64,000 nt of DNA, taken from the NCBI GenBank assembly GCA_026417415.1, contig JAOADG010000008.1, forward strand, positions 124,001 to 188,000, given 5' to 3'. The DNA is from a bacterium (GTDB lineage: Bacteria; Electryoneota; JAOADG01). Under the pieces are notes generated by a model. The model saw nothing but the letters and a program-made list of their open reading frames with translations, was not told where the DNA came from and made no database searches. Below, piece by piece: positions 1-64,000 of this stretch; the stretch's first letter is position 1, and each line of letters begins with the position of its first letter. The position numbers were made by a program, and so were the translations under genes.

Positions 1-104
1 TCGTTGCAATGATTGTATCAGTAGGAGTTGGGATCGGTTTCGGATATTATCCTGCAAAACAAGCTGCACAGTTGGACCCAATTGATGCACTAAGATATGA
101 ATAA
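1..104 (+). CDS. ABC transporter permease, MacB/FtsX type (3' end only)
   Basis: Only the last 33 codons are inside the window. They read as a final hydrophobic helix followed by [19 protein letters not shown] and a TAA stop. That ending (YPAxxAAxLDPIxALRYE) is the usual C-terminus of MacB/LolC-family permeases with an FtsX domain, which drive tripartite efflux or lipoprotein release from the inner membrane. The next gene, a TolC-like outer-membrane protein, starts 8 bases before this stop, which fits a MacAB-TolC type export operon. The rest of the gene lies upstream and cannot be judged. Confidence 0.8.
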
Positions 105-1551
105 AACCAAACGAATTCTCATTTTTTCTGTCGTAGTAGTGCTATTCATTTCACAAAAAAGCATAGCACTTGTAATGAAATGGGAAGAGATCCGAACTTT
201 AGCATATCAACGAAGTCCAGAATATCAGCAGATCATTCAATCCTATCGTTTATCTTCCATACAAAATAAGTTAGCAAGACGTGTTTATTTACCTTCAATT
301 CGAGCAAATCTTTCAGTTCCTAAAAAAATGGAATCATTCCGTGAAGAACTTTTTTTTAACCCAAGTGATTCTACCTATTTAAGAAAATGGGTAAAAGATC
401 GGGATGAAAGAGTATCCATGAATGCAACCATTTCGCAAGAATTACCATACGGTCCCAAATTGTTGGTGACAGCATATGAGTGGAAAAGAAAGTATTCAAT
501 TGGCGGGAATCCATACGAAAATGAGTATGGGACTTCGTACACTACTGAATTAAGATGGAATTTATTCAATGGAAATTCAATTCCAAGAGAATTTCGGATT
601 GCAGGGTATCAACAAAAAGAAGACCAAGCCAATTACGAAATTCAAATTCGTAACTTTGAATTGAAACTGTTAAATGAATACATCCGTTTAATTCAAGCAA
701 AAAAACAATTTGAAATTACTGTATTGGATGGTGTACTTGCCGATTCGTTATTGCAACTTGCTACCAGAAAGTATAAAGCTGGTTTAATACCACAAACAGA
801 TTTATTACAGGTTGAGCTTTCTTATTTAGAAAGAAAACAAGCCGTGAAAACCATTAGAAACGAGTTCGAACAACAACTTGAAAATTTTTTAAATTTTCTT
901 GGTGTTCAGAGAAATGAACCAGTTGAATGGGATTCTACCTATTTTCCTATGTTTGATACTACCCTTGTAGATACCCTAACCATTGAAGGATTACCAGAAA
1001 TAAGGATTGCGAACTCGAAATTTTCAAAAGCCAAAATGCAAGCGGTACAAAAAAGATTTCCATTGCCTATTCAAGTAGAAGGTAGGTTGTTTCAAAATTG
1101 GGATGGTAGAGGTACAAATCGTACTTTAGCTAATGAACACTTAGCAGCTTCCAAAGGGGGTAGTATAGAACTTTCAATGACTTTGTTTGATAGAAATGAA
1201 TTCTTTTTAAGATGGGAAGAAAGTCAAATTTCGCTCCGAGAGGCAGAAAGAACTTACCGTAAATCTTTGTTAGAAACAGAACAGATGATAAAGGATGCGT
1301 ACCGAAAATTTTCAAATGCGAAAGAAAGAGTTGAAACTGCAGAAAAACAAATGCAACTTTCTAAATTACGAACAACCATTAGTGAAAAGAGGTTTGCATC
1401 TGGTACGATCTCTTCCAGAGAATTGGTGGAAGCACAGCAAGACCAGATGAGAGCCGAATTGCAGTGGCTCAATGCCTATGGTGAATGGTTGTTGGCAGGT
1501 TGGACAATTCAGTGGTTGAGAGTGCAAAGTGGCAGACATTCAGCAAATTGA
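97..1551 (+). CDS. TolC family outer membrane efflux protein
   Basis: A 484-residue outer-membrane factor expected to form the trimeric exit duct of a tripartite efflux pump. An N-terminal hydrophobic signal (about residues 6-24) is followed by two long alpha-helical repeats of the OEP type. Recognisable elements are the [15 protein letters not shown] stretch in the first repeat and [17 protein letters not shown] in the second; these are the classic TolC-family 'Y..G..s..dll.aq' helices. Length fits the family. The ATG overlaps the end of the MacB-like permease by 8 bases, so the two are probably co-translated as one export system. No adaptor (MacA) is visible; it would lie upstream of the window. 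Confidence 0.85.
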
Positions 1552-3205
1552 TTCGTACGGAATGAAAAGAAGGCAGCGGGCTTTGAAAAAGTACCCCATG
1601 CTTTTTGCACGTGTTGCGATGGAGTACACAAAAATCGCTAAACATAAATTAGGACACAAACTATTAACGGAACTCGCAGGGCGTTTTCCTAATTACCATC
1701 CTTATTACATCGCATTAGCACACTGTTTAACCAATCTGTACCGTAAAGACGAAGCCATTCAAGTGTTAGAACAATATTTGCAACAAAATGGATTTCAAAG
1801 AAAAGTAATTGAAATGTTGGCGCGTCTTTACAACGAGGTCGGTGAGAAAAAAAAGTCAATCGGAATGTGGTTTCAAATCTTCCAAATCGATCCTTTTGAT
1901 GCTGAATGCTATAGAAAATTAGAAGATGCGATCATCCATTATTTAGAAGAGTCCAATCCTGACTTTGTCAAAGAAATTAAACCCTTGCTGATTGATGCTT
2001 GGGTATTGTATGCTGCTGTAGATGCATTTCTAAACGATAAAAATGTGATTGAAGCTGCACAAATTACATCTAGGAATTTATCTGATGCTGTTTTACAAAT
2101 GAAGGAACATACTGAAAAAGTAGTTCAGAAACAGCAACCACAAAGTTCTTCTACGTATAAACCAAGTCAAACGATTGAAAAAAAGAAACCTGTAGAAAAA
2201 ACAGAAAAAAAGGAAGAGGTTGAAACTGATCCATTTGGATTAGGTACAACTGGAAGTGAAGAGGTTGCAACGAAAGAGGAAATTGATATTGCTTTCCAGT
2301 TTCAACAGACGGAACAGCAGAAAGAGAATGTTCCAATAGAAACGATTTCAAGAGAAGAAGTACCATTCAAAACCTACTCGGAAAGCTCAAGTCAAGAACA
2401 AAGAGATTCACTTACTCCTATTGTTTTAGATATACAGAGTTTCAAAACTTATCCGAAACCAGTTGAAAGAGAAAAACCAAAAGAGCCGATTTTACAAAAA
2501 GATGAAACCCAAGAAAGTGTGCCTTCTCAATCTATAGAACCTGTCCCTGTTTCTAATGAATTCTCCGAAATTTCTGAAGAAGAGACGTTTTCAACCAAAG
2601 CAGACCAAGAAATAAGCGAATCCGAAATTTCAAATGAAACGAGAGACACTTTTGAGGATTTGTTTACGCAACCAACAGAACAACAAATCCCTGATACATT
2701 AGAAAAATCTCATCAACCAATAGAAAAACAGGCTATTTTTGAAAAACAAGGAACACCAGATTTTGAAGAAGATAGAATACCTTTTCTGGAAAAAAGTAAA
2801 CACGAAGTTGAGGTCAGTCCTACAGATATTGAGACAGAAATTTCACCTTATTATTCAACACAATCAGTTGATGCGGAGCAAAAGGATATTCCAGAATACT
2901 CAGAATTTGAAAGCCCAACAGAGATACAAATTTCAGCAGCTGACTTAGAAAAAGAATTGCCGATAGTTCCAACTACTCCCTCGGATAAAGAGAGATCCTC
3001 AGCCAAACGAAAAAGTCGTCCATTGGTAACAAGAACACTTGCTGAAATTTATGCCAAACAAGGTGCTTATCAACGTGCCCTTGAAATTTATCAAGAATTG
3101 TTGCAAATGAATCCAAATAAAACAGAATACTTACAACGGATTGAAGAATTAAAGCAACTATCAAGTCAAGAAAGGATTGAAAACAAGGATGAAGAATCGG
3201 ATTGA
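1529..3205 (+). CDS. TPR-repeat protein with long acidic linker
   Basis: A 558-residue protein without a signal peptide. Residues about 15-130 form tetratricopeptide-like helices (KLGHKLLTELAGRFPNYHPY, KDEAIQVLEQYL). Residues about 200-500 are a low-complexity stretch rich in Glu, Ser, Thr, Pro and Gln that is probably disordered. The C-terminus holds one clear TPR (LAEIYAKQGAYQRALEIYQELLQMNP). TPRs bind other proteins, so a scaffold role is likely, but no specific function can be given. The GTG start used here overlaps the efflux gene by 23 bases; an in-frame ATG at 1562 is an alternative. The C-terminal TPR followed by a pepP-like gene is an arrangement I cannot tie to a known pathway. Confidence 0.75.
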   Translation: MADIQQIDSYGMKRRQRALKKYPMLFARVAMEYTKIAKHKLGHKLLTELAGRFPNYHPYYIALAHCLTNLYRKDEAIQVLEQYLQQNGFQRKVIEMLARLYNEVGEKKKSIGMWFQIFQIDPFDAECYRKLEDAIIHYLEESNPDFVKEIKPLLIDAWVLYAAVDAFLNDKNVIEAAQITSRNLSDAVLQMKEHTEKVVQKQQPQSSSTYKPSQTIEKKKPVEKTEKKEEVETDPFGLGTTGSEEVATKEEIDIAFQFQQTEQQKENVPIETISREEVPFKTYSESSSQEQRDSLTPIVLDIQSFKTYPKPVEREKPKEPILQKDETQESVPSQSIEPVPVSNEFSEISEEETFSTKADQEISESEISNETRDTFEDLFTQPTEQQIPDTLEKSHQPIEKQAIFEKQGTPDFEEDRIPFLEKSKHEVEVSPTDIETEISPYYSTQSVDAEQKDIPEYSEFESPTEIQISAADLEKELPIVPTTPSDKERSSAKRKSRPLVTRTLAEIYAKQGAYQRALEIYQELLQMNPNKTEYLQRIEELKQLSSQERIENKDEESD

Positions 3206-4256
3206 AAAAGTTCAATCAGAAATTCGAAAAAGAAATGTACCTGCTTTTTTTATTACACGTTTAGCTAATATCCGTTACTTGACAGGTTTTTCTGGGTCTA
3301 ATGCATTTCTTTGGATTACTCCTGGGGATGCTTATTTCCTTTCGGATTTTCGTTATGAATCCCAAGCAAATGAACAAGTTAAAGATGCCAAAGTGATCAT
3401 TTATAAAAAGTCGTTATGGAATGAGCTTGCAAGCAATTCCACTTTTGCAAAAACAGAATCAATTCTTGTTGAAGCAAACTTTTTTACCTTATCCCAGCAG
3501 AGCGAACTCAAAAAAATATTTCCAAAAGTAAAAGTGATCTCTTCAGTGAATTTGATTGAAGAAATTGCTGCAATTAAAGATGAAGAAGAAATCAAGAAAC
3601 ATAAGAAAGCGATCCAAATTACAGATCAAGTTTTTTCTAAAATTTTAGAGGTCATCAAACCCGGTGTACGTGAACTTGATATTGGTGCAGAAATCAGCTA
3701 CCTCCATAGGACCATGGGGGCTGATGGGGATAGTTTTGAACCTATCGTTGCCAGTGGTGAACGGGGTGCACTCCCACATGGTCGGGCATCAAATAAAAAA
3801 ATTAAAAAAGGAGAATTGGTAACCTTAGATTTTGGATGTTTCTACCAAGGTTATGCCTCCGATTTAACAAGAACGGTTGCTGTAGGAAAGGTAAAAAAGG
3901 ATCTTAAAGAGATTTATCAAATCGTATTGAATGCGCAGAAAAAAGCTATAAAATCGGCTAAAGTAGGCATGAAAACCAAAGACCTTGATGAAGTTGCACG
4001 TAGCGTGATTAGAGATGCTGGCCACAGTGAACACTTTGGTCACAATTTAGGTCATGGTTTAGGGGTAGAAGTTCATTGGTGGCCCTCTTTAGGACCATTA
4101 GATCCAAACACTTTACAAAAGAATATGATTTTTACGATTGAACCTGGAATTTACATCCCCGGTGTAGGAGGCGTTCGAATTGAAGACGATGTACTTCTTA
4201 CCGAAGAAGGCGCAAAACCTCTCAACAAGTCAAAGAAAGACCTAATCGTCCTCTAA
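3189..4256 (+). CDS. Xaa-Pro aminopeptidase / M24 family metallopeptidase
   Basis: A cytosolic dinuclear metallopeptidase that removes N-terminal residues preceding proline. The creatinase-like N-terminal domain (NIRYLTGFSGSNAFL) precedes a complete pita-bread catalytic domain. All five expected metal ligands are visible, counted from the ATG: D214 (LDFG), D225 (ASDLTRT), H289 (GHGLGVEVH), E318 (TIEPG) and E332 (VRIEDD). At about 355 residues it matches the short bacterial Xaa-Pro peptidases (YpdF/PepQ-like). I chose the ATG at 3189 because AAAGGA lies 12 bases upstream; a TTG at 3177 in the same frame directly abuts that sequence. The 3' end of the TPR gene overlaps this start. Confidence 0.88.
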   Translation: MKNRIEKVQSEIRKRNVPAFFITRLANIRYLTGFSGSNAFLWITPGDAYFLSDFRYESQANEQVKDAKVIIYKKSLWNELASNSTFAKTESILVEANFFTLSQQSELKKIFPKVKVISSVNLIEEIAAIKDEEEIKKHKKAIQITDQVFSKILEVIKPGVRELDIGAEISYLHRTMGADGDSFEPIVASGERGALPHGRASNKKIKKGELVTLDFGCFYQGYASDLTRTVAVGKVKKDLKEIYQIVLNAQKKAIKSAKVGMKTKDLDEVARSVIRDAGHSEHFGHNLGHGLGVEVHWWPSLGPLDPNTLQKNMIFTIEPGIYIPGVGGVRIEDDVLLTEEGAKPLNKSKKDLIVL

Positions 4257-4259
4257 TCA

Positions 4260-7200
4260 ATGAATTCCTTTCTAAGATTCTTTCTTCTATCCACCCTTGT
4301 GAACGTACAAGCATTTTCAGCAGTGATGAATGGTAATTATGAACCATTGGTGGTTCCCAATACCATTTTAATTAAAGTCCAACCTCAAACAAATCTGGAA
4401 TATTTCAAATCGCTCCCTTTTATTGAATCTGTGACAGACCTTGGAAACCAGCACAATAACAATTCTTCCTCACCCCTTCTACACTGGAAAAAAGTGATTG
4501 TACAAAATGGAACCCAAGAAATTGCGATAGATACTTTACAAAAATTGCCGTTTATCACTGAAGTATATCCTATGAGAAGATTTCGCGTTTGTAATCTTCC
4601 CAGTGCTGATTCGTTGACATACAATCAATGGGGAATGTACTCAACGCGTGTCTTTCAAAGTTGGAATGTTACAGCAGGAAGATCAAATGTTTTAATCGGT
4701 GTCATTGATACAGGGACTGATTTAACACACCCTGATCTTGCTCCAATACTTTGGATTAATCCGGGTGAAGATTTAAATCGAGATGGAAGAATAAGCCCTA
4801 ATGAAGAAAATGGTATAGATGATGATCTTAACGGATTTGTGGATGATTTTTGGGGTTATGATTTTACTGACACTCAAGGGTTTCCTACCGGAGGAGATGA
4901 TACAGTACCTGATAATATGCCATCTGATGAAATGGGACACGGAACGGCGGTGGCCGGTATTGCTATAGCTGCATCTAACCGCATTGGTATTGTAGGCGTT
5001 GCTCCACATTGTCGTTTAATGACTTTGCGTGCAGGAAATGCAAATGGTTACTTAGAAGAGGATGATGTCGCCGCTGCTTTAATTTATGCGGCTGAAAATG
5101 GTGCAGATGTTGTAAACATGTCCTTTGGTGATGTCGTAGTAGCACCGATGCTTAGAGATGCAATTGATTACGCTTACGCGCATAACGTAGTATTGGTTGC
5201 TTCAGCAGGAAATACAGGACAAAATACTTTACACTATCCATCTGGTTACAATCATGTAATATCAGTAGGTGCATCCAATCAATCAAATTCTCGCGCAAGT
5301 TTTTCCAGTTATGGCAATACCTTGGCTTTATTGGCACCCGGAAGTAACATCTACTCGACTTTGATGAATGGCAATTGGGGAACATTTCAAGGAGGAAATG
5401 GAACTAGTTTTTCTTCACCTTTTGTGACTGGTGTGGTAGCATTGCTTCGTTCACGGGATTCTACGCTTTCTCCATCTGAAATTCGAACAATCCTTTGCAC
5501 CAGTTGCGATGATATCGCTGAAACAGGGTGGGATCTCGAAACGGGACATGGGATATTAAATGCTGAACGTGCGCTGCTTACCCCAAGACAAGCAGTAGCA
5601 GCCATACTTTCCCCTACAGAAAATCAATCGTTTGCTTCAGATAGTTGTGAAGTTATAGGAACTGTTGCTGGACCAAGAGAACTGCGTTGGACATTGTCTT
5701 ATGGATTAGGTGACAACCCTAACGAGTGGACCCCAATTGTAAGAAATCAATCCCAACAAAAGGTTCGTGAACGATTAGGCGTTTTTCTTTTGCCATCCAT
5801 GGATACAACGTTGACTCTTCGTTTAACGATGCAAGTCATAGGTGGAGGATATTACGAAACAAGAGTTTCTATACAAAGAGATCGGACTCCACCAAACTTC
5901 ATCCGTCTCAAATGTTTACCTGCTTTAGTACAAGGAGAATTTGGTTGGCGCTTTGAAATTGAAACCAATGATAAAAGCCAATGTAAACTATCGTGGTTTA
6001 CACACAACGATACCTTAGAATTTCCATTTCGTTACATTCATAAATTGCATGCTGCAGCTGTCACTCCATCGTTAGGATTAATGAGTGGAATGAACGTCCA
6101 AGTTGTACTTACCAATTTAAGTGGTTTAACTTCAACTCAAAGCGTTGTTTTACCACCACTTCCTAATTATGGCCAATGGTTGCCTTTGCAAGAAATTACC
6201 AATTGGTACTTGCCATCGGGACACTTACTTAATAAAAGTTTTGATTGGAACCGAAACAATCGTCCAGAAATCCTCTTAAATGTGTATAATGAATCACAGG
6301 ATTACGATACTCTAAAACTGTTCGAGTTTGTGAATGGAAATTTTATACCCCTTGTGAATTATGGAAAGTGGATTGCACAAGATTGTGAGGACATTACTGG
6401 AGATAGTATCCCTGAACTTATGATTCGAGCATATGGCGTAACCATCATACTCACAAAAAACAATGAGATTCCTTATCCTTTTACAGAAATCATTCCCCCG
6501 GATACAACTGAATCCTACGGAGCAAAAATAATAGATTTAGATATGGGTGATCGCCATAGCAACTTTTTCCTTAGAAGAGGGAATACTTACGAAGCGTGGC
6601 GATTGTACTGGAATAACGTTGGTACGTACACCCCAGAACGCACATTCGTTTTCAACAATACCACTAATGGTGATAATCTACTTGGCAGGCCTCGTTTCCG
6701 TATCGGTACAATGAACACAGCTGGACAAAAAGTCGGAGCATTTGGTGATACCGATGGAAACATTTTGGTATTTAGAAGAAATGCGGATAATCATTGGGTT
6801 TTAACCTTTTCCGATTCTTTAGGAGTAGGAGATGCTACAGATTATTTAGAGTTTGCAGATGCAACTGGCGATGGAATCAGTGAGTTGGTTGTTGGGTATC
6901 ATAATGCATCCAATTTACGAACTGAACATGAAGCACCGTTAAGAAAATGGGTATTTTATCTCTATCGTTTGCTTGGGAATCGTTTGGTCAGAACCGATTC
7001 ATTGATTATTGATGGTGCACAGGATCCAAAAGAGTTTGATGCAGGAATTGAAAGTGGAGATATTGATGGGGATGGAAATGCAGAGTTTTTCATTTCGGCA
7101 TATCCTTACTTATTGGTATTGGATATCAATCCGACCACCTACCGATGGAATATCGTATATCAAGCCCGAAATTGCCGATCCAATTCAGTTGCGTTATTTG

Positions 7201-8411
7201 ATTTGGATCGCAATGGTAGAAAAGAACTGGTGTACAATGATGGACATCGGTTTCGGTTTTTAGAATGGATGGGCTTTTCACAATCACCCCCTATCCCTAT
7301 CGGAATTTTTGCACAACCACTTGACACCAACAAAGTGAGAATTCGTTGGAATAGAGTACCCAATGCGACCTATAAACTCATTCGGGCCGTTAACCAGTCG
7401 TCATTTCAATCTTTAGTCACTCTTAATGATACCACTTTTATAGACAGTACTGTTGAAAATCAAAGACGTTATCGGTATGCTGTTGCTGCAATTGATAGCA
7501 GTTTACCAATTCCTATAAGTCCATATTCAATTGTAGTGGATGCATTCCCTAATGAACCGCCGCGCTTAATAAGCGCTGCTTATGAACCACCCAATTTTAT
7601 TCGTGTGATTTTTAATGAGCCGTTATCTTCCGCTTCCTTACAACCAAGTTATTTCCAATTGGATCGTCGTTTCTTTCCGATAAGTGTACTATCAAGTCAT
7701 CAAAATCAACATGTCATTTTGCGATTTGATACACTTCTTTATGGAAACACGTCAACACTGATTGTTTCAAATGTCGTAGATACAAACTTTACACCCTTAA
7801 AAGGAAACAATCAAATCCAAATAAACATTCCACCATTACAAGAACGATCATTTTTTGTGCAAAGTGCACGGATCGAGGGGCAAAGTATTGTTGTGGAATT
7901 TTCTGAATCTTACAATCCTAATACAATCACCATTCATTCATTTCATTCCAACCCATTGATTGAGTTTATCAGTCTATTATTGATCGATTCTACAAGGATT
8001 CGATTGAATGTATCCGGTCGTACCCCGATCGGTGTGATGGGAGTGGTTTATGAATTGCGAGCGGATACCACCATTCGTTCAATGGGTGGAGTACCATTAG
8101 ATTATGAATTTTCAATAAAAACCATTGTAACACAACCCCTCGAATTGGTTCATCTGACCGTGTATCCTAATCCAGTACGTTTTTATGAAAATGAAAAATT
8201 AACAATAGCAGGAACACCAAGAGGGACAAAAATCACTTTTTATACTTTAAGTGGTTTGCCAGTACGTACCATTGAAGCGGATCTTTTTTCGGGTGGTGCG
8301 ATTTGGGATGGCAAAAACGATGCAGGCAACAAAGTTAGTAGCGGGATTTATTACTTTCGCGCAGTTCATCAAAATCAATACATTGAAGGAAAGGTAGCAG
8401 TTATTCAATGA
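4260..8411 (+). CDS. Secreted subtilisin-like serine protease with FG-GAP repeats and type IX sorting domain
   Basis: A 1383-residue secreted S8 peptidase. It has an N-terminal signal peptide and a propeptide-like region, then a complete catalytic triad: D150 (GVIDTGTD), H227 (GHGTAVAG) and S383 (GTSFSSP). Downstream come beta-rich modules. Among them are FG-GAP/VCBS-like calcium-binding repeats (DATGDGISELVVG near residue 865, DIDGDGNAEFFIS near residue 940) and a fibronectin-III-like segment. The last 90 residues (YPNPVRF ... SGLPVRTI ... VSSGIYYFRA) form a FlgD/Por-type domain that marks cargo for type IX secretion. The gene starts 3 bases after the aminopeptidase, and its ATGA stop overlaps coaE. 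The protease fold is certain; the substrate is unknown. Confidence 0.92.
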   Translation: MNSFLRFFLLSTLVNVQAFSAVMNGNYEPLVVPNTILIKVQPQTNLEYFKSLPFIESVTDLGNQHNNNSSSPLLHWKKVIVQNGTQEIAIDTLQKLPFITEVYPMRRFRVCNLPSADSLTYNQWGMYSTRVFQSWNVTAGRSNVLIGVIDTGTDLTHPDLAPILWINPGEDLNRDGRISPNEENGIDDDLNGFVDDFWGYDFTDTQGFPTGGDDTVPDNMPSDEMGHGTAVAGIAIAASNRIGIVGVAPHCRLMTLRAGNANGYLEEDDVAAALIYAAENGADVVNMSFGDVVVAPMLRDAIDYAYAHNVVLVASAGNTGQNTLHYPSGYNHVISVGASNQSNSRASFSSYGNTLALLAPGSNIYSTLMNGNWGTFQGGNGTSFSSPFVTGVVALLRSRDSTLSPSEIRTILCTSCDDIAETGWDLETGHGILNAERALLTPRQAVAAILSPTENQSFASDSCEVIGTVAGPRELRWTLSYGLGDNPNEWTPIVRNQSQQKVRERLGVFLLPSMDTTLTLRLTMQVIGGGYYETRVSIQRDRTPPNFIRLKCLPALVQGEFGWRFEIETNDKSQCKLSWFTHNDTLEFPFRYIHKLHAAAVTPSLGLMSGMNVQVVLTNLSGLTSTQSVVLPPLPNYGQWLPLQEITNWYLPSGHLLNKSFDWNRNNRPEILLNVYNESQDYDTLKLFEFVNGNFIPLVNYGKWIAQDCEDITGDSIPELMIRAYGVTIILTKNNEIPYPFTEIIPPDTTESYGAKIIDLDMGDRHSNFFLRRGNTYEAWRLYWNNVGTYTPERTFVFNNTTNGDNLLGRPRFRIGTMNTAGQKVGAFGDTDGNILVFRRNADNHWVLTFSDSLGVGDATDYLEFADATGDGISELVVGYHNASNLRTEHEAPLRKWVFYLYRLLGNRLVRTDSLIIDGAQDPKEFDAGIESGDIDGDGNAEFFISAYPYLLVLDINPTTYRWNIVYQARNCRSNSVALFDLDRNGRKELVYNDGHRFRFLEWMGFSQSPPIPIGIFAQPLDTNKVRIRWNRVPNATYKLIRAVNQSSFQSLVTLNDTTFIDSTVENQRRYRYAVAAIDSSLPIPISPYSIVVDAFPNEPPRLISAAYEPPNFIRVIFNEPLSSASLQPSYFQLDRRFFPISVLSSHQNQHVILRFDTLLYGNTSTLIVSNVVDTNFTPLKGNNQIQINIPPLQERSFFVQSARIEGQSIVVEFSESYNPNTITIHSFHSNPLIEFISLLLIDSTRIRLNVSGRTPIGVMGVVYELRADTTIRSMGGVPLDYEFSIKTIVTQPLELVHLTVYPNPVRFYENEKLTIAGTPRGTKITFYTLSGLPVRTIEADLFSGGAIWDGKNDAGNKVSSGIYYFRAVHQNQYIEGKVAVIQ

Positions 8412-9016
8412 ACGCGATTTGGTTAGGCATCACTGGAAACATTGGTACAGGTAAAAGTACTGCTTGCAAGTACTTAGAAACACTGGGAGCAGGGGTGGTA
8501 AATGCGGATGCTGAAGCTCATTTAATGGCTTTAGAAGATGAAGATTACCGAACTGCTTTAACGGAAAGATTTGGTGAAGGATTATTTTTACCCAATGGTG
8601 AACTCAACCGAAGTGAACTGGCTGCAAGATTGTTCCATGATCCAATTGCTGTATCTGATTTTAATACCATTGTAGCGCCTCGTTTAGTAGCCAGAACAAG
8701 ATCGAAAATGCGAATACTAAGTCAGCACCACCCAGTGGTAATTTTAGATGGTGCATTGATATTTGAATATGGACGAGAAAGCGATTTTCAAGAAGTTTGG
8801 CTAATTACAGCACAGGATTCTGTTGCCAATCAACGTCTTATCGCAAAAGGGTTAACTTTAACTCAAATTGAAAAGCGAAGAAGTGCACAATGGAAGCAAT
8901 CTGCAAAAATTGCTTTAGCAAGCAGAGTGATTGCCAATGATGGGACTTTGGAAGAGTTCTATCGCGAATTAAAACTGGCTTGGTACGATCTATTAAAGAT
9001 TAATGAGAAGGAATAG
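8408..9016 (+). CDS. coaE: Dephospho-CoA kinase
   Basis: Catalyses the last step of coenzyme A synthesis, phosphorylating the 3'-hydroxyl of dephospho-CoA. The N-terminal P-loop GITGNIGTGKST is followed by the CoaE-typical NADAEAH segment carrying the catalytic aspartate, and by PVVILDGALIFE in the CoA-binding region. At 202 residues it has the normal family length. The ATG overlaps the subtilisin stop codon (ATGA), so it is probably translated by coupling. It ends 2 bases before a convergent gene, with no room for a conventional terminator between them. Confidence 0.93.
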   Translation: MNAIWLGITGNIGTGKSTACKYLETLGAGVVNADAEAHLMALEDEDYRTALTERFGEGLFLPNGELNRSELAARLFHDPIAVSDFNTIVAPRLVARTRSKMRILSQHHPVVILDGALIFEYGRESDFQEVWLITAQDSVANQRLIAKGLTLTQIEKRRSAQWKQSAKIALASRVIANDGTLEEFYRELKLAWYDLLKINEKE

Positions 9017-9018
9017 AA

Positions 9019-9414
9019 CTAACGAAACATTGCTTTGATACTGCCCCACGTTCGTCGGATTGAAGATAAATTTAACGTTGTTTCGCGCACTATAGAATAG
9101 GTAAATGTACCATCGCGCATTTGAAATTTTATACGATAGGCAAAGGTACGTGGAGAAGCATCAAGTGTATAAATATCGGTATCAATGTATTGATAGATTT
9201 GATGATCACCGCGGGGTTGAATGGAGGCAATCTCTACAAATGGAGAACCATCTACAGATCGTTCAAGTTTATATCGTTGTAAACCGACCTCAGAAGAAGA
9301 TTCCCAGCGAACGTGAATGCGGTTATTTCCAGGTGTTACTGTAAAATCTTCAAGGATTCCTGCAAATACATTCCAACTAAAAATGAATGAGAAAATGAAT
9401 AAAAGTCGTTTCAT
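9019..9414 (-). CDS. Small secreted fibronectin-III-like protein
   Basis: About 131 residues, starting at the ATG that gives MKRLLFIFSFIFSWNVFAG, a clean signal peptide. The open frame extends 17 codons further upstream, but those residues look unlike a secretion signal. The mature part is one beta-sandwich (GNNRIHVRWESSSEVGLQRYKLERS), resembling the FN3-like modules common in FCB surface proteins. The C-terminus is basic. No enzymatic motif is seen and no function can be assigned. It stands alone, convergent with coaE and divergent from the beta-CASP nuclease. Confidence 0.65.
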   Translation of the reverse strand: MKRLLFIFSFIFSWNVFAGILEDFTVTPGNNRIHVRWESSSEVGLQRYKLERSVDGSPFVEIASIQPRGDHQIYQYIDTDIYTLDASPRTFAYRIKFQMRDGTFTYSIVRETTLNLSSIRRTWGSIKAMFR

Positions 9415-9489
9415 ACAGTTACCAAATCTACTATTCATAATAACAATTAAGGCAATGAAAATCAAGTAAACTATATTCTAAGGATTCAA

Positions 9490-10878
9490 ATGGCTTCAAT
9501 CACCTCCTATGGCGCTGCTCAAGAAGTTACCGGTTCAAGACACTTATTCAACTATAAAAATGTTTCATTATTGCTGGATTGTGGTTTATTCCAAGGTAAA
9601 CGTACTGAAAGTTATGATAAAACAAGAAAATTTCCTTTTGCAGTAGATCAACTTTCGGGTGTTGTTCTTTCGCATGCACATTTAGATCATTCAGGTGCAT
9701 TACCGAGATTATATCAGTTGGGCTATCGGGGGAAAATCTATACTACCCCTGCTACTGCTGAATTGTTAGAACACCTACTTCTTGATTCGGCACATCTTCA
9801 AGTGAAAGATATAGAATTCGTGAATAAAAAGCATAGAAAAAGAGGATTACCGGAATTTAAACCATTGTACACTCCAGAAGATATTCCTCCGATCCTTGAA
9901 AAAATTGAAGTCGTAGATTACGGAAAACCATTTTACTTTTCTAATCACGTCAGTTGTACTTTATTTGATGCTGGACACATTTTAGGTTCAAGTCAAATAG
10001 TCATTGAGTGGGGTAATTTAGATGAACCGAATCGTTTTATCTTCACCGGTGATTTAGGTAGAAAGAATTTACCTATCTTAAATGATCCGTATCAATTTTC
10101 TGATGCAGATTCGATAATGATAGAATCTACATATGGTGGTAGAAACCACGATCCAATTGAATTTTCATTATTTGAACTTAAAGAAGAGATCCTAAGAATC
10201 ATTGAAAACAGAGGATGTATTTTAATCCCTGCTTTTTCAGTAGAACGAACACAAGAAATTTTATACTCAATACAAAAACTACATTTGATGGGCTACATTG
10301 AAGAAATTCCCATTTACTTAGATTCACCTTTGGCAACGCATGTTACAGAAGTTTTTCAGCATCATACCCATATATTAGATAAAGAGTTTAACGAAATTTT
10401 GAAAATATCTAATCCATTTGGCAAAGTCCATTTTACAAAAACAGTAGAAGAATCCATGGCATTAAATACAAAAGAAGGTCCATTGATTGTTATTGCTGGA
10501 TCAGGTATGTGTGAAGGGGGACGGATTGTTCATCATTTACGGAATCGTTTAATGAATCCGAACACCACAGTATTGATTGTTGGTTTTATGGCAAAAAATA
10601 CTTTGGGAAGAAAGTTAGCCGATAGAGAGCCACAAGTCTCTATTTTCGGAGAAACAATTCAAAGAAAAGCCAGAGTAAAAATTATCAATAGTTTTTCAGG
10701 ACATGCGGGTCAATCCGATTTAGTGGATTATGTAAAGAAATTTAATCATAGGTTAAGAAAAGTGATGTTAGTTCATGGTGAAATTGAACAGCAAGAAATC
10801 TTACGGGAAAAAATTTTGGCAGAACGACCTACCCTTGAAGTGGTGATCAATCAAGAAGCAGTGCCTGTGCAACTATAG
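9490..10878 (+). CDS. Metallo-beta-lactamase / beta-CASP RNA nuclease family protein
   Basis: A 462-residue protein of the CPSF73/YSH1-like branch of zinc-dependent RNases. The N-terminal metallo-beta-lactamase fold has the ligand motif HAHLDHSG (residues 62-69), a further His in DAGHILGSSQ and an Asp in FTGDLGRKN. The beta-CASP insertion (SYGGRNHDP, IPAFSVERTQEIL, LDSPLA) comes next, and the C-terminal SGHAGQ and VHGE motifs close the site. Such proteins act as RNA endo- or exonucleases in the cytosol. The ATG has AAGGA 6 bases upstream. It is separated by only 3 bases from pabA, so it may be co-transcribed with the folate genes. Confidence 0.9.
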   Translation: MASITSYGAAQEVTGSRHLFNYKNVSLLLDCGLFQGKRTESYDKTRKFPFAVDQLSGVVLSHAHLDHSGALPRLYQLGYRGKIYTTPATAELLEHLLLDSAHLQVKDIEFVNKKHRKRGLPEFKPLYTPEDIPPILEKIEVVDYGKPFYFSNHVSCTLFDAGHILGSSQIVIEWGNLDEPNRFIFTGDLGRKNLPILNDPYQFSDADSIMIESTYGGRNHDPIEFSLFELKEEILRIIENRGCILIPAFSVERTQEILYSIQKLHLMGYIEEIPIYLDSPLATHVTEVFQHHTHILDKEFNEILKISNPFGKVHFTKTVEESMALNTKEGPLIVIAGSGMCEGGRIVHHLRNRLMNPNTTVLIVGFMAKNTLGRKLADREPQVSIFGETIQRKARVKIINSFSGHAGQSDLVDYVKKFNHRLRKVMLVHGEIEQQEILREKILAERPTLEVVINQEAVPVQL

Positions 10879-10881
10879 AAA

Positions 10882-11454
10882 ATGATTCTTTTTATAGATA
10901 ATTATGATTCTTTTTCTTACAATCTTGTGCAATACTTTAAAATGCTCAACCAAGACATCTTGGTGATTCAAAACGATCAATTTTCACTCTCCGAATTATA
11001 TAACATACAATTTCAAAAAGTTGTTTTATCACCGGGTCCAGGATCACCTAAGAATGCTGGTATTTGTAATGAAGTGATACTAAGGTTTGGCGAAATGATG
11101 CCAATTCTCGGGATTTGTTTAGGTCATCAATGTATAGGTGAAGTGTTTGGTGCTACGATCAAGCAGGCAATTCAACCTTTCCATGGAAAATCTTCTCGTA
11201 TTTACCATAGTGGAAAAGGGATATTCCAAGGCATTCCTTCCCCTTTTGTAGCAACGCGTTACCATTCATTAGTGATCTCAAACGAAAATTTACCATCCAA
11301 TTTAGAAGTTTTAGCAACAAGTGAACAAAATGAAATCATGGCAATTCAACACAAACAACTTCCTATCTATGGTGTACAATTTCATCCAGAAGCAATTTTA
11401 ACTGAATATGGATTCGAAATTTTAAAGAATTGGCTTAGCATTACAAAAAAATGA
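10882..11454 (+). CDS. pabA: Aminodeoxychorismate/anthranilate synthase glutamine amidotransferase subunit
   Basis: A class I glutamine amidotransferase that supplies ammonia to the chorismate-using partner encoded next door. The triad is intact: nucleophile C79 in GICLGHQ, and H168 and E170 in QFHPEA. The N-terminal IDNYDSFSYNLVQYF and SPGPGSP oxyanion motif are characteristic of PabA/TrpG. At 190 residues it is full length. Because the partner is a PabB-PabC fusion, the folate (p-aminobenzoate) pathway is favoured over tryptophan synthesis. Some bacteria share one such subunit between both pathways, and no trp genes are visible here to exclude that. Confidence 0.9.
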   Translation: MILFIDNYDSFSYNLVQYFKMLNQDILVIQNDQFSLSELYNIQFQKVVLSPGPGSPKNAGICNEVILRFGEMMPILGICLGHQCIGEVFGATIKQAIQPFHGKSSRIYHSGKGIFQGIPSPFVATRYHSLVISNENLPSNLEVLATSEQNEIMAIQHKQLPIYGVQFHPEAILTEYGFEILKNWLSITKK

Positions 11455-13220
11455 ATTGGCAATTTGAAAAAGGTAGCTCTTTCGTCAAGACAAAAACTAT
11501 AATTGACAACTACAATGGGCTTCTTTTTCATCATCCTCAAACCATTCTTGAATCCCACAATCCAGAAAATGTTATTGAAATATTACAACAAGTAGAATGG
11601 TATCAGCAAAAAGGGTATTACTGTGTGGGACTGCTTGCATATGAAGCAGCAATTGCATTCAATAAAAGAATGAGGGTTAAACCCAAAGGTGTAGTACCTT
11701 TGATCTGGTTTGCTGTTTATGAGAATTTTCAATCATTCAATACAAATGAATTGGCCAATAGTTCTAAAGGGAATTCAACACCCCATTTCAATTCATGGAA
11801 TAGCGAATTGAATTCAGAGGAGTATCAAAGAAAACTTGAACAAATCAAACAGTATCTAATTTATGGAGACACTTATCAAGTCAATTTTACTTACCGTTTG
11901 ACCTGTCCATTTGAAGAAGATCCTCTGAATTATTTTTTATCCATTGATGCTTCACAGCAATCCGATTTTGCTATGCTTATCCATTTGGGAGAATTCATTG
12001 TAATTTCTACGTCACCTGAGCTTTTTTTTCAAAAAACAAACCATCACATTACTTGTAAACCAATGAAAGGTACCATTGAGCGAGGTCTTTCTTTTCGTCA
12101 AGATGAGCAACAAAAACAAAAATTAAAATTTTCAGAAAAACAGCGTGCAGAAAATGTGATGATTGTAGATATGATTCGAAATGATTTAGGAAAAATTGCT
12201 CAAGTTGGGTCTGTCAAGGTAGATAAACTATTCCAGGTGGAAACCTATCCAACTTTACACCAGTTAACTTCAACAATACAAGCGAAAACGAATTCAAATT
12301 TAGTTGAAATTTTTCAAGCTTTGTTTCCCTGTGCTTCAATTACAGGCGCACCTAAAATACGAACTATGGAAATTATAGAGGAACTGGAAAACAGTCCAAG
12401 AGGATTTTACTGCGGAGCTATCGGTCTTTTGGAACCGTTTGATAGAACAAGGTTTCAAGTAGCCATTCGAACGGTAACGGTGAATACAAAAACGAAATCG
12501 GCAGAATTTGGGACAGGGAGCGGGATTGTTTGGGATTCATCTATAAAAGATGAATGGCAAGAAACAAAAACGAAAATGAGTTTTCTTATACACACACCAC
12601 CAACCTTTCATTTAATAGAAACAATGCGGTGGAATGCTTCCACAGGAATTGTACTGTTGGAAGAGCATTTGGAGAGATTAGAAGAAAGTGCTTTTTACTT
12701 TCAATTCAAATTCAATAAAGATGAGGTTATTCACAATTTGCAAAATTTTTTACAAAAAATTGAAACGAAAGAAGCAATGTTAAGAATGTTATTATCAAAA
12801 GATGGAAAGACAAATATTACCTCTCATCCAATACCATCTCTAAAAGAGTTGTACTTACTAAAAATTGCTTCAAAACCGATACAAAGCGATACTATATTTC
12901 TATATCATAAAACGACCAATCGTGATCTATACAATCATTTTTTGAATGAAATGAGTAATTGTGATGATGTACTTTTATGGAATGAAAGAGGTGAAATAAC
13001 AGAAACCACTAAGTTTAATCTTGTTATGAAAAAAAATGATACCTTCACTACACCCAAAGAGGAATGTGGTTTACTAAATGGATGTATGAGAAGAAGGTTA
13101 CTGAAAGAGGGAAAAATTCAAGAAGGCATTGTGACTCTTGAAGATATACGCAATGCTGATCAAATTGTTTTAATCAATTCTGTACGTGGTTGGTGTATTG
13201 GAAAACTATTTGATGGATGA
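11451..13220 (+). CDS. pabB: Aminodeoxychorismate synthase component I fused to aminodeoxychorismate lyase (PabB-PabC)
   Basis: A 589-residue fusion that turns chorismate plus ammonia into p-aminobenzoate for folate. Residues about 1-375 are the chorismate-binding PabB domain (CKPMKGTIERG, MIRNDLGKIAQVG, SITGAPKIRTMEI, GIGSGIVWDS-like ending). Residues about 385-589 are a class IV aminotransferase fold. It keeps the PLP lysine in the YHKTTNR position and the GEITETTKFN motif, so the lyase half looks active. The start overlaps pabA by 4 bases (ATGA), which couples the two subunits. The anthranilate-synthase Trp feedback motif was not recognised, consistent with PABA rather than Trp synthesis. 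Confidence 0.9.
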   Translation: MNWQFEKGSSFVKTKTIIDNYNGLLFHHPQTILESHNPENVIEILQQVEWYQQKGYYCVGLLAYEAAIAFNKRMRVKPKGVVPLIWFAVYENFQSFNTNELANSSKGNSTPHFNSWNSELNSEEYQRKLEQIKQYLIYGDTYQVNFTYRLTCPFEEDPLNYFLSIDASQQSDFAMLIHLGEFIVISTSPELFFQKTNHHITCKPMKGTIERGLSFRQDEQQKQKLKFSEKQRAENVMIVDMIRNDLGKIAQVGSVKVDKLFQVETYPTLHQLTSTIQAKTNSNLVEIFQALFPCASITGAPKIRTMEIIEELENSPRGFYCGAIGLLEPFDRTRFQVAIRTVTVNTKTKSAEFGTGSGIVWDSSIKDEWQETKTKMSFLIHTPPTFHLIETMRWNASTGIVLLEEHLERLEESAFYFQFKFNKDEVIHNLQNFLQKIETKEAMLRMLLSKDGKTNITSHPIPSLKELYLLKIASKPIQSDTIFLYHKTTNRDLYNHFLNEMSNCDDVLLWNERGEITETTKFNLVMKKNDTFTTPKEECGLLNGCMRRRLLKEGKIQEGIVTLEDIRNADQIVLINSVRGWCIGKLFDG

Positions 13221-13584
13221 ATTCTATTCAGAAGTTTATTTAGATCACTTTTTTAATCCACGTTTTATTGGACTGCTAGATAGATATACCCACTCAGCAG
13301 AATTTACCACCGAACAAATTGGTTGTTACGATCAGGTAGAATTACGCTTAAATATCGTTAATCAAATTCTTACGGATGCATCCTTTCGCGGAAGGTTGTG
13401 TTCGGGAAGTATTTCGGCAATGTCGTTGTGTTTAACTTCGGTTATGGGAAAGTCATTACAAGAAATTCAAAAATTTACACCAGAAGATTTAGCCCAATTA
13501 TGGGGTTGGGTCCCAAAAGGAAAAGAACATTCCATAGATTTAGCAATAAAGGTGCTTCATCGTGCAATTGGGCAACATGCGTAG
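13213..13584 (+). CDS. NifU/IscU-like iron-sulfur scaffold homologue lacking the third ligand cysteine
   Basis: About 123 residues from the ATG at 13213, which overlaps the end of the pabBC fusion by 8 bases. The reading frame is also open upstream from a GTG at 13186. The fold signature of IscU/SufU is recognisable: YLDHFFNPRFIGLL near the N-terminus, C38-x-D40 (IGCYDQVEL) and C63 in RLCSGSIS. The third cluster ligand, normally the Cys of the C-terminal HC pair, is Arg here (VLHRAIG, R117; codon CGT, one base from TGT). An extra Cys, C73, sits nearby. The protein may hold a cluster differently, act without one, or be non-functional. It is not adjacent to other Fe-S genes. Confidence 0.7.
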   Translation: MDEFYSEVYLDHFFNPRFIGLLDRYTHSAEFTTEQIGCYDQVELRLNIVNQILTDASFRGRLCSGSISAMSLCLTSVMGKSLQEIQKFTPEDLAQLWGWVPKGKEHSIDLAIKVLHRAIGQHA

Positions 13585-13594
13585 GAGGCGGACG

Positions 13595-15313
13595 ATGTTA
13601 TCTAAGAACGGTTTCATTCAAGGTTTGCTGATAGTTTTCATGTTTAGTACTACCATTTGCGTCTATGCTACGGATATCCAAAACAATATCGGTGGTGGTA
13701 ATTGGACCTTGGCAGGGTCTCCTTACCGAATTGTGGGAAACTGTACCTTACGTACTGGTCAGACACTCAATGTTGAAGCGGGCGTACAAATACGTTTTCA
13801 GGGGAATTACCAATTTATTATTAGTGGCCGAATTACTTTAGGAGATACAGCAGGGTACCAAGTGTTGATTACTTCGGATGCTGCTACCTATCCGGGCATT
13901 ACCTTTTTCAATAGCAATTATCAAAACAGTTTTCAAAACGTCCGTATTCAAAATGCTGCTCGCGGAATCAAGTTAGAAAATAGTGGATATTTATTACTCA
14001 TCAACACACTCATTGAATCACCCACTCAATATGGGATAGAGTGTAATGAATCGAACGTAGTGTGTGATAATGTGACTATTTTAAATGCTGGAATGAGTGG
14101 AATTCGTGTGAATGGAGGACAATTAACCGCTTTCAATTCAGACATTTCTAATTGTGGAGACCACGGAGTCCAAGGTTTGAATGGCGCATCGTTGGCATTA
14201 ACCAATTGTTCAATACTAAACAACAATGATGATGGTGTTCGCAATACCAATTCTGGAACGGTTGGGAGTTTATCGCTCAACAATTGTGAAATATCTGATA
14301 ATGGTGTGTACGGGATTTATGCAACTGGTTTAAGCACCGCAACTATACATTATGTCAGTACAGTGATAAACGGCAGTCATGGTGTCTTTTTACAAAATGC
14401 AAACAATGTGGACATTTTGCGCCTGACTTCTAGTGGAAATGGCATAGGTCCAAATATGGGAAGCGGACTTTTTTTATTTAGTTGTAACGTCAATATCAAT
14501 AGCAGCACCTTTGACTTTAATAGAAGTTGGGGGATTTATGCCCAATCTTCAACCATGTATATTTCGTATTGCAATTTTTTCCAAAATACATCGGGAAACA
14601 TAACCGGTGGAACTGCTGGAGTGTCCCCACTTTATGTTAATCCGTTATGGCAAAGCACATCGGGGACTATTCGTTACCCGTCTCGAAATTCACCCTTAAT
14701 TGATCAAGGTTCACCCGCAATAACCAGAGATCCTGATCGTACCCGAGCCGATGTTGGTCATCACTACTACAATCAAAATCGTCCACCCTATTTCATTTCA
14801 AGAGTTCCTCCGGATAGTGTCATTCAAGGTGTCTGGGGAAACAATATCCTTTTTCAAGTAACTTATGGTGATTCTGATGCAACCGATACTGTTCGAGTTA
14901 GATGGTACGTCAATTCCATTCTACAAGGTCATGGAAGTACGTTTACCTTACCTTCTGTGCGTGCAAGTGGTATTGTTGATGTTGTGTTAGATGATTTCAA
15001 ACCAGCTGGTCAAACATCATTTCGTTGGACTGTGTATGTGGGAGTGGATGAACCAAAAGTACCCAACCAATTTTCCTCCGTTTATGTTTCGCCCAACCCA
15101 ACAAATGGTTGGTTCAGAATTCAAGCAAACAATGTACCAGATGGTAAAATTGTACTTTATGATGCAAATGGTAGAGTGGTTCAATCTGTAAATTTTATTG
15201 CACACAACCGACAACTCGATCAAACGTTTTTCATTCCGTCTATTTTACCCTCTGGGAGGTATTGGATTGTCTTACCGTCAAAAGAACCTGTACCAATAAT
15301 TTTTCTTAAGTAG
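13595..15313 (+). CDS. Secreted right-handed beta-helix protein with type IX sorting domain
   Basis: A 572-residue extracellular protein. The start is fixed by AGGAGG six bases before the ATG at 13595; the frame is open further upstream but without a ribosome site. A signal peptide (GLLIVFMFSTTICVYA) is followed by many about 24-residue parallel beta-helix coils (for example GIECNESNVVCDNVTILNAG) of the pectate-lyase/NosD type, spanning about residues 40-370. After that come an Ig-like segment and a C-terminal sorting domain (VSPNPTNGWFRIQ ... LPSGRYWIVL). Beta-helix proteins bind or cut polysaccharides, but no catalytic residues stand out, so the substrate is not assigned. Confidence 0.87.
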   Translation: MLSKNGFIQGLLIVFMFSTTICVYATDIQNNIGGGNWTLAGSPYRIVGNCTLRTGQTLNVEAGVQIRFQGNYQFIISGRITLGDTAGYQVLITSDAATYPGITFFNSNYQNSFQNVRIQNAARGIKLENSGYLLLINTLIESPTQYGIECNESNVVCDNVTILNAGMSGIRVNGGQLTAFNSDISNCGDHGVQGLNGASLALTNCSILNNNDDGVRNTNSGTVGSLSLNNCEISDNGVYGIYATGLSTATIHYVSTVINGSHGVFLQNANNVDILRLTSSGNGIGPNMGSGLFLFSCNVNINSSTFDFNRSWGIYAQSSTMYISYCNFFQNTSGNITGGTAGVSPLYVNPLWQSTSGTIRYPSRNSPLIDQGSPAITRDPDRTRADVGHHYYNQNRPPYFISRVPPDSVIQGVWGNNILFQVTYGDSDATDTVRVRWYVNSILQGHGSTFTLPSVRASGIVDVVLDDFKPAGQTSFRWTVYVGVDEPKVPNQFSSVYVSPNPTNGWFRIQANNVPDGKIVLYDANGRVVQSVNFIAHNRQLDQTFFIPSILPSGRYWIVLPSKEPVPIIFLK

Positions 15314-15367
15314 CCGTTTTTGTAAGTGTACTTGTGGAATAGATTGGTTGTTTATACAAACATTTGA

Positions 15368-16090
15368 ATGAAAATGTGGATTGTGAGACATCCCACAGCG
15401 CGCTTTCTGTTATTTGTTCTGTGCACGGTGCAGTTGATTATTGTCCAAAACCTACAGATGTTAATAGCACTTTCTACAGTAATCTTTTTTTTAGCATGGA
15501 AAAATGGTTGGCAAAAAAGTGGTGGACCTGCTTGGTGGGTAGTTTTTTTGTCGTTTTTCCTGATAGTATTGATTCATTGTTTTCAGTGGTATCCTACACT
15601 GAGTTGGAAGATTGGAAATTTTCCCAAAGGGGTTTCGGTTGCTATCAAGTTAGTCGGTTTTCTTTCTGTAAGCGTATGGTTTATGGGTCGTCTTTCACCA
15701 CTTCAGTTAATCACATTATTTGAAAAAATTTCAAGTATGTTCCCCTTTTTGAAGAAAAAGTATCTTGGGATAAGTATGGGAATTGCCATTTCTGTACTAC
15801 CTGACCTTCGGAATTCATTCCAAACCCTCCGTACAGCATACCTTGCAAACTACCCAGAAAATTCAAATACAGGTCAGAAGAAGTTTCATTTCATTCAAAG
15901 AATACTCCCTGCTATTTTTATCCAGACCTTACGAAGAGCCGATGAAGTATCCATTGCTTTATATTGTAGAGGGTTTCGAGGATACCACAATACGGTAAAA
16001 CACGATGAATGGACCAATTTTGAAAAAATTATGGTTATTACAGTTTTTTTAATTACAATTGTATTCTTTATGTTAAGGAAGTCCAGTTGA
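15368..16090 (+). CDS. Energy-coupling factor transporter transmembrane subunit (EcfT/CbiQ family)
   Basis: A 240-residue integral membrane protein with about five hydrophobic segments. The long cytoplasmic coupling helices end in RRADEVSIALYCRGFRG, which matches the Ala/Cys-Arg-Gly coupling motif by which EcfT contacts the ATPases in ECF vitamin and metal importers. No EcfA ATPase and no substrate-binding S component are present nearby. It may share ATPases encoded elsewhere, or work with a distant S component. The substrate therefore cannot be named. It overlaps truA by 4 bases (TTGA). Confidence 0.75.
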   Translation: MKMWIVRHPTARFLLFVLCTVQLIIVQNLQMLIALSTVIFFLAWKNGWQKSGGPAWWVVFLSFFLIVLIHCFQWYPTLSWKIGNFPKGVSVAIKLVGFLSVSVWFMGRLSPLQLITLFEKISSMFPFLKKKYLGISMGIAISVLPDLRNSFQTLRTAYLANYPENSNTGQKKFHFIQRILPAIFIQTLRRADEVSIALYCRGFRGYHNTVKHDEWTNFEKIMVITVFLITIVFFMLRKSS

Positions 16091-16866
16091 GATTGAAGTT
16101 TCGTGTTTGGTACGATGGTACGGATTTTTTAGGGTGGCAAATCCAACCTAATCTACGTACGGTAGAAGGGGAGCTGATTGCGGCATTAAATAAAATTTCA
16201 GAAAGAGAAGCAAAAATCTATGGTGCTGGAAGGACAGATGCAGGAGTTCATTCTACTGGCCAAATTGCTCATTGTGATGTAGTTAGGGAATGGGATCTAC
16301 AAGAGTTTCAAGTTGCATTGAATAGCAATCTACCCAAAGACATTTTCATAAATGAAGTTCAGCTTGCAGCACCCAATTTTCATGCACGATATAGTGCGAC
16401 CTCCCGTACCTATGTATATCGTTGTACCCTTCAGTACAATCCATTACGAAGAAATTTTGAGTACTTTTTGAAACGTCTCCCTGATCTTGATAAATTACAA
16501 GAATCGTTACAATATCTTGTGGGTACTTTTGATTTTCAAGCATTTATCCAATACGGTTCAGATCCAGATACCATTTGTACCATATACACTGCAAAATGTG
16601 AGTTAGATAGAAACAATTTAAGATTCATCATTCATGCTGATCGATTTGGTTGGAAAATGGTTAGAAAAATTGTAGGTACTTGTTTAGCCATTAGTTACGG
16701 CCGTTTTCCAATATCCATTTTACAGAAGATGTTACAAGGTGAAAAAGAGCCCAAAATCGCTCCTGTGCCACCACACGGATTATTTTTAGCAGGTGTTACT
16801 TATCCTAAAGAATTGGGAGGTCCACCTGAACTTTTAGAACAATGGTTTGAAGCAACGAATTGGTAG
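16087..16866 (+). CDS. truA: tRNA pseudouridine(38-40) synthase
   Basis: Isomerises uridines 38-40 in the anticodon stem-loop of tRNAs. The catalytic aspartate is D51 within [15 protein letters not shown], the TruA signature. The N-terminal [13 protein letters not shown] and the C-terminal region (FLAGVTYP) also fit. At 259 residues it is of typical length. The start is TTG inside TTGA, the upstream ecfT stop, so expression depends on coupling to ecfT. No ATG is available nearby in frame. Confidence 0.93.
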
Positions 16867-16874
16867 AGGGTAAA

Positions 16875-17519
16875 ATGAAATTTTTTCTTGATACTGCTTC
16901 CATCAAAGAAATCCAAGAAGCTGCAAGTTGGGGAATTTTGGATGGTGTTACAACCAATCCTTCCCTAGTAGCCAAAGAGGGCAAGGTCTCATTTCCAGAT
17001 TTACTCAATGAAATTTGTAAAATTGTCAAAGGTCCAGTTTCTGCAGAAGTCATTTCTACAACTTGTGCTGAAATGATAGAAGAAGCCCATCAACTTGCAA
17101 AGATCGCTGATAACATTGTCATTAAAATTCCTTTGATTCCAGAAGGGTTAAAAGCGGTAAAGATCTTGTCCAATGAAAATATTGCTACTAATGTTACTTT
17201 GTGCTTTTCTAGTGGACAAGCGTTATTGGCAGCAAAAGCAGGTGCTACGATGGTTTCTCCTTTCGTAGGAAGATTAGATGATGTTTCGCAAGATGGAATG
17301 CGTTTAATTGAAGAAATTGTTACCATTTACAGAAATTATGGATTTACAACACAAGTTTTGGTAGCTTCCGTGCGACATCCAATTCATGTGCAACAAGCGG
17401 CATTATTAGGAGCAGACATAGTGACCATGCCTTGGAAAGTATTTGAAATGTTGGTGAAACATCCATTAACAGAAATCGGATTGGAAAAGTTCCTTTCTGA
17501 TTGGAAAGCAAGGAAATAG
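16875..17519 (+). CDS. fsa: Transaldolase, TalC / fructose-6-phosphate aldolase type
   Basis: A 214-residue single-domain TIM-barrel aldolase of the short transaldolase group. It transfers dihydroxyacetone units in the non-oxidative pentose phosphate pathway, or cleaves fructose 6-phosphate. The Schiff-base lysine is K84 ([12 protein letters not shown]). [27 protein letters not shown] and SPFVGRLDD are characteristic. The ATG at 16875 is preceded by AGAGGG with a 4-base gap, and was preferred to an in-frame start at 16860. Transaldolase and fructose-6-phosphate aldolase activities cannot be told apart from motifs alone. Confidence 0.9.
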
Positions 17520-17521
17520 CA

Positions 17522-18742
17522 ATGCTTCGTACATTTTTAATTGGTCTTATATTAGGCGGTCTGGTTACTGCAGGGTGGTGGTATCTTCGTGAAAAACCAA
17601 CTCATGAAAGCACAATCAATACCTACACTTCATTTGAAAATTCGGAAAAATCAAATGTTGCAGTTTCACAATCAACAGAAAAAAAAGAGATTCAAGAATC
17701 AATCTATGAATCCAGAAGAAATGCGATTACCAAAGCGGTAGAAATTGCATCACCTGCAGTTGTTGGTGTAAATGTAATTCAAGTACGCGAACGCATCATT
17801 AACCGAAATCCCTTTTTTAATGATCCTTTTTTTTCTGAATTTTTCCCACCAGAGATTATTAGACAACGAATAGAATCCATCGGAAGCGGTTTTATCATCA
17901 GCGAAGATGGATACATTTTAACCTGTGATCACGTAGTAGAAAATGCTACCGAAATTCTTGTTACACTCTACGGCGGAAAACAAGAAAAAGCAGAAGTAGT
18001 TGGCACTGATCGAGTTTCGGATATAGCTCTGTTAAAAATAGATGGAAAAAACTTCCCATATTTAGAACTAGATCGTGATCCACCGATTGTCGGTGAATGG
18101 GTCATTGCAATGGGAAATCCATTTGGGCTTTTTAACAACAATGTGAAACCCTCGGTATCAGTGGGTGTGGTAAGTACGACAGGGCAAGATTTTGAACGAA
18201 ACCGTGAAGGGAGAATTTATAGAGACATGATCCAGACCGATGCAGCCATTAATTCCGGTAACAGCGGTGGACCTTTGCTCAATTCATTAGGAAAAGTAAT
18301 TGGAATGAATACGATGATTTACACACCTGTACAAAATCTTCAAGGTGTCGGACCTTCAGCTGGTGTTGGTTTTGCAATCCCATCTTATCGTTTAATTTCA
18401 ACCGTAAATGTCCTTAAGAAAGGAAAATCATTAAATCGCGATTTTTATACGGGTCTTCGGGTACAAAATTTAGATCTACAATTGGCAAGATCATTGGGTT
18501 TAAAAAGTGCAAAAGGAATCATAGTTGTAGATGTAGAACGGGGTTCACCTGCAGCAAAAGCGGGTGTAAAAACCGCTGATGTGATTTTAGCACTGGATGA
18601 TTATGAAATTGAGGATGTTCCTTCGTTAAGAAGAGCATTGGATAGATTAGATTTAAAAGTTGGAGATATTATACGTTTGAAAATTTTAAGAGATGGAAAA
18701 CAATTAAACGTACAACTGCGGTTGGAGGCATACAAACGTTGA
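17522..18742 (+). CDS. htrA: HtrA/DegP-family periplasmic serine protease, one PDZ domain
   Basis: A 406-residue membrane-anchored or exported protease for misfolded envelope proteins. One hydrophobic N-terminal segment (residues 4-22) is followed by a Ser/Thr/Glu-rich linker. The trypsin-like domain has the complete triad H137 (TCDHVV), D167 (VSDIALLKI) and S248 (NSGNSGGPL). A single PDZ domain follows (GIIVVDVERGSPAAKAGV). The start is set by AAGGA seven bases before the ATG at 17522. The single PDZ is more like DegS or HtrA of Gram-positives than two-PDZ DegP. Its TTGA stop overlaps purB. Confidence 0.92.
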   Translation: MLRTFLIGLILGGLVTAGWWYLREKPTHESTINTYTSFENSEKSNVAVSQSTEKKEIQESIYESRRNAITKAVEIASPAVVGVNVIQVRERIINRNPFFNDPFFSEFFPPEIIRQRIESIGSGFIISEDGYILTCDHVVENATEILVTLYGGKQEKAEVVGTDRVSDIALLKIDGKNFPYLELDRDPPIVGEWVIAMGNPFGLFNNNVKPSVSVGVVSTTGQDFERNREGRIYRDMIQTDAAINSGNSGGPLLNSLGKVIGMNTMIYTPVQNLQGVGPSAGVGFAIPSYRLISTVNVLKKGKSLNRDFYTGLRVQNLDLQLARSLGLKSAKGIIVVDVERGSPAAKAGVKTADVILALDDYEIEDVPSLRRALDRLDLKVGDIIRLKILRDGKQLNVQLRLEAYKR

Positions 18743-20049
18743 TTGAAAGATATTCTTTACCAGAAATGAAGTCCATATGGACCGATGAAGCAAAATTCAA
18801 GCGATGGTTAGAAGTAGAACTGACTGTTCTCCAAGTTCGAGAAGAAATGGGGATTTACAACATTCCTATCGGCACTACAGACAATCTAAAAAAACAGATT
18901 CAAATTGATATCACGAGAATTAATGAAATTGAAAAAACGACCAATCACGATGTAATAGCATTTGTTACTCAAATAACAGAAAACTGTGGCACATTGGGAA
19001 GATACATACATTATGGACTTACAAGCAGCGATGTAATTGATACTGCATTGGGAATGACCTTACGAGATGGTTGCAATATTTTAGAAGAAAAACTCCAAAC
19101 GTTAATATCAACTTTACAACAAACCGCTTTACAACATCGAAGTACGATAATGATGGGCAGAACCCACGGGATGCACGCTGAACCAATAACATTTGGGATA
19201 AAAGTTGCTGGCTGGGTAGATGAGTTGAATCGAAATTTAGCACGTTTCAATCGTGCAAAGGAAGCAGTTTCAGTGGGAAAATTATCTGGTGCAGTTGGTA
19301 CTTACTCATTGTTGACGCCTGAGATTGAATTGAAAGTAATGAAAAAGTTAGGGCTTAAGGTTGCATCTCATTCTACACAAATTGTTCCAAGAGACCGCTA
19401 TGCTGAACTTTTATCAGTGTTTGCTTTGATAGGCGGTGCATTAGAAAGAATTGCTTTAGAGATAAGACACGGACAAAGGAATGAAATCTCAGAATTGTCA
19501 GAACCATTCGGTAAAGGTCAAAGAGGTTCTAGTGCAATGCCGCATAAAAAAAATCCTATCTTATGTGAAAGAATTTGTGGTTGTGCACGGCTTCTAAGGT
19601 CCTACGCATTGGTTGGATTTGAGAATCAAGCATTGTGGATGGAAAGAGATATTTCACATAGTAGTACAGAGAGAATTATCTTACCGGATGCTTTTCAATT
19701 ACTGGATTATATGCTCTATCTTATGAACAAAATAGTCGGTGGGTTGGTCGTTGATACTAATCAAATGAAGCGAATTGTGCGACACTTTTATGATGTACAT
19801 TTTTCACAGAAAATTCTTACTGCACTGATTGATCAAGGATATGGTCGTGATGAGGCCTACACTATAGTACAGAATGCATCTTTTCAAGCAAAAGAAAAAA
19901 AAATTTCTTTATTAACCATAGCGAAAAATAACAATTGGTGGTCATTACCCAATCAAGTAGTTCAAGAGATTTTATCTGTTCGTCCTGACAAATATTGGAG
20001 AAACATTTACAAACGTGCAGGAATACCATTAAAAAGAGGAGGAAAATAA
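18739..20049 (+). CDS. purB: Adenylosuccinate lyase
   Basis: Acts twice in purine synthesis, releasing fumarate from SAICAR and from adenylosuccinate. The fumarase/aspartase superfamily signature GSSAMPHKKNP is intact. Conserved TSSDVIDTA and GRTHGMHAEP segments carry the active-site Ser and His residues. It is 436 residues, like the short bacterial PurB. The TTG start overlaps the htrA stop (TTGA). purC follows 2 bases after the stop, and purS/purQ lie 2 kb downstream, so this is a partial purine operon. Confidence 0.95.
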   Translation: MIERYSLPEMKSIWTDEAKFKRWLEVELTVLQVREEMGIYNIPIGTTDNLKKQIQIDITRINEIEKTTNHDVIAFVTQITENCGTLGRYIHYGLTSSDVIDTALGMTLRDGCNILEEKLQTLISTLQQTALQHRSTIMMGRTHGMHAEPITFGIKVAGWVDELNRNLARFNRAKEAVSVGKLSGAVGTYSLLTPEIELKVMKKLGLKVASHSTQIVPRDRYAELLSVFALIGGALERIALEIRHGQRNEISELSEPFGKGQRGSSAMPHKKNPILCERICGCARLLRSYALVGFENQALWMERDISHSSTERIILPDAFQLLDYMLYLMNKIVGGLVVDTNQMKRIVRHFYDVHFSQKILTALIDQGYGRDEAYTIVQNASFQAKEKKISLLTIAKNNNWWSLPNQVVQEILSVRPDKYWRNIYKRAGIPLKRGGK

Positions 20050-20051
20050 AC

Positions 20052-20759
20052 TTGGAACGGAATAAACTACTTTACGAAGGAAAAGCAAAAAAAATGTTTC
20101 AAACGGATTCTCCGAATCGATTAATTCAGCATTTCAAAGATGATTTAACTGCCTTAAATGGAGCGAAAAAGGGTTCTTTTAACGGAAAAGGAGCCATTAA
20201 TTGCGCCATCAGTGAAATCCTTTTTAAGTATTTAGAAGGGCATTATGTACCTACCCATTACATTGAACGCGCAAATAACACAGATATGGTCGTTAGAAAA
20301 TTAGAGATGTTCCCCATTGAAGTAGTACTGAGAAATATTGCAGCAGGTTCAATGGTAAAGCGTTTCAAAATAAAAGAAGGTGAAGTTCTACAAACTGCAG
20401 TGTATGAATTGTATCTAAAAGATGACAAATTAAACGATCCGATGATTAATGAAAGCCATGCATTGGCTTTTAATTTAGCGACTGCAGAACAAATGCGGAC
20501 TATTGCCCAAATTGCAAAAAAAGTAAATGCATTGTTACGTTCATTTTTTGAACGTAGAAATCTATTACTTGTAGATTTAAAATTGGAGTTTGGCCACATT
20601 GATGGTGAGGTTTATTTAGGGGATGAAATTTCACCAGATACCATGAGAATTTGGGATAAAATTTCCAACATAAAGTTAGATAAAGATCGTTTCCGATTAG
20701 ATTTGGGTGAAATTGATAAAGGGTACAAAGAGATACTAAAACGCATTTCTAACGTGTAA
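20052..20759 (+). CDS. purC: Phosphoribosylaminoimidazole-succinocarboxamide synthase
   Basis: Joins aspartate to CAIR with ATP, making the SAICAR that PurB later cleaves. LLYEGKAKKMF at the N-terminus, IEVVLRNIAAGS and LLLVDLKLEFG are standard PurC motifs. The 235-residue length fits. The open frame extends upstream into purB, but the TTG at 20052 has AGAGGAGG about 9 bases ahead, so this start is well supported. It is immediately followed by psd. Confidence 0.95.
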   Translation: MERNKLLYEGKAKKMFQTDSPNRLIQHFKDDLTALNGAKKGSFNGKGAINCAISEILFKYLEGHYVPTHYIERANNTDMVVRKLEMFPIEVVLRNIAAGSMVKRFKIKEGEVLQTAVYELYLKDDKLNDPMINESHALAFNLATAEQMRTIAQIAKKVNALLRSFFERRNLLLVDLKLEFGHIDGEVYLGDEISPDTMRIWDKISNIKLDKDRFRLDLGEIDKGYKEILKRISNV

Positions 20760-20760
20760 C

Positions 20761-21414
20761 ATGGGTGTCACTAAACACGGTCTATCGGTACTCATCCCAA
20801 TTCTTTTAATAACAATCGTTTTGTGGATGATTGCACGAATCCATTCTGGTTGGTGGTGGGCTGGTTTTGGTATCTTTCTTTTATTTTTCCTTTTTTCGTT
20901 GTGGTTTTTTAGAGATCCATACCGAAAGATTAGCGATGATCCTCTAACCATTGTATCACCTGCAGATGGAAAAGTGATAGAAATTGCAAAAGAACAGTCC
21001 GATCCCTTCATCAAAGAACCAGTTTTAAGAATTTCCATTTTTCTATCTGTTTTTGATGTACATGTAAATCGTAACATTACGGATGGTATTGTCCATTCAA
21101 TTGAGAGGTCCAAAGGAAAATATTTAGTAGCATACCATCCTCGAGCGATGTACGAAAATCATCGGTTACGCGTCAATGTCATTTCTGATTATGGAAAAGT
21201 TGCTTATACACAAGTTACAGGTGCAATTGCGAGAAGAATTGTATGCACACTTAAAGAAGGACAAAAGGTGAAAAAAGGAGAGCGGTATGGAATGATACGA
21301 TTCGGTTCAAGAATGGACATCTTTCTTCCTATGGAGAAGGTGGATGTACAAATTCAAGAAAAGGAGAAGGTTAAAGGAGGTGCTACTATTCTTGCAAGGT
21401 GGAAAAATTCTTGA
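20761..21414 (+). CDS. psd: Phosphatidylserine decarboxylase proenzyme
   Basis: Makes phosphatidylethanolamine from phosphatidylserine in the inner membrane. It is a short (217-residue) psd of the archaeal/FCB type. Two N-terminal membrane helices (about residues 8-50) precede the SPADGKV and FDVHVNR motifs; H101 of the latter is in the catalytic region. The self-cleavage site is G182-S183 in RFGSRMDIFLP, where the Ser becomes the pyruvoyl group. It sits between purC and pssA, so the two consecutive phosphatidylethanolamine steps are embedded in a purine cluster. Confidence 0.93.
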   Translation: MGVTKHGLSVLIPILLITIVLWMIARIHSGWWWAGFGIFLLFFLFSLWFFRDPYRKISDDPLTIVSPADGKVIEIAKEQSDPFIKEPVLRISIFLSVFDVHVNRNITDGIVHSIERSKGKYLVAYHPRAMYENHRLRVNVISDYGKVAYTQVTGAIARRIVCTLKEGQKVKKGERYGMIRFGSRMDIFLPMEKVDVQIQEKEKVKGGATILARWKNS

Positions 21415-22166
21415 ATAATGTTATCAGTATAATTCCCAGTATAGTTACATTACTGAATTTGTTGTTAGGTTTTGTTGCTATTGTCACTGCAGGTTTTAAT
21501 CAATTGTTATTGAGTTCTTGGTTAATTGTTTTTGCGGCGATTTTTGATTTTTTTGATGGTAGAATAGCACGATTATCCAAAGTATCAAGTAGATTTGGTG
21601 CTGAACTCGATTCTTTAAGCGATGTAGTCAGTTTTGGAGTAGCACCCTCAATGTTGATGGTAATGTATTTACTCAGCATTTTTTCATTACCTCAATTTCA
21701 AATCATTGATAAATATTTTCAGATTTCTATTTTTTTATGTTTTCTTCCTGTGATGGCAGGTGCATTACGTTTGGCACGATACAACATCACACAAGCGGTA
21801 GATTTAAACAAAAAAAGTGATTTCATCGGGTTGCCGATTCCTATGTCTGCTTTATTGCTCACTTCATTTGTAATGTTTCATTTATCTACCCATGTTTTCA
21901 AAGATACTTTTTTCTTGCAATTCTCAATTTTAATCGTTTTAGTTACATTTTTAATGATAAGTCAAATACGGTATAAAACTTTTCCCAAAATCTCTTTTAC
22001 TCCAATTTCAAATGGAATTCAATTCATCCTAAGTATCATACTTTTAGCAATTATTTGTATTAAACCCAATGTGATGTTATTCCCTGTGATGATGGTGTAT
22101 TTGATGAGCGGAATTTTGATTACAATCTATGAAAAATTAAGCAGAAAATCCGAAGATAAAGTATAA
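21399..22166 (+). CDS. pssA: CDP-diacylglycerol-serine O-phosphatidyltransferase
   Basis: Produces phosphatidylserine, the substrate of the adjacent psd. It is an integral membrane protein with about seven to eight hydrophobic helices. The CDP-alcohol phosphotransferase signature D-x2-D-G-x2-A-R-x8-G-x3-D-x3-D is complete (FDFFDGRIAR ... GAELDSLSD). The GTG at 21399 gives the coordinates used. A TTG at 21411, overlapping the psd stop as TTGA and with GGTGG 8 bases upstream, may be the real start. It overlaps psd either way. Confidence 0.93.
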   Translation: MEKFLNNVISIIPSIVTLLNLLLGFVAIVTAGFNQLLLSSWLIVFAAIFDFFDGRIARLSKVSSRFGAELDSLSDVVSFGVAPSMLMVMYLLSIFSLPQFQIIDKYFQISIFLCFLPVMAGALRLARYNITQAVDLNKKSDFIGLPIPMSALLLTSFVMFHLSTHVFKDTFFLQFSILIVLVTFLMISQIRYKTFPKISFTPISNGIQFILSIILLAIICIKPNVMLFPVMMVYLMSGILITIYEKLSRKSEDKV

Positions 22167-22174
22167 GGAAATCC

Positions 22175-22408
22175 ATGTTGTACGAAGTTCGTGTTTATCT
22201 TAAAAGCGGATTATTGGATCCTCAAGCATCTGTAATTGAAAGCAGTCTGAAACGTTTAGGGTTTGAGGAAATTAAGCAGTTAAAGACGCAAAAAGTGTTT
22301 CTTATACAAGTTGAAGAAGAAACACCAATAGAACGAATTGAAGAAATGTGTAAGCAATTATTGGCTAATCCAGTGATGGAACTTTATCAAATTCATAAGG
22401 TAGAATAA
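22175..22408 (+). CDS. purS: Phosphoribosylformylglycinamidine synthase subunit PurS
   Basis: A 77-residue small subunit of the three-part FGAM synthase (PurS/PurQ/PurL), which bridges the amidotransferase PurQ to PurL. The start YEVRVYLKSGLLDPQA and the central SSLKRLGFEEI are diagnostic of the family. AAGGAA precedes the ATG. It overlaps purQ by one base. PurL is not in this window. Confidence 0.94.
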   Translation: MLYEVRVYLKSGLLDPQASVIESSLKRLGFEEIKQLKTQKVFLIQVEEETPIERIEEMCKQLLANPVMELYQIHKVE

Positions 22409-23094
22409 TGAAACGGGTCGGTGTGGTTCTATTTCCCGGTACGAACTGCGAAGTAGAAACTCTGCGTGCTTACCAAATTCAAGACCGTTTCAATGCGGAA
22501 CTAATTTGGCACAATGAACCACTCCCGAAGGGTTTTGATTTAATCATTTTACCCGGCGGATGGTCCTATGGAGATACTTTAAGAGCGGGGGCTATTGCGC
22601 GTTTTTCCAGGGTAATGGAAGGAGTCGTAGAATTTAGCAAACAAGGCGGTTTGGTCTTAGGAATTTGTAACGGTTTTCAAATTTTAACTGAAGCCGGGTT
22701 ATTGCCGGGTGCATTAGCAAGAAATTCAAAACTAAGATTTCGTTGTGAAACCGTTTTTTGTAAAGTAGAGCATTGTAATAGTCCATTTGTCCGTTCTTTA
22801 CAAGGAAAAATCTATCCGCTACCGATTGCTCACGGCGAAGGTCGTTTCGTGGCGGACGATAAAACGTTAGAACGTCTTGAAGCGAATGGTCAGATTGCTT
22901 TGAGATATTGTAACAATAGAGGAATGGCGACACCAGAAAGCAATCCCAATGGTTCACTTAGAAACATTGCGGGCATTGTAAATCGTGAAGGCAATGTTTT
23001 TGGATTGATGCCACATCCTGAACGTAGAAATGATCCATTGGTTGGAGGTACAGAAGGTGCTGATTTGCTATACAATTGGGTGATGCACCTATGA
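22408..23094 (+). CDS. purQ: Phosphoribosylformylglycinamidine synthase subunit PurQ
   Basis: A class I glutamine amidotransferase providing ammonia for FGAM synthesis. Nucleophile C87 lies in LGICNGFQ, and the His-Glu pair in LMPHPERR. ILPGGWSYGDTLRAGAIA is the PurQ-specific oxyanion region. It is 228 residues, full length. It is translationally coupled to purS by a one-base overlap, and its stop overlaps the next small gene (ATGA). Confidence 0.95.
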   Translation: MKRVGVVLFPGTNCEVETLRAYQIQDRFNAELIWHNEPLPKGFDLIILPGGWSYGDTLRAGAIARFSRVMEGVVEFSKQGGLVLGICNGFQILTEAGLLPGALARNSKLRFRCETVFCKVEHCNSPFVRSLQGKIYPLPIAHGEGRFVADDKTLERLEANGQIALRYCNNRGMATPESNPNGSLRNIAGIVNREGNVFGLMPHPERRNDPLVGGTEGADLLYNWVMHL

Positions 23095-23315
23095 TCGGGC
23101 CTATGGAGATCATTGTAATTGCATTAGTTGCCTTATTTTTATTTCGTGCAGATGAAATTGGATCTTTGCTCCACAAAGCCCGTGAAATTCGGACTAAGTA
23201 TCGAGAATTCAAATATCAAATTACTAAGGACGTATTACAACCCGTTCAGAAAGACATTGAAGAAAGCTTAAAAGATTGTACCAATCCAAATGAAAACAAT
23301 TCAAGAGATAGTTGA
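23091..23315 (+). CDS. TatA/TatB-like small membrane protein
   Basis: A 74-residue protein from the ATG overlapping the purQ stop (ATGA). One N-terminal transmembrane helix (MEIIVIALVALFLF) is followed by an amphipathic, highly charged helix (KAREIRTKYREFKYQI) and a polar tail. This is the TatA/B architecture, and the leading GPMEI matches TatA. The conserved Phe-Gly hinge of TatA is FR here and the LP of KLPEL is replaced, so it is an atypical member. It could serve twin-arginine export or be an unrelated membrane peptide. It overlaps gatA by 26 bases. Confidence 0.55.
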   Translation: MIGPMEIIVIALVALFLFRADEIGSLLHKAREIRTKYREFKYQITKDVLQPVQKDIEESLKDCTNPNENNSRDS

Positions 23316-24699
23316 CGCGGTCAATCGGCAACAGTTGGATCCTTTGGACCGTGTAGAAGAAGCGATCGCTAAACTCACTCGTATTGAACCACTTAATGCA
23401 GTGCGGTTTTTATTAGCTGATTCAGCACGACAGACAGCCATTACTTTACGTGACCGAATTCAAAAAGGTGAAACTTTCCCTTTAGCGGGGGTCATCGTCG
23501 CAGTAAAAGACAATATCGTAACGAAGGGTGATGAAAACACTGCAGCATCTAAAATTTTACAAGGATACCATTCTCCATTTGATGCTACCGCAGTGGAACG
23601 GCTGCGTGCTGCAGGTGCTATCATCCTTGCTAAGACCAATATGGATGAATTTGCAATGGGTTCATCAGGAGAGAATAGTGGCTACGGATTAACAAGGCAC
23701 CCAACTCATTGGAATTATGTCCCTGGTGGTTCTTCCAGTGGTTCTGCAGTGGTAGTTGCTACTGGTGCTGTGGATATATCGTTGGGAAGTGAAACCGGCG
23801 GTTCGGTTAGACAGCCAGCATCATTCTGTGGAATAGTTGGTGTGAAACCTTCGTACGGAAGAATTTCAAGATACGGTCTAATCGCTTTTGCATCATCTTT
23901 GGACCAAATTGGAGTTTTTGGGAAATGTGTTCAAGATGTAGAATTGGTATTATCAGTGTTGGGTGGAATGGATGAAAAAGATGCCACCAGTATCAATAAA
24001 CCTTTTATTCGGATGCACGATGTTTCTTTTTCGCCAGATAAAAATAAAATTGCAGCACTGGATATCCCTAACAAAGATGCTGTTCAAAAAGAGGTACGAT
24101 TGGCTTTTGAAAACGTACTACAAAAACTTCAAAACAATGGGATAACAGTTGAAACCGTTTCTATACCCAGTTTTGATTTATCTGTGGCTATGTATTATAT
24201 CCTTGCTACTGCAGAAGCATCTGCAAATCTGGCAAGGTACGATGGTGGACGATATGGTACCAGGATAGAAAAAGAGGGATTAAGAGAAACTTATCGTGCC
24301 ACGCGTGGATACGGTTTTGGAAAAGAAGTGAAACGAAGAATATTGATGGGTACCTTTGTTCTATCTGCTGGATATTATGATGCGTATTACCGTAAGGCAA
24401 TGAAAGCAAGAAGAAAGATGTCTAACGAGTTTTTTGATGTGATGAAAAATTTTTCAGTTCTTCTACTTCCAACTTCACCAACTACGGCATTTCAAATCGG
24501 TGAAAAAATCAATGATCCCATATCTATGTATTTAAGTGATATTTTTACCATTCCTGCAAATGCTATTGGAGCACCTTCGGTTAGTATTCCAATTGGTAAA
24601 GATGAAAACCATCTACCTATTGGTATGCAAGTAATGGCGAAACCATTTGAAGAAGCAATCATGTTTCGAGTAGCACACTGGTTGGAAACAATCCTATGA
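23290..24699 (+). CDS. gatA: Glutamyl-tRNA(Gln) amidotransferase subunit A
   Basis: The glutaminase subunit of GatCAB, which converts Glu-tRNA(Gln) (and often Asp-tRNA(Asn)) to the amide form. The Ser-cisSer-Lys amidase triad is complete: K73 (VAVKDNI), S148 (PGGSSSGSA) and S172 ([11 protein letters not shown]). It is 469 residues, typical. The ATG lies inside the TatA-like gene and no strong ribosome site is seen, so coupling is likely. gatB follows with a 4-base overlap. The small subunit gatC is not in this window. Confidence 0.95.
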
Positions 24700-26147
24700 A
24701 TCAATTTGAAGCGGTTATTGGTTTAGAAGTTCATGTGCAACTCCTTACCCAATCCAAGATGTTTTGTGGATGCTCCACAGAATTTGGTCAAGAACCCAAT
24801 ACGTTGACTTGTCCTGTCTGTTTAGCATTGCCGGGTGCCTTGCCTGTACCCAATCGAAAAGCGGTAGAGTTCGCATTGAGATTGGGACTTGCTCTTAACT
24901 GTAAAATCCGCCAAAGAACTAAATTTGATAGAAAAAATTATTTCTACCCGGATTTACCAAAAGGGTATCAAATCAGCCAACATGATGAACCCATTTGCGA
25001 AGATGGCGTATTGCCTATTGTCGTGAATGGGACATCCAAGCGGATTCGTATTCAAAGAATTCATTTGGAAGAAGATGCTGGCAAAAGTTTACATATTGAT
25101 GAAAACTCAACGTTTGTAGATCTGAATCGTTGTGGTGTACCACTTCTGGAAATCGTATCAAAACCAGATTTTCGGCATCCATCGGAAGCATATGCATATT
25201 TATACGAACTTAGGGAATTGGTAAAAAAATTGGAAATATCCAGTGGCAACTTAGAAGAAGGTTCAATGCGTTGTGATGCAAATATCTCACTTCGTAGCGT
25301 AGGGAGTAATGAATTTGGGACAAGAACCGAAATAAAAAATATCAATTCTTTAAGGTTTGTAGAAAAAGCACTAACTGCTGAAATTGAAAGACAAACACAA
25401 ATTTTACTTCAAGGTGGTCGTATTGAACAACAAACCTTAACCTTTGATGAAAAATCAGGGACCAATCGGATATTGAGATCAAAAGAAGAAAGCAAGGATT
25501 ATCGCTACTTTCCGGAACCTGATTTAATTTACTTCACAATACCAGATGAATGGATAAAAGAAGTACAAACTTTTGTTCCTGAATGGAAAAAAATCTATGC
25601 ACTACGAATGGAAAAATATGGAATTTCAGAAAAAGAGGCAGAAGCGTTTACACAATTTCCTGAACTGGGTGAGTATTTTGATGAAGTTATGAACGCTCTT
25701 ACAAGTATTTCAATGGATACTCACATTGAACCCAAAAAGGTTGCACAATGGGTATTAGGAGAAGCACAAGCGTTATTTAAAAGTAGGAATGAAATTCCTC
25801 AAAATTCTTCACTTAAACCAGAACATTTGGCACAAATACTAAAATTTGTATTTAGTAAACAAATTACCAATGCTGTCGCAAAAGAATTAATGGAACGGGT
25901 GTGTACCGAAAAATTCAATATTGAAGAGGTCATTCTACGGGAAGGATTGTTAAAAGAAGCGGACGATTCCATCGTTCATCAATACGTTCAAGAAGTTTTA
26001 GAGCAATTCGCTTCACAGGTCCAAGAATATCGTTCCGGAAAAACTAAAGTATTTGAATTTTTAGTGGGTCAAGTGATGAAACGTTCTCGGGGTAAAGCCG
26101 ACCCAGAAAAAACAAGGAGTATTCTCCGTAGTGCGTTGGATACTTAG
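24696..26147 (+). CDS. gatB: Aspartyl/glutamyl-tRNA amidotransferase subunit B
   Basis: The ATP-dependent kinase/transamidase subunit that activates the mischarged tRNA and accepts ammonia from GatA. The [16 protein letters not shown] start, [11 protein letters not shown] and YRYFPEPDL motifs are diagnostic, and the C-terminal YqeY-like tRNA-binding domain is present. The CSTEFG and CPVCLALPG segments supply cysteines of the GatB zinc site. It is 483 residues. Its 3' end overlaps the PEGA protein gene by 17 bases. Confidence 0.95.
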
Positions 26148-27828
26148 CATTGGCATCTCTTGTCTTGTTTTGAGTTCTATTGTCTATGCTTCACCAGTTG
26201 CAATCTTTTGGCATGGTGAAACCTATCAAGACACTTTAATGATAGAAAGAATCGCAAATCCTATTTCAATTGAATTATCCAAACTTTTTGACTTAATCGA
26301 ACCAGAACTAATTAGAAAACAGTTCCCTAAAGAAATCTTTGAAAATACTCCAATTGCTCACCAAATGTTTTTTACTGCTTATCCTAATGGTACACGTATA
26401 GATGTATTTTTCAAAAAATATGTGAATATCCAAACTGCAGTTGTTTATACCCTTACCGAGACCACGATAGATTCTATTAGATTTCTTTATCCTCTAACTG
26501 GAGTCAATACAGCAGATTGGTTTGAAGCACGTTTGTATTTGCACATTTCTAAAAAGGAAAAAAGGCAAGATATTTTTCTAGGTGGAAATTCAAAAATTGT
26601 TGTTGATGGTTCACCAATTGGTGCGGACGTTTATTTGAACGGAATTTCTACGGGTCAAAAAATTCCATGTACCCTTGATTATTTATTACCTGGTACCTAT
26701 TTGGTAGAAATCATTGGAAACTATTGTGGTGCTGAAAAAGTTCAACTCCTTCCCAATTCTAAAATTGGGGTTACAATTCGTGGAAAACCAACCCCTGCTT
26801 TGTTGGAGGTGTTAAGCGAACCCTCAGGATTAGACATTGAAGTAGATGGAGTTCGTACCGATGTTACTCCCTATTACCGAGAAACTCGGCCCGGTGAACT
26901 AATCGTCTCGGTTGGTGGTGGAAATCGAGAAGTCATTTCTAAGCGTATAGAAATTGGTCCATTAGAGTGGAAAACGGTTTTATTTGAACCTCGGTTAATG
27001 CATCGTGTGATCATCTATTCTAACCCACCTGGCGCTGTAATATACAATGGACCACAAAGAATCGGCGTATCGGGAGATACGCTGCCTTGTTCACCTAAAG
27101 GTGAAACTTGGACAATAGACCATCCACTTGCAAACCCTAAAGATGTGTTCATCGTGGGTTCAGAGGAAGATGTTATTATCCATCACGTAGAATTAAAACC
27201 TGCAGAGGCCTATTTAATTTTAAAAAATTGGTATCCCAGTTCTACGTTAAGATATGCGAATAAATCCTTTCAAGTTACAACTCCAGAAAAATTTCCTATT
27301 TTGGCTGGAATGCAAGAAATTGAAATTGTAACCCCTGGATACAAAACCAAAAGGTTCAAAGTAAATTTGGAACGTGGAGATTCGTTTGAAATCAATGCTG
27401 AACCAATACCCTTACCCAATTGGCGATCTGCTCTTTATTCAATGGCAGTACCAGGCCTTGGGCAAGTTCGAGATGGTGATTGGATCCGTGCAAGCTTGTA
27501 CGGTACACTTTATTTAGCGAGTGCAGTAGGTTGGCTATATACTGAAAAGAAATTGGTAGATGAAATTCATTCTGCGAATCATGCTGAAAGTCAATATAGA
27601 CGAGCATTAAGCGTGCATGATGCCAGATATTGGAGTGCAACTGCAGACAAAAGTTGGCAAAACGCACAACGATATCAAAATCTTAGAAACATTTCTATTA
27701 CTTCTTTTTTTGTGGTATGGGGGGGTAGTGTGTTAGACAGAATTGTTTTTCCATCTCGTCCTGTACGTATTACCACATCAAACGACAAAAGCAGAGTTGA
27801 ATTTAGTTGGACAATAGTACAATGGTAA
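26131..27828 (+). CDS. PEGA-domain and DUF5683-like envelope protein
   Basis: A 565-residue exported protein with an N-terminal signal ([12 protein letters not shown]). The central part has repeated PEGA-type beta modules ([36 protein letters not shown]). The C-terminal 130 residues resemble DUF5683: [19 protein letters not shown] followed by hydrophobic helices. Such proteins are common in FCB envelopes, but their role is unknown; PEGA modules may bind cell-surface polymers. The GTG at 26131 has AAGGAG 11 bases upstream. The SUMF1-like lipoprotein gene overlaps its end, suggesting a shared job. Confidence 0.72.
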
Positions 27829-29813
27829 AAATGTACTCTATTGCTATATCTGTCTTGCTATTATTGATAATCGGATGCACTGAAATACCGGATAAACCTT
27901 CACGCAACAATCCTTATGAACAGGGGAATTCGTTTCCATTTTCCTTACAAGTTACGTTAGCAAATGGTGGTGCACATTTGACTTGGACAACACCTTCTGT
28001 AGAATATGAAAAGATCTACATCTACCGTGGTCCTTCAGCACATTTAGACAGTATGATCAGGATCGCGTGGGTACCACGTGATAGTACCAGTTATACTGAT
28101 CGATCCATTCGGCAAGGAGGAACCTATTACTATACTATTTTTGCAGCAAACGGCGAACAACTAAGTGAGTTTTCGGCAAGTGCTGTAATTAGAATAAGAA
28201 CTTCGCCTGTTATGACCATTGATGGGGATAGTGCATACACATCCATTCGGAATGTTGGAATTACATTAATTTGTGATCGAGCGATTTCTTTTTGGATAGG
28301 GAGTCATCCAAATGACCCAAACGGTCAATGGTATCCTATGAGAAGTTCTATCACCTATCGTTTAAGTGATGGGCGTGGTAGAAAATATGTCTATTGTAGA
28401 TTCCATTACCTGGAAGGAGATACTTCGGAATGGGTGGTCGATTCTGTTGACACCTCACCCATCCAAGCTTCATTAATGCGTTTGTCTGCGTCAGAGTTCG
28501 TTAATACCCGAACTGTAGCTATTCGTGTCCAGCAAATCGGTGTTACAAGCATTCGGTTTTCAGAAGATTCCACAACTTTTAACACTCCTTGGATGAATGT
28601 TCAAGATACTATGTACGTTTTGTTGTCCAATAGTGATGGCGTGAAAAGAATATATGCACAAGTGGACAATGGATTTGAGTATCCCATACTTGCTTTGAAT
28701 TCCCTCCGTTACACATTGGATAGAGAAATTCGTATCATCAACGTAAGAGAAAATTCCAATGGAAATGTATTAGGATTAAATGATCGGGTTTTACTAACCA
28801 TAGAAGCCGGAGAACCTAACGCTTTTGCTTGGATTAAGTTAATTGATCAATATGGAAATTCAAGAGATAGTATCCCACTTCAAAGTTTAACCAATTCAGT
28901 GATCTATCAACGAAATTATTTAGTGAATTATGGAAGAAACATTTTTCAGGGATTTGTAATTGGTTATTTATTGGATCACGCTGGAAATCGTGCAATAGAT
29001 ACTGCGGATACACGCATTCAGATTGATTTGGCACAAAATGAAATGGTTTTAATGAATGCCAACGGTTTTTTAATGGGTTCAAATTCTGGGCGCAATGATG
29101 AAACGCCACTTCATTGGGTTGAATTACCAGCTTTTTACTTAGATCGTTTTGAGGTGACCAACCAATCATATGCCATCTTTTTATCTTCCGCACCTGAACA
29201 CTCTGAATTTTGGAATGCGAATATGCGCATTCACCAAAATGGAAGTGTTTATACTCCTTGGCAAGGGTTTGAACTACATCCAGTAAGGTTTGTAACATAT
29301 CATGGTGCAGTAGCGTTTGCACGTTGGGCTGGAAAACGATTACCGACAGAAGCCGAATGGGAGTATGCAGCAAAAGGTACTGAGAATCGTACCTATCCAT
29401 GGGGATTTTCTGGGATAATCCATCGTCAAGCAAATGCACGACCCACAAATCCGAATACTCCGCGCCCTGGTCCAGAAATACGACCAGATACAACCACTAC
29501 ACCTGTAGGTTTTTACAACGGTCAAATCAATATGGGTTACCAAACTGAAAATGGTGCTACACCTGAAGGAATTCATGATTTGGGTGGAAATGTTGCGGAG
29601 TGGTGTCAGGATTGGTATGATGCAACCTATTACCAGTATTCTCCATACATTAATCCTCAAGGGCCTAATACAGGAACCTTAAAAGTACTTCGCGGTGGTG
29701 CATTTTTTCAGACCAGTTTTGACTTACGTTCTGCTGCACGTTTTGCTTTGCCTCCGAATACCGAATATTACTTTGTTGGATTTCGTTGTGCTTCTTCAAT
29801 ATTGGTACCATAA
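27822..29813 (+). CDS. Lipoprotein with FN3-like region and SUMF1/FGE-like C-terminal domain
   Basis: About 663 residues. The lipobox LLIIGC near the N-terminus predicts membrane anchoring after signal peptidase II. Beta-sandwich segments (FN3-like, residues about 40-130) precede a complete formylglycine-generating-enzyme fold: MNANGFLMGSNSG, FEVTNQSYAIFL, GKRLPTEAEWEYAAKG, GNVAEWCQDWY and VLRGGAFFQ. The cysteine pair needed for sulfatase activation after the RGG motif is absent, so this is probably a binding rather than catalytic SUMF1-like domain. Starts at 27822 or 27831 are both possible. It lies between the PEGA protein and smc. Confidence 0.85.
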   Translation: MVKMYSIAISVLLLLIIGCTEIPDKPSRNNPYEQGNSFPFSLQVTLANGGAHLTWTTPSVEYEKIYIYRGPSAHLDSMIRIAWVPRDSTSYTDRSIRQGGTYYYTIFAANGEQLSEFSASAVIRIRTSPVMTIDGDSAYTSIRNVGITLICDRAISFWIGSHPNDPNGQWYPMRSSITYRLSDGRGRKYVYCRFHYLEGDTSEWVVDSVDTSPIQASLMRLSASEFVNTRTVAIRVQQIGVTSIRFSEDSTTFNTPWMNVQDTMYVLLSNSDGVKRIYAQVDNGFEYPILALNSLRYTLDREIRIINVRENSNGNVLGLNDRVLLTIEAGEPNAFAWIKLIDQYGNSRDSIPLQSLTNSVIYQRNYLVNYGRNIFQGFVIGYLLDHAGNRAIDTADTRIQIDLAQNEMVLMNANGFLMGSNSGRNDETPLHWVELPAFYLDRFEVTNQSYAIFLSSAPEHSEFWNANMRIHQNGSVYTPWQGFELHPVRFVTYHGAVAFARWAGKRLPTEAEWEYAAKGTENRTYPWGFSGIIHRQANARPTNPNTPRPGPEIRPDTTTTPVGFYNGQINMGYQTENGATPEGIHDLGGNVAEWCQDWYDATYYQYSPYINPQGPNTGTLKVLRGGAFFQTSFDLRSAARFALPPNTEYYFVGFRCASSILVP

Positions 29814-32800
29814 TGTCTTGGTACTTAAAAGAAATCCGTTTGTCTGGATTTAAATCGTTTAATCGTCGTACTCGGATTGTATTACAACAAGGACTTACTG
29901 CAATCGTTGGGTCAAATGGTTGTGGAAAAACCAACATTGCGGATGCCATCCGATTTGCTATGGGGGAAATGAGACCCCATCAGCTTAGGGTAGAACATTT
30001 AGAAGATGTGATCTTCACCGGTACTGCCACGCTCCCACCATTAGCCGTAACTGAAGTGACCTTAGAATTAGTGAATAGCGCGACCAATGATTTTTTTTCA
30101 ATTACACGGCGTTTAGTACGGAATGGTGAGGCGGAATATAGAATTGATGGACAAATTTCTAGATTAAAAGATGTACAAAGAAAGTTGGAGCAAATCGGGA
30201 TATCATCTCAACGGGGTGTCGTGGTTGAATTAAGACAAATGGATGAAGTGCTTTACGAGGGAAGTAAATTACCAAGACAATTGGTTGAAGAGGGTTGCGG
30301 AATAGCACCGTTTTTAGAGCGAAAAAATCAATCTGAAACGAAATTGAAAGCTGCACTTGACCAATTGGAAAAACTTGTTCCTAGAATGGAACAAATGAAA
30401 GAAGAGTTGGTCAAACTTCAAGAACAAGCACAAAAAGCCAAACGCTGGAAACGTATCAAACAGGCATTAGATTTTGCAAAAAATAATGAGCTGTGGGCAG
30501 AAGTTCGTCACTTAAGAAATGAGTTGAATAGTATCCAAAAAGAGTTAACAAACGTTGAACAAGACCTTAACATTAAAAACCAATTGGATATTCTACAAAG
30601 TCAAATCAAAACTCTGGAAATTTATTCTGTTCAATTAGAAAACCAATGGAATGATTTAACGAACCAATTGTTAACCATCAATCGTTCACGCGAAGAAGCA
30701 CAGCATCGGAAAAACAAATACGAAATGGAAAAAGTGCGTGTTGAGACACGATTGACCAATCTTATCCAAGAAAAGAATGAATTAATTCGTGAATTCAAAT
30801 CCATTGAAAAAGATCCAGCAACAAATTTATACAATGACTTCAACTTAGCGAAAAAGAAACAACAAGATCTTGAGATCTTGTTGAAACAAAAAGAAAATGA
30901 ATTTCAAGAACTCGATGCTATTCAAAAAGTCCAACAAAAAGAAATAGATCAATATAGTTCTCAAAAAGATTTACTTCTTAATCGGTTGAGTTTGTTTCAA
31001 AATGAATTAGAAAGTTATCAAACACGATTGAACAATTTACCTGAAAAGAAGATCTTTACTGAAGAAGCACTTCAATCGTTTCATGAAACATTTCAAAAAT
31101 TTACCTATGAAGAACACCGAATCAACTCTTTAATCCAAGAGAAGGTTAAACAATTTCAAAAAATCCAATTAGAGATCAATGAACTTAACAAACAATTGGA
31201 CGAACTTTCTAAAACCAATCATGAAATGAATACCGACTATCATCACAAAAAAAGATTACTCGAGGAACGATTGGACATTCAGGAAAATCTGCGTCAACTG
31301 ATTGCCCCTTATGTTCATCAAATTGAAATTCTACGAGATAAACAAGATGACATCGCTTTTCTACATTTTCGCGTCTCAGGTACAGACCGGATCAAAGTTC
31401 CCATTGATCAATTGGAAAAGTTGATTTCTTTAGCATTACAACATCAAGTACGATGCGAGTGGACAACAGATTTCTCCAATTTAAAATTAGTCACGCTTCA
31501 AAAACTGTTAGAAGAGATTCCACCTCAAGGTGAAGAATGGTATGCTATAGAAGGTGTTAGTCGAAATGCATCCGGAATAATTCGTACTTCCAATCCGCCC
31601 GACCCCTCCATCCCAATTGGATTGCCTCAGCAATTGGAAGCACTTGTAAATCAACTGCAGCAAAACGAAAATCAAATCAAAGAATTAAATTTAACCCTTC
31701 ATTTGAAAAAAGAACATCTGAGAAGCATTCATGAAGAGCAATCCATATTACAAACAAACTTAGCAGAAATACTTCAAAAGAAAAGTAAAATTGAACAATC
31801 CATTTTTTTAGAAAAACAAAACCAAGCAAGAATTGAACAAGAGAACCAATTGATTGAAGAGGAGAAAAAACGTTTATCAGAATTAATTACGACTACTTTG
31901 AAACAAATTGATGCAACAAAAATTGAGTTCAATCAACTTAAACCGCCAGAGTTAATATCCTCACCAATTTCAATAGATCAATTGAAAAACCAACTTGAGA
32001 GAATCAAACATGATCTTCGTCAACAAGAAAGTGAAATCCATCAAATTGAATTAAATTTGAGAACCTATGAAATGAATGTAGAAATTCGGAGAAAAAGGAG
32101 AAATTCCATTCAATTACGACTCAACGATATTGACACTGAAATCTCCGATTTATCCAAGAAAAAAGAAGAGTGGTCAAAAGAAATCCACAAGATCAACGAA
32201 GAATGGCAAATAACGATTCAACAAGAGGAACAGATCCAAAAGCAACGTTCTACCTTACAAACACAACGAAATCAAATCACTACAGAATTAAAAGAAGTAC
32301 GTACTCAATATGAATCCAAGCGGGTAGAATATGAAAAACTACTTACCCAACAAGCTATCCTAACCGAAAAAAAGACCAATCATCAATCTTATTTATCCCA
32401 AAAGATCAAAGAAGCCGAAGAAACTGGTCCAGAACCAGAAGAAACAAAAAAAATTGGAACAGAAGAAATTCAACGCCTTTCTAAACGTCTTGAAGCGTTA
32501 GAACCCGTCAACCACCTTGCTGAGATACAATATGAGGATTTGCAAAAACAATACAGTGAACTTGAAAAAGAATCTGAGGAGATCAAGCAAGCTGCCGAAA
32601 TTCACCGAAAATCTGTTGAAGAAGCAGTAAAACATGCAACCGAACTGTTAACCATCTCGAAAATACGAATCCAAGATAGTTTTTCAGAAATTATTTCTCG
32701 TTTATTTCCCGGTGGCGAAGCGAGTTTAGAATGGGGCGAAGGGGATATTCTAACCAATGCTCCTTTGTTATTGCGTGTATCACCAAGAGGAAAAAAGATT

Positions 32801-33112
32801 CGATCTTTGCGAGTTTTATCAGGCGGTGAACGTGCATTGGCTGCATTGGCATTTCTCGTTGCAGTGCTTAATCAACAAAAATCACTACCTTATATCATTT
32901 TGGACGAAGTTGATGCACCTTTAGATGAAGAAAACACCATTCGTTTCTTAAATTGGATACGTGAACTTACAAAACATACCCAAGTGTTGCTATTGACTCA
33001 CAATAGACAATCTATTGCTTCAAGCAATTATTGGATTGGTGTAACTATGCCCGAACCGGGAGTATCGCAAGTGGTTAAAGTAATTCCTGAATCACAAGAA
33101 GAAAAATTATGA
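29813..33112 (+). CDS. smc: Chromosome segregation protein SMC
   Basis: A 1099-residue condensin ATPase. The N-terminal head has the P-loop GSNGCGKTNIADAIRF (about residues 33-48). Two long coiled coils flank a non-helical middle at about residues 500-600. The C-terminal head has the signature LSGGERALAALA and Walker B YIILDEVDAPLD. SMC organises and segregates the chromosome with ScpA/ScpB, which are not in this window. It is shorter than the usual about 1170-1190 residues, mostly because the central hinge is short and divergent. The ATG overlaps the upstream stop by one base; the frame extends 9 codons further without support. Confidence 0.92.
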   Translation: MSWYLKEIRLSGFKSFNRRTRIVLQQGLTAIVGSNGCGKTNIADAIRFAMGEMRPHQLRVEHLEDVIFTGTATLPPLAVTEVTLELVNSATNDFFSITRRLVRNGEAEYRIDGQISRLKDVQRKLEQIGISSQRGVVVELRQMDEVLYEGSKLPRQLVEEGCGIAPFLERKNQSETKLKAALDQLEKLVPRMEQMKEELVKLQEQAQKAKRWKRIKQALDFAKNNELWAEVRHLRNELNSIQKELTNVEQDLNIKNQLDILQSQIKTLEIYSVQLENQWNDLTNQLLTINRSREEAQHRKNKYEMEKVRVETRLTNLIQEKNELIREFKSIEKDPATNLYNDFNLAKKKQQDLEILLKQKENEFQELDAIQKVQQKEIDQYSSQKDLLLNRLSLFQNELESYQTRLNNLPEKKIFTEEALQSFHETFQKFTYEEHRINSLIQEKVKQFQKIQLEINELNKQLDELSKTNHEMNTDYHHKKRLLEERLDIQENLRQLIAPYVHQIEILRDKQDDIAFLHFRVSGTDRIKVPIDQLEKLISLALQHQVRCEWTTDFSNLKLVTLQKLLEEIPPQGEEWYAIEGVSRNASGIIRTSNPPDPSIPIGLPQQLEALVNQLQQNENQIKELNLTLHLKKEHLRSIHEEQSILQTNLAEILQKKSKIEQSIFLEKQNQARIEQENQLIEEEKKRLSELITTTLKQIDATKIEFNQLKPPELISSPISIDQLKNQLERIKHDLRQQESEIHQIELNLRTYEMNVEIRRKRRNSIQLRLNDIDTEISDLSKKKEEWSKEIHKINEEWQITIQQEEQIQKQRSTLQTQRNQITTELKEVRTQYESKRVEYEKLLTQQAILTEKKTNHQSYLSQKIKEAEETGPEPEETKKIGTEEIQRLSKRLEALEPVNHLAEIQYEDLQKQYSELEKESEEIKQAAEIHRKSVEEAVKHATELLTISKIRIQDSFSEIISRLFPGGEASLEWGEGDILTNAPLLLRVSPRGKKIRSLRVLSGGERALAALAFLVAVLNQQKSLPYIILDEVDAPLDEENTIRFLNWIRELTKHTQVLLLTHNRQSIASSNYWIGVTMPEPGVSQVVKVIPESQEEKL

Positions 33113-34482
33113 AAAAATGTCTTTTATTTTTTATTGTCTTTGTTATTGACGCTATCTCCTCTATTACTTTTGCAGAAAATTTGACAAGAATGCGACTGGA
33201 TAGCGTTCGCTTTCAAGAAGCAGATGGTTCTGTTCGTTACGAGTTTCCGATTAGCATCATCCGCGGTAGATTGTACTATCAAACCAATGAAAAGGGGATT
33301 CGATACACAAGTTATCGTTTAAGAACTCGTGTGTTCCAAAATGATTCATTGATAGGTGAAGAAGTATGGGATAGAGTGCATTGCCCTCAACCTCAAAGCA
33401 TTACTGTTGGGGGTTATCTACCAGATCTTGCAATAGTTACTGCTATAGAAGGAATGTACCGAATTGAAATTGAACTGACGGACTCTTTAGGACATTTTCG
33501 CGACAAAGCCACGTATCCAAACATCCATTTTCAAACAGACACGATGAATTTTACTTTATCAGGGTTGTTGCTAAGCAACCGCATTGAACCGATTGAAAAC
33601 CACAAAAATGAAGAGTTTCAAAGAAATGGTTTTTTAGTAATTCCTTATGCTGAAAAAGTATATGGTAAAAAACATCCTATGGTCTATTTGTATTGGGAAC
33701 AGTACAATCAGAAACCAGATACGTTATGTGAATTTACTATTCGTTTGTTAGATAAAAATCAAAATTTAGTTTACACAAGTCCTAAAAAAGTACAGTTGAT
33801 TAAAAGCGACCGTGGATTTCATGTAGAACTTTTACCAGTGCATCAATTTCCGACCGGAACTTATACCATAATGGTAGAAACAACCGTTATACCAAGCAAT
33901 AGAAAAGCAAAAAGCAGCAGTAGAATTTATGTGCATACCGACTCGATCCAAGAACTGCCAGAGAAACAAACTTTTCAATGGCAACCTGTGCGCAACTATC
34001 CTCCCATTGCACATCTCTATTACTTAGTGGATAGCGAGATTCGTGAACAACTCTCTAAACTGCCTATAGAAGAGCAAAACAAATGGTCAGAGCAGTTTTG
34101 GAAAGAACAAGAAACTAAAGCCAATTCACCGCGTAATGTACGATTGGAAGATTACCAAAAACGATTGGTCTATGTTAAACAATTTGATACAAGGAATAAA
34201 GAAGGATGGGAAACCGATAGAGGTCGTGTTTATTTGATGTATGGTCCACCTGATGAAATTAATGATTATGCATTTCAAAGTACCATTACTAGTGAGATCT
34301 CTTCTGAATTTACAGGTGGCAATAAACCCTATATTGTATGGAAGTATTATACGCTTGGTGGAGGAGTAGAATTCATTTTCGCTGATACACACCTATTGGG
34401 CGATTTTGAACTTATTCATAGTACCATGCCCGGCGAAAAAAGTGATCCATTTTGGTGGAAAAAACTGAAAGGCATTCAATAA
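33109..34482 (+). CDS. GWxTD domain-containing secreted protein
   Basis: A 457-residue exported protein with an N-terminal signal peptide (LLFFIVFVIDAISSITFA). The middle is beta-rich. The C-terminal third carries the eponymous motif in NKEGWETDRGRVYLMYGPPD, which defines the GWxTD family found in FCB bacteria and Acidobacteria. The biochemical role of the family is unknown. It overlaps smc by 4 bases (ATGA), and an exporter operon starts 10 bases after it. Confidence 0.85.
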   Translation: MKKCLLFFIVFVIDAISSITFAENLTRMRLDSVRFQEADGSVRYEFPISIIRGRLYYQTNEKGIRYTSYRLRTRVFQNDSLIGEEVWDRVHCPQPQSITVGGYLPDLAIVTAIEGMYRIEIELTDSLGHFRDKATYPNIHFQTDTMNFTLSGLLLSNRIEPIENHKNEEFQRNGFLVIPYAEKVYGKKHPMVYLYWEQYNQKPDTLCEFTIRLLDKNQNLVYTSPKKVQLIKSDRGFHVELLPVHQFPTGTYTIMVETTVIPSNRKAKSSSRIYVHTDSIQELPEKQTFQWQPVRNYPPIAHLYYLVDSEIREQLSKLPIEEQNKWSEQFWKEQETKANSPRNVRLEDYQKRLVYVKQFDTRNKEGWETDRGRVYLMYGPPDEINDYAFQSTITSEISSEFTGGNKPYIVWKYYTLGGGVEFIFADTHLLGDFELIHSTMPGEKSDPFWWKKLKGIQ

Positions 34483-34492
34483 TGGGAGCACA

Positions 34493-35227
34493 GTGTTAGA
34501 AGTTATCCATTTATCAAAAATCTATCAAGACAGAAAAAAAACAGTTGAAGCAGTAAGAGATATTTCCTTTCAGATTGGAAAAGGTGAAATTGTCGGATTG
34601 TTGGGAGTGAATGGTGCAGGAAAAACTACAACCTTGAGAATTATTGTAACGTTATTAAAACCAACCACAGGAAGCGTTTTCGTAAATGGATACGAGGTTA
34701 CAAAGGAACCTGAAAATGTGCGTAAACAAATTGGTTTTTTAACTGCCTCAACAGGTCTATACGCACGTTTAACTGGAAGAGAAACATTAATGTATTTTGG
34801 GAAATTGCATTCAATTCCTCAACATGAATTAAACAAAAGAATTGATGAGGCAATACAATTATTTCACCTATCGGAATTTATAGATAGAAAATGTGATAAA
34901 CTCTCAACTGGACAAAAGCAAAGAATAAATCTTGCAAGAACTACCATTCATCAACCCGATTTACTGATTTTGGATGAACCTACCGCTGGTTTAGATGTCT
35001 TAGGTGCAAAAGCAATTGTTCAATTCATCCGTAATGTGAAAAGTAGAGGACAATCAGTACTGTTTTCAACCCATAGAATGGAGGAAGCAGAATCTCTATG
35101 TGATCGTGTGATTATCATTCATCAAGGGAAGATATTGGCGGACTCAACCATCAAGCAATTGAGAGCAGAAAGTGGGATTGATGAATTGCAAGATTTATTT
35201 CTACACATCATAGATGAGAGAGAATAA
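34493..35227 (+). CDS. natA: ABC transporter ATP-binding protein, NatA-like
   Basis: A 244-residue ATPase with Walker A (LGVNGAGKTTTLRI), signature LSTGQKQRINLARTT and Walker B LLILDEPTAGLD. The closest family impression is NatA, the ATPase of sodium/other exporters with ABC-2 permeases, and the permease gene follows 2 bases later. The GTG start is preceded by GGGAG 4 bases upstream. The exported substrate cannot be read from the sequence; sodium efflux is only the name-giver's function. Confidence 0.87.
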   Translation: MLEVIHLSKIYQDRKKTVEAVRDISFQIGKGEIVGLLGVNGAGKTTTLRIIVTLLKPTTGSVFVNGYEVTKEPENVRKQIGFLTASTGLYARLTGRETLMYFGKLHSIPQHELNKRIDEAIQLFHLSEFIDRKCDKLSTGQKQRINLARTTIHQPDLLILDEPTAGLDVLGAKAIVQFIRNVKSRGQSVLFSTHRMEEAESLCDRVIIIHQGKILADSTIKQLRAESGIDELQDLFLHIIDERE

Positions 35228-35229
35228 AA

Positions 35230-36450
35230 ATGTTCGACTTAAAAAAAGGATTAACCATTTTCCAAAAAGAAATTTTAGACATTTTAAGAGATAAACGGAC
35301 CATTATTTCCATGATAGTGGTGCCCATTTTAATCATCCCAATTTTAACCTATGGTGTCACCTGGTTTGCTAAGATTCAGATGAAAAAGATGATGGAAAAA
35401 GAAGCAGTGGTTATCCTTCAGAATGCACAAAATTTTCCTGCTTTGCGTGATGCATTACAAAAAGAAGAGAAAATAAGAATCATAGAAAATATTTTAGATA
35501 CTACAGCTGCAATAGCAATGCTACGAGATGAAACGGCTCAAGCAATCATCATTATTCCGCAACAATGGGATTCACTAAAATTTACACTTGGTCAAATTCC
35601 TTATGATACTTTGCAAATTCTATCACTTAAAACCAAAGAAGAAGCACAAATTGTTGTCAATCGCTTGAATCAAAAAATAGAAGAGTTGCGTAAAGAGTAT
35701 TCAAAACAGCTTTTATTGCGTGCTGGAATGGATGCAGAGATTTTGAAACCGTTTGAAATATCGCAAGTTGATGTTAGTACACCAACAGAGATCGGCGGAA
35801 AGTTGCTCGGAATGATGTTACCGTACATGCTGATCTTATTAACTTTATCAGGTGCAATGTATCCAGCAATGGATTTAACTGCGGGTGAAAAAGAAAGAGG
35901 AACCATGGAGACCTTATTGATTTCACCTGCTTCTCGTTTAGATATCGTATTTGGAAAATTTCTTACCATTTTAACGGTTAGTATAGTCACCGCATTATTA
36001 ACCATCTTCTCAATTTTTTTTACTTCAAGTGGTCTATTTCTCACTATATCAGAAGAGATACGAACGAAATTGAATTTGCATATTGATTTCACTATTGTGG
36101 CAACGGTACTTGTATTGCTTATTCCACTTTCTGCCACCTTTAGTGCTTTGTTAATGACATTATCTTTGTTGGCAAAGAGTTACAAAGAAGCACAGAGTTA
36201 TGTTTCTCCAATGGTGATTGTAACAATTTTTCCGGCAATGATGTCTATGTTTCCGGGGGTAAAGACCAATCTTGCTTTTTCATTAATTCCTATATTAAAT
36301 GTCTCGCTTTTAGTGAAAGACGCATTTACGGGAACATTAGAACCATTGTATTTAATTACAGCGTTTTTTTCGTCTATTGTTGTTGCTGCGATTGCTATGA
36401 GGATTTGTGTCGTTACATTCAATAAAGAATCGGTCTTATTTAGAATTTAA
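35230..36450 (+). CDS. natB: ABC-2 type permease, NatB-like
   Basis: A 406-residue inner-membrane permease. A first transmembrane helix (about residues 24-45) is followed by a large extracytoplasmic domain of about 130 residues. A C-terminal block of five or more helices follows, with the ABC-2 motif GEKERGTMETLLISPASR that contacts the ATPase. This is the NatB/ABC-2 layout. It pairs with the upstream natA-like gene. It ends 2 bases before a convergent lipoprotein gene with no hairpin between, so transcripts may overlap. Confidence 0.87.
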   Translation: MFDLKKGLTIFQKEILDILRDKRTIISMIVVPILIIPILTYGVTWFAKIQMKKMMEKEAVVILQNAQNFPALRDALQKEEKIRIIENILDTTAAIAMLRDETAQAIIIIPQQWDSLKFTLGQIPYDTLQILSLKTKEEAQIVVNRLNQKIEELRKEYSKQLLLRAGMDAEILKPFEISQVDVSTPTEIGGKLLGMMLPYMLILLTLSGAMYPAMDLTAGEKERGTMETLLISPASRLDIVFGKFLTILTVSIVTALLTIFSIFFTSSGLFLTISEEIRTKLNLHIDFTIVATVLVLLIPLSATFSALLMTLSLLAKSYKEAQSYVSPMVIVTIFPAMMSMFPGVKTNLAFSLIPILNVSLLVKDAFTGTLEPLYLITAFFSSIVVAAIAMRICVVTFNKESVLFRI

Positions 36451-36452
36451 TG

Positions 36453-37310
36453 TTATGGACTGTAGATTCCTTTGAATGCAATAGGGACACGTAAGGTAAA
36501 TGTTTCTAACTGAAGATAAGCAACCCCTTCCAAACTATACTCTAACGCTTGATTCAACATATTGGATAGTAATAAGCCAGATGCCCAAAACGTGCTAATT
36601 TCAATAGGATGAGTTGCTTTAGTAATTTGGATGGGGTACAAAATCAAAGTTTGATGAAAATCAATCTGCCCAATAAAATTTCGGTTGATGAATAAGGAAA
36701 CATTGGCAGAATCAATTTCAATTGGAAATGGGTAAGGGTTAAAGTATTCCACTTCAGCAATCAAACGTTGTTTCAGTAAACCTGCAGATTCTAATCGGAT
36801 TGCCACGAGTTTGGGATGAAATCGGTTTGCTTCTTGTTTAAATTGCTCATTTAGTAAACTTTTAAGTGCTATTCTTTTTTTAATAACCGATTGTAGATTT
36901 CGTGAAATCCATCCAGCTTTTGCTTTGCCGCGCGTAATGATGCTGAATTGAACGGTATCTTTTTCTAACAGAGCCGTTTTCCATACCTCCCAGGAACTTT
37001 TTGTTACAATTAACGGAAGAGTTATGGTAAAATTTTTCAAAGGTGGAAGTTCAAAGTTCTCTTGATAGGACCCAAATCCAGCTAGTTCATGATCTATTTT
37101 TAATTCGTAGTCCAATGTTCGTAAAATTGCTCCTAACCGGTTTGGATTGAAAAAAGCAACCGTTATAGAAAAAGTAAGCGTATCTTTACGAACATCAGTA
37201 ATGGATACTTTTTGAATAGTTTGGAACTCAAGCGATTTAGGTCGTTCACATCCAATTATAAAACATAGTAGCACGAAAAAAGCAATTAGTATTTGAAGTG
37301 TATTGGACAT
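36453..37310 (-). CDS. Putative lipoprotein with two LEA2-like domains
   Basis: About 285 residues from the ATG at 37310; a TTG extends the frame to 37334. The signal ends in the lipobox FIIGC. Two beta-sandwich copies each contain the Asn-Pro motif of LEA14/WHy-type domains: VAFFNPNRLGAILRTLDYEL in the first and VEYFNPYPFPIEIDSANVSL in the second. Plant LEA2 proteins are linked to desiccation stress; in bacteria the role is unknown. It is transcribed convergently to the NatAB genes and lies downstream of dnaG, with which it may share an operon. Confidence 0.72.
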   Translation of the reverse strand: MSNTLQILIAFFVLLCFIIGCERPKSLEFQTIQKVSITDVRKDTLTFSITVAFFNPNRLGAILRTLDYELKIDHELAGFGSYQENFELPPLKNFTITLPLIVTKSSWEVWKTALLEKDTVQFSIITRGKAKAGWISRNLQSVIKKRIALKSLLNEQFKQEANRFHPKLVAIRLESAGLLKQRLIAEVEYFNPYPFPIEIDSANVSLFINRNFIGQIDFHQTLILYPIQITKATHPIEISTFWASGLLLSNMLNQALEYSLEGVAYLQLETFTLRVPIAFKGIYSP

Positions 37311-37359
37311 AAGAGATTGAAATGATTGAATCAATTTGTGTAAAGTTCAATTTTTTATG

Positions 37360-39225
37360 TTAGCGAGATTCATATCCATCGGGACTTTCAACAATTTTCA
37401 AAATAGTGCTTTTTAACTTTTTTTCAAATTGGATCCACATTTTCTTTTCTTCAATTAGCTTCTTATAACTTTCTACATCGTATTGTCTTTGCATGTATTC
37501 TTCAATACGTTGGTTTATCAGTTGAATATAGTTTTTTACGACAGGACGTAGAATTTTTCTAACTGCATTGTCTAAACAAATACACTCACTCAGAAGATTA
37601 GGTTCCATTCCTTTCTCAACAAGCGGTTGAACCAAGCGATCATCTACCCATTGGATTAAACCAAGAGAACTGGCGAACTGCCTCAATTCTTCTATACTCG
37701 GTAAATTCCCTGTTTCTATCCAATACTGGTGGATTTTATCATATAACTCACTTAACTGTGGATGATCGAGATGTTCCTTTTTAATAAACTTAAAAATAAA
37801 ACGGTAATTGCTTGCGAAATGTTTATATTCACGATGTCTAATAAAAAAGGATAACAAATATGCAGATTGAGTATGATTGATAGAAACAAGATCATTTGGA
37901 TGAGTTTCGTAATCAGAAGATTGTTTAGGAGTGGTAATCTTTTCAATTTCTTTGCGTACAGTGTCTAAACTTAATCCGACTTTTTGAGTCAACAATCGTA
38001 TCCATAACTCTTGCTGTGTCGTGTCCTGAATTTGACGGATGACTTGCATTACATCTCGCACCAATTGAATTGACGTAGCAGGCGAATCCAACATACCACG
38101 TTCTTTGGCATGTTGAAATTGATAGTCCAACCAATTCATTGATTGCACCATCAATTTTTTAAACTCATCTGCTCCATAAGCATTCACATACGTATCGGGA
38201 TCGTATGACTCAGGTAAAAAAGCAATTTTAACATCAAGACCTTCAGCAATGAGTACATCACCTCCACGAAGTGCCGCACGTCTGCCAGCGTCATCACCAT
38301 CATAGACTAAAATCACGCGCGGGGAAAATCGTTTCAATAATAATGCTTGTTTTCTAGTTAAAGCTGTACCACTGGTGGCAACTACGTTACGAATACCCGA
38401 TTGATGTAAAGTAATTAAATCAAAGTAACCTTCAACCACAATGGTCGTATTTTCTTTTCTAATTTCATCGCGTGCCCAAGACATTCCATACAGCAAATCA
38501 CCTTTGCGAAAAATCGGTGTTTCAGGAGAGTTTAAATACTTCGCTGTATCATCTTCAGAGGGTAAAATTCTACCCCCAAAACCGACGATTCTACCAGTTA
38601 GATTTTGAATAGGAAACATAATTCGGTTACGAAAACGGTCATATAATTCACCACGTTCATTTTTACCACACAGACCAGATAGAATTAATTGTTCATCATT
38701 AAATCCTTCTTTAAGTGCTTGAATTGCAAAACTGTCCCAATGCGTTGGTGATAATCCTATTCCACAATCATCAATGGTTTGAGGCGAAAGCCCACGTTTC
38801 AGAAGGTACCGCATAGCGATTGTAGCATGAGGTGTTTTTTGTCGTAATGTTGAATAATAAAATTCCTGCGCAAATTGATGGATTCGATACAATAACTCTG
38901 CTTGGGAATCATCAATAGAAGGTTTATAGCGAGGTAGTGGAATTCCTACTTTTTCTGCTAAACGACGAACCGCTTCCGGAAAACTAATGTGTTCATAAGC
39001 CATTAACCAAGCGATCGCATTTCCACCTTTTCCACAACCAAAACAATGAAAAATTTGTTTTTTACGATTAACAGAAAATGAAGGTGTTTTTTCAGCATGA
39101 AACGGACAAAGACCAAAAGCATTATCTCCTGATCTTTTCGTTAAAGGAACCACAGCTGAAATCAGCTCTTGGATATCCACTTGTGCGAGGATTTGATCAA
39201 TTAAATCTTGATCAAAAGGTGCCAT
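37360..39225 (-). CDS. dnaG: DNA primase
   Basis: Makes RNA primers for replication. The N-terminal CHC2 zinc ribbon is intact (ligands C40, H43, C61 and C64; CPFHAEKTPSF and FHCFGCGKGG). The catalytic core has the TOPRIM motifs VVEGYFD and VYDGDDAGRRAA. The C-terminal 180 residues form the helicase-binding region. It is 621 residues, normal. It lies 9 bases downstream of the SDR gene and reads the same way. No rpoD or rpsU is adjacent, unlike the classic macromolecular-synthesis operon. Confidence 0.95.
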   Translation of the reverse strand: MAPFDQDLIDQILAQVDIQELISAVVPLTKRSGDNAFGLCPFHAEKTPSFSVNRKKQIFHCFGCGKGGNAIAWLMAYEHISFPEAVRRLAEKVGIPLPRYKPSIDDSQAELLYRIHQFAQEFYYSTLRQKTPHATIAMRYLLKRGLSPQTIDDCGIGLSPTHWDSFAIQALKEGFNDEQLILSGLCGKNERGELYDRFRNRIMFPIQNLTGRIVGFGGRILPSEDDTAKYLNSPETPIFRKGDLLYGMSWARDEIRKENTTIVVEGYFDLITLHQSGIRNVVATSGTALTRKQALLLKRFSPRVILVYDGDDAGRRAALRGGDVLIAEGLDVKIAFLPESYDPDTYVNAYGADEFKKLMVQSMNWLDYQFQHAKERGMLDSPATSIQLVRDVMQVIRQIQDTTQQELWIRLLTQKVGLSLDTVRKEIEKITTPKQSSDYETHPNDLVSINHTQSAYLLSFFIRHREYKHFASNYRFIFKFIKKEHLDHPQLSELYDKIHQYWIETGNLPSIEELRQFASSLGLIQWVDDRLVQPLVEKGMEPNLLSECICLDNAVRKILRPVVKNYIQLINQRIEEYMQRQYDVESYKKLIEEKKMWIQFEKKLKSTILKIVESPDGYESR

Positions 39226-39234
39226 TGAATTGAC

Positions 39235-40005
39235 TCAACTTTTTCTAAAAATATGTGCAACACTTGCTTGATGTGTTGGCATAATGATCATTGAATTGAT
39301 CGTTACATGAGGAGGCCTAGTAATTGCAAAAAGGATCGCGTGTGCAACATCATCAGGATGCAAAGGCGTTAAACCTTGATAAGTTTTTTTTGCACGTTCT
39401 TGATCACCACGAAAGCGAACTTCAGAAAACTCAGTTTCTACTAATCCAGGATCGATACTAGTTACACGAATACCAGTACCTAAAGTATCCATTCGCATCC
39501 CTTGTGTTAATGCTTTTACCGCGTGTTTAGTAGCGCAATAAACGTTTCCTGCAGGATAAACTTCGTAGCCTGCAATACTTCCAATATTAACAATATCTCC
39601 CCTTCCATTTTCAATCATTTTCGGAAGAAAAACTCGAGTTATATACAATAACCCTTTCACATTGGTATCAATCATCTCTTCCCAATCTTGGATTTTACCT
39701 TCAAAAATTTTATCCAATCCTCTGGATAAACCAGCATTATTCACTAACACATCAATTGATTTCCAATGATCCGGGAGAGTTTCATAACATTGAATCACAT
39801 CTTCAAAATTCCGAACATCCAACTGAACAGAATTCACTTCTTTTGCACCGTTTTGTAACAATTGCATTTCCATTTCTTTTAAACGATTGATGCGTCGAGC
39901 AACAAGTAACAATGAAGCGCCTTCTGCAGCAAACAGTTCTGCACAACTTTTTCCAATACCGGAAGAAGCTCCGGTTATTACAATTTTTTTATCTGTTAGT
40001 TGCAT
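39235..40005 (-). CDS. Short-chain dehydrogenase/reductase (YdfG-like)
   Basis: A 256-residue Rossmann-fold oxidoreductase. The NAD(P)-binding TGASSGIGKS is at residues 11-20, and the catalytic residues are S143, Y156 and K160 (GNVYCATKHAVKAL). LVARRINRL after the second strand carries basic residues that favour NADP. ITRVFLPKM and DPGLVETEFS resemble the YdfG/serine-dehydrogenase-like group. The substrate is not determinable. It is divergent from the envelope protein at 40115 and leads into dnaG. Confidence 0.88.
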   Translation of the reverse strand: MQLTDKKIVITGASSGIGKSCAELFAAEGASLLLVARRINRLKEMEMQLLQNGAKEVNSVQLDVRNFEDVIQCYETLPDHWKSIDVLVNNAGLSRGLDKIFEGKIQDWEEMIDTNVKGLLYITRVFLPKMIENGRGDIVNIGSIAGYEVYPAGNVYCATKHAVKALTQGMRMDTLGTGIRVTSIDPGLVETEFSEVRFRGDQERAKKTYQGLTPLHPDDVAHAILFAITRPPHVTINSMIIMPTHQASVAHIFRKS

Positions 40006-40114
40006 ATCCCCTCATTTTTTTTTAATCAACTTCTTTGTTTGTTTAGAAAGAAACTTCCTTTTATTTTTATCCTTCAAGAAAGTGAACCGCTTCTTTTAAT
40101 TTAAGGAGAACTCA

Positions 40115-40951
40115 ATGGGATTATATGAACATATACAAAATAAATGTTGTCCAACGCAAATCATCTACTCCTTAACTTGTATAGCACTTTTATTCTTAGC
40201 AAATTTCGTTTATAGTCAAGCTCCTCATTCTGTTTCTCGTGAACCTTTACGAATTATAGATGCACCTACTGCTGGAATCAATGCACGCTCCGAGTTCAAT
40301 GCTGATTTACATATGTATCCCAACGGTGGAATACAAGTGAAATTGGGAATTGGATTGTTTAGAAGGCTAATGATGGGAGTTTCTTATGGTGGTACCAATG
40401 TGGTAGGACGTGGAAAGATTCTTGAAAACAAACAACCCGGTGTCTTGGTAAAGTATCGGATTTTTGAAGAAAGTGAAACGTTGCCTGCGATTACAGGAGG
40501 GTACGACAATCAAGGTTCAGGACAGTGGGATAAACAACTGAATAGGTACGAATACAAATCATTAGGGGTATTTGCTGTCGCTTCAAAAAACTTTAGTTTT
40601 TCAGAGGGATACAATTTTGGTGTACACGGAAGTGTCAATTGGAATAACTTAGAAACAGATGATGATCAAGGGATGGATATCCAAGTGGGCTTTGATCTTT
40701 CAATCAATGAAGAGTTGATTTTATTGGCAGAGTACGATTTTGCTTTAGATGATTATAAAAAACCAGATCTCTTAAACAACATCAAAGGTTCCTTGGGCAA
40801 AGGAAAAGGCTATCTAAATGCAGGACTACGTTGGGCAATAGAAAGAATCTATTTGCAATTCGAAGTGAAAGATATTTTAGGTAATAGGCGAGATGCTACC
40901 GGTCCAGATCGGGCCTTTTCTCTCCATTATACAGATACTATCAAGTGGTAG
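40115..40951 (+). CDS. Putative outer-membrane beta-barrel protein
   Basis: A 278-residue exported protein of unknown function. A signal segment (ALLFLANFVYSQA) precedes a string of amphipathic strands: FNADLHMYPNGGIQVKLGIGLF, MMGVSYGGTNVVG, GVFAVASKNFSF, NFGVHGSVNWNN, ILLAEYDFALDDY and LNAGLRWAIERIYLQFEVKD. Alternating polarity and aromatic ends suggest a small barrel of the YjbH/autotransporter-like kind, but I do not recognise a specific family. AAGGAG six bases upstream fixes the ATG. A strong hairpin terminator follows immediately, so it is a single-gene transcript. Confidence 0.6.
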   Translation: MGLYEHIQNKCCPTQIIYSLTCIALLFLANFVYSQAPHSVSREPLRIIDAPTAGINARSEFNADLHMYPNGGIQVKLGIGLFRRLMMGVSYGGTNVVGRGKILENKQPGVLVKYRIFEESETLPAITGGYDNQGSGQWDKQLNRYEYKSLGVFAVASKNFSFSEGYNFGVHGSVNWNNLETDDDQGMDIQVGFDLSINEELILLAEYDFALDDYKKPDLLNNIKGSLGKGKGYLNAGLRWAIERIYLQFEVKDILGNRRDATGPDRAFSLHYTDTIKW

Positions 40952-40967
40952 AAACAATTCTGTTTGC

Positions 40968-41005
40968 AAAACAAACGGGTGTAGCGAAACACCCGTTTGT
41001 TTTTT
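40968..41005 (+). terminator. Rho-independent terminator after the beta-barrel gene
   Basis: A perfect 15-bp inverted repeat around AAACAAACGGGTGT is separated by a 6-base loop and followed by a T run. It ends the transcript of the upstream gene and separates it from the ABC operon. Confidence 0.9.
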
Positions 41006-41016
41006 ATTGGAACTTT

Positions 41017-41028
41017 TGATAATTATCA
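41017..41028. promoter_or_regulatory. Perfect 12-bp palindrome upstream of the Gld-type ABC operon
   Basis: TGATAATTATCA reads identically on both strands and lies 85 bases before the ATPase start, just after the terminator. It resembles, but does not match, the 7-1-7 Fur/PerR-type operator, because the centre is shortened. It is a plausible regulator site for the 41.1-45.3 kb operon; AT-rich chance palindromes are possible. Confidence 0.35.
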
Positions 41029-41112
41029 TACGTTTACATAAGTTGGGTATTATTTTATATTATTACAATAAAAATCAAATTCTACCAGTTCAACTATTTT
41101 AGGGAAGTCAGA

Positions 41113-42066
41113 ATGATTCAAATAGATAAACTTTCAAAGTATTATGGCTACGTGAAAGCTGTGGACGATATTACTTTTTCGGTAAATAAAGGCGAAATAG
41201 TTGGCTTTCTTGGACCAAATGGTGCTGGAAAAACGACCACCATGAAAGTGATTACTTGTTATATGTTGCCGAGTTCTGGAAAGGTAACTGTGGATAATTT
41301 GGATGTTGTAGAGCATTCTTTAGAAGTTAGAAAAAAGATTGGATATATGCCTGAATCAGCTCCACTATATACGGACTTAAATGTTGTAGAATATTTGAAA
41401 TTAGTTGCTGAGCTTCGTGGCGTTCCGAAAGAAAAGCGAAATCAAAGAGCAAAACAAATGATTGAAGTTTGTGCATTGGGGGAAATGATACACAAACGAG
41501 TGGGTGCTTTATCTAAAGGGTACAGGCAACGTCTCTGTTTAGCACAGGCACTAATTCACGATCCTGAGATATTGATTTTGGACGAACCTACTGTCGGTTT
41601 AGACCCTAACCAAATTATTGAAATACGATCATTAATTAAGGAGTTAGGTCGTGAGAAAACCGTAATTTTATCCACTCATATTCTTTCTGAAGTCGAATCT
41701 ACTTGTGGGCGAATCATTATTATCAATCGTGGTAAAATCGTTGCAGATGGACGTACAGAAGATATTGTTGCAGGATTCTCTGGTTCATCACTTATTACGA
41801 TGGAGTTTGCCTTACCTACACCTGAAGCAACAATTGCGATTAGAAATTTAGATCGTGTGGCAAGTGTACGTGAAATTGGATATGTTGCTGGAGGTGGTTG
41901 GCAAATTCGCATTGAAACCAGAGACAATATCGATCTACGATATGATCTCTTCCGAATGGCTGCTGAAAATCAATGGCATTTACTAGAATTACATCGTGAA
42001 AGTGCTTCTTTAGAGGAAGTATTCCAAATTTTAACTAAAGAAAATGCGGAAAGTTCGTTAAACTAA
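41113..42066 (+). CDS. ABC transporter ATP-binding protein (GldA-like)
   Basis: A 317-residue ATPase with Walker A LGPNGAGKTTTMKV, signature LSKGYRQRLCLAQAL and Walker B ILILDEPTVGLDPNQ, followed by a C-terminal regulatory extension of about 80 residues. The following permease, GldG-like and DUF4340 genes make this the ATPase of a Gld-type ABC system. In Flavobacterium such genes affect gliding and surface export, but the transported material is unknown and similar modules occur in non-gliders. The ATG is preceded by AGGGA. Confidence 0.85.
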   Translation: MIQIDKLSKYYGYVKAVDDITFSVNKGEIVGFLGPNGAGKTTTMKVITCYMLPSSGKVTVDNLDVVEHSLEVRKKIGYMPESAPLYTDLNVVEYLKLVAELRGVPKEKRNQRAKQMIEVCALGEMIHKRVGALSKGYRQRLCLAQALIHDPEILILDEPTVGLDPNQIIEIRSLIKELGREKTVILSTHILSEVESTCGRIIIINRGKIVADGRTEDIVAGFSGSSLITMEFALPTPEATIAIRNLDRVASVREIGYVAGGGWQIRIETRDNIDLRYDLFRMAAENQWHLLELHRESASLEEVFQILTKENAESSLN

Positions 42067-42079
42067 TAAGGGTGTACGA

Positions 42080-42787
42080 ATGAATATCATATTATCTATC
42101 ATGAAGAAAGAACTGAAAACGTATTTCAATTCACCAATTGCCTATGTTGTTATTGGTGTATTTTTGCTAGTTTCAGGATGGTTTGTATCAACAAATTTAT
42201 TTATCATCGGAGTGTGTGATTTGAGAGTGTTTTTTCAAATCGCTCCGTTAATTTTCATGTTTTTCGCCCCAGCAATAACAATGCGTCTAATCAGTGAAGA
42301 GCGAAAGACAGGAACGATAGAATTGTTAGTTACCATGCCAATTCGTGATTCTCAAATTATCATTGGAAAATTTTTAGCAGCAGTGATTTTGTTAGCAACT
42401 GCTTTACTTTTTACTGCTCCTTTTGGATTAATTTTAATGTTTTTAGGGGATATTGATCATGGTCCTTTTATTGGTGGCTATATAGGATTGTTATTGATGG
42501 GTTCTGCATACCTTGCAATTGGTGTACTGGGAAGTTCTTTAACCGAAAACCAAGTTGTTGCATTCATTGTTGGGTTAGCCATTTCATTTATTTTTTTCAT
42601 GTTTGATAAAATCTCTATCTATATACCAGCATTCTTGAGCTCTATTTTGCAGTACTTTGCAATAGATTTTCATTTTGAAAATATCGCAAGGGGTGTTATA
42701 GACAGTCGAAATGTCATCTATTATTTAACACTGATTGTAGTGATGCTATCTGCATCAGTGGCAGTGCTGGAGGGACGTAAGCAATGA
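42080..42787 (+). CDS. ABC-2 type permease (GldF-like)
   Basis: A 235-residue permease with six hydrophobic helices, beginning MKKELKTYFNSPIAYVVIG and carrying the EERKTGTIELLVTMPIRD coupling motif of ABC-2 transporters. It follows the ATPase and overlaps the GldG-like gene by 4 bases. The order ATPase, permease, GldG, DUF4340 matches the conserved gldA-gldFG arrangement. Expected in the inner membrane. Confidence 0.87.
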   Translation: MNIILSIMKKELKTYFNSPIAYVVIGVFLLVSGWFVSTNLFIIGVCDLRVFFQIAPLIFMFFAPAITMRLISEERKTGTIELLVTMPIRDSQIIIGKFLAAVILLATALLFTAPFGLILMFLGDIDHGPFIGGYIGLLLMGSAYLAIGVLGSSLTENQVVAFIVGLAISFIFFMFDKISIYIPAFLSSILQYFAIDFHFENIARGVIDSRNVIYYLTLIVVMLSASVAVLEGRKQ

Positions 42788-44355
42788 AAAACAACCTTCA
42801 ACAGAACCCTTGGATTCGAGTTGTACTGATTGTTCTGATCGTCATCGTTGCCAATTTGGTGGCATACCGAATGTTCACTCGAATTGATTTAACCTCAAAT
42901 CGGGTATATACCTTAGCCAAAGCCTCGAAAGATGTGGTTGCGCTTTTAGATCAAAAGATGGTGGTCAAAGCATATTTTACTCCCAATTTACCGCCACCTT
43001 ACAATCAAAACGCGAAGTACCTTAGAGATTTATTAGAAGATTACCGAGCATATGGAAAAGGAAATTTTGATTTCCAATTTGTGGATCCCGGAAGTGAAGA
43101 AAAATTGGAAAAAGAAGCCAATAACTTTCAAATTCCACCAGTCCAAGTGGACATTATGCAGAATGACCGGATAGAAGCAAGAAAAGTGTACATGGGGTTA
43201 GTAATATTGTATGGAGATAAACGTGAAACGCTGCCCGTTATTCAATCTACTGCGAATTTAGAATACGATCTAACTGTTGCTATGCGTAAACTAACATTAG
43301 CCAAATTGCCGACGGTCGCATTTGTAAATGATGGCGGGACAGCGCCGTTATATCAAGAGATGAGGCGTATTCAAGGGTTTATGGAAAAGACGTATTCCGT
43401 GCGAACCATATCACTCGAACAACCTGTACCAGATGATGTAGAATTGGTATTGATAGTAAAACCCACTTCCAATTTTGGAAACAAAAAGTTAGTTCATTTA
43501 GATAAATTTTTAATGCGAGGTGGAAAGTTATTGATTGCTGCAGGGCGAACATCTGCAGATTTACAAAATGGAAGAGCAAATGCGGTAGAAAGCGATTTAT
43601 TTCAATGGTTAAGCAATATAGGAATTCCTATCCAAAACAACCTTGTGGGTGATGCAAGGTGCGGCTTCATAACAGTCACACAACAACAAGGTATTTTTAC
43701 TTTTCAAAATCAGATCAACTATCCCTTTTTTCCAACAGTGGTCAACTTAAACAAGAAGTTGCCTATAGTTAAAGATTTACAACAGTTAGATTTCTTCTTT
43801 CCATCAAGTATTGATACGACAGCTGCAAGTTCAAAAGGATTCAAAGTATTTCCAATTGCTTTAACTTCGGATAAATCCACGCTACAATCGGGTCGGTTGG
43901 ATATCAATCCATTAACACGATGGAATAGACAAGATTTTACTTCGTCACCGTTTGTATTAGCAGCAGTTTTTCAAGGAGTATTCCCTTCAGGATTTTCTAC
44001 TGGTCCAGTACCTACCGATACTGCGGGGAATCCAATACCTCTTGATTACGAAAAAAATTCTAAAGAGACAAGAATTGTAGTAGTCGGCGAAGGGAATTTC
44101 TTAACAGATACTTATGGTCCTCAACCCAACAACCGTGCATTTTTCTTAAATGCTGTGGACTGGCTAACGCAAGATGAAAGTTTACTTGAAATACGTACAC
44201 GGGAAGCCACTACAAGGCCATTGAAAGAAATACCCGAAGCAGGAAAGAAGACAATGATTAAATATGCGTTGATGTTTTCACCATTTACCTTGTTAGTCAT
44301 CTTCGGATTATGGAAATGGCAAGATACAAAGCGTAGAAAAGTTTGGGAGTTGTAA
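42784..44355 (+). CDS. GldG-like ABC transporter auxiliary protein
   Basis: A 523-residue protein with one N-terminal helix (residues 12-32) and a C-terminal helix (about 497-515) around a large periplasmic part. SNRVYTLAKASKDVVALLDQ, VKAYFTPNLPPPYN and YRAYGKGNFDFQFVDP are typical of the ABC_transp_aux (GldG) family. It may provide the extracytoplasmic domain of the transporter. Length is typical. Coupled to the permease by ATGA overlap. Confidence 0.85.
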   Translation: MKNNLQQNPWIRVVLIVLIVIVANLVAYRMFTRIDLTSNRVYTLAKASKDVVALLDQKMVVKAYFTPNLPPPYNQNAKYLRDLLEDYRAYGKGNFDFQFVDPGSEEKLEKEANNFQIPPVQVDIMQNDRIEARKVYMGLVILYGDKRETLPVIQSTANLEYDLTVAMRKLTLAKLPTVAFVNDGGTAPLYQEMRRIQGFMEKTYSVRTISLEQPVPDDVELVLIVKPTSNFGNKKLVHLDKFLMRGGKLLIAAGRTSADLQNGRANAVESDLFQWLSNIGIPIQNNLVGDARCGFITVTQQQGIFTFQNQINYPFFPTVVNLNKKLPIVKDLQQLDFFFPSSIDTTAASSKGFKVFPIALTSDKSTLQSGRLDINPLTRWNRQDFTSSPFVLAAVFQGVFPSGFSTGPVPTDTAGNPIPLDYEKNSKETRIVVVGEGNFLTDTYGPQPNNRAFFLNAVDWLTQDESLLEIRTREATTRPLKEIPEAGKKTMIKYALMFSPFTLLVIFGLWKWQDTKRRKVWEL

Positions 44356-44359
44356 AAAC

Positions 44360-45289
44360 ATGAACAACCGTACTTTATTGATCATTTTAGGAATTCTCAT
44401 TTTGATTCTTGTACCATTGCTAATGAAAGATTGTAGAGTTTCAAGGCCTGATGAAATTCTATTTACAATTGATACAGCAAAAGTAAATCAATTTGAAGTG
44501 GTTCAAGGAAACTCAAAAACTGTGATTAAACGTTTTCCAGATCAGTGGCGAATTATTGAACCAGTGGACTGGCCTGTAAATAATTTCATGATTTCAAATT
44601 TACTTACTTCTATTGATACCATTGAAGTAGAATATGAAGTCACCAAAGATGCAAAACTCTATAAACAATTTGGTGTAGATGATAGCAGTGGCGCAAAGGT
44701 TACGGTTTCTTTAGCAGACGGAAAGAAGCTCTCTTTTATTGTTGGAAATTTAGGTGGAACTTGGAGGCACACTCATTTCAGAATACCTGACAAAAAGCCA
44801 GTATATTTAGTTAAAGGTCCTATACGCTCACAACTTGTTAAAAAACCCGATGAATGGAGAGATCGAAGATTGTTTAATTACAATCAAGATTCATTGGTTG
44901 TCATGAATGTGCAAGTTGGAAAAGATAGATACTCAATTTCTAAAGAAGACACGGTTTGGAAAGTTACTCCCGAAAAAGGAAAACCATTTGAACCCAATCA
45001 AACACGTGTAAATGGAATTTTAAGTGGTATTCTAAAGATGAGTATTGCTGATTTTCCAAGCGATACCATTATTGAGAAATTAGATTGGTCCAAAATTGCA
45101 AGCACATTTGATTTTGAAATGAAAGATGGTACAAAACATCAATTGGTATTTACCACATTTCAAGCAGATACCAATAAACTGTATTACAAAGTGAATCATT
45201 TAAATGGTGTGTTTTCTGTTTGGAAAGCAACGTACGATATGTATGCAATACCACTGAAAGAACTAACAGCAAAAAATAAGTCCAAATGA
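44360..45289 (+). CDS. DUF4340-domain membrane-anchored protein
   Basis: A 309-residue protein with one N-terminal transmembrane helix (LLIILGILILILVPLLM) and an extracytoplasmic beta-rich domain. FEVVQGNSKTVIKRFPDQW, PVNNFMISNLLTSIDTIEVE and VGNLGGTWRHTHFRI match the DUF4340 family, nearly always the last gene of GldG-type ABC operons. Function is unknown. A bidirectional terminator follows. Confidence 0.85.
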   Translation: MNNRTLLIILGILILILVPLLMKDCRVSRPDEILFTIDTAKVNQFEVVQGNSKTVIKRFPDQWRIIEPVDWPVNNFMISNLLTSIDTIEVEYEVTKDAKLYKQFGVDDSSGAKVTVSLADGKKLSFIVGNLGGTWRHTHFRIPDKKPVYLVKGPIRSQLVKKPDEWRDRRLFNYNQDSLVVMNVQVGKDRYSISKEDTVWKVTPEKGKPFEPNQTRVNGILSGILKMSIADFPSDTIIEKLDWSKIASTFDFEMKDGTKHQLVFTTFQADTNKLYYKVNHLNGVFSVWKATYDMYAIPLKELTAKNKSK

Positions 45290-45296
45290 AAACAAT

Positions 45297-45328
45297 AAAA
45301 CAAGGGCACACATCTGTGCCCTTGTTTT
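45297..45328. terminator. Bidirectional rho-independent terminator
   Basis: A 14-bp perfect inverted repeat (AAAACAAGGGCACA and its complement) with a 4-base loop (CATC). A runs on the left and T runs on the right let it serve both the DUF4340 operon and the convergent iscA-type gene. Confidence 0.92.
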
Positions 45329-45347
45329 GTTGAATTAAAAAGCACGA

Positions 45348-45722
45348 TTATCCGCAGGCCTTAAAACTCGAACCACAGCCACAAGTTTTTGAAGCATTGG
45401 GATTACGTACTTTGAATCCCCCACCGATTAAATTCTCTTCATAATCAACAGTTGCACCTTTGAGGTAACGTATGCTTTCGCTATCTACAACAAAGGTAAT
45501 GCCATTTTTTTCAAATTGTACATCTCCATCTTCTAAAGGTTGGTCATCAAACATCAATCCATAACTCAAACCTTTACATCCACCGGCCTGAACAAAGATG
45601 CGCAAAGGCAAACTCATTTGATCGTTTGCGGATTGAAGTTTCTTAATTTGTTTGATAGCATTGTCAGTAATGAATAAAGGTTCAGTATTGGTTTTAGCAA
45701 CATTGGGTGTAACTTCGCTCAT
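45348..45722 (-). CDS. Iron-sulfur cluster carrier, IscA/ErpA (HesB) family
   Basis: A 124-residue A-type carrier that delivers [2Fe-2S] or [4Fe-4S] clusters to client proteins. The three conserved cysteines are in AGGCKGLSYGL and KTCGCGSSF, so the cluster site is intact. AGGGGGA lies a few bases before the ATG. It is the last gene of the Rrf2-korAB operon, 55 bases after korB, next to Fe-S-containing oxidoreductase subunits that could be its clients. Assignment to ErpA rather than IscA or SufA is not possible from motifs. Confidence 0.9.
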   Translation of the reverse strand: MSEVTPNVAKTNTEPLFITDNAIKQIKKLQSANDQMSLPLRIFVQAGGCKGLSYGLMFDDQPLEDGDVQFEKNGITFVVDSESIRYLKGATVDYEENLIGGGFKVRNPNASKTCGCGSSFKACG

Positions 45723-45777
45723 TTTTTCCCCCTATAAATCAGATTAGTTATACGCAAAAAAAGTCATAAATGATGGA

Positions 45778-46638
45778 TTAAAAAGCGGTATGCTTCATCA
45801 AAGTTTCAAAAGTTAAATCATCCGCGAACTTGTTTAGTTTATTTTGACGAACGATACGTAAATTTTCTTCTTGAGTGATTCGCTGTTGTTGAAAATAAAT
45901 TCCGCGATACATCTTACCTTGATGTAAGGAAAGTAGAATAGCTTTTTCTCGATCCGAAGGATCATGTCCTTCTGGAATAGGCGATAAAAGCTGCTTGTAA
46001 TATTCAAAACTAACATTTTTATTAAATGTTGGACATGGCGATAGTACATGGATGAAGCTAAATCCTTTGTGTTCAATTCCTTTCCGAATGATTTCAGCAA
46101 GTTCAGCTACGTGTGCAGTAAAACCACGTGCAACAAAACTTGCGTGATGGGCTAAGGTAAGTAAAACAGGGTCTAAAGGTGGTTCTTTTACTCCATAAGG
46201 TGTACTACTGGTAATTTGTTCCAAAGGAGTTGTAGGAGAACTTTGACCTTTCGTTAAACCATAAATACTGTTGTCCAACATCAAATAGGTAACGTTAGGA
46301 TTTCTACGTGCGATATGCGGTAAATGACCTCCACCTATTCCAATCCCATCGCCATCACCACCAACCACAATGACAGTAAGATTTGGATTGGCAAGTTTGA
46401 TACCCATCGCTATAGGCAAAGCTCGACCATGAACACTATGAAAAGAGAATGATTTAACAAAGTAAGGCAATCGCCCAGAACATCCGATTCCTGATACTAA
46501 AACAGTATGTGATGGATCCAATTCCAACTCAGCCATTGCTTGATAAAGTGCTGCAAGAGCACCATAATCACCACAACCCGGGCACCAAACGGGTTGGGCA
46601 TTTTCAGCTTTGTATGCGAGCGGTCGGATGTTTCCCAA
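45778..46638 (-). CDS. korB: 2-oxoacid:ferredoxin oxidoreductase subunit beta
   Basis: The TPP- and [4Fe-4S]-binding subunit of a 2-oxoglutarate (or related 2-oxoacid):ferredoxin oxidoreductase. Cluster cysteines are in WCPGCGDYG, GIGCSGR and LSPCPTF. The thiamine motif GDGDGIGIGGGH with NSIYGLTKGQ is complete. It is 286 residues. The start is TTG at 46638, supported by GGAG seven bases upstream, so it begins inside korA with a 35-base overlap. Substrate preference (2-oxoglutarate versus pyruvate) is inferred from family resemblance only. Confidence 0.92.
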   Translation of the reverse strand: MGNIRPLAYKAENAQPVWCPGCGDYGALAALYQAMAELELDPSHTVLVSGIGCSGRLPYFVKSFSFHSVHGRALPIAMGIKLANPNLTVIVVGGDGDGIGIGGGHLPHIARRNPNVTYLMLDNSIYGLTKGQSSPTTPLEQITSSTPYGVKEPPLDPVLLTLAHHASFVARGFTAHVAELAEIIRKGIEHKGFSFIHVLSPCPTFNKNVSFEYYKQLLSPIPEGHDPSDREKAILLSLHQGKMYRGIYFQQQRITQEENLRIVRQNKLNKFADDLTFETLMKHTAF

Positions 46639-48313
46639 TTTTTATCTCCGGAAAGTTTAAAATTTCGTGTACGATTTCAAATTCTGTAAAAGGCAAACCA
46701 GTAATTTTATGAATAAGATCTGATTCCAAAGAAACGTATGAATGTACAAGTTTTCTAAGCTGACCACTAAAATTCTCTTCAACAAAAAAAATGTGCGATA
46801 GGTTTTCTGACCAGCGAATAAACTGGTCTTTCGGAAATGGATTTAACCAACGAAAATGAAATTGTCCGATAGATTGTCCTAAAATATCAGAGAGAATCTC
46901 TCGTGCTTTGCGTATCACACCAAAGGTTGAACCCCATCCGACTAAACCTATTCCTCCTTCAACACCTCTTTCTTCTACACCCATCGTCCAAAATGGATGA
47001 TCAATAATTCTATTGAATTTCTTTTCACGATAACGAACCTTGTGTTGATGATTTTGAGGTGAATAATCGGGTTGTCCATCATCATTATGTTCAAGTCCTG
47101 TAACCAAAATGGTTTGTTGTGATAAAGCAGGAATTGATTTACGATAAAATGTTGCTGGTAAGTAGGGTTGTACAATTTCCATTTCGTTTGCTTCAACCGT
47201 TTCAAGTCGGTAACCCAATGATTGATCAGATAATAGTATCACAGGTCCTTGTACTAAATCTGCAATATCAAAAGCAACTTGTGTGAATAAAAATGCTTCT
47301 TTAACATTTGCAGGTGCGAGTACAACACGTGGTGATTCACCCGGAGACCCATACAACGCAAAGAATAAGTCACTTTGTTCTGTTTTGGTAGGCATACCAG
47401 TAGAGGGACCAGCTCTTTGCACATTGATAAGAACAATTGGAATTTCTGCCATCACACTCAAATTGATTAATTCACTCATGAGTGCAAATCCCGGTCCACT
47501 TGTAGCAGTTAAAGCACGTTTGCCTGCAAAAGAAGCACCTAAACAACTTGCTAATGCTGACATTTCATCTTCAGTTTGAATGAATACTCCATCCTGTTTG
47601 GGGAGTTCTTTTGCTAACATTTCTAAAATCGGGGTTGCAGGAGTAATAGGGTAACCCGCAACGAATTCACATTTTGCTGCAAGTGCTCCTAATGCCATTG
47701 CTTGGTTACCACTCAATAAATAGAATTTTTTCGTTTTTGTTTCTGGTTCAAGTTCAAGAAGATGGTGTTCTTGAGATACTAAATTCCATCCCATTTGAAA
47801 AGCAGATTGATTTTTTTCTATAAGAGTAAGATCGTTACGTTTTTTAGAAAATTTTTCAATCAGTACTTTTTCTGAAAGTTCGTAGGGCAATTGTAAATAT
47901 TTTGCTAAAAATCCAGTAACGATGGCACTTTTGTAGAAAACGGCTCCAAATGCCTTTTTAGTCATTTCATGAAACGGAATTTCAATCCTTTCTAAAACTT
48001 GAAATTGTGCAGTAGCTTGAAGTTGTTTTTCTAAAATGATGCGGCTATTGTAATGGACAAGAGGTTGACAAATTTGAACTGCTTCTTCGTTTAAGCAAAC
48101 CACTACGTCGGCTTGATTTCCAACTGTTTCAACGCGGTCACGTCCGAATCGCAAGCGATAAACTGCTAATCCACCTTTGATTTCAGCAGGATAAGTTCTA
48201 ATAGAGAAAACATAAAATCCATTTTGAATAAGAGCAGATGATACCATTTCACCGATTGAAATAATCCCTTCTCCGCCTTCACCACCAATCCAAATTGAAT
48301 ATTCATTTTTCAT
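46604..48313 (-). CDS. korA: 2-oxoacid:ferredoxin oxidoreductase subunit alpha (fused gamma-alpha)
   Basis: About 569 residues from the ATG at 48313; a GTG at 48340 would add nine. Residues 1-190 are the gamma domain (IGGEGGEGIISIGEM, EIKGGLAVYRLRFG). The remainder is the alpha, pyrimidine-binding part (LSGNQAMALGALAAKCEFVAGYPITPATPI, TATSGPGFALMSE). Together with KorB it makes a two-subunit enzyme linking 2-oxoacid oxidation, or reductive carboxylation, to ferredoxin. It overlaps the upstream desulfurase homologue by 11 bases, so the two are translated in tandem. Confidence 0.92.
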   Translation of the reverse strand: MKNEYSIWIGGEGGEGIISIGEMVSSALIQNGFYVFSIRTYPAEIKGGLAVYRLRFGRDRVETVGNQADVVVCLNEEAVQICQPLVHYNSRIILEKQLQATAQFQVLERIEIPFHEMTKKAFGAVFYKSAIVTGFLAKYLQLPYELSEKVLIEKFSKKRNDLTLIEKNQSAFQMGWNLVSQEHHLLELEPETKTKKFYLLSGNQAMALGALAAKCEFVAGYPITPATPILEMLAKELPKQDGVFIQTEDEMSALASCLGASFAGKRALTATSGPGFALMSELINLSVMAEIPIVLINVQRAGPSTGMPTKTEQSDLFFALYGSPGESPRVVLAPANVKEAFLFTQVAFDIADLVQGPVILLSDQSLGYRLETVEANEMEIVQPYLPATFYRKSIPALSQQTILVTGLEHNDDGQPDYSPQNHQHKVRYREKKFNRIIDHPFWTMGVEERGVEGGIGLVGWGSTFGVIRKAREILSDILGQSIGQFHFRWLNPFPKDQFIRWSENLSHIFFVEENFSGQLRKLVHSYVSLESDLIHKITGLPFTEFEIVHEILNFPEIKIGKHPTARIQS

Positions 48314-49511
48314 GGATGGTCTCAGAATGAAATGGATCACTTATTACTGGTGACATAGAGAATAAACGTTTCACAACGCGCGATAAAGTAGATACCCCAT
48401 ATTCAATTTCTTCTTCAGTGGTGGACCACCCCACTGAAAGAGTAACTCCTCCATTTAATTGTTCTTTTGGAACACCACAGTTTTCTAAAACATAACTTGC
48501 GCCAAGTTCAGGTTGGACACATGCTGTTCCAGACATTGCTGCTACGGAATGATAACCCAATTCAAGCAATAATGCTTCACCCTCTATCCAGTCCAAACGA
48601 AAGCTATACAATTGTGGTAAACGATTTTCTGGGTCTCCTGTTTCGTGAATAAAGGGAGCATAGGGTTCATGGAATTCAAGTTGCAATTTTCTTTTGATTA
48701 AATTGGTTCGTTGTTTGAGTTGATCCACTCTTGTGAAACCTTCTTTTATAGCAATTTTTGCAGCTTCGGCCATTCCGACAATTGCGCTAAGATTTTCTGT
48801 TCCTGCGCGTCTTTTTTGTTCTTGTGCTCCACCCACTATGAACGGAAGAAGTTCAATACTCTTATCTATCCATAATGCCGCAGCACCAATCGGTCCATAG
48901 AAACCATTTGCACCAAATGCCAAAGAAGTAATATTAAGTTCAGCAATCTTCAAAGGTAGAATTCCAACATAACCCCATCCATCACTATGTAATGGTACAC
49001 CTTTCTCTTTACAAATTTCACCCACTTTTGCGATAGGTTGAATTGTACCGATTTCAGTATTGGCAAGTTGTACAGCAACCAAAGCAGTATCATCACGGAT
49101 TGCATCTTTGAGATAATCTAATTCAACAACACCAAACTCATTGACGGGAATTTCTTCAATTTCAAACCCTTCCCATTTTAACCGTTCTGCAGCTTTTTTA
49201 ATTGATGGATGCTCAATACTACTGATTAGAAGGTGTTTACCGCGTTCGCTATTTTTTGCGATACCATAAATTGCGGTATTGTTTGCTTCTGTAGTTGAGG
49301 CAGTAAAAATTATTTCTATGGGATCATAAGCTGAAATCAATTGGGCAATCTGATCTCTAGCTGCATTTAAAGATCTTTGGGATTGAATACCGAATGGATG
49401 TAAACGTGAGGATGGGTTTGCAAAATCACGTTGCAAACTCATTTGCATGGCTTGGATCACCTCTGGCAAGACAGGTGCAGCACTAATCCAATCAAAATAA
49501 CAGTAATTCAT
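48303..49511 (-). CDS. IscS/NifS-family protein lacking the PLP lysine (inactive cysteine desulfurase homologue)
   Basis: A 402-residue fold-type I protein clearly of the cysteine-desulfurase family: NPSSRLHPFG, FTASTTEANNTAIYG, H101 in SSIEHPSI, NTEIGTIQPI, D177, RRAGTENLSAIVG and C331 in MSGTACVQPELGASYVL. The key difference is at the S-x-H-K-x-x-GP-K-G site, which reads FGANGFYGPIG. Here His is N202 and the Schiff-base Lys is G203, and the PLP-contacting Gln is G180. Without the lysine, normal desulfurase chemistry is not expected. The archaeal Archaeoglobus fulgidus IscS is a known precedent for loss of this lysine and activity. It lies between an Rrf2 regulator and korAB. Confidence 0.88.
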   Translation of the reverse strand: MNYCYFDWISAAPVLPEVIQAMQMSLQRDFANPSSRLHPFGIQSQRSLNAARDQIAQLISAYDPIEIIFTASTTEANNTAIYGIAKNSERGKHLLISSIEHPSIKKAAERLKWEGFEIEEIPVNEFGVVELDYLKDAIRDDTALVAVQLANTEIGTIQPIAKVGEICKEKGVPLHSDGWGYVGILPLKIAELNITSLAFGANGFYGPIGAAALWIDKSIELLPFIVGGAQEQKRRAGTENLSAIVGMAEAAKIAIKEGFTRVDQLKQRTNLIKRKLQLEFHEPYAPFIHETGDPENRLPQLYSFRLDWIEGEALLLELGYHSVAAMSGTACVQPELGASYVLENCGVPKEQLNGGVTLSVGWSTTEEEIEYGVSTLSRVVKRLFSMSPVISDPFHSETIHEK

Positions 49512-49975
49512 TAGTGTCTTGATTCAACCATCGGAATGATTGAGTGTTGATGGAAGCGTAAGTAAGATGGTTTACGTTTTTGTTTTTCTAACAATTGTGC
49601 TAAACTAATTTCAGAAAATCTTCTAATCACTTCATTCGTTATGTCATCCATAACATCGTGAATAGCGCAATGTGGAATATTTCTACAAGGTTTGCCATTC
49701 AATTTACAATCGTTGATCACCATTTCGCCTTCTATAGCAAGTACAATATCATACAAGCTAATTTCTTCAAGTTGTTTGCTAATCACCATTCCACCACCAA
49801 CACCACGTTTGGTATCCAGTAATTTTGCTCGTACTAAATTGGAAACCACTTTATGTAGAAAAGCCATTGGTATATTGTGGGTTTCCGCAACTTTGCGTGT
49901 AGTTAAAGGTTCATTGGCTTCTGCCAATGCTAGCATTAGACGAATTCCGTAATCCGATTGCTTGGTGATAATCAT
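49511..49975 (-). CDS. Rrf2-family transcriptional regulator (IscR/NsrR type)
   Basis: A 154-residue winged-helix repressor. MIITKQSDYGIRLMLALAE and the recognition helix MAFLHKVVSNLVRAKLL are classic Rrf2. Three cysteines in DCKLNGKPC and HCAIHD (spacing C-x6-C-x5-C) could ligate a [2Fe-2S] or [4Fe-4S] cluster and make binding depend on iron-sulfur or redox status. It is first in the operon with the IscS homologue, korAB and an IscA carrier, which it probably regulates. The stop overlaps the next start by one base. AAGGATAAGGT precedes the ATG. Confidence 0.92.
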   Translation of the reverse strand: MIITKQSDYGIRLMLALAEANEPLTTRKVAETHNIPMAFLHKVVSNLVRAKLLDTKRGVGGGMVISKQLEEISLYDIVLAIEGEMVINDCKLNGKPCRNIPHCAIHDVMDDITNEVIRRFSEISLAQLLEKQKRKPSYLRFHQHSIIPMVESRH

Positions 49976-49978
49976 ACC

Positions 49979-49999
49979 TTATCCTTATATTATGGATAA
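49979..49999 (-). promoter_or_regulatory. Inverted repeat overlapping the Rrf2 ribosome-binding site
   Basis: TTATCC and GGATAA, separated by 9 AT-only bases, sit directly before the Rrf2 start and include the Shine-Dalgarno sequence. This could be an autoregulatory operator or a weak hairpin hiding the ribosome site. Confidence 0.35.
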
Positions 50000-50027
50000 A
50001 AATAGTCAACAATGTGATACGAGAAAA

Positions 50028-50085
50028 GGGTCAGTAAGTTAGGGGGGAAGTAACTTGGAACTGACCCATTTTCCCTGGGGGGAAA
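50028..50085. promoter_or_regulatory. Pair of nested and adjacent hairpins in the rrf2/M14 intergenic region
   Basis: GGGTCAGT (50028-50035) pairs with ACTGACCC (50060-50067). Inside it, AAGTTA (50036) pairs with TAACTT (50051), giving a 14-bp stem with a 3-base bulge and a G-rich loop. Directly after comes TTTCCC (50070) pairing with GGGAAA (50080). The region holds the divergent promoters for the Rrf2 operon and the M14 gene. It may be an untranslated leader structure, an sRNA or a terminator-like element; no known riboswitch is recognised. Confidence 0.45.
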
Positions 50086-50191
50086 TCTGCAAACAATGTA
50101 CTAAATTTCACGAGGGAATGCAAATGTAAAATTCTTTGCCAACTATTGTGAACATTTAAAAAATACTATATTGATAAAAAAGATTAAAAGC

Positions 50192-52339
50192 ATGAAGCGA
50201 TTGCTTGTTTTAGTATGGATTTCATTACTATTGATTCACCACGTAGATTGTATCTATGCTGCGATTTACAAACTCCCTAAACATTCCTCATTAGACGAAA
50301 GCTGGATTTTTACTCTGGGAGGCGAAGTTCTTTGTGGTTCAAATCAAGATACCCTCTTGATTGAATTTCCCAATAATTTAACTATTGTTGATCTTCAAAG
50401 GTTTTTCCCACAAATTCGTTGGATAGCATCCAGTGCTTATGATTTATTAGGCGCTGAACCTTCAAATATTGATGAAACCGATACTTATCGTACGTGGTCC
50501 ACCATACTAACGGAGTTGGCTCAATATCAAACCCAATATCCCAATTGTTTTCAATTGGATACCATTGGTTTTACAGTTCAAAATCGACCTATTCTTCATG
50601 GAAAAATTGCCGATAGCGTAATCCTCCAACGGGACGTTCCAAAACTTTATCTGGTTGCAGGAACACATGGAAACGAAATCATCTCAGTAGAAGTATTACT
50701 GAATTTTGTACAGTGGATATTGAATCAAACATTAACTGATACCACTATACAAAGATTGCTTCAACAAACAGAAATTCATTTCATTCCAGTATTGAACCCT
50801 GATGGATATGTTATTCAGCAACGGCAAAATGCACGAATGGTTGATCTGAATCGAAATTTCAATTATTACTGGGGTCAATTTGCAAATCAATATGGCAGTT
50901 CACCTTTATCAGAACCTGAAACCTTTGCATTGGATTCTTTACTTCGAGTAATTCAACCCACCTTAGGTATCAGTTATCATTCTTATGGAGAACAAATTTT
51001 AAGGCCTTATTCGGGAAGATCTCGCCCATCACCGAGCAACCCCATCTTTCAAAACGTTTCCAATCTTTATTGGTTGCATAATCCAAGTTACACGCAAATG
51101 TTTGGTTGGCAACTCTATTTACACGGGGGAGAGCATAACGATCATTGCATTTCCATGCATTGGTTACCAAGTATCACCATTGAAGTATGGCGCGGTCCTA
51201 ACTATAATCCACCAGTGGATAGTATTGCATCGGTTTCTATTCCTCACCGAAACGCTATTGTGCAACTTTTACAAAGGATTACACAAGAGCAAGTAACAGG
51301 AATCGTTAGGGATGCACATACGGGACTACCTATTTTTAACGCACAATATCAAATATTGAATCAATTTGATAGTTCCTATGCTTTGAAATATGTAAACCCG
51401 CAAACCGGACGTTTCCGAAGTTTACAAATCGCATCTTCAATTACTATTCGTTTCCAAGCCGAGGGTTATTTAACCAGAGATGTCACTTTTTCAATTCCTC
51501 AAAATGGCCAACCTTTTGAACAAGATGTTTTATTATTTACTTCATCCGCTTTTTTAAGTGGAAACATTACTCTTTACAGTCCTCAACAGCATGATACAGT
51601 TCAAATCCGTATTCAAAATCAAATTCATTACATTCGCTCCAATGAAGATTTTTTACTTTCCAATTTGCTTGCAGGAACAGACACAGTGGTTATCGGTGAC
51701 TCCATGACTACTGAACTAATCAAAATTCCCATACAACTTGTTTCTAGTGAAACAACTCAGGTTACTGCAAATATCGCCAAATTGTTACCCCCCATTCATC
51801 TTTCTGGAAGATGGGAGCAAGGGATCGCCATCATTCAATGGCAATCACCATTCAATTCAGAGGCAGCCAATAGCAGAATACGTGGGTATCGGATCTGGAG
51901 AGACACTACGATGATTATTCCGTGGTCATTAGATACTTCATTTGCAGAACCGATGAGTTATGATACCAGAGTGTATTTTGTTCAAACGTTGTACTATGGT
52001 GGAATTAGTCCTTTTAGCGATTCTATTAGAGTCGAGTCTCCTTTTACCTCTCTAAAAAACAACGATAGACAACCTAAGGAATACGTATTGAAACCGTACC
52101 CAAATCCCTTTAATCAATCCATAGAAATAGAAATTTACTCTCCTACAAGCTCTTGGTTCACAATGAAAGTTCATAACCTTCTCGGACAACTTACCTACGA
52201 AAAAAGTTTTCTTTCTTCCACTGGAAAGCATACGATAAAGTGGTATCCGAGTGATTCAAAACACAGTGCGGGTATTTATTTTCTTACTATTATAAGTTCT
52301 TACAATAAGTATCAGTACAAATTGGTTTACTTACCGTAA
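50192..52339 (+). CDS. Secreted M14 zinc carboxypeptidase with type IX sorting domain
   Basis: About 715 residues from the ATG at 50192; a TTG at 50171 is also in frame. A signal peptide is followed by a peptidase_M14 domain with zinc ligands in GTHGNEIIS and SYHSYGEQILRPYSG, and a candidate catalytic Glu in SITIEVW. It trims C-terminal residues of extracellular peptides. After a carboxypeptidase-regulatory-like segment (VTGIVRDAHTGLPIFNAQY) and an FN3-like part, the C-terminus KPYPNPFNQSIEIEIY ... HSAGIYFLTI is a Por secretion domain. It is transcribed alone from the intergenic region shared with the Rrf2 operon. Confidence 0.88.
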   Translation: MKRLLVLVWISLLLIHHVDCIYAAIYKLPKHSSLDESWIFTLGGEVLCGSNQDTLLIEFPNNLTIVDLQRFFPQIRWIASSAYDLLGAEPSNIDETDTYRTWSTILTELAQYQTQYPNCFQLDTIGFTVQNRPILHGKIADSVILQRDVPKLYLVAGTHGNEIISVEVLLNFVQWILNQTLTDTTIQRLLQQTEIHFIPVLNPDGYVIQQRQNARMVDLNRNFNYYWGQFANQYGSSPLSEPETFALDSLLRVIQPTLGISYHSYGEQILRPYSGRSRPSPSNPIFQNVSNLYWLHNPSYTQMFGWQLYLHGGEHNDHCISMHWLPSITIEVWRGPNYNPPVDSIASVSIPHRNAIVQLLQRITQEQVTGIVRDAHTGLPIFNAQYQILNQFDSSYALKYVNPQTGRFRSLQIASSITIRFQAEGYLTRDVTFSIPQNGQPFEQDVLLFTSSAFLSGNITLYSPQQHDTVQIRIQNQIHYIRSNEDFLLSNLLAGTDTVVIGDSMTTELIKIPIQLVSSETTQVTANIAKLLPPIHLSGRWEQGIAIIQWQSPFNSEAANSRIRGYRIWRDTTMIIPWSLDTSFAEPMSYDTRVYFVQTLYYGGISPFSDSIRVESPFTSLKNNDRQPKEYVLKPYPNPFNQSIEIEIYSPTSSWFTMKVHNLLGQLTYEKSFLSSTGKHTIKWYPSDSKHSAGIYFLTIISSYNKYQYKLVYLP

Positions 52340-52344
52340 AGTCA

Positions 52345-53517
52345 ATGGAAAAAATTCAAAAACAAATTCAAGCAGCATGTTGTTCCACTTCTGTTGATAA
52401 AACTACAGGTGCGATTCATCCACCTGTATATCGTACGACCACTTTCCAATTTTCAGATGAAAGTTTGGAGAGCTTTCAAAAGGGTTTAGGCAAAAAAACG
52501 TTCCTTTACTCACGCTATTCAAATCCTACCATTTATGCACTTGAAAAAAAATTAGCAGCAATCCAGTCAGCAGAAGATGCAATTGCTTTTGCGTCGGGAA
52601 TGGGTGCGATATTTACGACGTTACTGACATTTTTTCGTCCAAATGGCAAATGGTTCATCAGTAGAGAACTCTACGGGGTAACGTATTCCTTGATACAAGA
52701 AGAGTTTACAAGGTTAGGAGTTATCATTGAATGGTTTGACCCCAACGATGTACAAACCTTGTACGAGTTAGGAAAAGCCACAAATCCCGATCTTATTTTT
52801 TTTGAGACCTTATCTAATCCATTAACGAAAGTTGCTGATTTACCATCAATTGTAGAGTTTGCTAAACTCGTAGGTGCAATAACCATCGTAGATAATACTT
52901 TTGCCTCACCATGGAATTGTTGTCCAATTTTACACGGGGTTGATCTCGTAATTGAATCTGGTTCAAAATATCTGAATGGTCATAGTGATGTGATATGTGG
53001 AATGGTTGCTGGAAATCAAGCATTGGTTCAATGCATTTGGAAACAAATGACAAAAATTGGGACAAATCTTTCGGTAGAAGCGGCAGCACTTTGGGAACGC
53101 GGATTGCGTACTTTTCCTTTGCGAATGAAGCAATGTTCAGATTCAGCGTTTCAGTTATCCAAATGGTTGCAATCCGTTGAAGATGTGGAAAAGGTCTTCT
53201 ATCCGCACAATTGGAATGATCTGAAATGGTTAATGGGTGGTAGTGGAGTATTAGCATTTCTAATAAAGGGAGGGAATGAAAGAGCAAAAGCCATTCTTAA
53301 ACATCTTAAAGTGATTGTACCTGCTACCAGTTTGGGAGGTACAGAATCCTTAGTAAGTTTACCCTTCAATACTTCCCATGTGCATTTTAATGAAATAGAA
53401 TTAAATTCGTTAGGAATTCTTCCGGGAACCATCCGATTGGCTGTCGGTCTTGAACCAATTGATGTACTTCAATGTGATTTACAACAAGCAATAGAAGCGA
53501 CGAGGAATATGGTATGA
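52345..53517 (+). CDS. Trans-sulfuration PLP enzyme (cystathionine gamma-synthase / methionine gamma-lyase family)
   Basis: A 390-residue Cys/Met-metabolism enzyme. The PLP lysine is K208 in ESGSKYLNGHSD, and SRYSNPT, ASGMGAI and IVDNTFASPW are standard. Members include cystathionine gamma-synthase, cystathionine gamma-lyase, O-acetylhomoserine sulfhydrylase and methionine gamma-lyase, which cannot be distinguished here by eye. A methionine/homocysteine role is consistent with the homocysteine methyltransferase at 59.8 kb. It overlaps the next small gene by 4 bases. Confidence 0.9.
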   Translation: MEKIQKQIQAACCSTSVDKTTGAIHPPVYRTTTFQFSDESLESFQKGLGKKTFLYSRYSNPTIYALEKKLAAIQSAEDAIAFASGMGAIFTTLLTFFRPNGKWFISRELYGVTYSLIQEEFTRLGVIIEWFDPNDVQTLYELGKATNPDLIFFETLSNPLTKVADLPSIVEFAKLVGAITIVDNTFASPWNCCPILHGVDLVIESGSKYLNGHSDVICGMVAGNQALVQCIWKQMTKIGTNLSVEAAALWERGLRTFPLRMKQCSDSAFQLSKWLQSVEDVEKVFYPHNWNDLKWLMGGSGVLAFLIKGGNERAKAILKHLKVIVPATSLGGTESLVSLPFNTSHVHFNEIELNSLGILPGTIRLAVGLEPIDVLQCDLQQAIEATRNMV

Positions 53518-53750
53518 GATCGACTTCTCCCTACGATCGGACTCGATCTATGAGAATCAATCGTACACTCAGAAATATTTCTTTTTCGTTAGCGTTTGTT
53601 AGTTTTAGTTTTGCTGTATTAGCTGCAATTATGTTGCATTTTGAAATTGGGAATGTCAAGTGGTGGGAACTCTTTGTATTAATTTTATTATTTTTAATTT
53701 TATTCAATTTAGGTTTTCGTTTCCATGTCGCTTTCAAACGCAAGGACTAA
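53514..53750 (+). CDS. Small two-helix membrane protein, unknown function
   Basis: A 78-residue protein with a basic N-terminus (DRTRSMRINRTLRN), two hydrophobic helices (about residues 22-45 and 52-68) and a basic end. It starts in the ATGA overlap with the PLP gene and overlaps the oxidoreductase gene by 26 bases, which supports it as a real, co-translated gene. No family recognised. Confidence 0.6.
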   Translation: MRSTSPYDRTRSMRINRTLRNISFSLAFVSFSFAVLAAIMLHFEIGNVKWWELFVLILLFLILFNLGFRFHVAFKRKD

Positions 53751-54741
53751 AGTAAAAATTGGATTGATTGGGACAGGTCATCTTGGAACTTTTCACGGCA
53801 ATCTTCTCTCTACAAACCCTGAGATTGAATTTGTTGGTGTTTATGATATTCAGAAGGAAGTTGCTATAGAAAAAGCAAACAAATGGTCAGTAAAGGTCTT
53901 TGATACGATTCAGGATTTAATTGATCAATCCGATGCAGTTGATATCGTTTCACCAACAACAACCCATTCTGAAATCGCTATAAAGGCATTAGAAGCAGGA
54001 AAACATGTATTCGTGGAAAAGCCGTTGGCACATACAGTTGAAGATGGTCAAGCCATGGTCCAATGTGCAAAAAAGAATCACCGCATATTACAGGTAGGTC
54101 ATGTTGAACGATTCAATCGTGCTGTTCGTTCACTGGAAGGATTTGAATTAGTTCCCAAATTTATTGAATCACATCGGTTAGCCCCTTACAAACCACGTGG
54201 AGTTGATGTTTCTGTTGTGTTTGACCTGATGATACACGACTTAGATGTAATCCTTCATTTGATTGAAGATCCAATCGTGAATGTAGTGGCAAGTGGTGTG
54301 GCTGTGGTATCACCATCCGCTGACATCGTCAATGCAAGATTAACTTTTGCTGGAGGTCAAACGGCAAATGTTACCGCTTCAAGATTATCGTTACATCCGA
54401 TGAGAAAAATGAGAATGTTTCAAAGTAGCAGTTATGTGGCTTTAGATTTCCAATCAGGTCAAGCAGAAATCATTTTCCTTCAAGAAGATCATCCCAATTG
54501 GCAAGGTAATCCGTTAATGTCTATCACTTTGATCGATAAAACTGTAAAAACCATTGCAAGAATACAACCGGAAGCAGAAGAAGCAAATGCAATTGGTTTA
54601 GAGTTGTCTGCTTTTGTAAAAGCAATTCAAGGTGAAATTCCTGTTGTGGTTTCAGGTGAACAAGGGTTAAAAGCGTTAGAAATTGCACACAGAATAGAAC
54701 AAAATGCTCAACCTAAAGGAGTTTATCCATTCATTGGTTAA
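53725..54741 (+). CDS. Gfo/Idh/MocA family oxidoreductase
   Basis: A 338-residue NAD(P)-dependent sugar or polyol dehydrogenase. The Rossmann motif IGLIGTGHLGTFHG leads, followed by HVFVEKPLAHTVEDG, where the Lys is a conserved active-site residue. The C-terminal domain includes HDLDVILHL. Close relatives act on UDP-sugars, inositol or biliverdin; the substrate is unassigned. A glycosyltransferase gene follows with a one-base overlap, so a role in nucleotide-sugar or surface-glycan synthesis is an inference. Confidence 0.88.
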   Translation: MSLSNARTKVKIGLIGTGHLGTFHGNLLSTNPEIEFVGVYDIQKEVAIEKANKWSVKVFDTIQDLIDQSDAVDIVSPTTTHSEIAIKALEAGKHVFVEKPLAHTVEDGQAMVQCAKKNHRILQVGHVERFNRAVRSLEGFELVPKFIESHRLAPYKPRGVDVSVVFDLMIHDLDVILHLIEDPIVNVVASGVAVVSPSADIVNARLTFAGGQTANVTASRLSLHPMRKMRMFQSSSYVALDFQSGQAEIIFLQEDHPNWQGNPLMSITLIDKTVKTIARIQPEAEEANAIGLELSAFVKAIQGEIPVVVSGEQGLKALEIAHRIEQNAQPKGVYPFIG

Positions 54742-55415
54742 TGAATAAACGCTTAAAAAAGTATTATCAATGGCGAATTTATACACTTCTTAAAAGATTT
54801 CTTCGGATTGTGGAAAAAGAAATTTATATCATCACCCCTTCCTATGCTTATGATCGTAGAAAAGATCTTTTCAGTCGGTGCGTTCAAAGCATTATTCAGC
54901 AACAAACTCATCCTTTCCAAGTTCATCACCTTATTGTGTTTGATGGTGAACAACCAGAAACCATTGAGATGCCTGCACTACCCAGTTGGTACCATTACAG
55001 AATTTTAAGCACTCCACGAACAGCATGTTATGGCGCACATCAAAGGAACGTTGGTGCACAAATCATAGAAAAAGAAAAAAAAGGATGGGCGATTTTTTTA
55101 GATGATGACAATGAACTGAAACCAAATGCTCTAAATACAATATCTAAGTATTTAGACGCCAGAGTTGGTGTTTACGTATTTCGTGTATGGCATGAAGAAT
55201 TAAAAGCATTTGTACCTAAAGATTTATCCAAAGTACCGAAATACCTTGATATTGACACATTGTGTTTAGTAGTAAATGCCAATGTAATTGGATTAGCCCA
55301 ATGGCAAAGCATTTATCACCACGACTTTCTGTATGCTCAAAATATTATTTCAATGGCACAACATTATGGATATTCCATTCAAATCAATGCGGATACCATT
55401 GGTGTTCATCATTAA
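54741..55415 (+). CDS. Family 2-type glycosyltransferase
   Basis: A 224-residue GT-A fold transferase. The nucleotide-binding start YIITPSYAYDRRKDLFSRCV, the QRNVGA segment and the metal-binding FLDDDNEL (DxD-like) are visible. No transmembrane helix is present, so it is cytosolic or peripheral. Donor and acceptor are unknown. It is coupled to the oxidoreductase gene upstream and followed by a 127-base gap. Confidence 0.82.
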   Translation: MNKRLKKYYQWRIYTLLKRFLRIVEKEIYIITPSYAYDRRKDLFSRCVQSIIQQQTHPFQVHHLIVFDGEQPETIEMPALPSWYHYRILSTPRTACYGAHQRNVGAQIIEKEKKGWAIFLDDDNELKPNALNTISKYLDARVGVYVFRVWHEELKAFVPKDLSKVPKYLDIDTLCLVVNANVIGLAQWQSIYHHDFLYAQNIISMAQHYGYSIQINADTIGVHH

Positions 55416-55525
55416 TTCATGATATAATGGGATATGAATTTGGAATAACTACTTTTTCGATTAAATTATCCCCTTTCATTAAACGACAACGAATTATCCC
55501 ATGAAGTATTGATTTATATGTTAAA

Positions 55526-55537
55526 CTCCTAATGGAG
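55526..55537 (+). promoter_or_regulatory. Small hairpin covering the resB ribosome-binding site
   Basis: CTCC-TAAT-GGAG just before the TTG start can fold so that the Shine-Dalgarno GGAG is paired. Further upstream, ATGGGATA (55427) can pair with TATCCCAT (55495). Translation of resB may be weak or controlled. Confidence 0.3.
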
Positions 55538-55542
55538 GGAAC

Positions 55543-56943
55543 TTGTTACCCAAATATCTTCGCCCTTTAGCATCTATCGGTCTTACAGTTGTACTGTTAG
55601 TACTCATTGCAATCGCGATGGTTTATGGAACCATCTATGAATCCATTGCAGGAACACCGTTAGCCCAAGCAGATGTATACAAGAGCATGTGGTTTGACTT
55701 TTTACTTGGACTGTTAGCAATCAATCTTACTGCATGTACTCTAAATCGTTATCCGTACCGTCCACACCAAGTGGGTTGGTTACTTACCCATCTTGGAATT
55801 CTAATCATATTGGCCGGAGCGGTTATCGGAAGAAATTGGGGAATTGAAGGTCAAGTGATGCTTGCAGAAGGTCAAAGTACCAATAAACTTAGTTTGAATA
55901 CGCACAAATTAGAAGTACGATTCGCCTCTGGTGATGTGTATGAAATGCCATTGTATTTAGAACATTTACCTCGAAGAGAAGGAATGAAACCCAGAGTAGT
56001 TCCGCTTCCTAATTCAAAAGGTGAAGTCACACTCCACCGTTTTTTACCGTCGGGACGATCAAAAACCTCATTGGTGGATGATCCAAAACATGGTGTAGTT
56101 GCAATCCTTTTAGAATTCCAAGCACCGATGGCAAGACAAGAACAATGGTTGTGGTCAGGAAGTGAAGAAGCATCAAAATGGGATCTTCCAATGGTTGGAC
56201 GTATTCGTGTATTCGATTCGCAGATGTTAGTCGTTCCAATAGATAGCATACCGATCCAAATGAATGAATTTCAATTGATCGCATTATCTGAAAAATTTTT
56301 GTTGCGTAGATTGTCTCAAACTGGTTTAAGATTAGATACAGTACCCGTTGGTCAAATGTTTGCGTTTTCAGGCGCAAATTTAGGTTTTAACATCAAGCAA
56401 AGACGAGACAAAGTTAGCTTAAAAGAAGAGTACGAACCTATACAAGGTCGAGGTGGTGTTCCTTCATTGTTGTTAAGTGCAAAAAATGCACGTGGTGAAA
56501 AGTTTGGACCTGTATGGCTGCCGTTCGGTGCAAATGTGATTTCTGATGAATTACAAGCTATGTTTAAGATGACCGCTTTAGAAGTGGATTTAGGATTTGT
56601 AGTTGAGTTAGTGGATTTCAAACGAACATTTTATCCGGGCACCAATCAAGCTGCATCTTTTTCTAGCGATGTAATTGTTCATAACCACAAAGAAGGAGAT
56701 AAGCAAGTCCATATCTCCATGAACAATCCAATGGTCTATAAGGGATACAAATTCTTTCAATCAAGTTTTATTGAGGGTACACCTGAATACTCGGTTTTTT
56801 CAGTTGGTTACGATCCGGGTGTACCTATCGTTTATGCGGGCTGTATTATTTTAGTTTTAGGTCTAATTGGAATCATCTTTTTTAAGTCCTACTTGAAAAA
56901 GAAATTCCCAGTAAAATCTGCAGTTGACAGTGAGGAAAGTTGA
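55543..56943 (+). CDS. resB: Cytochrome c biogenesis protein ResB family
   Basis: A 466-residue membrane protein of system II cytochrome c maturation. Three N-terminal helices (GLTVVLLVLIAIAMVYG and following), a large periplasmic domain, and a fourth helix near the C-terminus (IVYAGCIILVLGLIGIIF) give the ResB/Ccs1 layout. It includes VQISMNNPMVYKGYKFFQSSF-like ResB residues near the end. ResB works with CcsA, encoded next, to carry and attach haem to apocytochromes. The start is TTG with GGAGG close upstream. Confidence 0.88.
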   Translation: MLPKYLRPLASIGLTVVLLVLIAIAMVYGTIYESIAGTPLAQADVYKSMWFDFLLGLLAINLTACTLNRYPYRPHQVGWLLTHLGILIILAGAVIGRNWGIEGQVMLAEGQSTNKLSLNTHKLEVRFASGDVYEMPLYLEHLPRREGMKPRVVPLPNSKGEVTLHRFLPSGRSKTSLVDDPKHGVVAILLEFQAPMARQEQWLWSGSEEASKWDLPMVGRIRVFDSQMLVVPIDSIPIQMNEFQLIALSEKFLLRRLSQTGLRLDTVPVGQMFAFSGANLGFNIKQRRDKVSLKEEYEPIQGRGGVPSLLLSAKNARGEKFGPVWLPFGANVISDELQAMFKMTALEVDLGFVVELVDFKRTFYPGTNQAASFSSDVIVHNHKEGDKQVHISMNNPMVYKGYKFFQSSFIEGTPEYSVFSVGYDPGVPIVYAGCIILVLGLIGIIFFKSYLKKKFPVKSAVDSEES

Positions 56944-56946
56944 TCT

Positions 56947-58581
56947 ATGAAAAAGTCATTTGCCATCTTCTTGCTTTTATGCGGAATTCTTGCTTTTGAT
57001 ACGCAGGTTTCAAAAGCTGAGGTTAATATTGATGAAGCTCGTTTAATCCCGGTGCTACACGGTGGAAGAGTAAAACCTCTGGATGCATATGCACGAGAAA
57101 TGATATACAGCATATCGGAAAAAGGTTCTATCAACGGAGTTGAACCATTAAAACTCTTTTTTATATGGATGAACAACCCTGAAGCTGCACAAAAAGCAGA
57201 AGTGATTTTAATTGATTATTTGCCTTTAAGAGAGAAAATTGGTTTGGATATGCAAAAGCGGAGAACCAGTTATGAATCTCTGGCAAACAACAGCAAGTTC
57301 CATTCTTTCATTGAAGAGATAAGACAACTACCGGATGCTGAACAAAAGAAAATCCACAAAGAGGGTGGTGCACTGTTCCATCGAGCAATGTTGTTGCAAG
57401 ACATATTTCGCGGAGAAATTCCATTAGTTCCTTCTGCTGATCCAAGCCAACCATGGGCTTCTCCGATACATATCCATGGTCAATCCAATGAGCAAGTCGA
57501 GTATATTGCACATACGTGGATTGATTTAGTGAAATCATATCAAGAAGGAAACCAATCCAAATTTGACAATGCAGCAAGAGAGTTAACCCACAGCATTAAA
57601 AATTTAGCGGGTACACAAATGGTAAGCCATACCCATTTGAAAGTGGAGGCATGGTATCATAAGGTACATCCTGCGAGATGGGCATGGATTTTTTATCTCA
57701 TTTCCTTTTTGCTATTTCTTGCAGTAGCAATTATTGGAAAACCACAATACAGACCAATTGCAGTGGTTGTATGGATGATTGGTTTTGTATCGCATTTAGG
57801 TGCCTTACTCCTTAGAGCATACATTTCTGGACGAGCTCCTTGGTCTAACATGTATGAATCGATGCAAATGATGGCGTTTGGGATTGTATTTTTCGCATTG
57901 ATGTTTGAAATCTTTGGAAAAGTGCGATACTTCTTACCAGCATCCGCTGTGTTAGGAATGATTGCGCTTATCATAAATGATAGCAGTCCTTTTGATCCCT
58001 TCATCAGCCCCTTAGTACCAGTGTTAAAAAGTTATTGGTTGACTTACCATGTGATGATCATGATGTTAGGATACAGTGCTTGCGCTTTAGCTATGGGAAT
58101 TGGGCATTTTGTATTAGGATATGAGATTTTCGGTTCCAAAAACTCTCAGATTTTACATCAATTGGATCGTGCTTTATATCGGGTGATTCAATTGGCAATG
58201 TTATTTTTAATTGCAGGAATCATTTTAGGTGCTATGTGGGCAAATGAAAGTTGGGGAAGATATTGGGGATGGGATCCAAAGGAAACATGGTCCTTGATTA
58301 CTTGGTTTTACTACTTGGCTTTGGCCCACGGGAGATTTTCTAATTGGTGGAAACGGACCGGTACTGCTGTACTTTCTATTGTTGGATTTCCAGTCGTGTT
58401 AATGACCTATTATGGTGTGAATTACTTTTTAGTTGGACTACATAGTTACGCTGGTGGTGGAAAACCCGAAATGATGCCACCTTTAGTTTGGTTCTATTTA
58501 ATTTTCGAAGTGGTCTTTTTAGTCGGATATTGGGTTTTAAGAAAACGGCAACTGGCATTAAGCACATCCGTGGCAAAATAA
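56947..58581 (+). CDS. ccsA: Cytochrome c biogenesis protein CcsA/ResC
   Basis: A 544-residue protein. A signal-like N-terminus and a periplasmic region of about 240 residues precede eight or more membrane helices. The tryptophan-rich haem-handling motif is complete (WGRYWGWDPKETW) and histidines expected to ligate haem lie in helices around it. Together with ResB it forms the cytochrome c synthetase. It starts 3 bases after resB and is followed by a hairpin terminator. This indicates respiration with c-type cytochromes. Confidence 0.92.
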   Translation: MKKSFAIFLLLCGILAFDTQVSKAEVNIDEARLIPVLHGGRVKPLDAYAREMIYSISEKGSINGVEPLKLFFIWMNNPEAAQKAEVILIDYLPLREKIGLDMQKRRTSYESLANNSKFHSFIEEIRQLPDAEQKKIHKEGGALFHRAMLLQDIFRGEIPLVPSADPSQPWASPIHIHGQSNEQVEYIAHTWIDLVKSYQEGNQSKFDNAARELTHSIKNLAGTQMVSHTHLKVEAWYHKVHPARWAWIFYLISFLLFLAVAIIGKPQYRPIAVVVWMIGFVSHLGALLLRAYISGRAPWSNMYESMQMMAFGIVFFALMFEIFGKVRYFLPASAVLGMIALIINDSSPFDPFISPLVPVLKSYWLTYHVMIMMLGYSACALAMGIGHFVLGYEIFGSKNSQILHQLDRALYRVIQLAMLFLIAGIILGAMWANESWGRYWGWDPKETWSLITWFYYLALAHGRFSNWWKRTGTAVLSIVGFPVVLMTYYGVNYFLVGLHSYAGGGKPEMMPPLVWFYLIFEVVFLVGYWVLRKRQLALSTSVAK

Positions 58582-58587
58582 ACAAAG

Positions 58588-58618
58588 AAGGGTGTCACAA
58601 ACGGACACCCTTTCATTT
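58588..58618 (+). terminator. Likely terminator after ccsA
   Basis: A 9-bp inverted repeat (AAGGGTGTC/GACACCCTT) with a 7-base loop is followed by a short T-rich tail interrupted by CA. It is weaker than the other two terminators in the window. Confidence 0.65.
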
Positions 58619-58654
58619 TATTCAGTGAAAGTAGTGGAATGAATTGACGATAAG

Positions 58655-59779
58655 ATGAAAATAGGAATCGTTTGTTATCCAACCTATGGTGGTAGCGGGA
58701 TTGTAGCAACAGAACTAGGAATGGCACTTGCAAAACGTGGTCATGAAATCCATTTCATTAGTTATCAGCAACCTCAAAGATTAACACTCTTTTCACCAAA
58801 CATTGTTTATCATGAAGTCGCTATTGAAGAATATCCTTTATTTGATCATTATCCCTATACCTTAGCACTTGCTGTGAAAATGGTTGAAGTTGCACAAACG
58901 GCGGGATTGGATTTGCTTCATGTCCATTATGCCATTCCACATAGTATTAGTGCATTATTAGCAAACGAAATGTTAACAACCAAAATTCCATTTATTACCA
59001 CTTTACATGGTACTGATATCACCATTGTAGGTTCAAACCCTTCCTTTTTACCCATTGTAAAACTTGGAATTGAAAAATCTTCAAGAGTAACTGCTGTTTC
59101 CTATTACTTGAAAGAAGAAACTTATAAAACTTTCCAAGTGAGTAAAGAAATTGATGTTATCTACAATTTTGTGGATGGAAATGAATTTAAACCGTTACAA
59201 GAACAAGAAAAAAACAGATCCTCGCCTTTTCAAAATGTTCCTGTGATTGCCCATTTATCTAATTTTCGTCCCGTCAAGCGCTTGAATGATGTTGTAGAAG
59301 TTTTTCGTAAAGTCCGAAATCAACTTCCTGTCAAGTTACTTTTCATCGGGGATGGTCCTGAAAGGTATAGAATTGAACAGATGTTGAAGGATTCTCAACT
59401 CTATGAAGATACTTTGTTTGTAGGAAAACAACAGGCAATTCCGGATTTACTTGCTGTTGCAGATTTGTTGTTGTTGCCCTCGGAAACAGAATCGTTTGGT
59501 CTTGCTGCATTGGAAGCCATGAGTTGCGAAGTACCTGTATTAGCTTATCATGTTGGTGGATTGCCTGAAGTGGTTGATGAAGGTTCAGGTTTTCTATTGC
59601 CTTACGGCGATGTAAATGGCTTAGCAGAAAAAGCACTCTTTCTTTTAAAAAATCCTCAGATTAGAAAAGAAATGGGAAAGCAAGCACGGATTAGCGCTTT
59701 GAATCGATTTTCCATGGAAAAAATCGTAAATCAATACGAACAATACTACACCGCATTATTCCAAAACTACAACACTTGA
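58655..59779 (+). CDS. bshA: N-acetyl-alpha-D-glucosaminyl L-malate synthase (bacillithiol synthesis)
   Basis: A 374-residue GT4 glycosyltransferase that joins GlcNAc to malate, the first step to bacillithiol. MKIGIVCYPTYGGSGIVATE with GHEIHFISY, HVHYAIPHS and TLHGTDITIVG is the BshA pattern seen in Bacillus and Bacteroidota. The GT4 EX7E motif ETESFGLAALE is intact. BshB and BshC are not in this window. It overlaps the convergent methyltransferase gene by 13 bases at the 3' end, an unusual tail-to-tail overlap. Confidence 0.9.
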   Translation: MKIGIVCYPTYGGSGIVATELGMALAKRGHEIHFISYQQPQRLTLFSPNIVYHEVAIEEYPLFDHYPYTLALAVKMVEVAQTAGLDLLHVHYAIPHSISALLANEMLTTKIPFITTLHGTDITIVGSNPSFLPIVKLGIEKSSRVTAVSYYLKEETYKTFQVSKEIDVIYNFVDGNEFKPLQEQEKNRSSPFQNVPVIAHLSNFRPVKRLNDVVEVFRKVRNQLPVKLLFIGDGPERYRIEQMLKDSQLYEDTLFVGKQQAIPDLLAVADLLLLPSETESFGLAALEAMSCEVPVLAYHVGGLPEVVDEGSGFLLPYGDVNGLAEKALFLLKNPQIRKEMGKQARISALNRFSMEKIVNQYEQYYTALFQNYNT

Positions 59780-61599
59780 AGAACTTGGACAGCAATTTCA
59801 AAACGATGAAAAGGAGGCATTAGATAAATTCCATTAACCACATTTCTAAATTCTTTTAACAATTCTTGAGAAATTCGTATCCCTTCTTGGATACCGTTTT
59901 CACCAGCAATGTACATCCGCTGTCTAATTTTTTCAGGAACTACCATTCCGGGGACTTCGTAATGAATGTATTCTGCATGCTTTGCATTTCGTAATGGGAG
60001 GATACCAAGTAAAATTGGAACATCATTTTTTTTCCATTTCAATAAAAACGTTTCAAATGATTGGATCTCGAAAAGTGGTTGTGTCATGATAAACTTAGCA
60101 CCAGCATCAATTTTCTTATTCAATTTCTCAATTTCAGAATCCAGGTCTTCTGCTGTTGGGTTTACTGCAACACCAACAGTAAATTGGCATGGAGTATCCA
60201 ATTTTCTACCAGACAAATCAAATCCTTGGTTAAGCAAAGTGATCAATTGAGTCAAACGAATACTATCTAATTCAAATACCCCTTTAGCAGAAGGATAATC
60301 ACCCAAGGTGGGCGGATCTCCTGTTACGGCTAAGATATTCCGAATATCCAGAGCATGTGCTCCCATGAGTTCTGCTTGAATTGCTAAACTATTGCGGTCG
60401 CGGCAACTTAAATGAAGAATCACATCCAATCCTACCTCGTGTGCTAAGATGGTAGATAGTGCAAGAGGTGACATTCGTGCGCGTGCCAAAGGGCTATCTG
60501 CTACGTTGATGCAATCTACACCCCCCGATTTACAAATTTTTGCACCTTGAATTAGTTTTTCAGTATTGATTCCTCGTGGGGGGTCTATTTCTACGGAAAC
60601 ATAAAACTTGCTTTTAACTTTTGTGAGAAAGTCGGAAAGTGTTTCAGATGTGGTTTGTATAGGGAGTTCTGGTTCTTGAAACCAAGAGGAGACAAAAAAT
60701 GAACTCTGTTTTTTTTCAATAGGTTTCCCTTTTACTTTTTCGGAAATTGAGCGTATATGTTCCGGTGTTGTTCCACAGCATCCACCAATCAAAGAAACCC
60801 CTATTTGCCTAAATTGTTCTGCAAATTCTGCTAAATATGTAGGCGTAGTCAAATATACATACCGCCCGTTAACCAATTTTGGTAAACCTGCATTTGGCAT
60901 ACAAGACAACGGAACACTGGACACTCGTGAAATCCGTTCCATTACCTCAAGAAGGATCTGAGGTCCTACGGAGCAATTGGCACCCAGACCATCCACACCT
61001 TCTGCTTGAAGCACACGAACAATTTCTTCCGGTTTATCACCATGAAGTGTTTTTCCTTCATCGGTAAAAGTCATTTGCAACCAAACAGGTACATCTCGGT
61101 TTTGTGCGGCACGTTTCGCTGCTCGCACGGCAATAACCGCTTCACTCAAATCGCTAAAAGTTTCAAGGAGTAAAAGATCTACTCCGCCATTAACCAACGA
61201 TATAGCTTGTTCGTAGAATACTTGTTCAGCTTCTTCCACATCAATTTTACCAATCGGTCGTAAAGGTTTCCCTATCGTGGACATGGATCCTGCAACCAGT
61301 CCATTTGGACCAATTGCCCAACGTGCAATTTCTACACCACGACGATTGATGATTTCTACTTTATCGGTTAGACCAAATGAAGACAAGCGAATTCTATTCG
61401 CACCGAAAGTATTGGTTTCAATGAGTTCTGCACCTGCTGCTACATAACTACGATGAATTCTTTCTATTCTAACGGGATCGGATAAATTTAAACTATCGTA
61501 ACAGCGCTGGAATGGAATGCCTTGGTCATATAAAACAGTTCCCATACCACCATCTGCAACGATTACCTCGTTCTTCAATTTTTCTAAAATTCTATTCAA
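59767..61599 (-). CDS. Bifunctional homocysteine S-methyltransferase / methylenetetrahydrofolate reductase
   Basis: A 610-residue fusion similar to Bacillus YitJ. Residues about 1-300 are a homocysteine methyltransferase barrel with zinc cysteines in GANCSVGP and GGCCGTTPEH. Residues about 325-600 are a MetF-type FAD-dependent methylene-THF reductase (VSVEIDPPRG, ILAVTGDPPTLGDYP, KFIMTQPLFE). It reduces methylene-THF and passes a methyl group to homocysteine to give methionine. It has no B12-binding domain. It is convergent with bshA, and its start faces thiL across 82 bases. Confidence 0.93.
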   Translation of the reverse strand: MNRILEKLKNEVIVADGGMGTVLYDQGIPFQRCYDSLNLSDPVRIERIHRSYVAAGAELIETNTFGANRIRLSSFGLTDKVEIINRRGVEIARWAIGPNGLVAGSMSTIGKPLRPIGKIDVEEAEQVFYEQAISLVNGGVDLLLLETFSDLSEAVIAVRAAKRAAQNRDVPVWLQMTFTDEGKTLHGDKPEEIVRVLQAEGVDGLGANCSVGPQILLEVMERISRVSSVPLSCMPNAGLPKLVNGRYVYLTTPTYLAEFAEQFRQIGVSLIGGCCGTTPEHIRSISEKVKGKPIEKKQSSFFVSSWFQEPELPIQTTSETLSDFLTKVKSKFYVSVEIDPPRGINTEKLIQGAKICKSGGVDCINVADSPLARARMSPLALSTILAHEVGLDVILHLSCRDRNSLAIQAELMGAHALDIRNILAVTGDPPTLGDYPSAKGVFELDSIRLTQLITLLNQGFDLSGRKLDTPCQFTVGVAVNPTAEDLDSEIEKLNKKIDAGAKFIMTQPLFEIQSFETFLLKWKKNDVPILLGILPLRNAKHAEYIHYEVPGMVVPEKIRQRMYIAGENGIQEGIRISQELLKEFRNVVNGIYLMPPFHRFEIAVQVLQVL

Positions 61600-61653
61600 T
61601 GGTAATACCCTTTTTGAAACATTGAATTTCTAATTTTCTGACTGGTTTGTACA

Positions 61654-61668
61654 ATTTCAAAATGAAAT
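61654..61668. promoter_or_regulatory. Inverted repeat in the divergent methyltransferase/thiL gap
   Basis: ATTTCA-AAA-TGAAAT lies 12 bases before the thiL ATG. No Shine-Dalgarno is visible for thiL. It may be an operator or chance in AT-rich sequence. Confidence 0.2.
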
Positions 61669-61680
61669 ATATGTTTAAGT

Positions 61681-62736
61681 ATGGAAAAAACCATTGCTTC
61701 CATTGGAGAATTTCATCTCATTCAACGATTAGACAACTTCTTCCCGAATGTAACCAATGAAATGGTAATTGTAGGGAGAGGGGATGATTGTGCTGTGATT
61801 CAGAAAGACAAGGATAGTGTATATGTTGCTACAATTGATATGTTGGTTGAAGGGGTTCATTTTCAGTTCAAAGATACCAATGGAACTTTGGTAGGAAGAA
61901 AAGCAGCTGCTGTGAATTTAAGTGATATTGCTGCGATGGGTGCAACTCCCAACATTGCCTTTTGTTCTTTTGGTTTACCTAAATCATTGCCACTTCAGTG
62001 GTTTGATGATGTGTTACTAGGATTAAAAGATAAGTTTTCACAATACAATGTAATAGTGGCTGGAGGAAACTTTACCCAATGTGAAAAAATTATTCTTGAT
62101 ATTTTATTGATGGGTACTGCCAATCCAAAGAATCTGCTGTATCGTAGTGGCGCGTGTGTAAATGATGAAATTTACATTACAGGGTACAATGGAATTTCAA
62201 AATTGGGCTTTCAATTATCAAGCTACTTAGAAGTTCTACCACAAGAACTCAAGGAAATTACGATAACGCATTTTGAACCCAAACCGTTAGTAGAATTCGG
62301 AAAAGAATTAGCAAACTACTCTGAAATACATTCTTGTATTGATTGTAGTGATGGTTTAGTATCCGATGTTATTCACATTTGCGAACAAAGCCAAGTAGGA
62401 TGCATTCTAATCCAAGATTTTTTACCATATTCACCATGGCTTGACCGTGGTATTCAATTCTTAAAACAACACACATCGCTGTACGAAAATCCATTTGATT
62501 ATATATTATATGGAGGTGAAGATTACAATTTAATCTTCACAGCAGATCCTTCTTTTCATTCAAAGAAATCGTTTTTAGAGAACAAATTCAATTTGAAAAT
62601 CACACGAATAGGAAAAATTACTGAGGAAGTAGGTAAATACTGGCTTCACAATAGTTATGGCGTAAATGAACCGTTAACTCGTAAAGGATGGGATCATTTT
62701 CTACCAGATACTGAAAACAAGACAATTTGCGAATGA
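61681..62736 (+). CDS. thiL: Thiamine-monophosphate kinase
   Basis: A 351-residue enzyme of the PurM/ThiL superfamily that phosphorylates thiamine monophosphate to the coenzyme TPP. GRGDDCAVI, TIDMLVEGVHF and AVNLSDIAAMGATP carry the Mg-binding aspartates; SCIDCSDGL and the C-terminal YGGEDYNLIF are typical. TPP is needed by the KorAB oxidoreductase in this window. No ribosome-binding sequence is evident before the ATG. Confidence 0.92.
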   Translation: MEKTIASIGEFHLIQRLDNFFPNVTNEMVIVGRGDDCAVIQKDKDSVYVATIDMLVEGVHFQFKDTNGTLVGRKAAAVNLSDIAAMGATPNIAFCSFGLPKSLPLQWFDDVLLGLKDKFSQYNVIVAGGNFTQCEKIILDILLMGTANPKNLLYRSGACVNDEIYITGYNGISKLGFQLSSYLEVLPQELKEITITHFEPKPLVEFGKELANYSEIHSCIDCSDGLVSDVIHICEQSQVGCILIQDFLPYSPWLDRGIQFLKQHTSLYENPFDYILYGGEDYNLIFTADPSFHSKKSFLENKFNLKITRIGKITEEVGKYWLHNSYGVNEPLTRKGWDHFLPDTENKTICE

Positions 62737-62811
62737 CAACTTTCTTTCTTAGGTTAAGAATCTTCAAGTATTCTACAATTTACTCCCACATTAACTACGT
62801 AGGAAATACAC

Positions 62812-64000
62812 ATGCGGTGGCTTGATTCATACAATCGCAAGAAAATGAGTGCTGAGGAAGCAGTACGTCTTATAGAAAGCAATGATCGAGTATATGTTCA
62901 CCCGGGTTGTGCTGTACCAGAATTGTTGGTCAATGCAATGGTACAACGTGCTAACGAATTAATGAATGTAGAAGTGATCCATATCTTGAATATGGGTCAA
63001 GCACGTTATGCGTTACCTGAAATGGAGGGACATTTTCGTCACAATGCTCTTTTTATTGGTGGAAATGTGCGCCAAGCGGTTAATGAAGGACGTGCAGATT
63101 TTACTCCCATTTTTTTATCAGAAATTCCCAGTTTATTCAGAAATGGAAGATTACCGATTGATGTTGCATTAGTTCATTTATCACCACCAGATGAACATGG
63201 TTTTTGTTCTTTTGGATTAGGTGTTGAAACTACCAAAGCAGCTGCTGAAAATGCAAAAATAGTGATTGCACAAATTAATCCTCAAATGCCGAGAGCATTA
63301 GGGGATTGTTTCATTCATATCAACAAACTCACTGCAATTGTAGAAGCTGATGTACCCTTGTTTGAACTGCCTCAATTTGAACCTAATGTAACCAATCCCG
63401 AATATATAGTGGCCCAAAAAATAGGTGAGCACATTGCAGAATTGATTGAAGACGGTTCAACCTTACAAATGGGCATAGGAATGATACCAGATGCGGTATT
63501 AAATTTTTTAGTTCACAAACGTGATTTAGGAATACATACAGAAATGTTTTCGGATGGAGTTGTGGAGTTGGTAGAAAAAGGGATTATTAATAATGAGAAA
63601 AAAACTTTACATCGTGGAAAGATTGTAGCAAGTTTTGTGCTAGGTAGTAAAAAAACCTACAATTTTTTAGACAACAATCCTTTATGTGAATTTCATCCAT
63701 CTGATTATGTGAACGATGTGTTTGTGATAGCGCAAAACGAAAAAATGGTTGCGATCAATTCAGCCGTAGAAGTAGATTTAACTGGACAAGTTTGTTCCGA
63801 TAGTATTGGATTTCGTTTGTACAGCGGATTTGGTGGCCAACTTGATTTTATACGAGGTGCATCAAGATCTAAAGGTGGAAAACCCATCATTGCATTGCCA
63901 AGTACCACTGCCGATGGAAAAATTTCAAGAATTTGTGCACATCTAAAAATCGGGGCAGGAGTAGTTACTACTCGAGCGGATGTACATTACGTAGTTACGG
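62812..64000 (+). CDS. Acetyl-CoA hydrolase/transferase family protein (3' end outside window)
   Basis: At least 396 residues of a CoA-transferase similar to 4-hydroxybutyrate CoA-transferase and acetate:succinyl-CoA transferase (AarC/Cat1 group). SPPDEHGFCSFGLGVE, GSTLQMGIGMIPDAV and IHTEMFSDGVVEL are characteristic; E244 in IHTEM is the likely CoA-ester-forming glutamate. AGGAAA is 7 bases ahead of the ATG. Reading continues past the window edge; a full-length member is about 430-450 residues, so little is missing. It moves CoA between short acids in fermentation or acetate use; the acid pair is not determinable. Confidence 0.9.
   Translation, partial: MRWLDSYNRKKMSAEEAVRLIESNDRVYVHPGCAVPELLVNAMVQRANELMNVEVIHILNMGQARYALPEMEGHFRHNALFIGGNVRQAVNEGRADFTPIFLSEIPSLFRNGRLPIDVALVHLSPPDEHGFCSFGLGVETTKAAAENAKIVIAQINPQMPRALGDCFIHINKLTAIVEADVPLFELPQFEPNVTNPEYIVAQKIGEHIAELIEDGSTLQMGIGMIPDAVLNFLVHKRDLGIHTEMFSDGVVELVEKGIINNEKKTLHRGKIVASFVLGSKKTYNFLDNNPLCEFHPSDYVNDVFVIAQNEKMVAINSAVEVDLTGQVCSDSIGFRLYSGFGGQLDFIRGASRSKGGKPIIALPSTTADGKISRICAHLKIGAGVVTTRADVHYVVT

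Follow-up and report, generated by a model that had tools for sequence, protein, structure and literature searches.

Gene Content of the Locus

The window, a 64,000-nucleotide stretch of a bacterial contig, carries on its reverse strand an operon that joins a homologue of the cysteine desulfurases to a 2-oxoacid:ferredoxin oxidoreductase. The features of the operon, its leader and one gene elsewhere in the window that bears on its interpretation are as follows:

49999..50084 (-), conserved leader element, common to the window genome and G001 (there at L043 7894-7981 (+))
49511..49975 (-), Rrf2-family regulator with the pattern Cys-x6-Cys-x5-Cys-x2-His
48303..49511 (-), IscS/NifS homologue without the PLP lysine, 402 amino acids (IscS'; P0001 in our searches)
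46604..48313 (-), KorA, fused gamma and alpha subunits of a 2-oxoacid:ferredoxin oxidoreductase
45778..46638 (-), KorB, the beta subunit, which binds TPP and has cysteines in CPGCG and GIGCSGR
45348..45722 (-), ErpA/IscA-type Fe-S carrier (ErpA model NF010147, 127 bits, above the cut-off)
13186..13584 (+), orphan IscU-like protein, two of three cluster cysteines kept

The stop of rrf2 and the start of iscS' overlap by 1 nt. KorA probably starts with the ATG at 48313, so that korA and the end of iscS' share 11 nt (the ORF as listed has a GTG start at 48340). An earlier note on this DNA had spoken of a regulated operon, and the Rrf2 gene overlapping iscS' at the operon head supports that description. 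We take the cysteines and histidine of the Rrf2 protein to form a pattern like that of the IscR cluster ligands. From its sequence, KorB is expected to be a [4Fe-4S] enzyme and is a candidate client.

The same gene order, a divergent M14 peptidase followed by Rrf2, IscS', KorA, KorB and ErpA, occurs in the one other genome of the same family in the set (G001), and among the genomes searched the rrf2-iscS'-korAB-erpA operon was found in these two only. The arrangement was seen at none of the other lysine-less loci compared. In the stretches read from G028 and G002 no IscS gene adjoins the fused KorA, and in G124 korAB and iscS-iscU are about 5 kb apart and on opposite strands. The window genome (G000) holds a second korAB pair (L173 3876-8188; G000:C38 about 656-660 kb), directly after sucC- and sucD-like genes, so the fused KorA and KorB of the window would constitute a separate 2-oxoacid oxidoreductase.

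Loss of the PLP Lysine and Its Conservation

The iscS' frame (48303-49511 (-)) is open and uninterrupted and reads TSLAFGANGFYGPIG. A profile alignment against solved IscS places G203 in the slot of the PLP lysine, N202 in the His slot and, within HSDGWGYVG, G180 in the Gln slot; no lysine occurs at another position of the active-site stretch. C331, within SGTACVQPELGAS, is the persulfide cysteine of the mobile loop (E. coli Cys328), and RRAGTEN is intact at 234-240. The earlier note had read the three replacements, C331 and RRAGTEN from the letters, and both the 402-residue ORF and an alignment to IscS and NifS proteins that includes Archaeoglobus fulgidus IscS confirm its reading. A 100-row alignment adds the loss of a serine (E. 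coli Ser203, here G200) and shows that the equivalents of E. coli T76, H104, N155, D180, T243 and C328 are kept; His (E. coli H205) and Gln (Q183) are both present in 77/77 of its lysine-bearing rows. The C-terminal RLFSMSP is also kept and resembles RLRSMSPL of A. fulgidus IscS. IscS' matches the class-V aminotransferase family of Pfam (PF00266, 189.5 bits) and falls below all curated NCBIfam desulfurase cut-offs, the best being NifS (332 of 530.75 bits), with the IscS model (270 of 643.2 bits) likewise under its equivalog cut-off.

The orthologue in G001 (56% identity) reads N-A in place of H-K, and its Gln and Ser are likewise replaced by Gly. The combination of G203 and G180, which the earlier note had proposed to look for in relatives, therefore recurs in part: the glycine in the Gln slot is there, and the lysine slot holds Ala in place of Gly. 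This orthologue shares the whole set of losses, Ala replacing its Lys, which puts those of IscS' far beyond chance; judged from the two sequences, the loss of the lysine is old and common to both proteins. A sequencing error or a decaying pseudogene could explain why a catalytic residue is gone, but the frame is uninterrupted, the orthologue lies in an operon of the same make-up and lacks the same residues, and the identity of IscS' between the two genomes is not lower than that of its operon neighbours KorA (51%) and Rrf2 (44%); KorB, ErpA and SufS are 74%, 72% and 74% identical. The G001 orthologue refutes this explanation, to which we assign a negligible probability, and together with the open frame it upholds the earlier argument against decay by frameshift. 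The loss of the PLP lysine is real, and the gene is intact and conserved.

An AlphaFold model of IscS', built with 25 lysine-less sequences, has a mean pLDDT of 90 and a pTM of 0.90; residues 332-335, just after Cys331, are its least certain inner segment. Foldseek ranks the ISC complex with human Nfs1 and the A. fulgidus IscS-IscU complex (4eb5) as the top matches of the model, with TM scores of 0.89-0.95, and the protein is thus predicted to keep the class-V aminotransferase fold. IscS' has this fold and the family motifs in common with the cysteine desulfurases IscS, NifS and Nfs1, and differs from them in lacking the PLP lysine as well as the His, Gln and Ser, and in scoring under the curated cut-offs. 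Since no internal PLP aldimine is possible, IscS' should not take sulfur from cysteine, and we infer from its residues that desulfurase activity has been lost.

Lysine-Less IscS Proteins in Other Genomes

With IscS' as query, about 1,200 genomes were searched, some of them repeatedly, and more than 20 lysine-less IscS came to light in a wide range of bacterial families. The rarity that the earlier note implied is not borne out, the more so as Methanosarcina acetivorans IscS1 is also reported to lack the lysine (PMC7585200). Literature searches for desulfurases without the lysine yielded archaeal cases only. Across the lysine-less proteins the lysine slot holds Q, N, S, D, T, H, R, A, G or P and the His and Gln slots are variable, while H101, D177 and C331 (E. 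coli His104, Asp180 and Cys328) are invariant in 25/25 rows. That His104 and Asp180 equivalents stay fixed in this alignment where His205, Gln183 and Lys206 are free would fit an enzyme that holds PLP through His101 and Asp177, or binds another ligand, and performs a new chemistry without the internal lysine. For IscS' we regard this as highly improbable, given that the phosphate-holding Ser and His and the ring-side Gln are replaced by Gly, Asn and Gly.

In a 74-row tree built with the active-site columns removed, the lysine-less rows fall into two groups, which requires two changes; a 52-row tree that includes more such rows places all of them, A. fulgidus IscS among them, on one side of a branch (80/80). 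Both trees are unrooted and do not give the direction of the change, which is most naturally read as the loss of the lysine by an active enzyme. Within the lysine-less rows, a long stem branch leads to IscS' and its G001 orthologue. In the first tree, without L055_1, IscS' stands beside the H-N clade with L078 as its sister; adding L055_1, itself a long-branch row, shifts IscS' next to it, and the exact sister is unsure. Relatives in the H-N clade have a 7-residue loop insertion, which IscS' lacks.

Neighbouring genes were counted over short flanks at distinct loci, in a sample picked by similarity to IscS' and with statistics that ignore kinship; on these terms, iscU or nifU adjoins 14/23 lysine-less versus 16/45 lysine-bearing loci (p=0.07), a DsrE-like gene 6/23 versus 0/45 (Fisher p=0.0009) and mnmA 0/23 versus 16/45 (p=0.0006). 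DsrE2 was confirmed by Pfam at four of the lysine-less loci. A DsrE2 or DsrE-like carrier lies beside the lysine-less IscS at L104, L109, L110, L044 and L202, and at the first three of these it adjoins the gene with no iscU neighbour. In one genome of the same phylum the lysine-less IscS follows a DsrE-like gene. At L110 the lysine-less IscS is also followed by a gene for a haem-NO-binding (HNOB) protein.

The enrichment of DsrE and DsrE2 neighbours (6/23 against 0/45), sometimes without iscU, argues for a persulfide relay in which Cys331 would accept sulfane sulfur from SufS, a rhodanese or a protein of the DsrE/TusA type and pass it on with no cluster ligation. The operons of the window genome and G001, however, contain no DsrE, TusA or rhodanese genes, and for IscS' we think such a relay unlikely.

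A different company is kept in G015 and G019, of the same phylum, where the lysine-less IscS is encoded directly before a lysine-bearing NifS, which is followed by NifU. Lysine-less paralogues ahead of lysine-bearing NifS and NifU are seen at L195 3920-5083 and L197 4478-5614, the latter having lost the His104 equivalent as well; each may form a pseudoenzyme-enzyme pair with the adjacent NifS. The gene order of G015 and G019 would suit a regulatory or structural subunit, either in a heterodimer with a lysine-bearing desulfurase or as an assembly chaperone of KorAB, whose cysteine is not used chemically, and the overlap of iscS' and korA suggests matched synthesis. The cysteine is nevertheless invariant in the 25 lysine-less rows, and the sole IscS-type partner in the window genome is only 31% identical to IscS'; we hold a subunit of this sort to be improbable.

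Comparison with Characterized and Related Proteins

In two papers (PMC7585200; PMC9769115), A. fulgidus IscS is described as having no desulfurase activity, as supplying Cys321 as a ligand of the IscU cluster and as working with IscU, and a figure legend (PMC9769115) shows PLP in the lysine-less structure. For M. acetivorans IscS1, the authors propose an action like that of A. fulgidus IscS (PMC7585200).

The A. fulgidus protein (IscS2; PDB 4eb5, 4hvk, and 4r5f for the D199K mutant) resembles IscS' in its class-V fold, its loop cysteine and its C-terminal RLxSMSP segment. The Lys, His and Gln slots are changed in both, to N-D and Ala in A. fulgidus (from the PDB match) and to N-G and Gly in IscS'. 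In both trees, however, A. fulgidus IscS2 belongs to a separate small lysine-less group apart from IscS', which differs further in the loss of Ser203, the lack of an iscU neighbour and the korAB-erpA operon. The parallel that the earlier note drew with A. fulgidus thus stands for the missing lysine and the retained loop cysteine and is incomplete as to the partner, which is IscU there; the gene here has korAB and erpA for company and no iscU beside it. M. acetivorans IscS1 (MIS/ISC-like), which we liken to IscS' by description only, is lysine-less as well, but is archaeal and encoded with IscU1.

Among the bacterial relatives, L101, L103, L104 and L106 (with iscU and/or DsrE2 neighbours) share with IscS' the lost Lys, the relaxed His and Gln and the retained Cys, Asp180 and His104; they differ in their slot residues (Q, N, S, D, T, H, R) and their neighbours and are about 37-44% identical to it. 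The kind to which IscS' belongs is widespread in bacteria and archaea and includes A. fulgidus IscS, and IscS' is a new genomic variant within it. Lysine-less IscS is accordingly a recurrent bacterial kind rather than an archaeal oddity, with, in this sample, its own genomic company of iscU and DsrE carriers and no mnmA. This matters for annotation, where family membership alone labels lysine-less proteins cysteine desulfurases.

Sulfur Supply and a Possible Scaffold in the Window Genome

The window genome is 2.2 Mb in size and scored 100% complete. Its SUF operon encodes SufC, SufB, a SufD-like protein, SufS and SufU along with an Rrf2 of its own. SufS bears the lysine, with HKM in the lysine slot, and a second lysine-bearing enzyme, the 31% identical IscS mentioned above, is encoded elsewhere directly before mnmA. 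The search for a separate lysine-bearing desulfurase that the earlier note suggested therefore turned up two, so IscS' need not supply sulfur itself.

The IscU-like protein at 13186-13584 has Ser at the Cys106 position (KxHS for KxHC) and is a possible scaffold partner of IscS'. The same type is found across the phylum, often after nifS-nifU. We considered and rejected a specific co-degeneration of IscS' with this cysteine-poor gene: the type spans several families and is also present where NifS keeps its lysine.

A Proposed Role for IscS'

The account that we prefer, and to which we give about an even chance, is that IscS' is a lysine-less pseudo-desulfurase that acts as a docking partner presenting Cys331 and serves KorAB via ErpA under Rrf2 control. 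IscS' would dock an IscU- or A-type protein or a client, and Cys331 would either ligate a cluster or carry sulfur that comes from a different enzyme, for instance SufS. Its service to the co-encoded [4Fe-4S] 2-oxoacid:ferredoxin oxidoreductase would run through ErpA, the content of the operon pointing to KorB as client and ErpA as carrier, and the Fe-S-type Rrf2 regulator would control expression of the operon. By analogy with A. fulgidus IscS, the likeliest function is that IscS' offers Cys331 to a scaffold, to a carrier or to the client itself; that it docks, what Cys331 does, which protein is the client and how the operon is regulated are each proposed from residues and gene order.

Several observations weigh against a docking or ligand role. 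The operon contains no iscU in either the window genome or G001, and the extra IscU-like protein is without one cluster cysteine. The long stem branch of IscS' and its orthologue suggests that function may have moved from the A. fulgidus type. The PLP-stacking His and the PLP-N1 Asp are kept, so PLP or another ligand may bind, and the operon is known from two genomes only. Under the docking account, the kor operon is a testable case of a lysine-less IscS tied to one metabolic enzyme and not to a general scaffold, and it bears on how sulfur or clusters are supplied once the paired desulfurase chemistry is gone.

A Conserved Leader Upstream of rrf2

The leader consists, in order, of TTTCCCCC-AGGGAA, a hairpin, CCCTTTTCTCGTA and, ten bases on, GACTATTTT. 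In both genomes the hairpin has a lower stem of 8-9 bp, a 3-nt bulge, an upper stem of 6 bp and a 9-nt C-rich loop. The alignment comprises two sequences trimmed to equal length, with one C of G000 and one stem pair of G001 omitted; in it all 14/14 pairs hold in both genomes (28/28 cells), and 8/14 are changed on both sides, as against 0-2 when the alignment is slid. In these two trimmed sequences, base pairing is thus kept through compensatory change. A model built from the same two sequences has no convincing match elsewhere among 39 genomes of the phylum, Rfam has no match for the leader, and a simple terminator scan of it found nothing. In the window genome and G001 the model has one match per genome, both at the operon.

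The GGGAA of the leader can pair with a 3' UUUUCUC, favoured in G000, or with a 5' UUUCCC, favoured in G001, and this alternative pairing makes it possible that the leader is an attenuator. One may go further and picture a dedicated Fe-S maturation operon for the 2-oxoacid:ferredoxin oxidoreductase, with a cofactor-free IscS as its client-specific docking and ligand subunit and with double control by an Fe-S-sensing Rrf2 and a new RNA attenuator; we offer this fuller picture tentatively, as one that is probably wrong in some part. The divergent gene of the locus (window 50171-52339 (+)), also kept in G001, encodes a zinc carboxypeptidase of the M14 type that carries a sorting tail for Por secretion (type IX).
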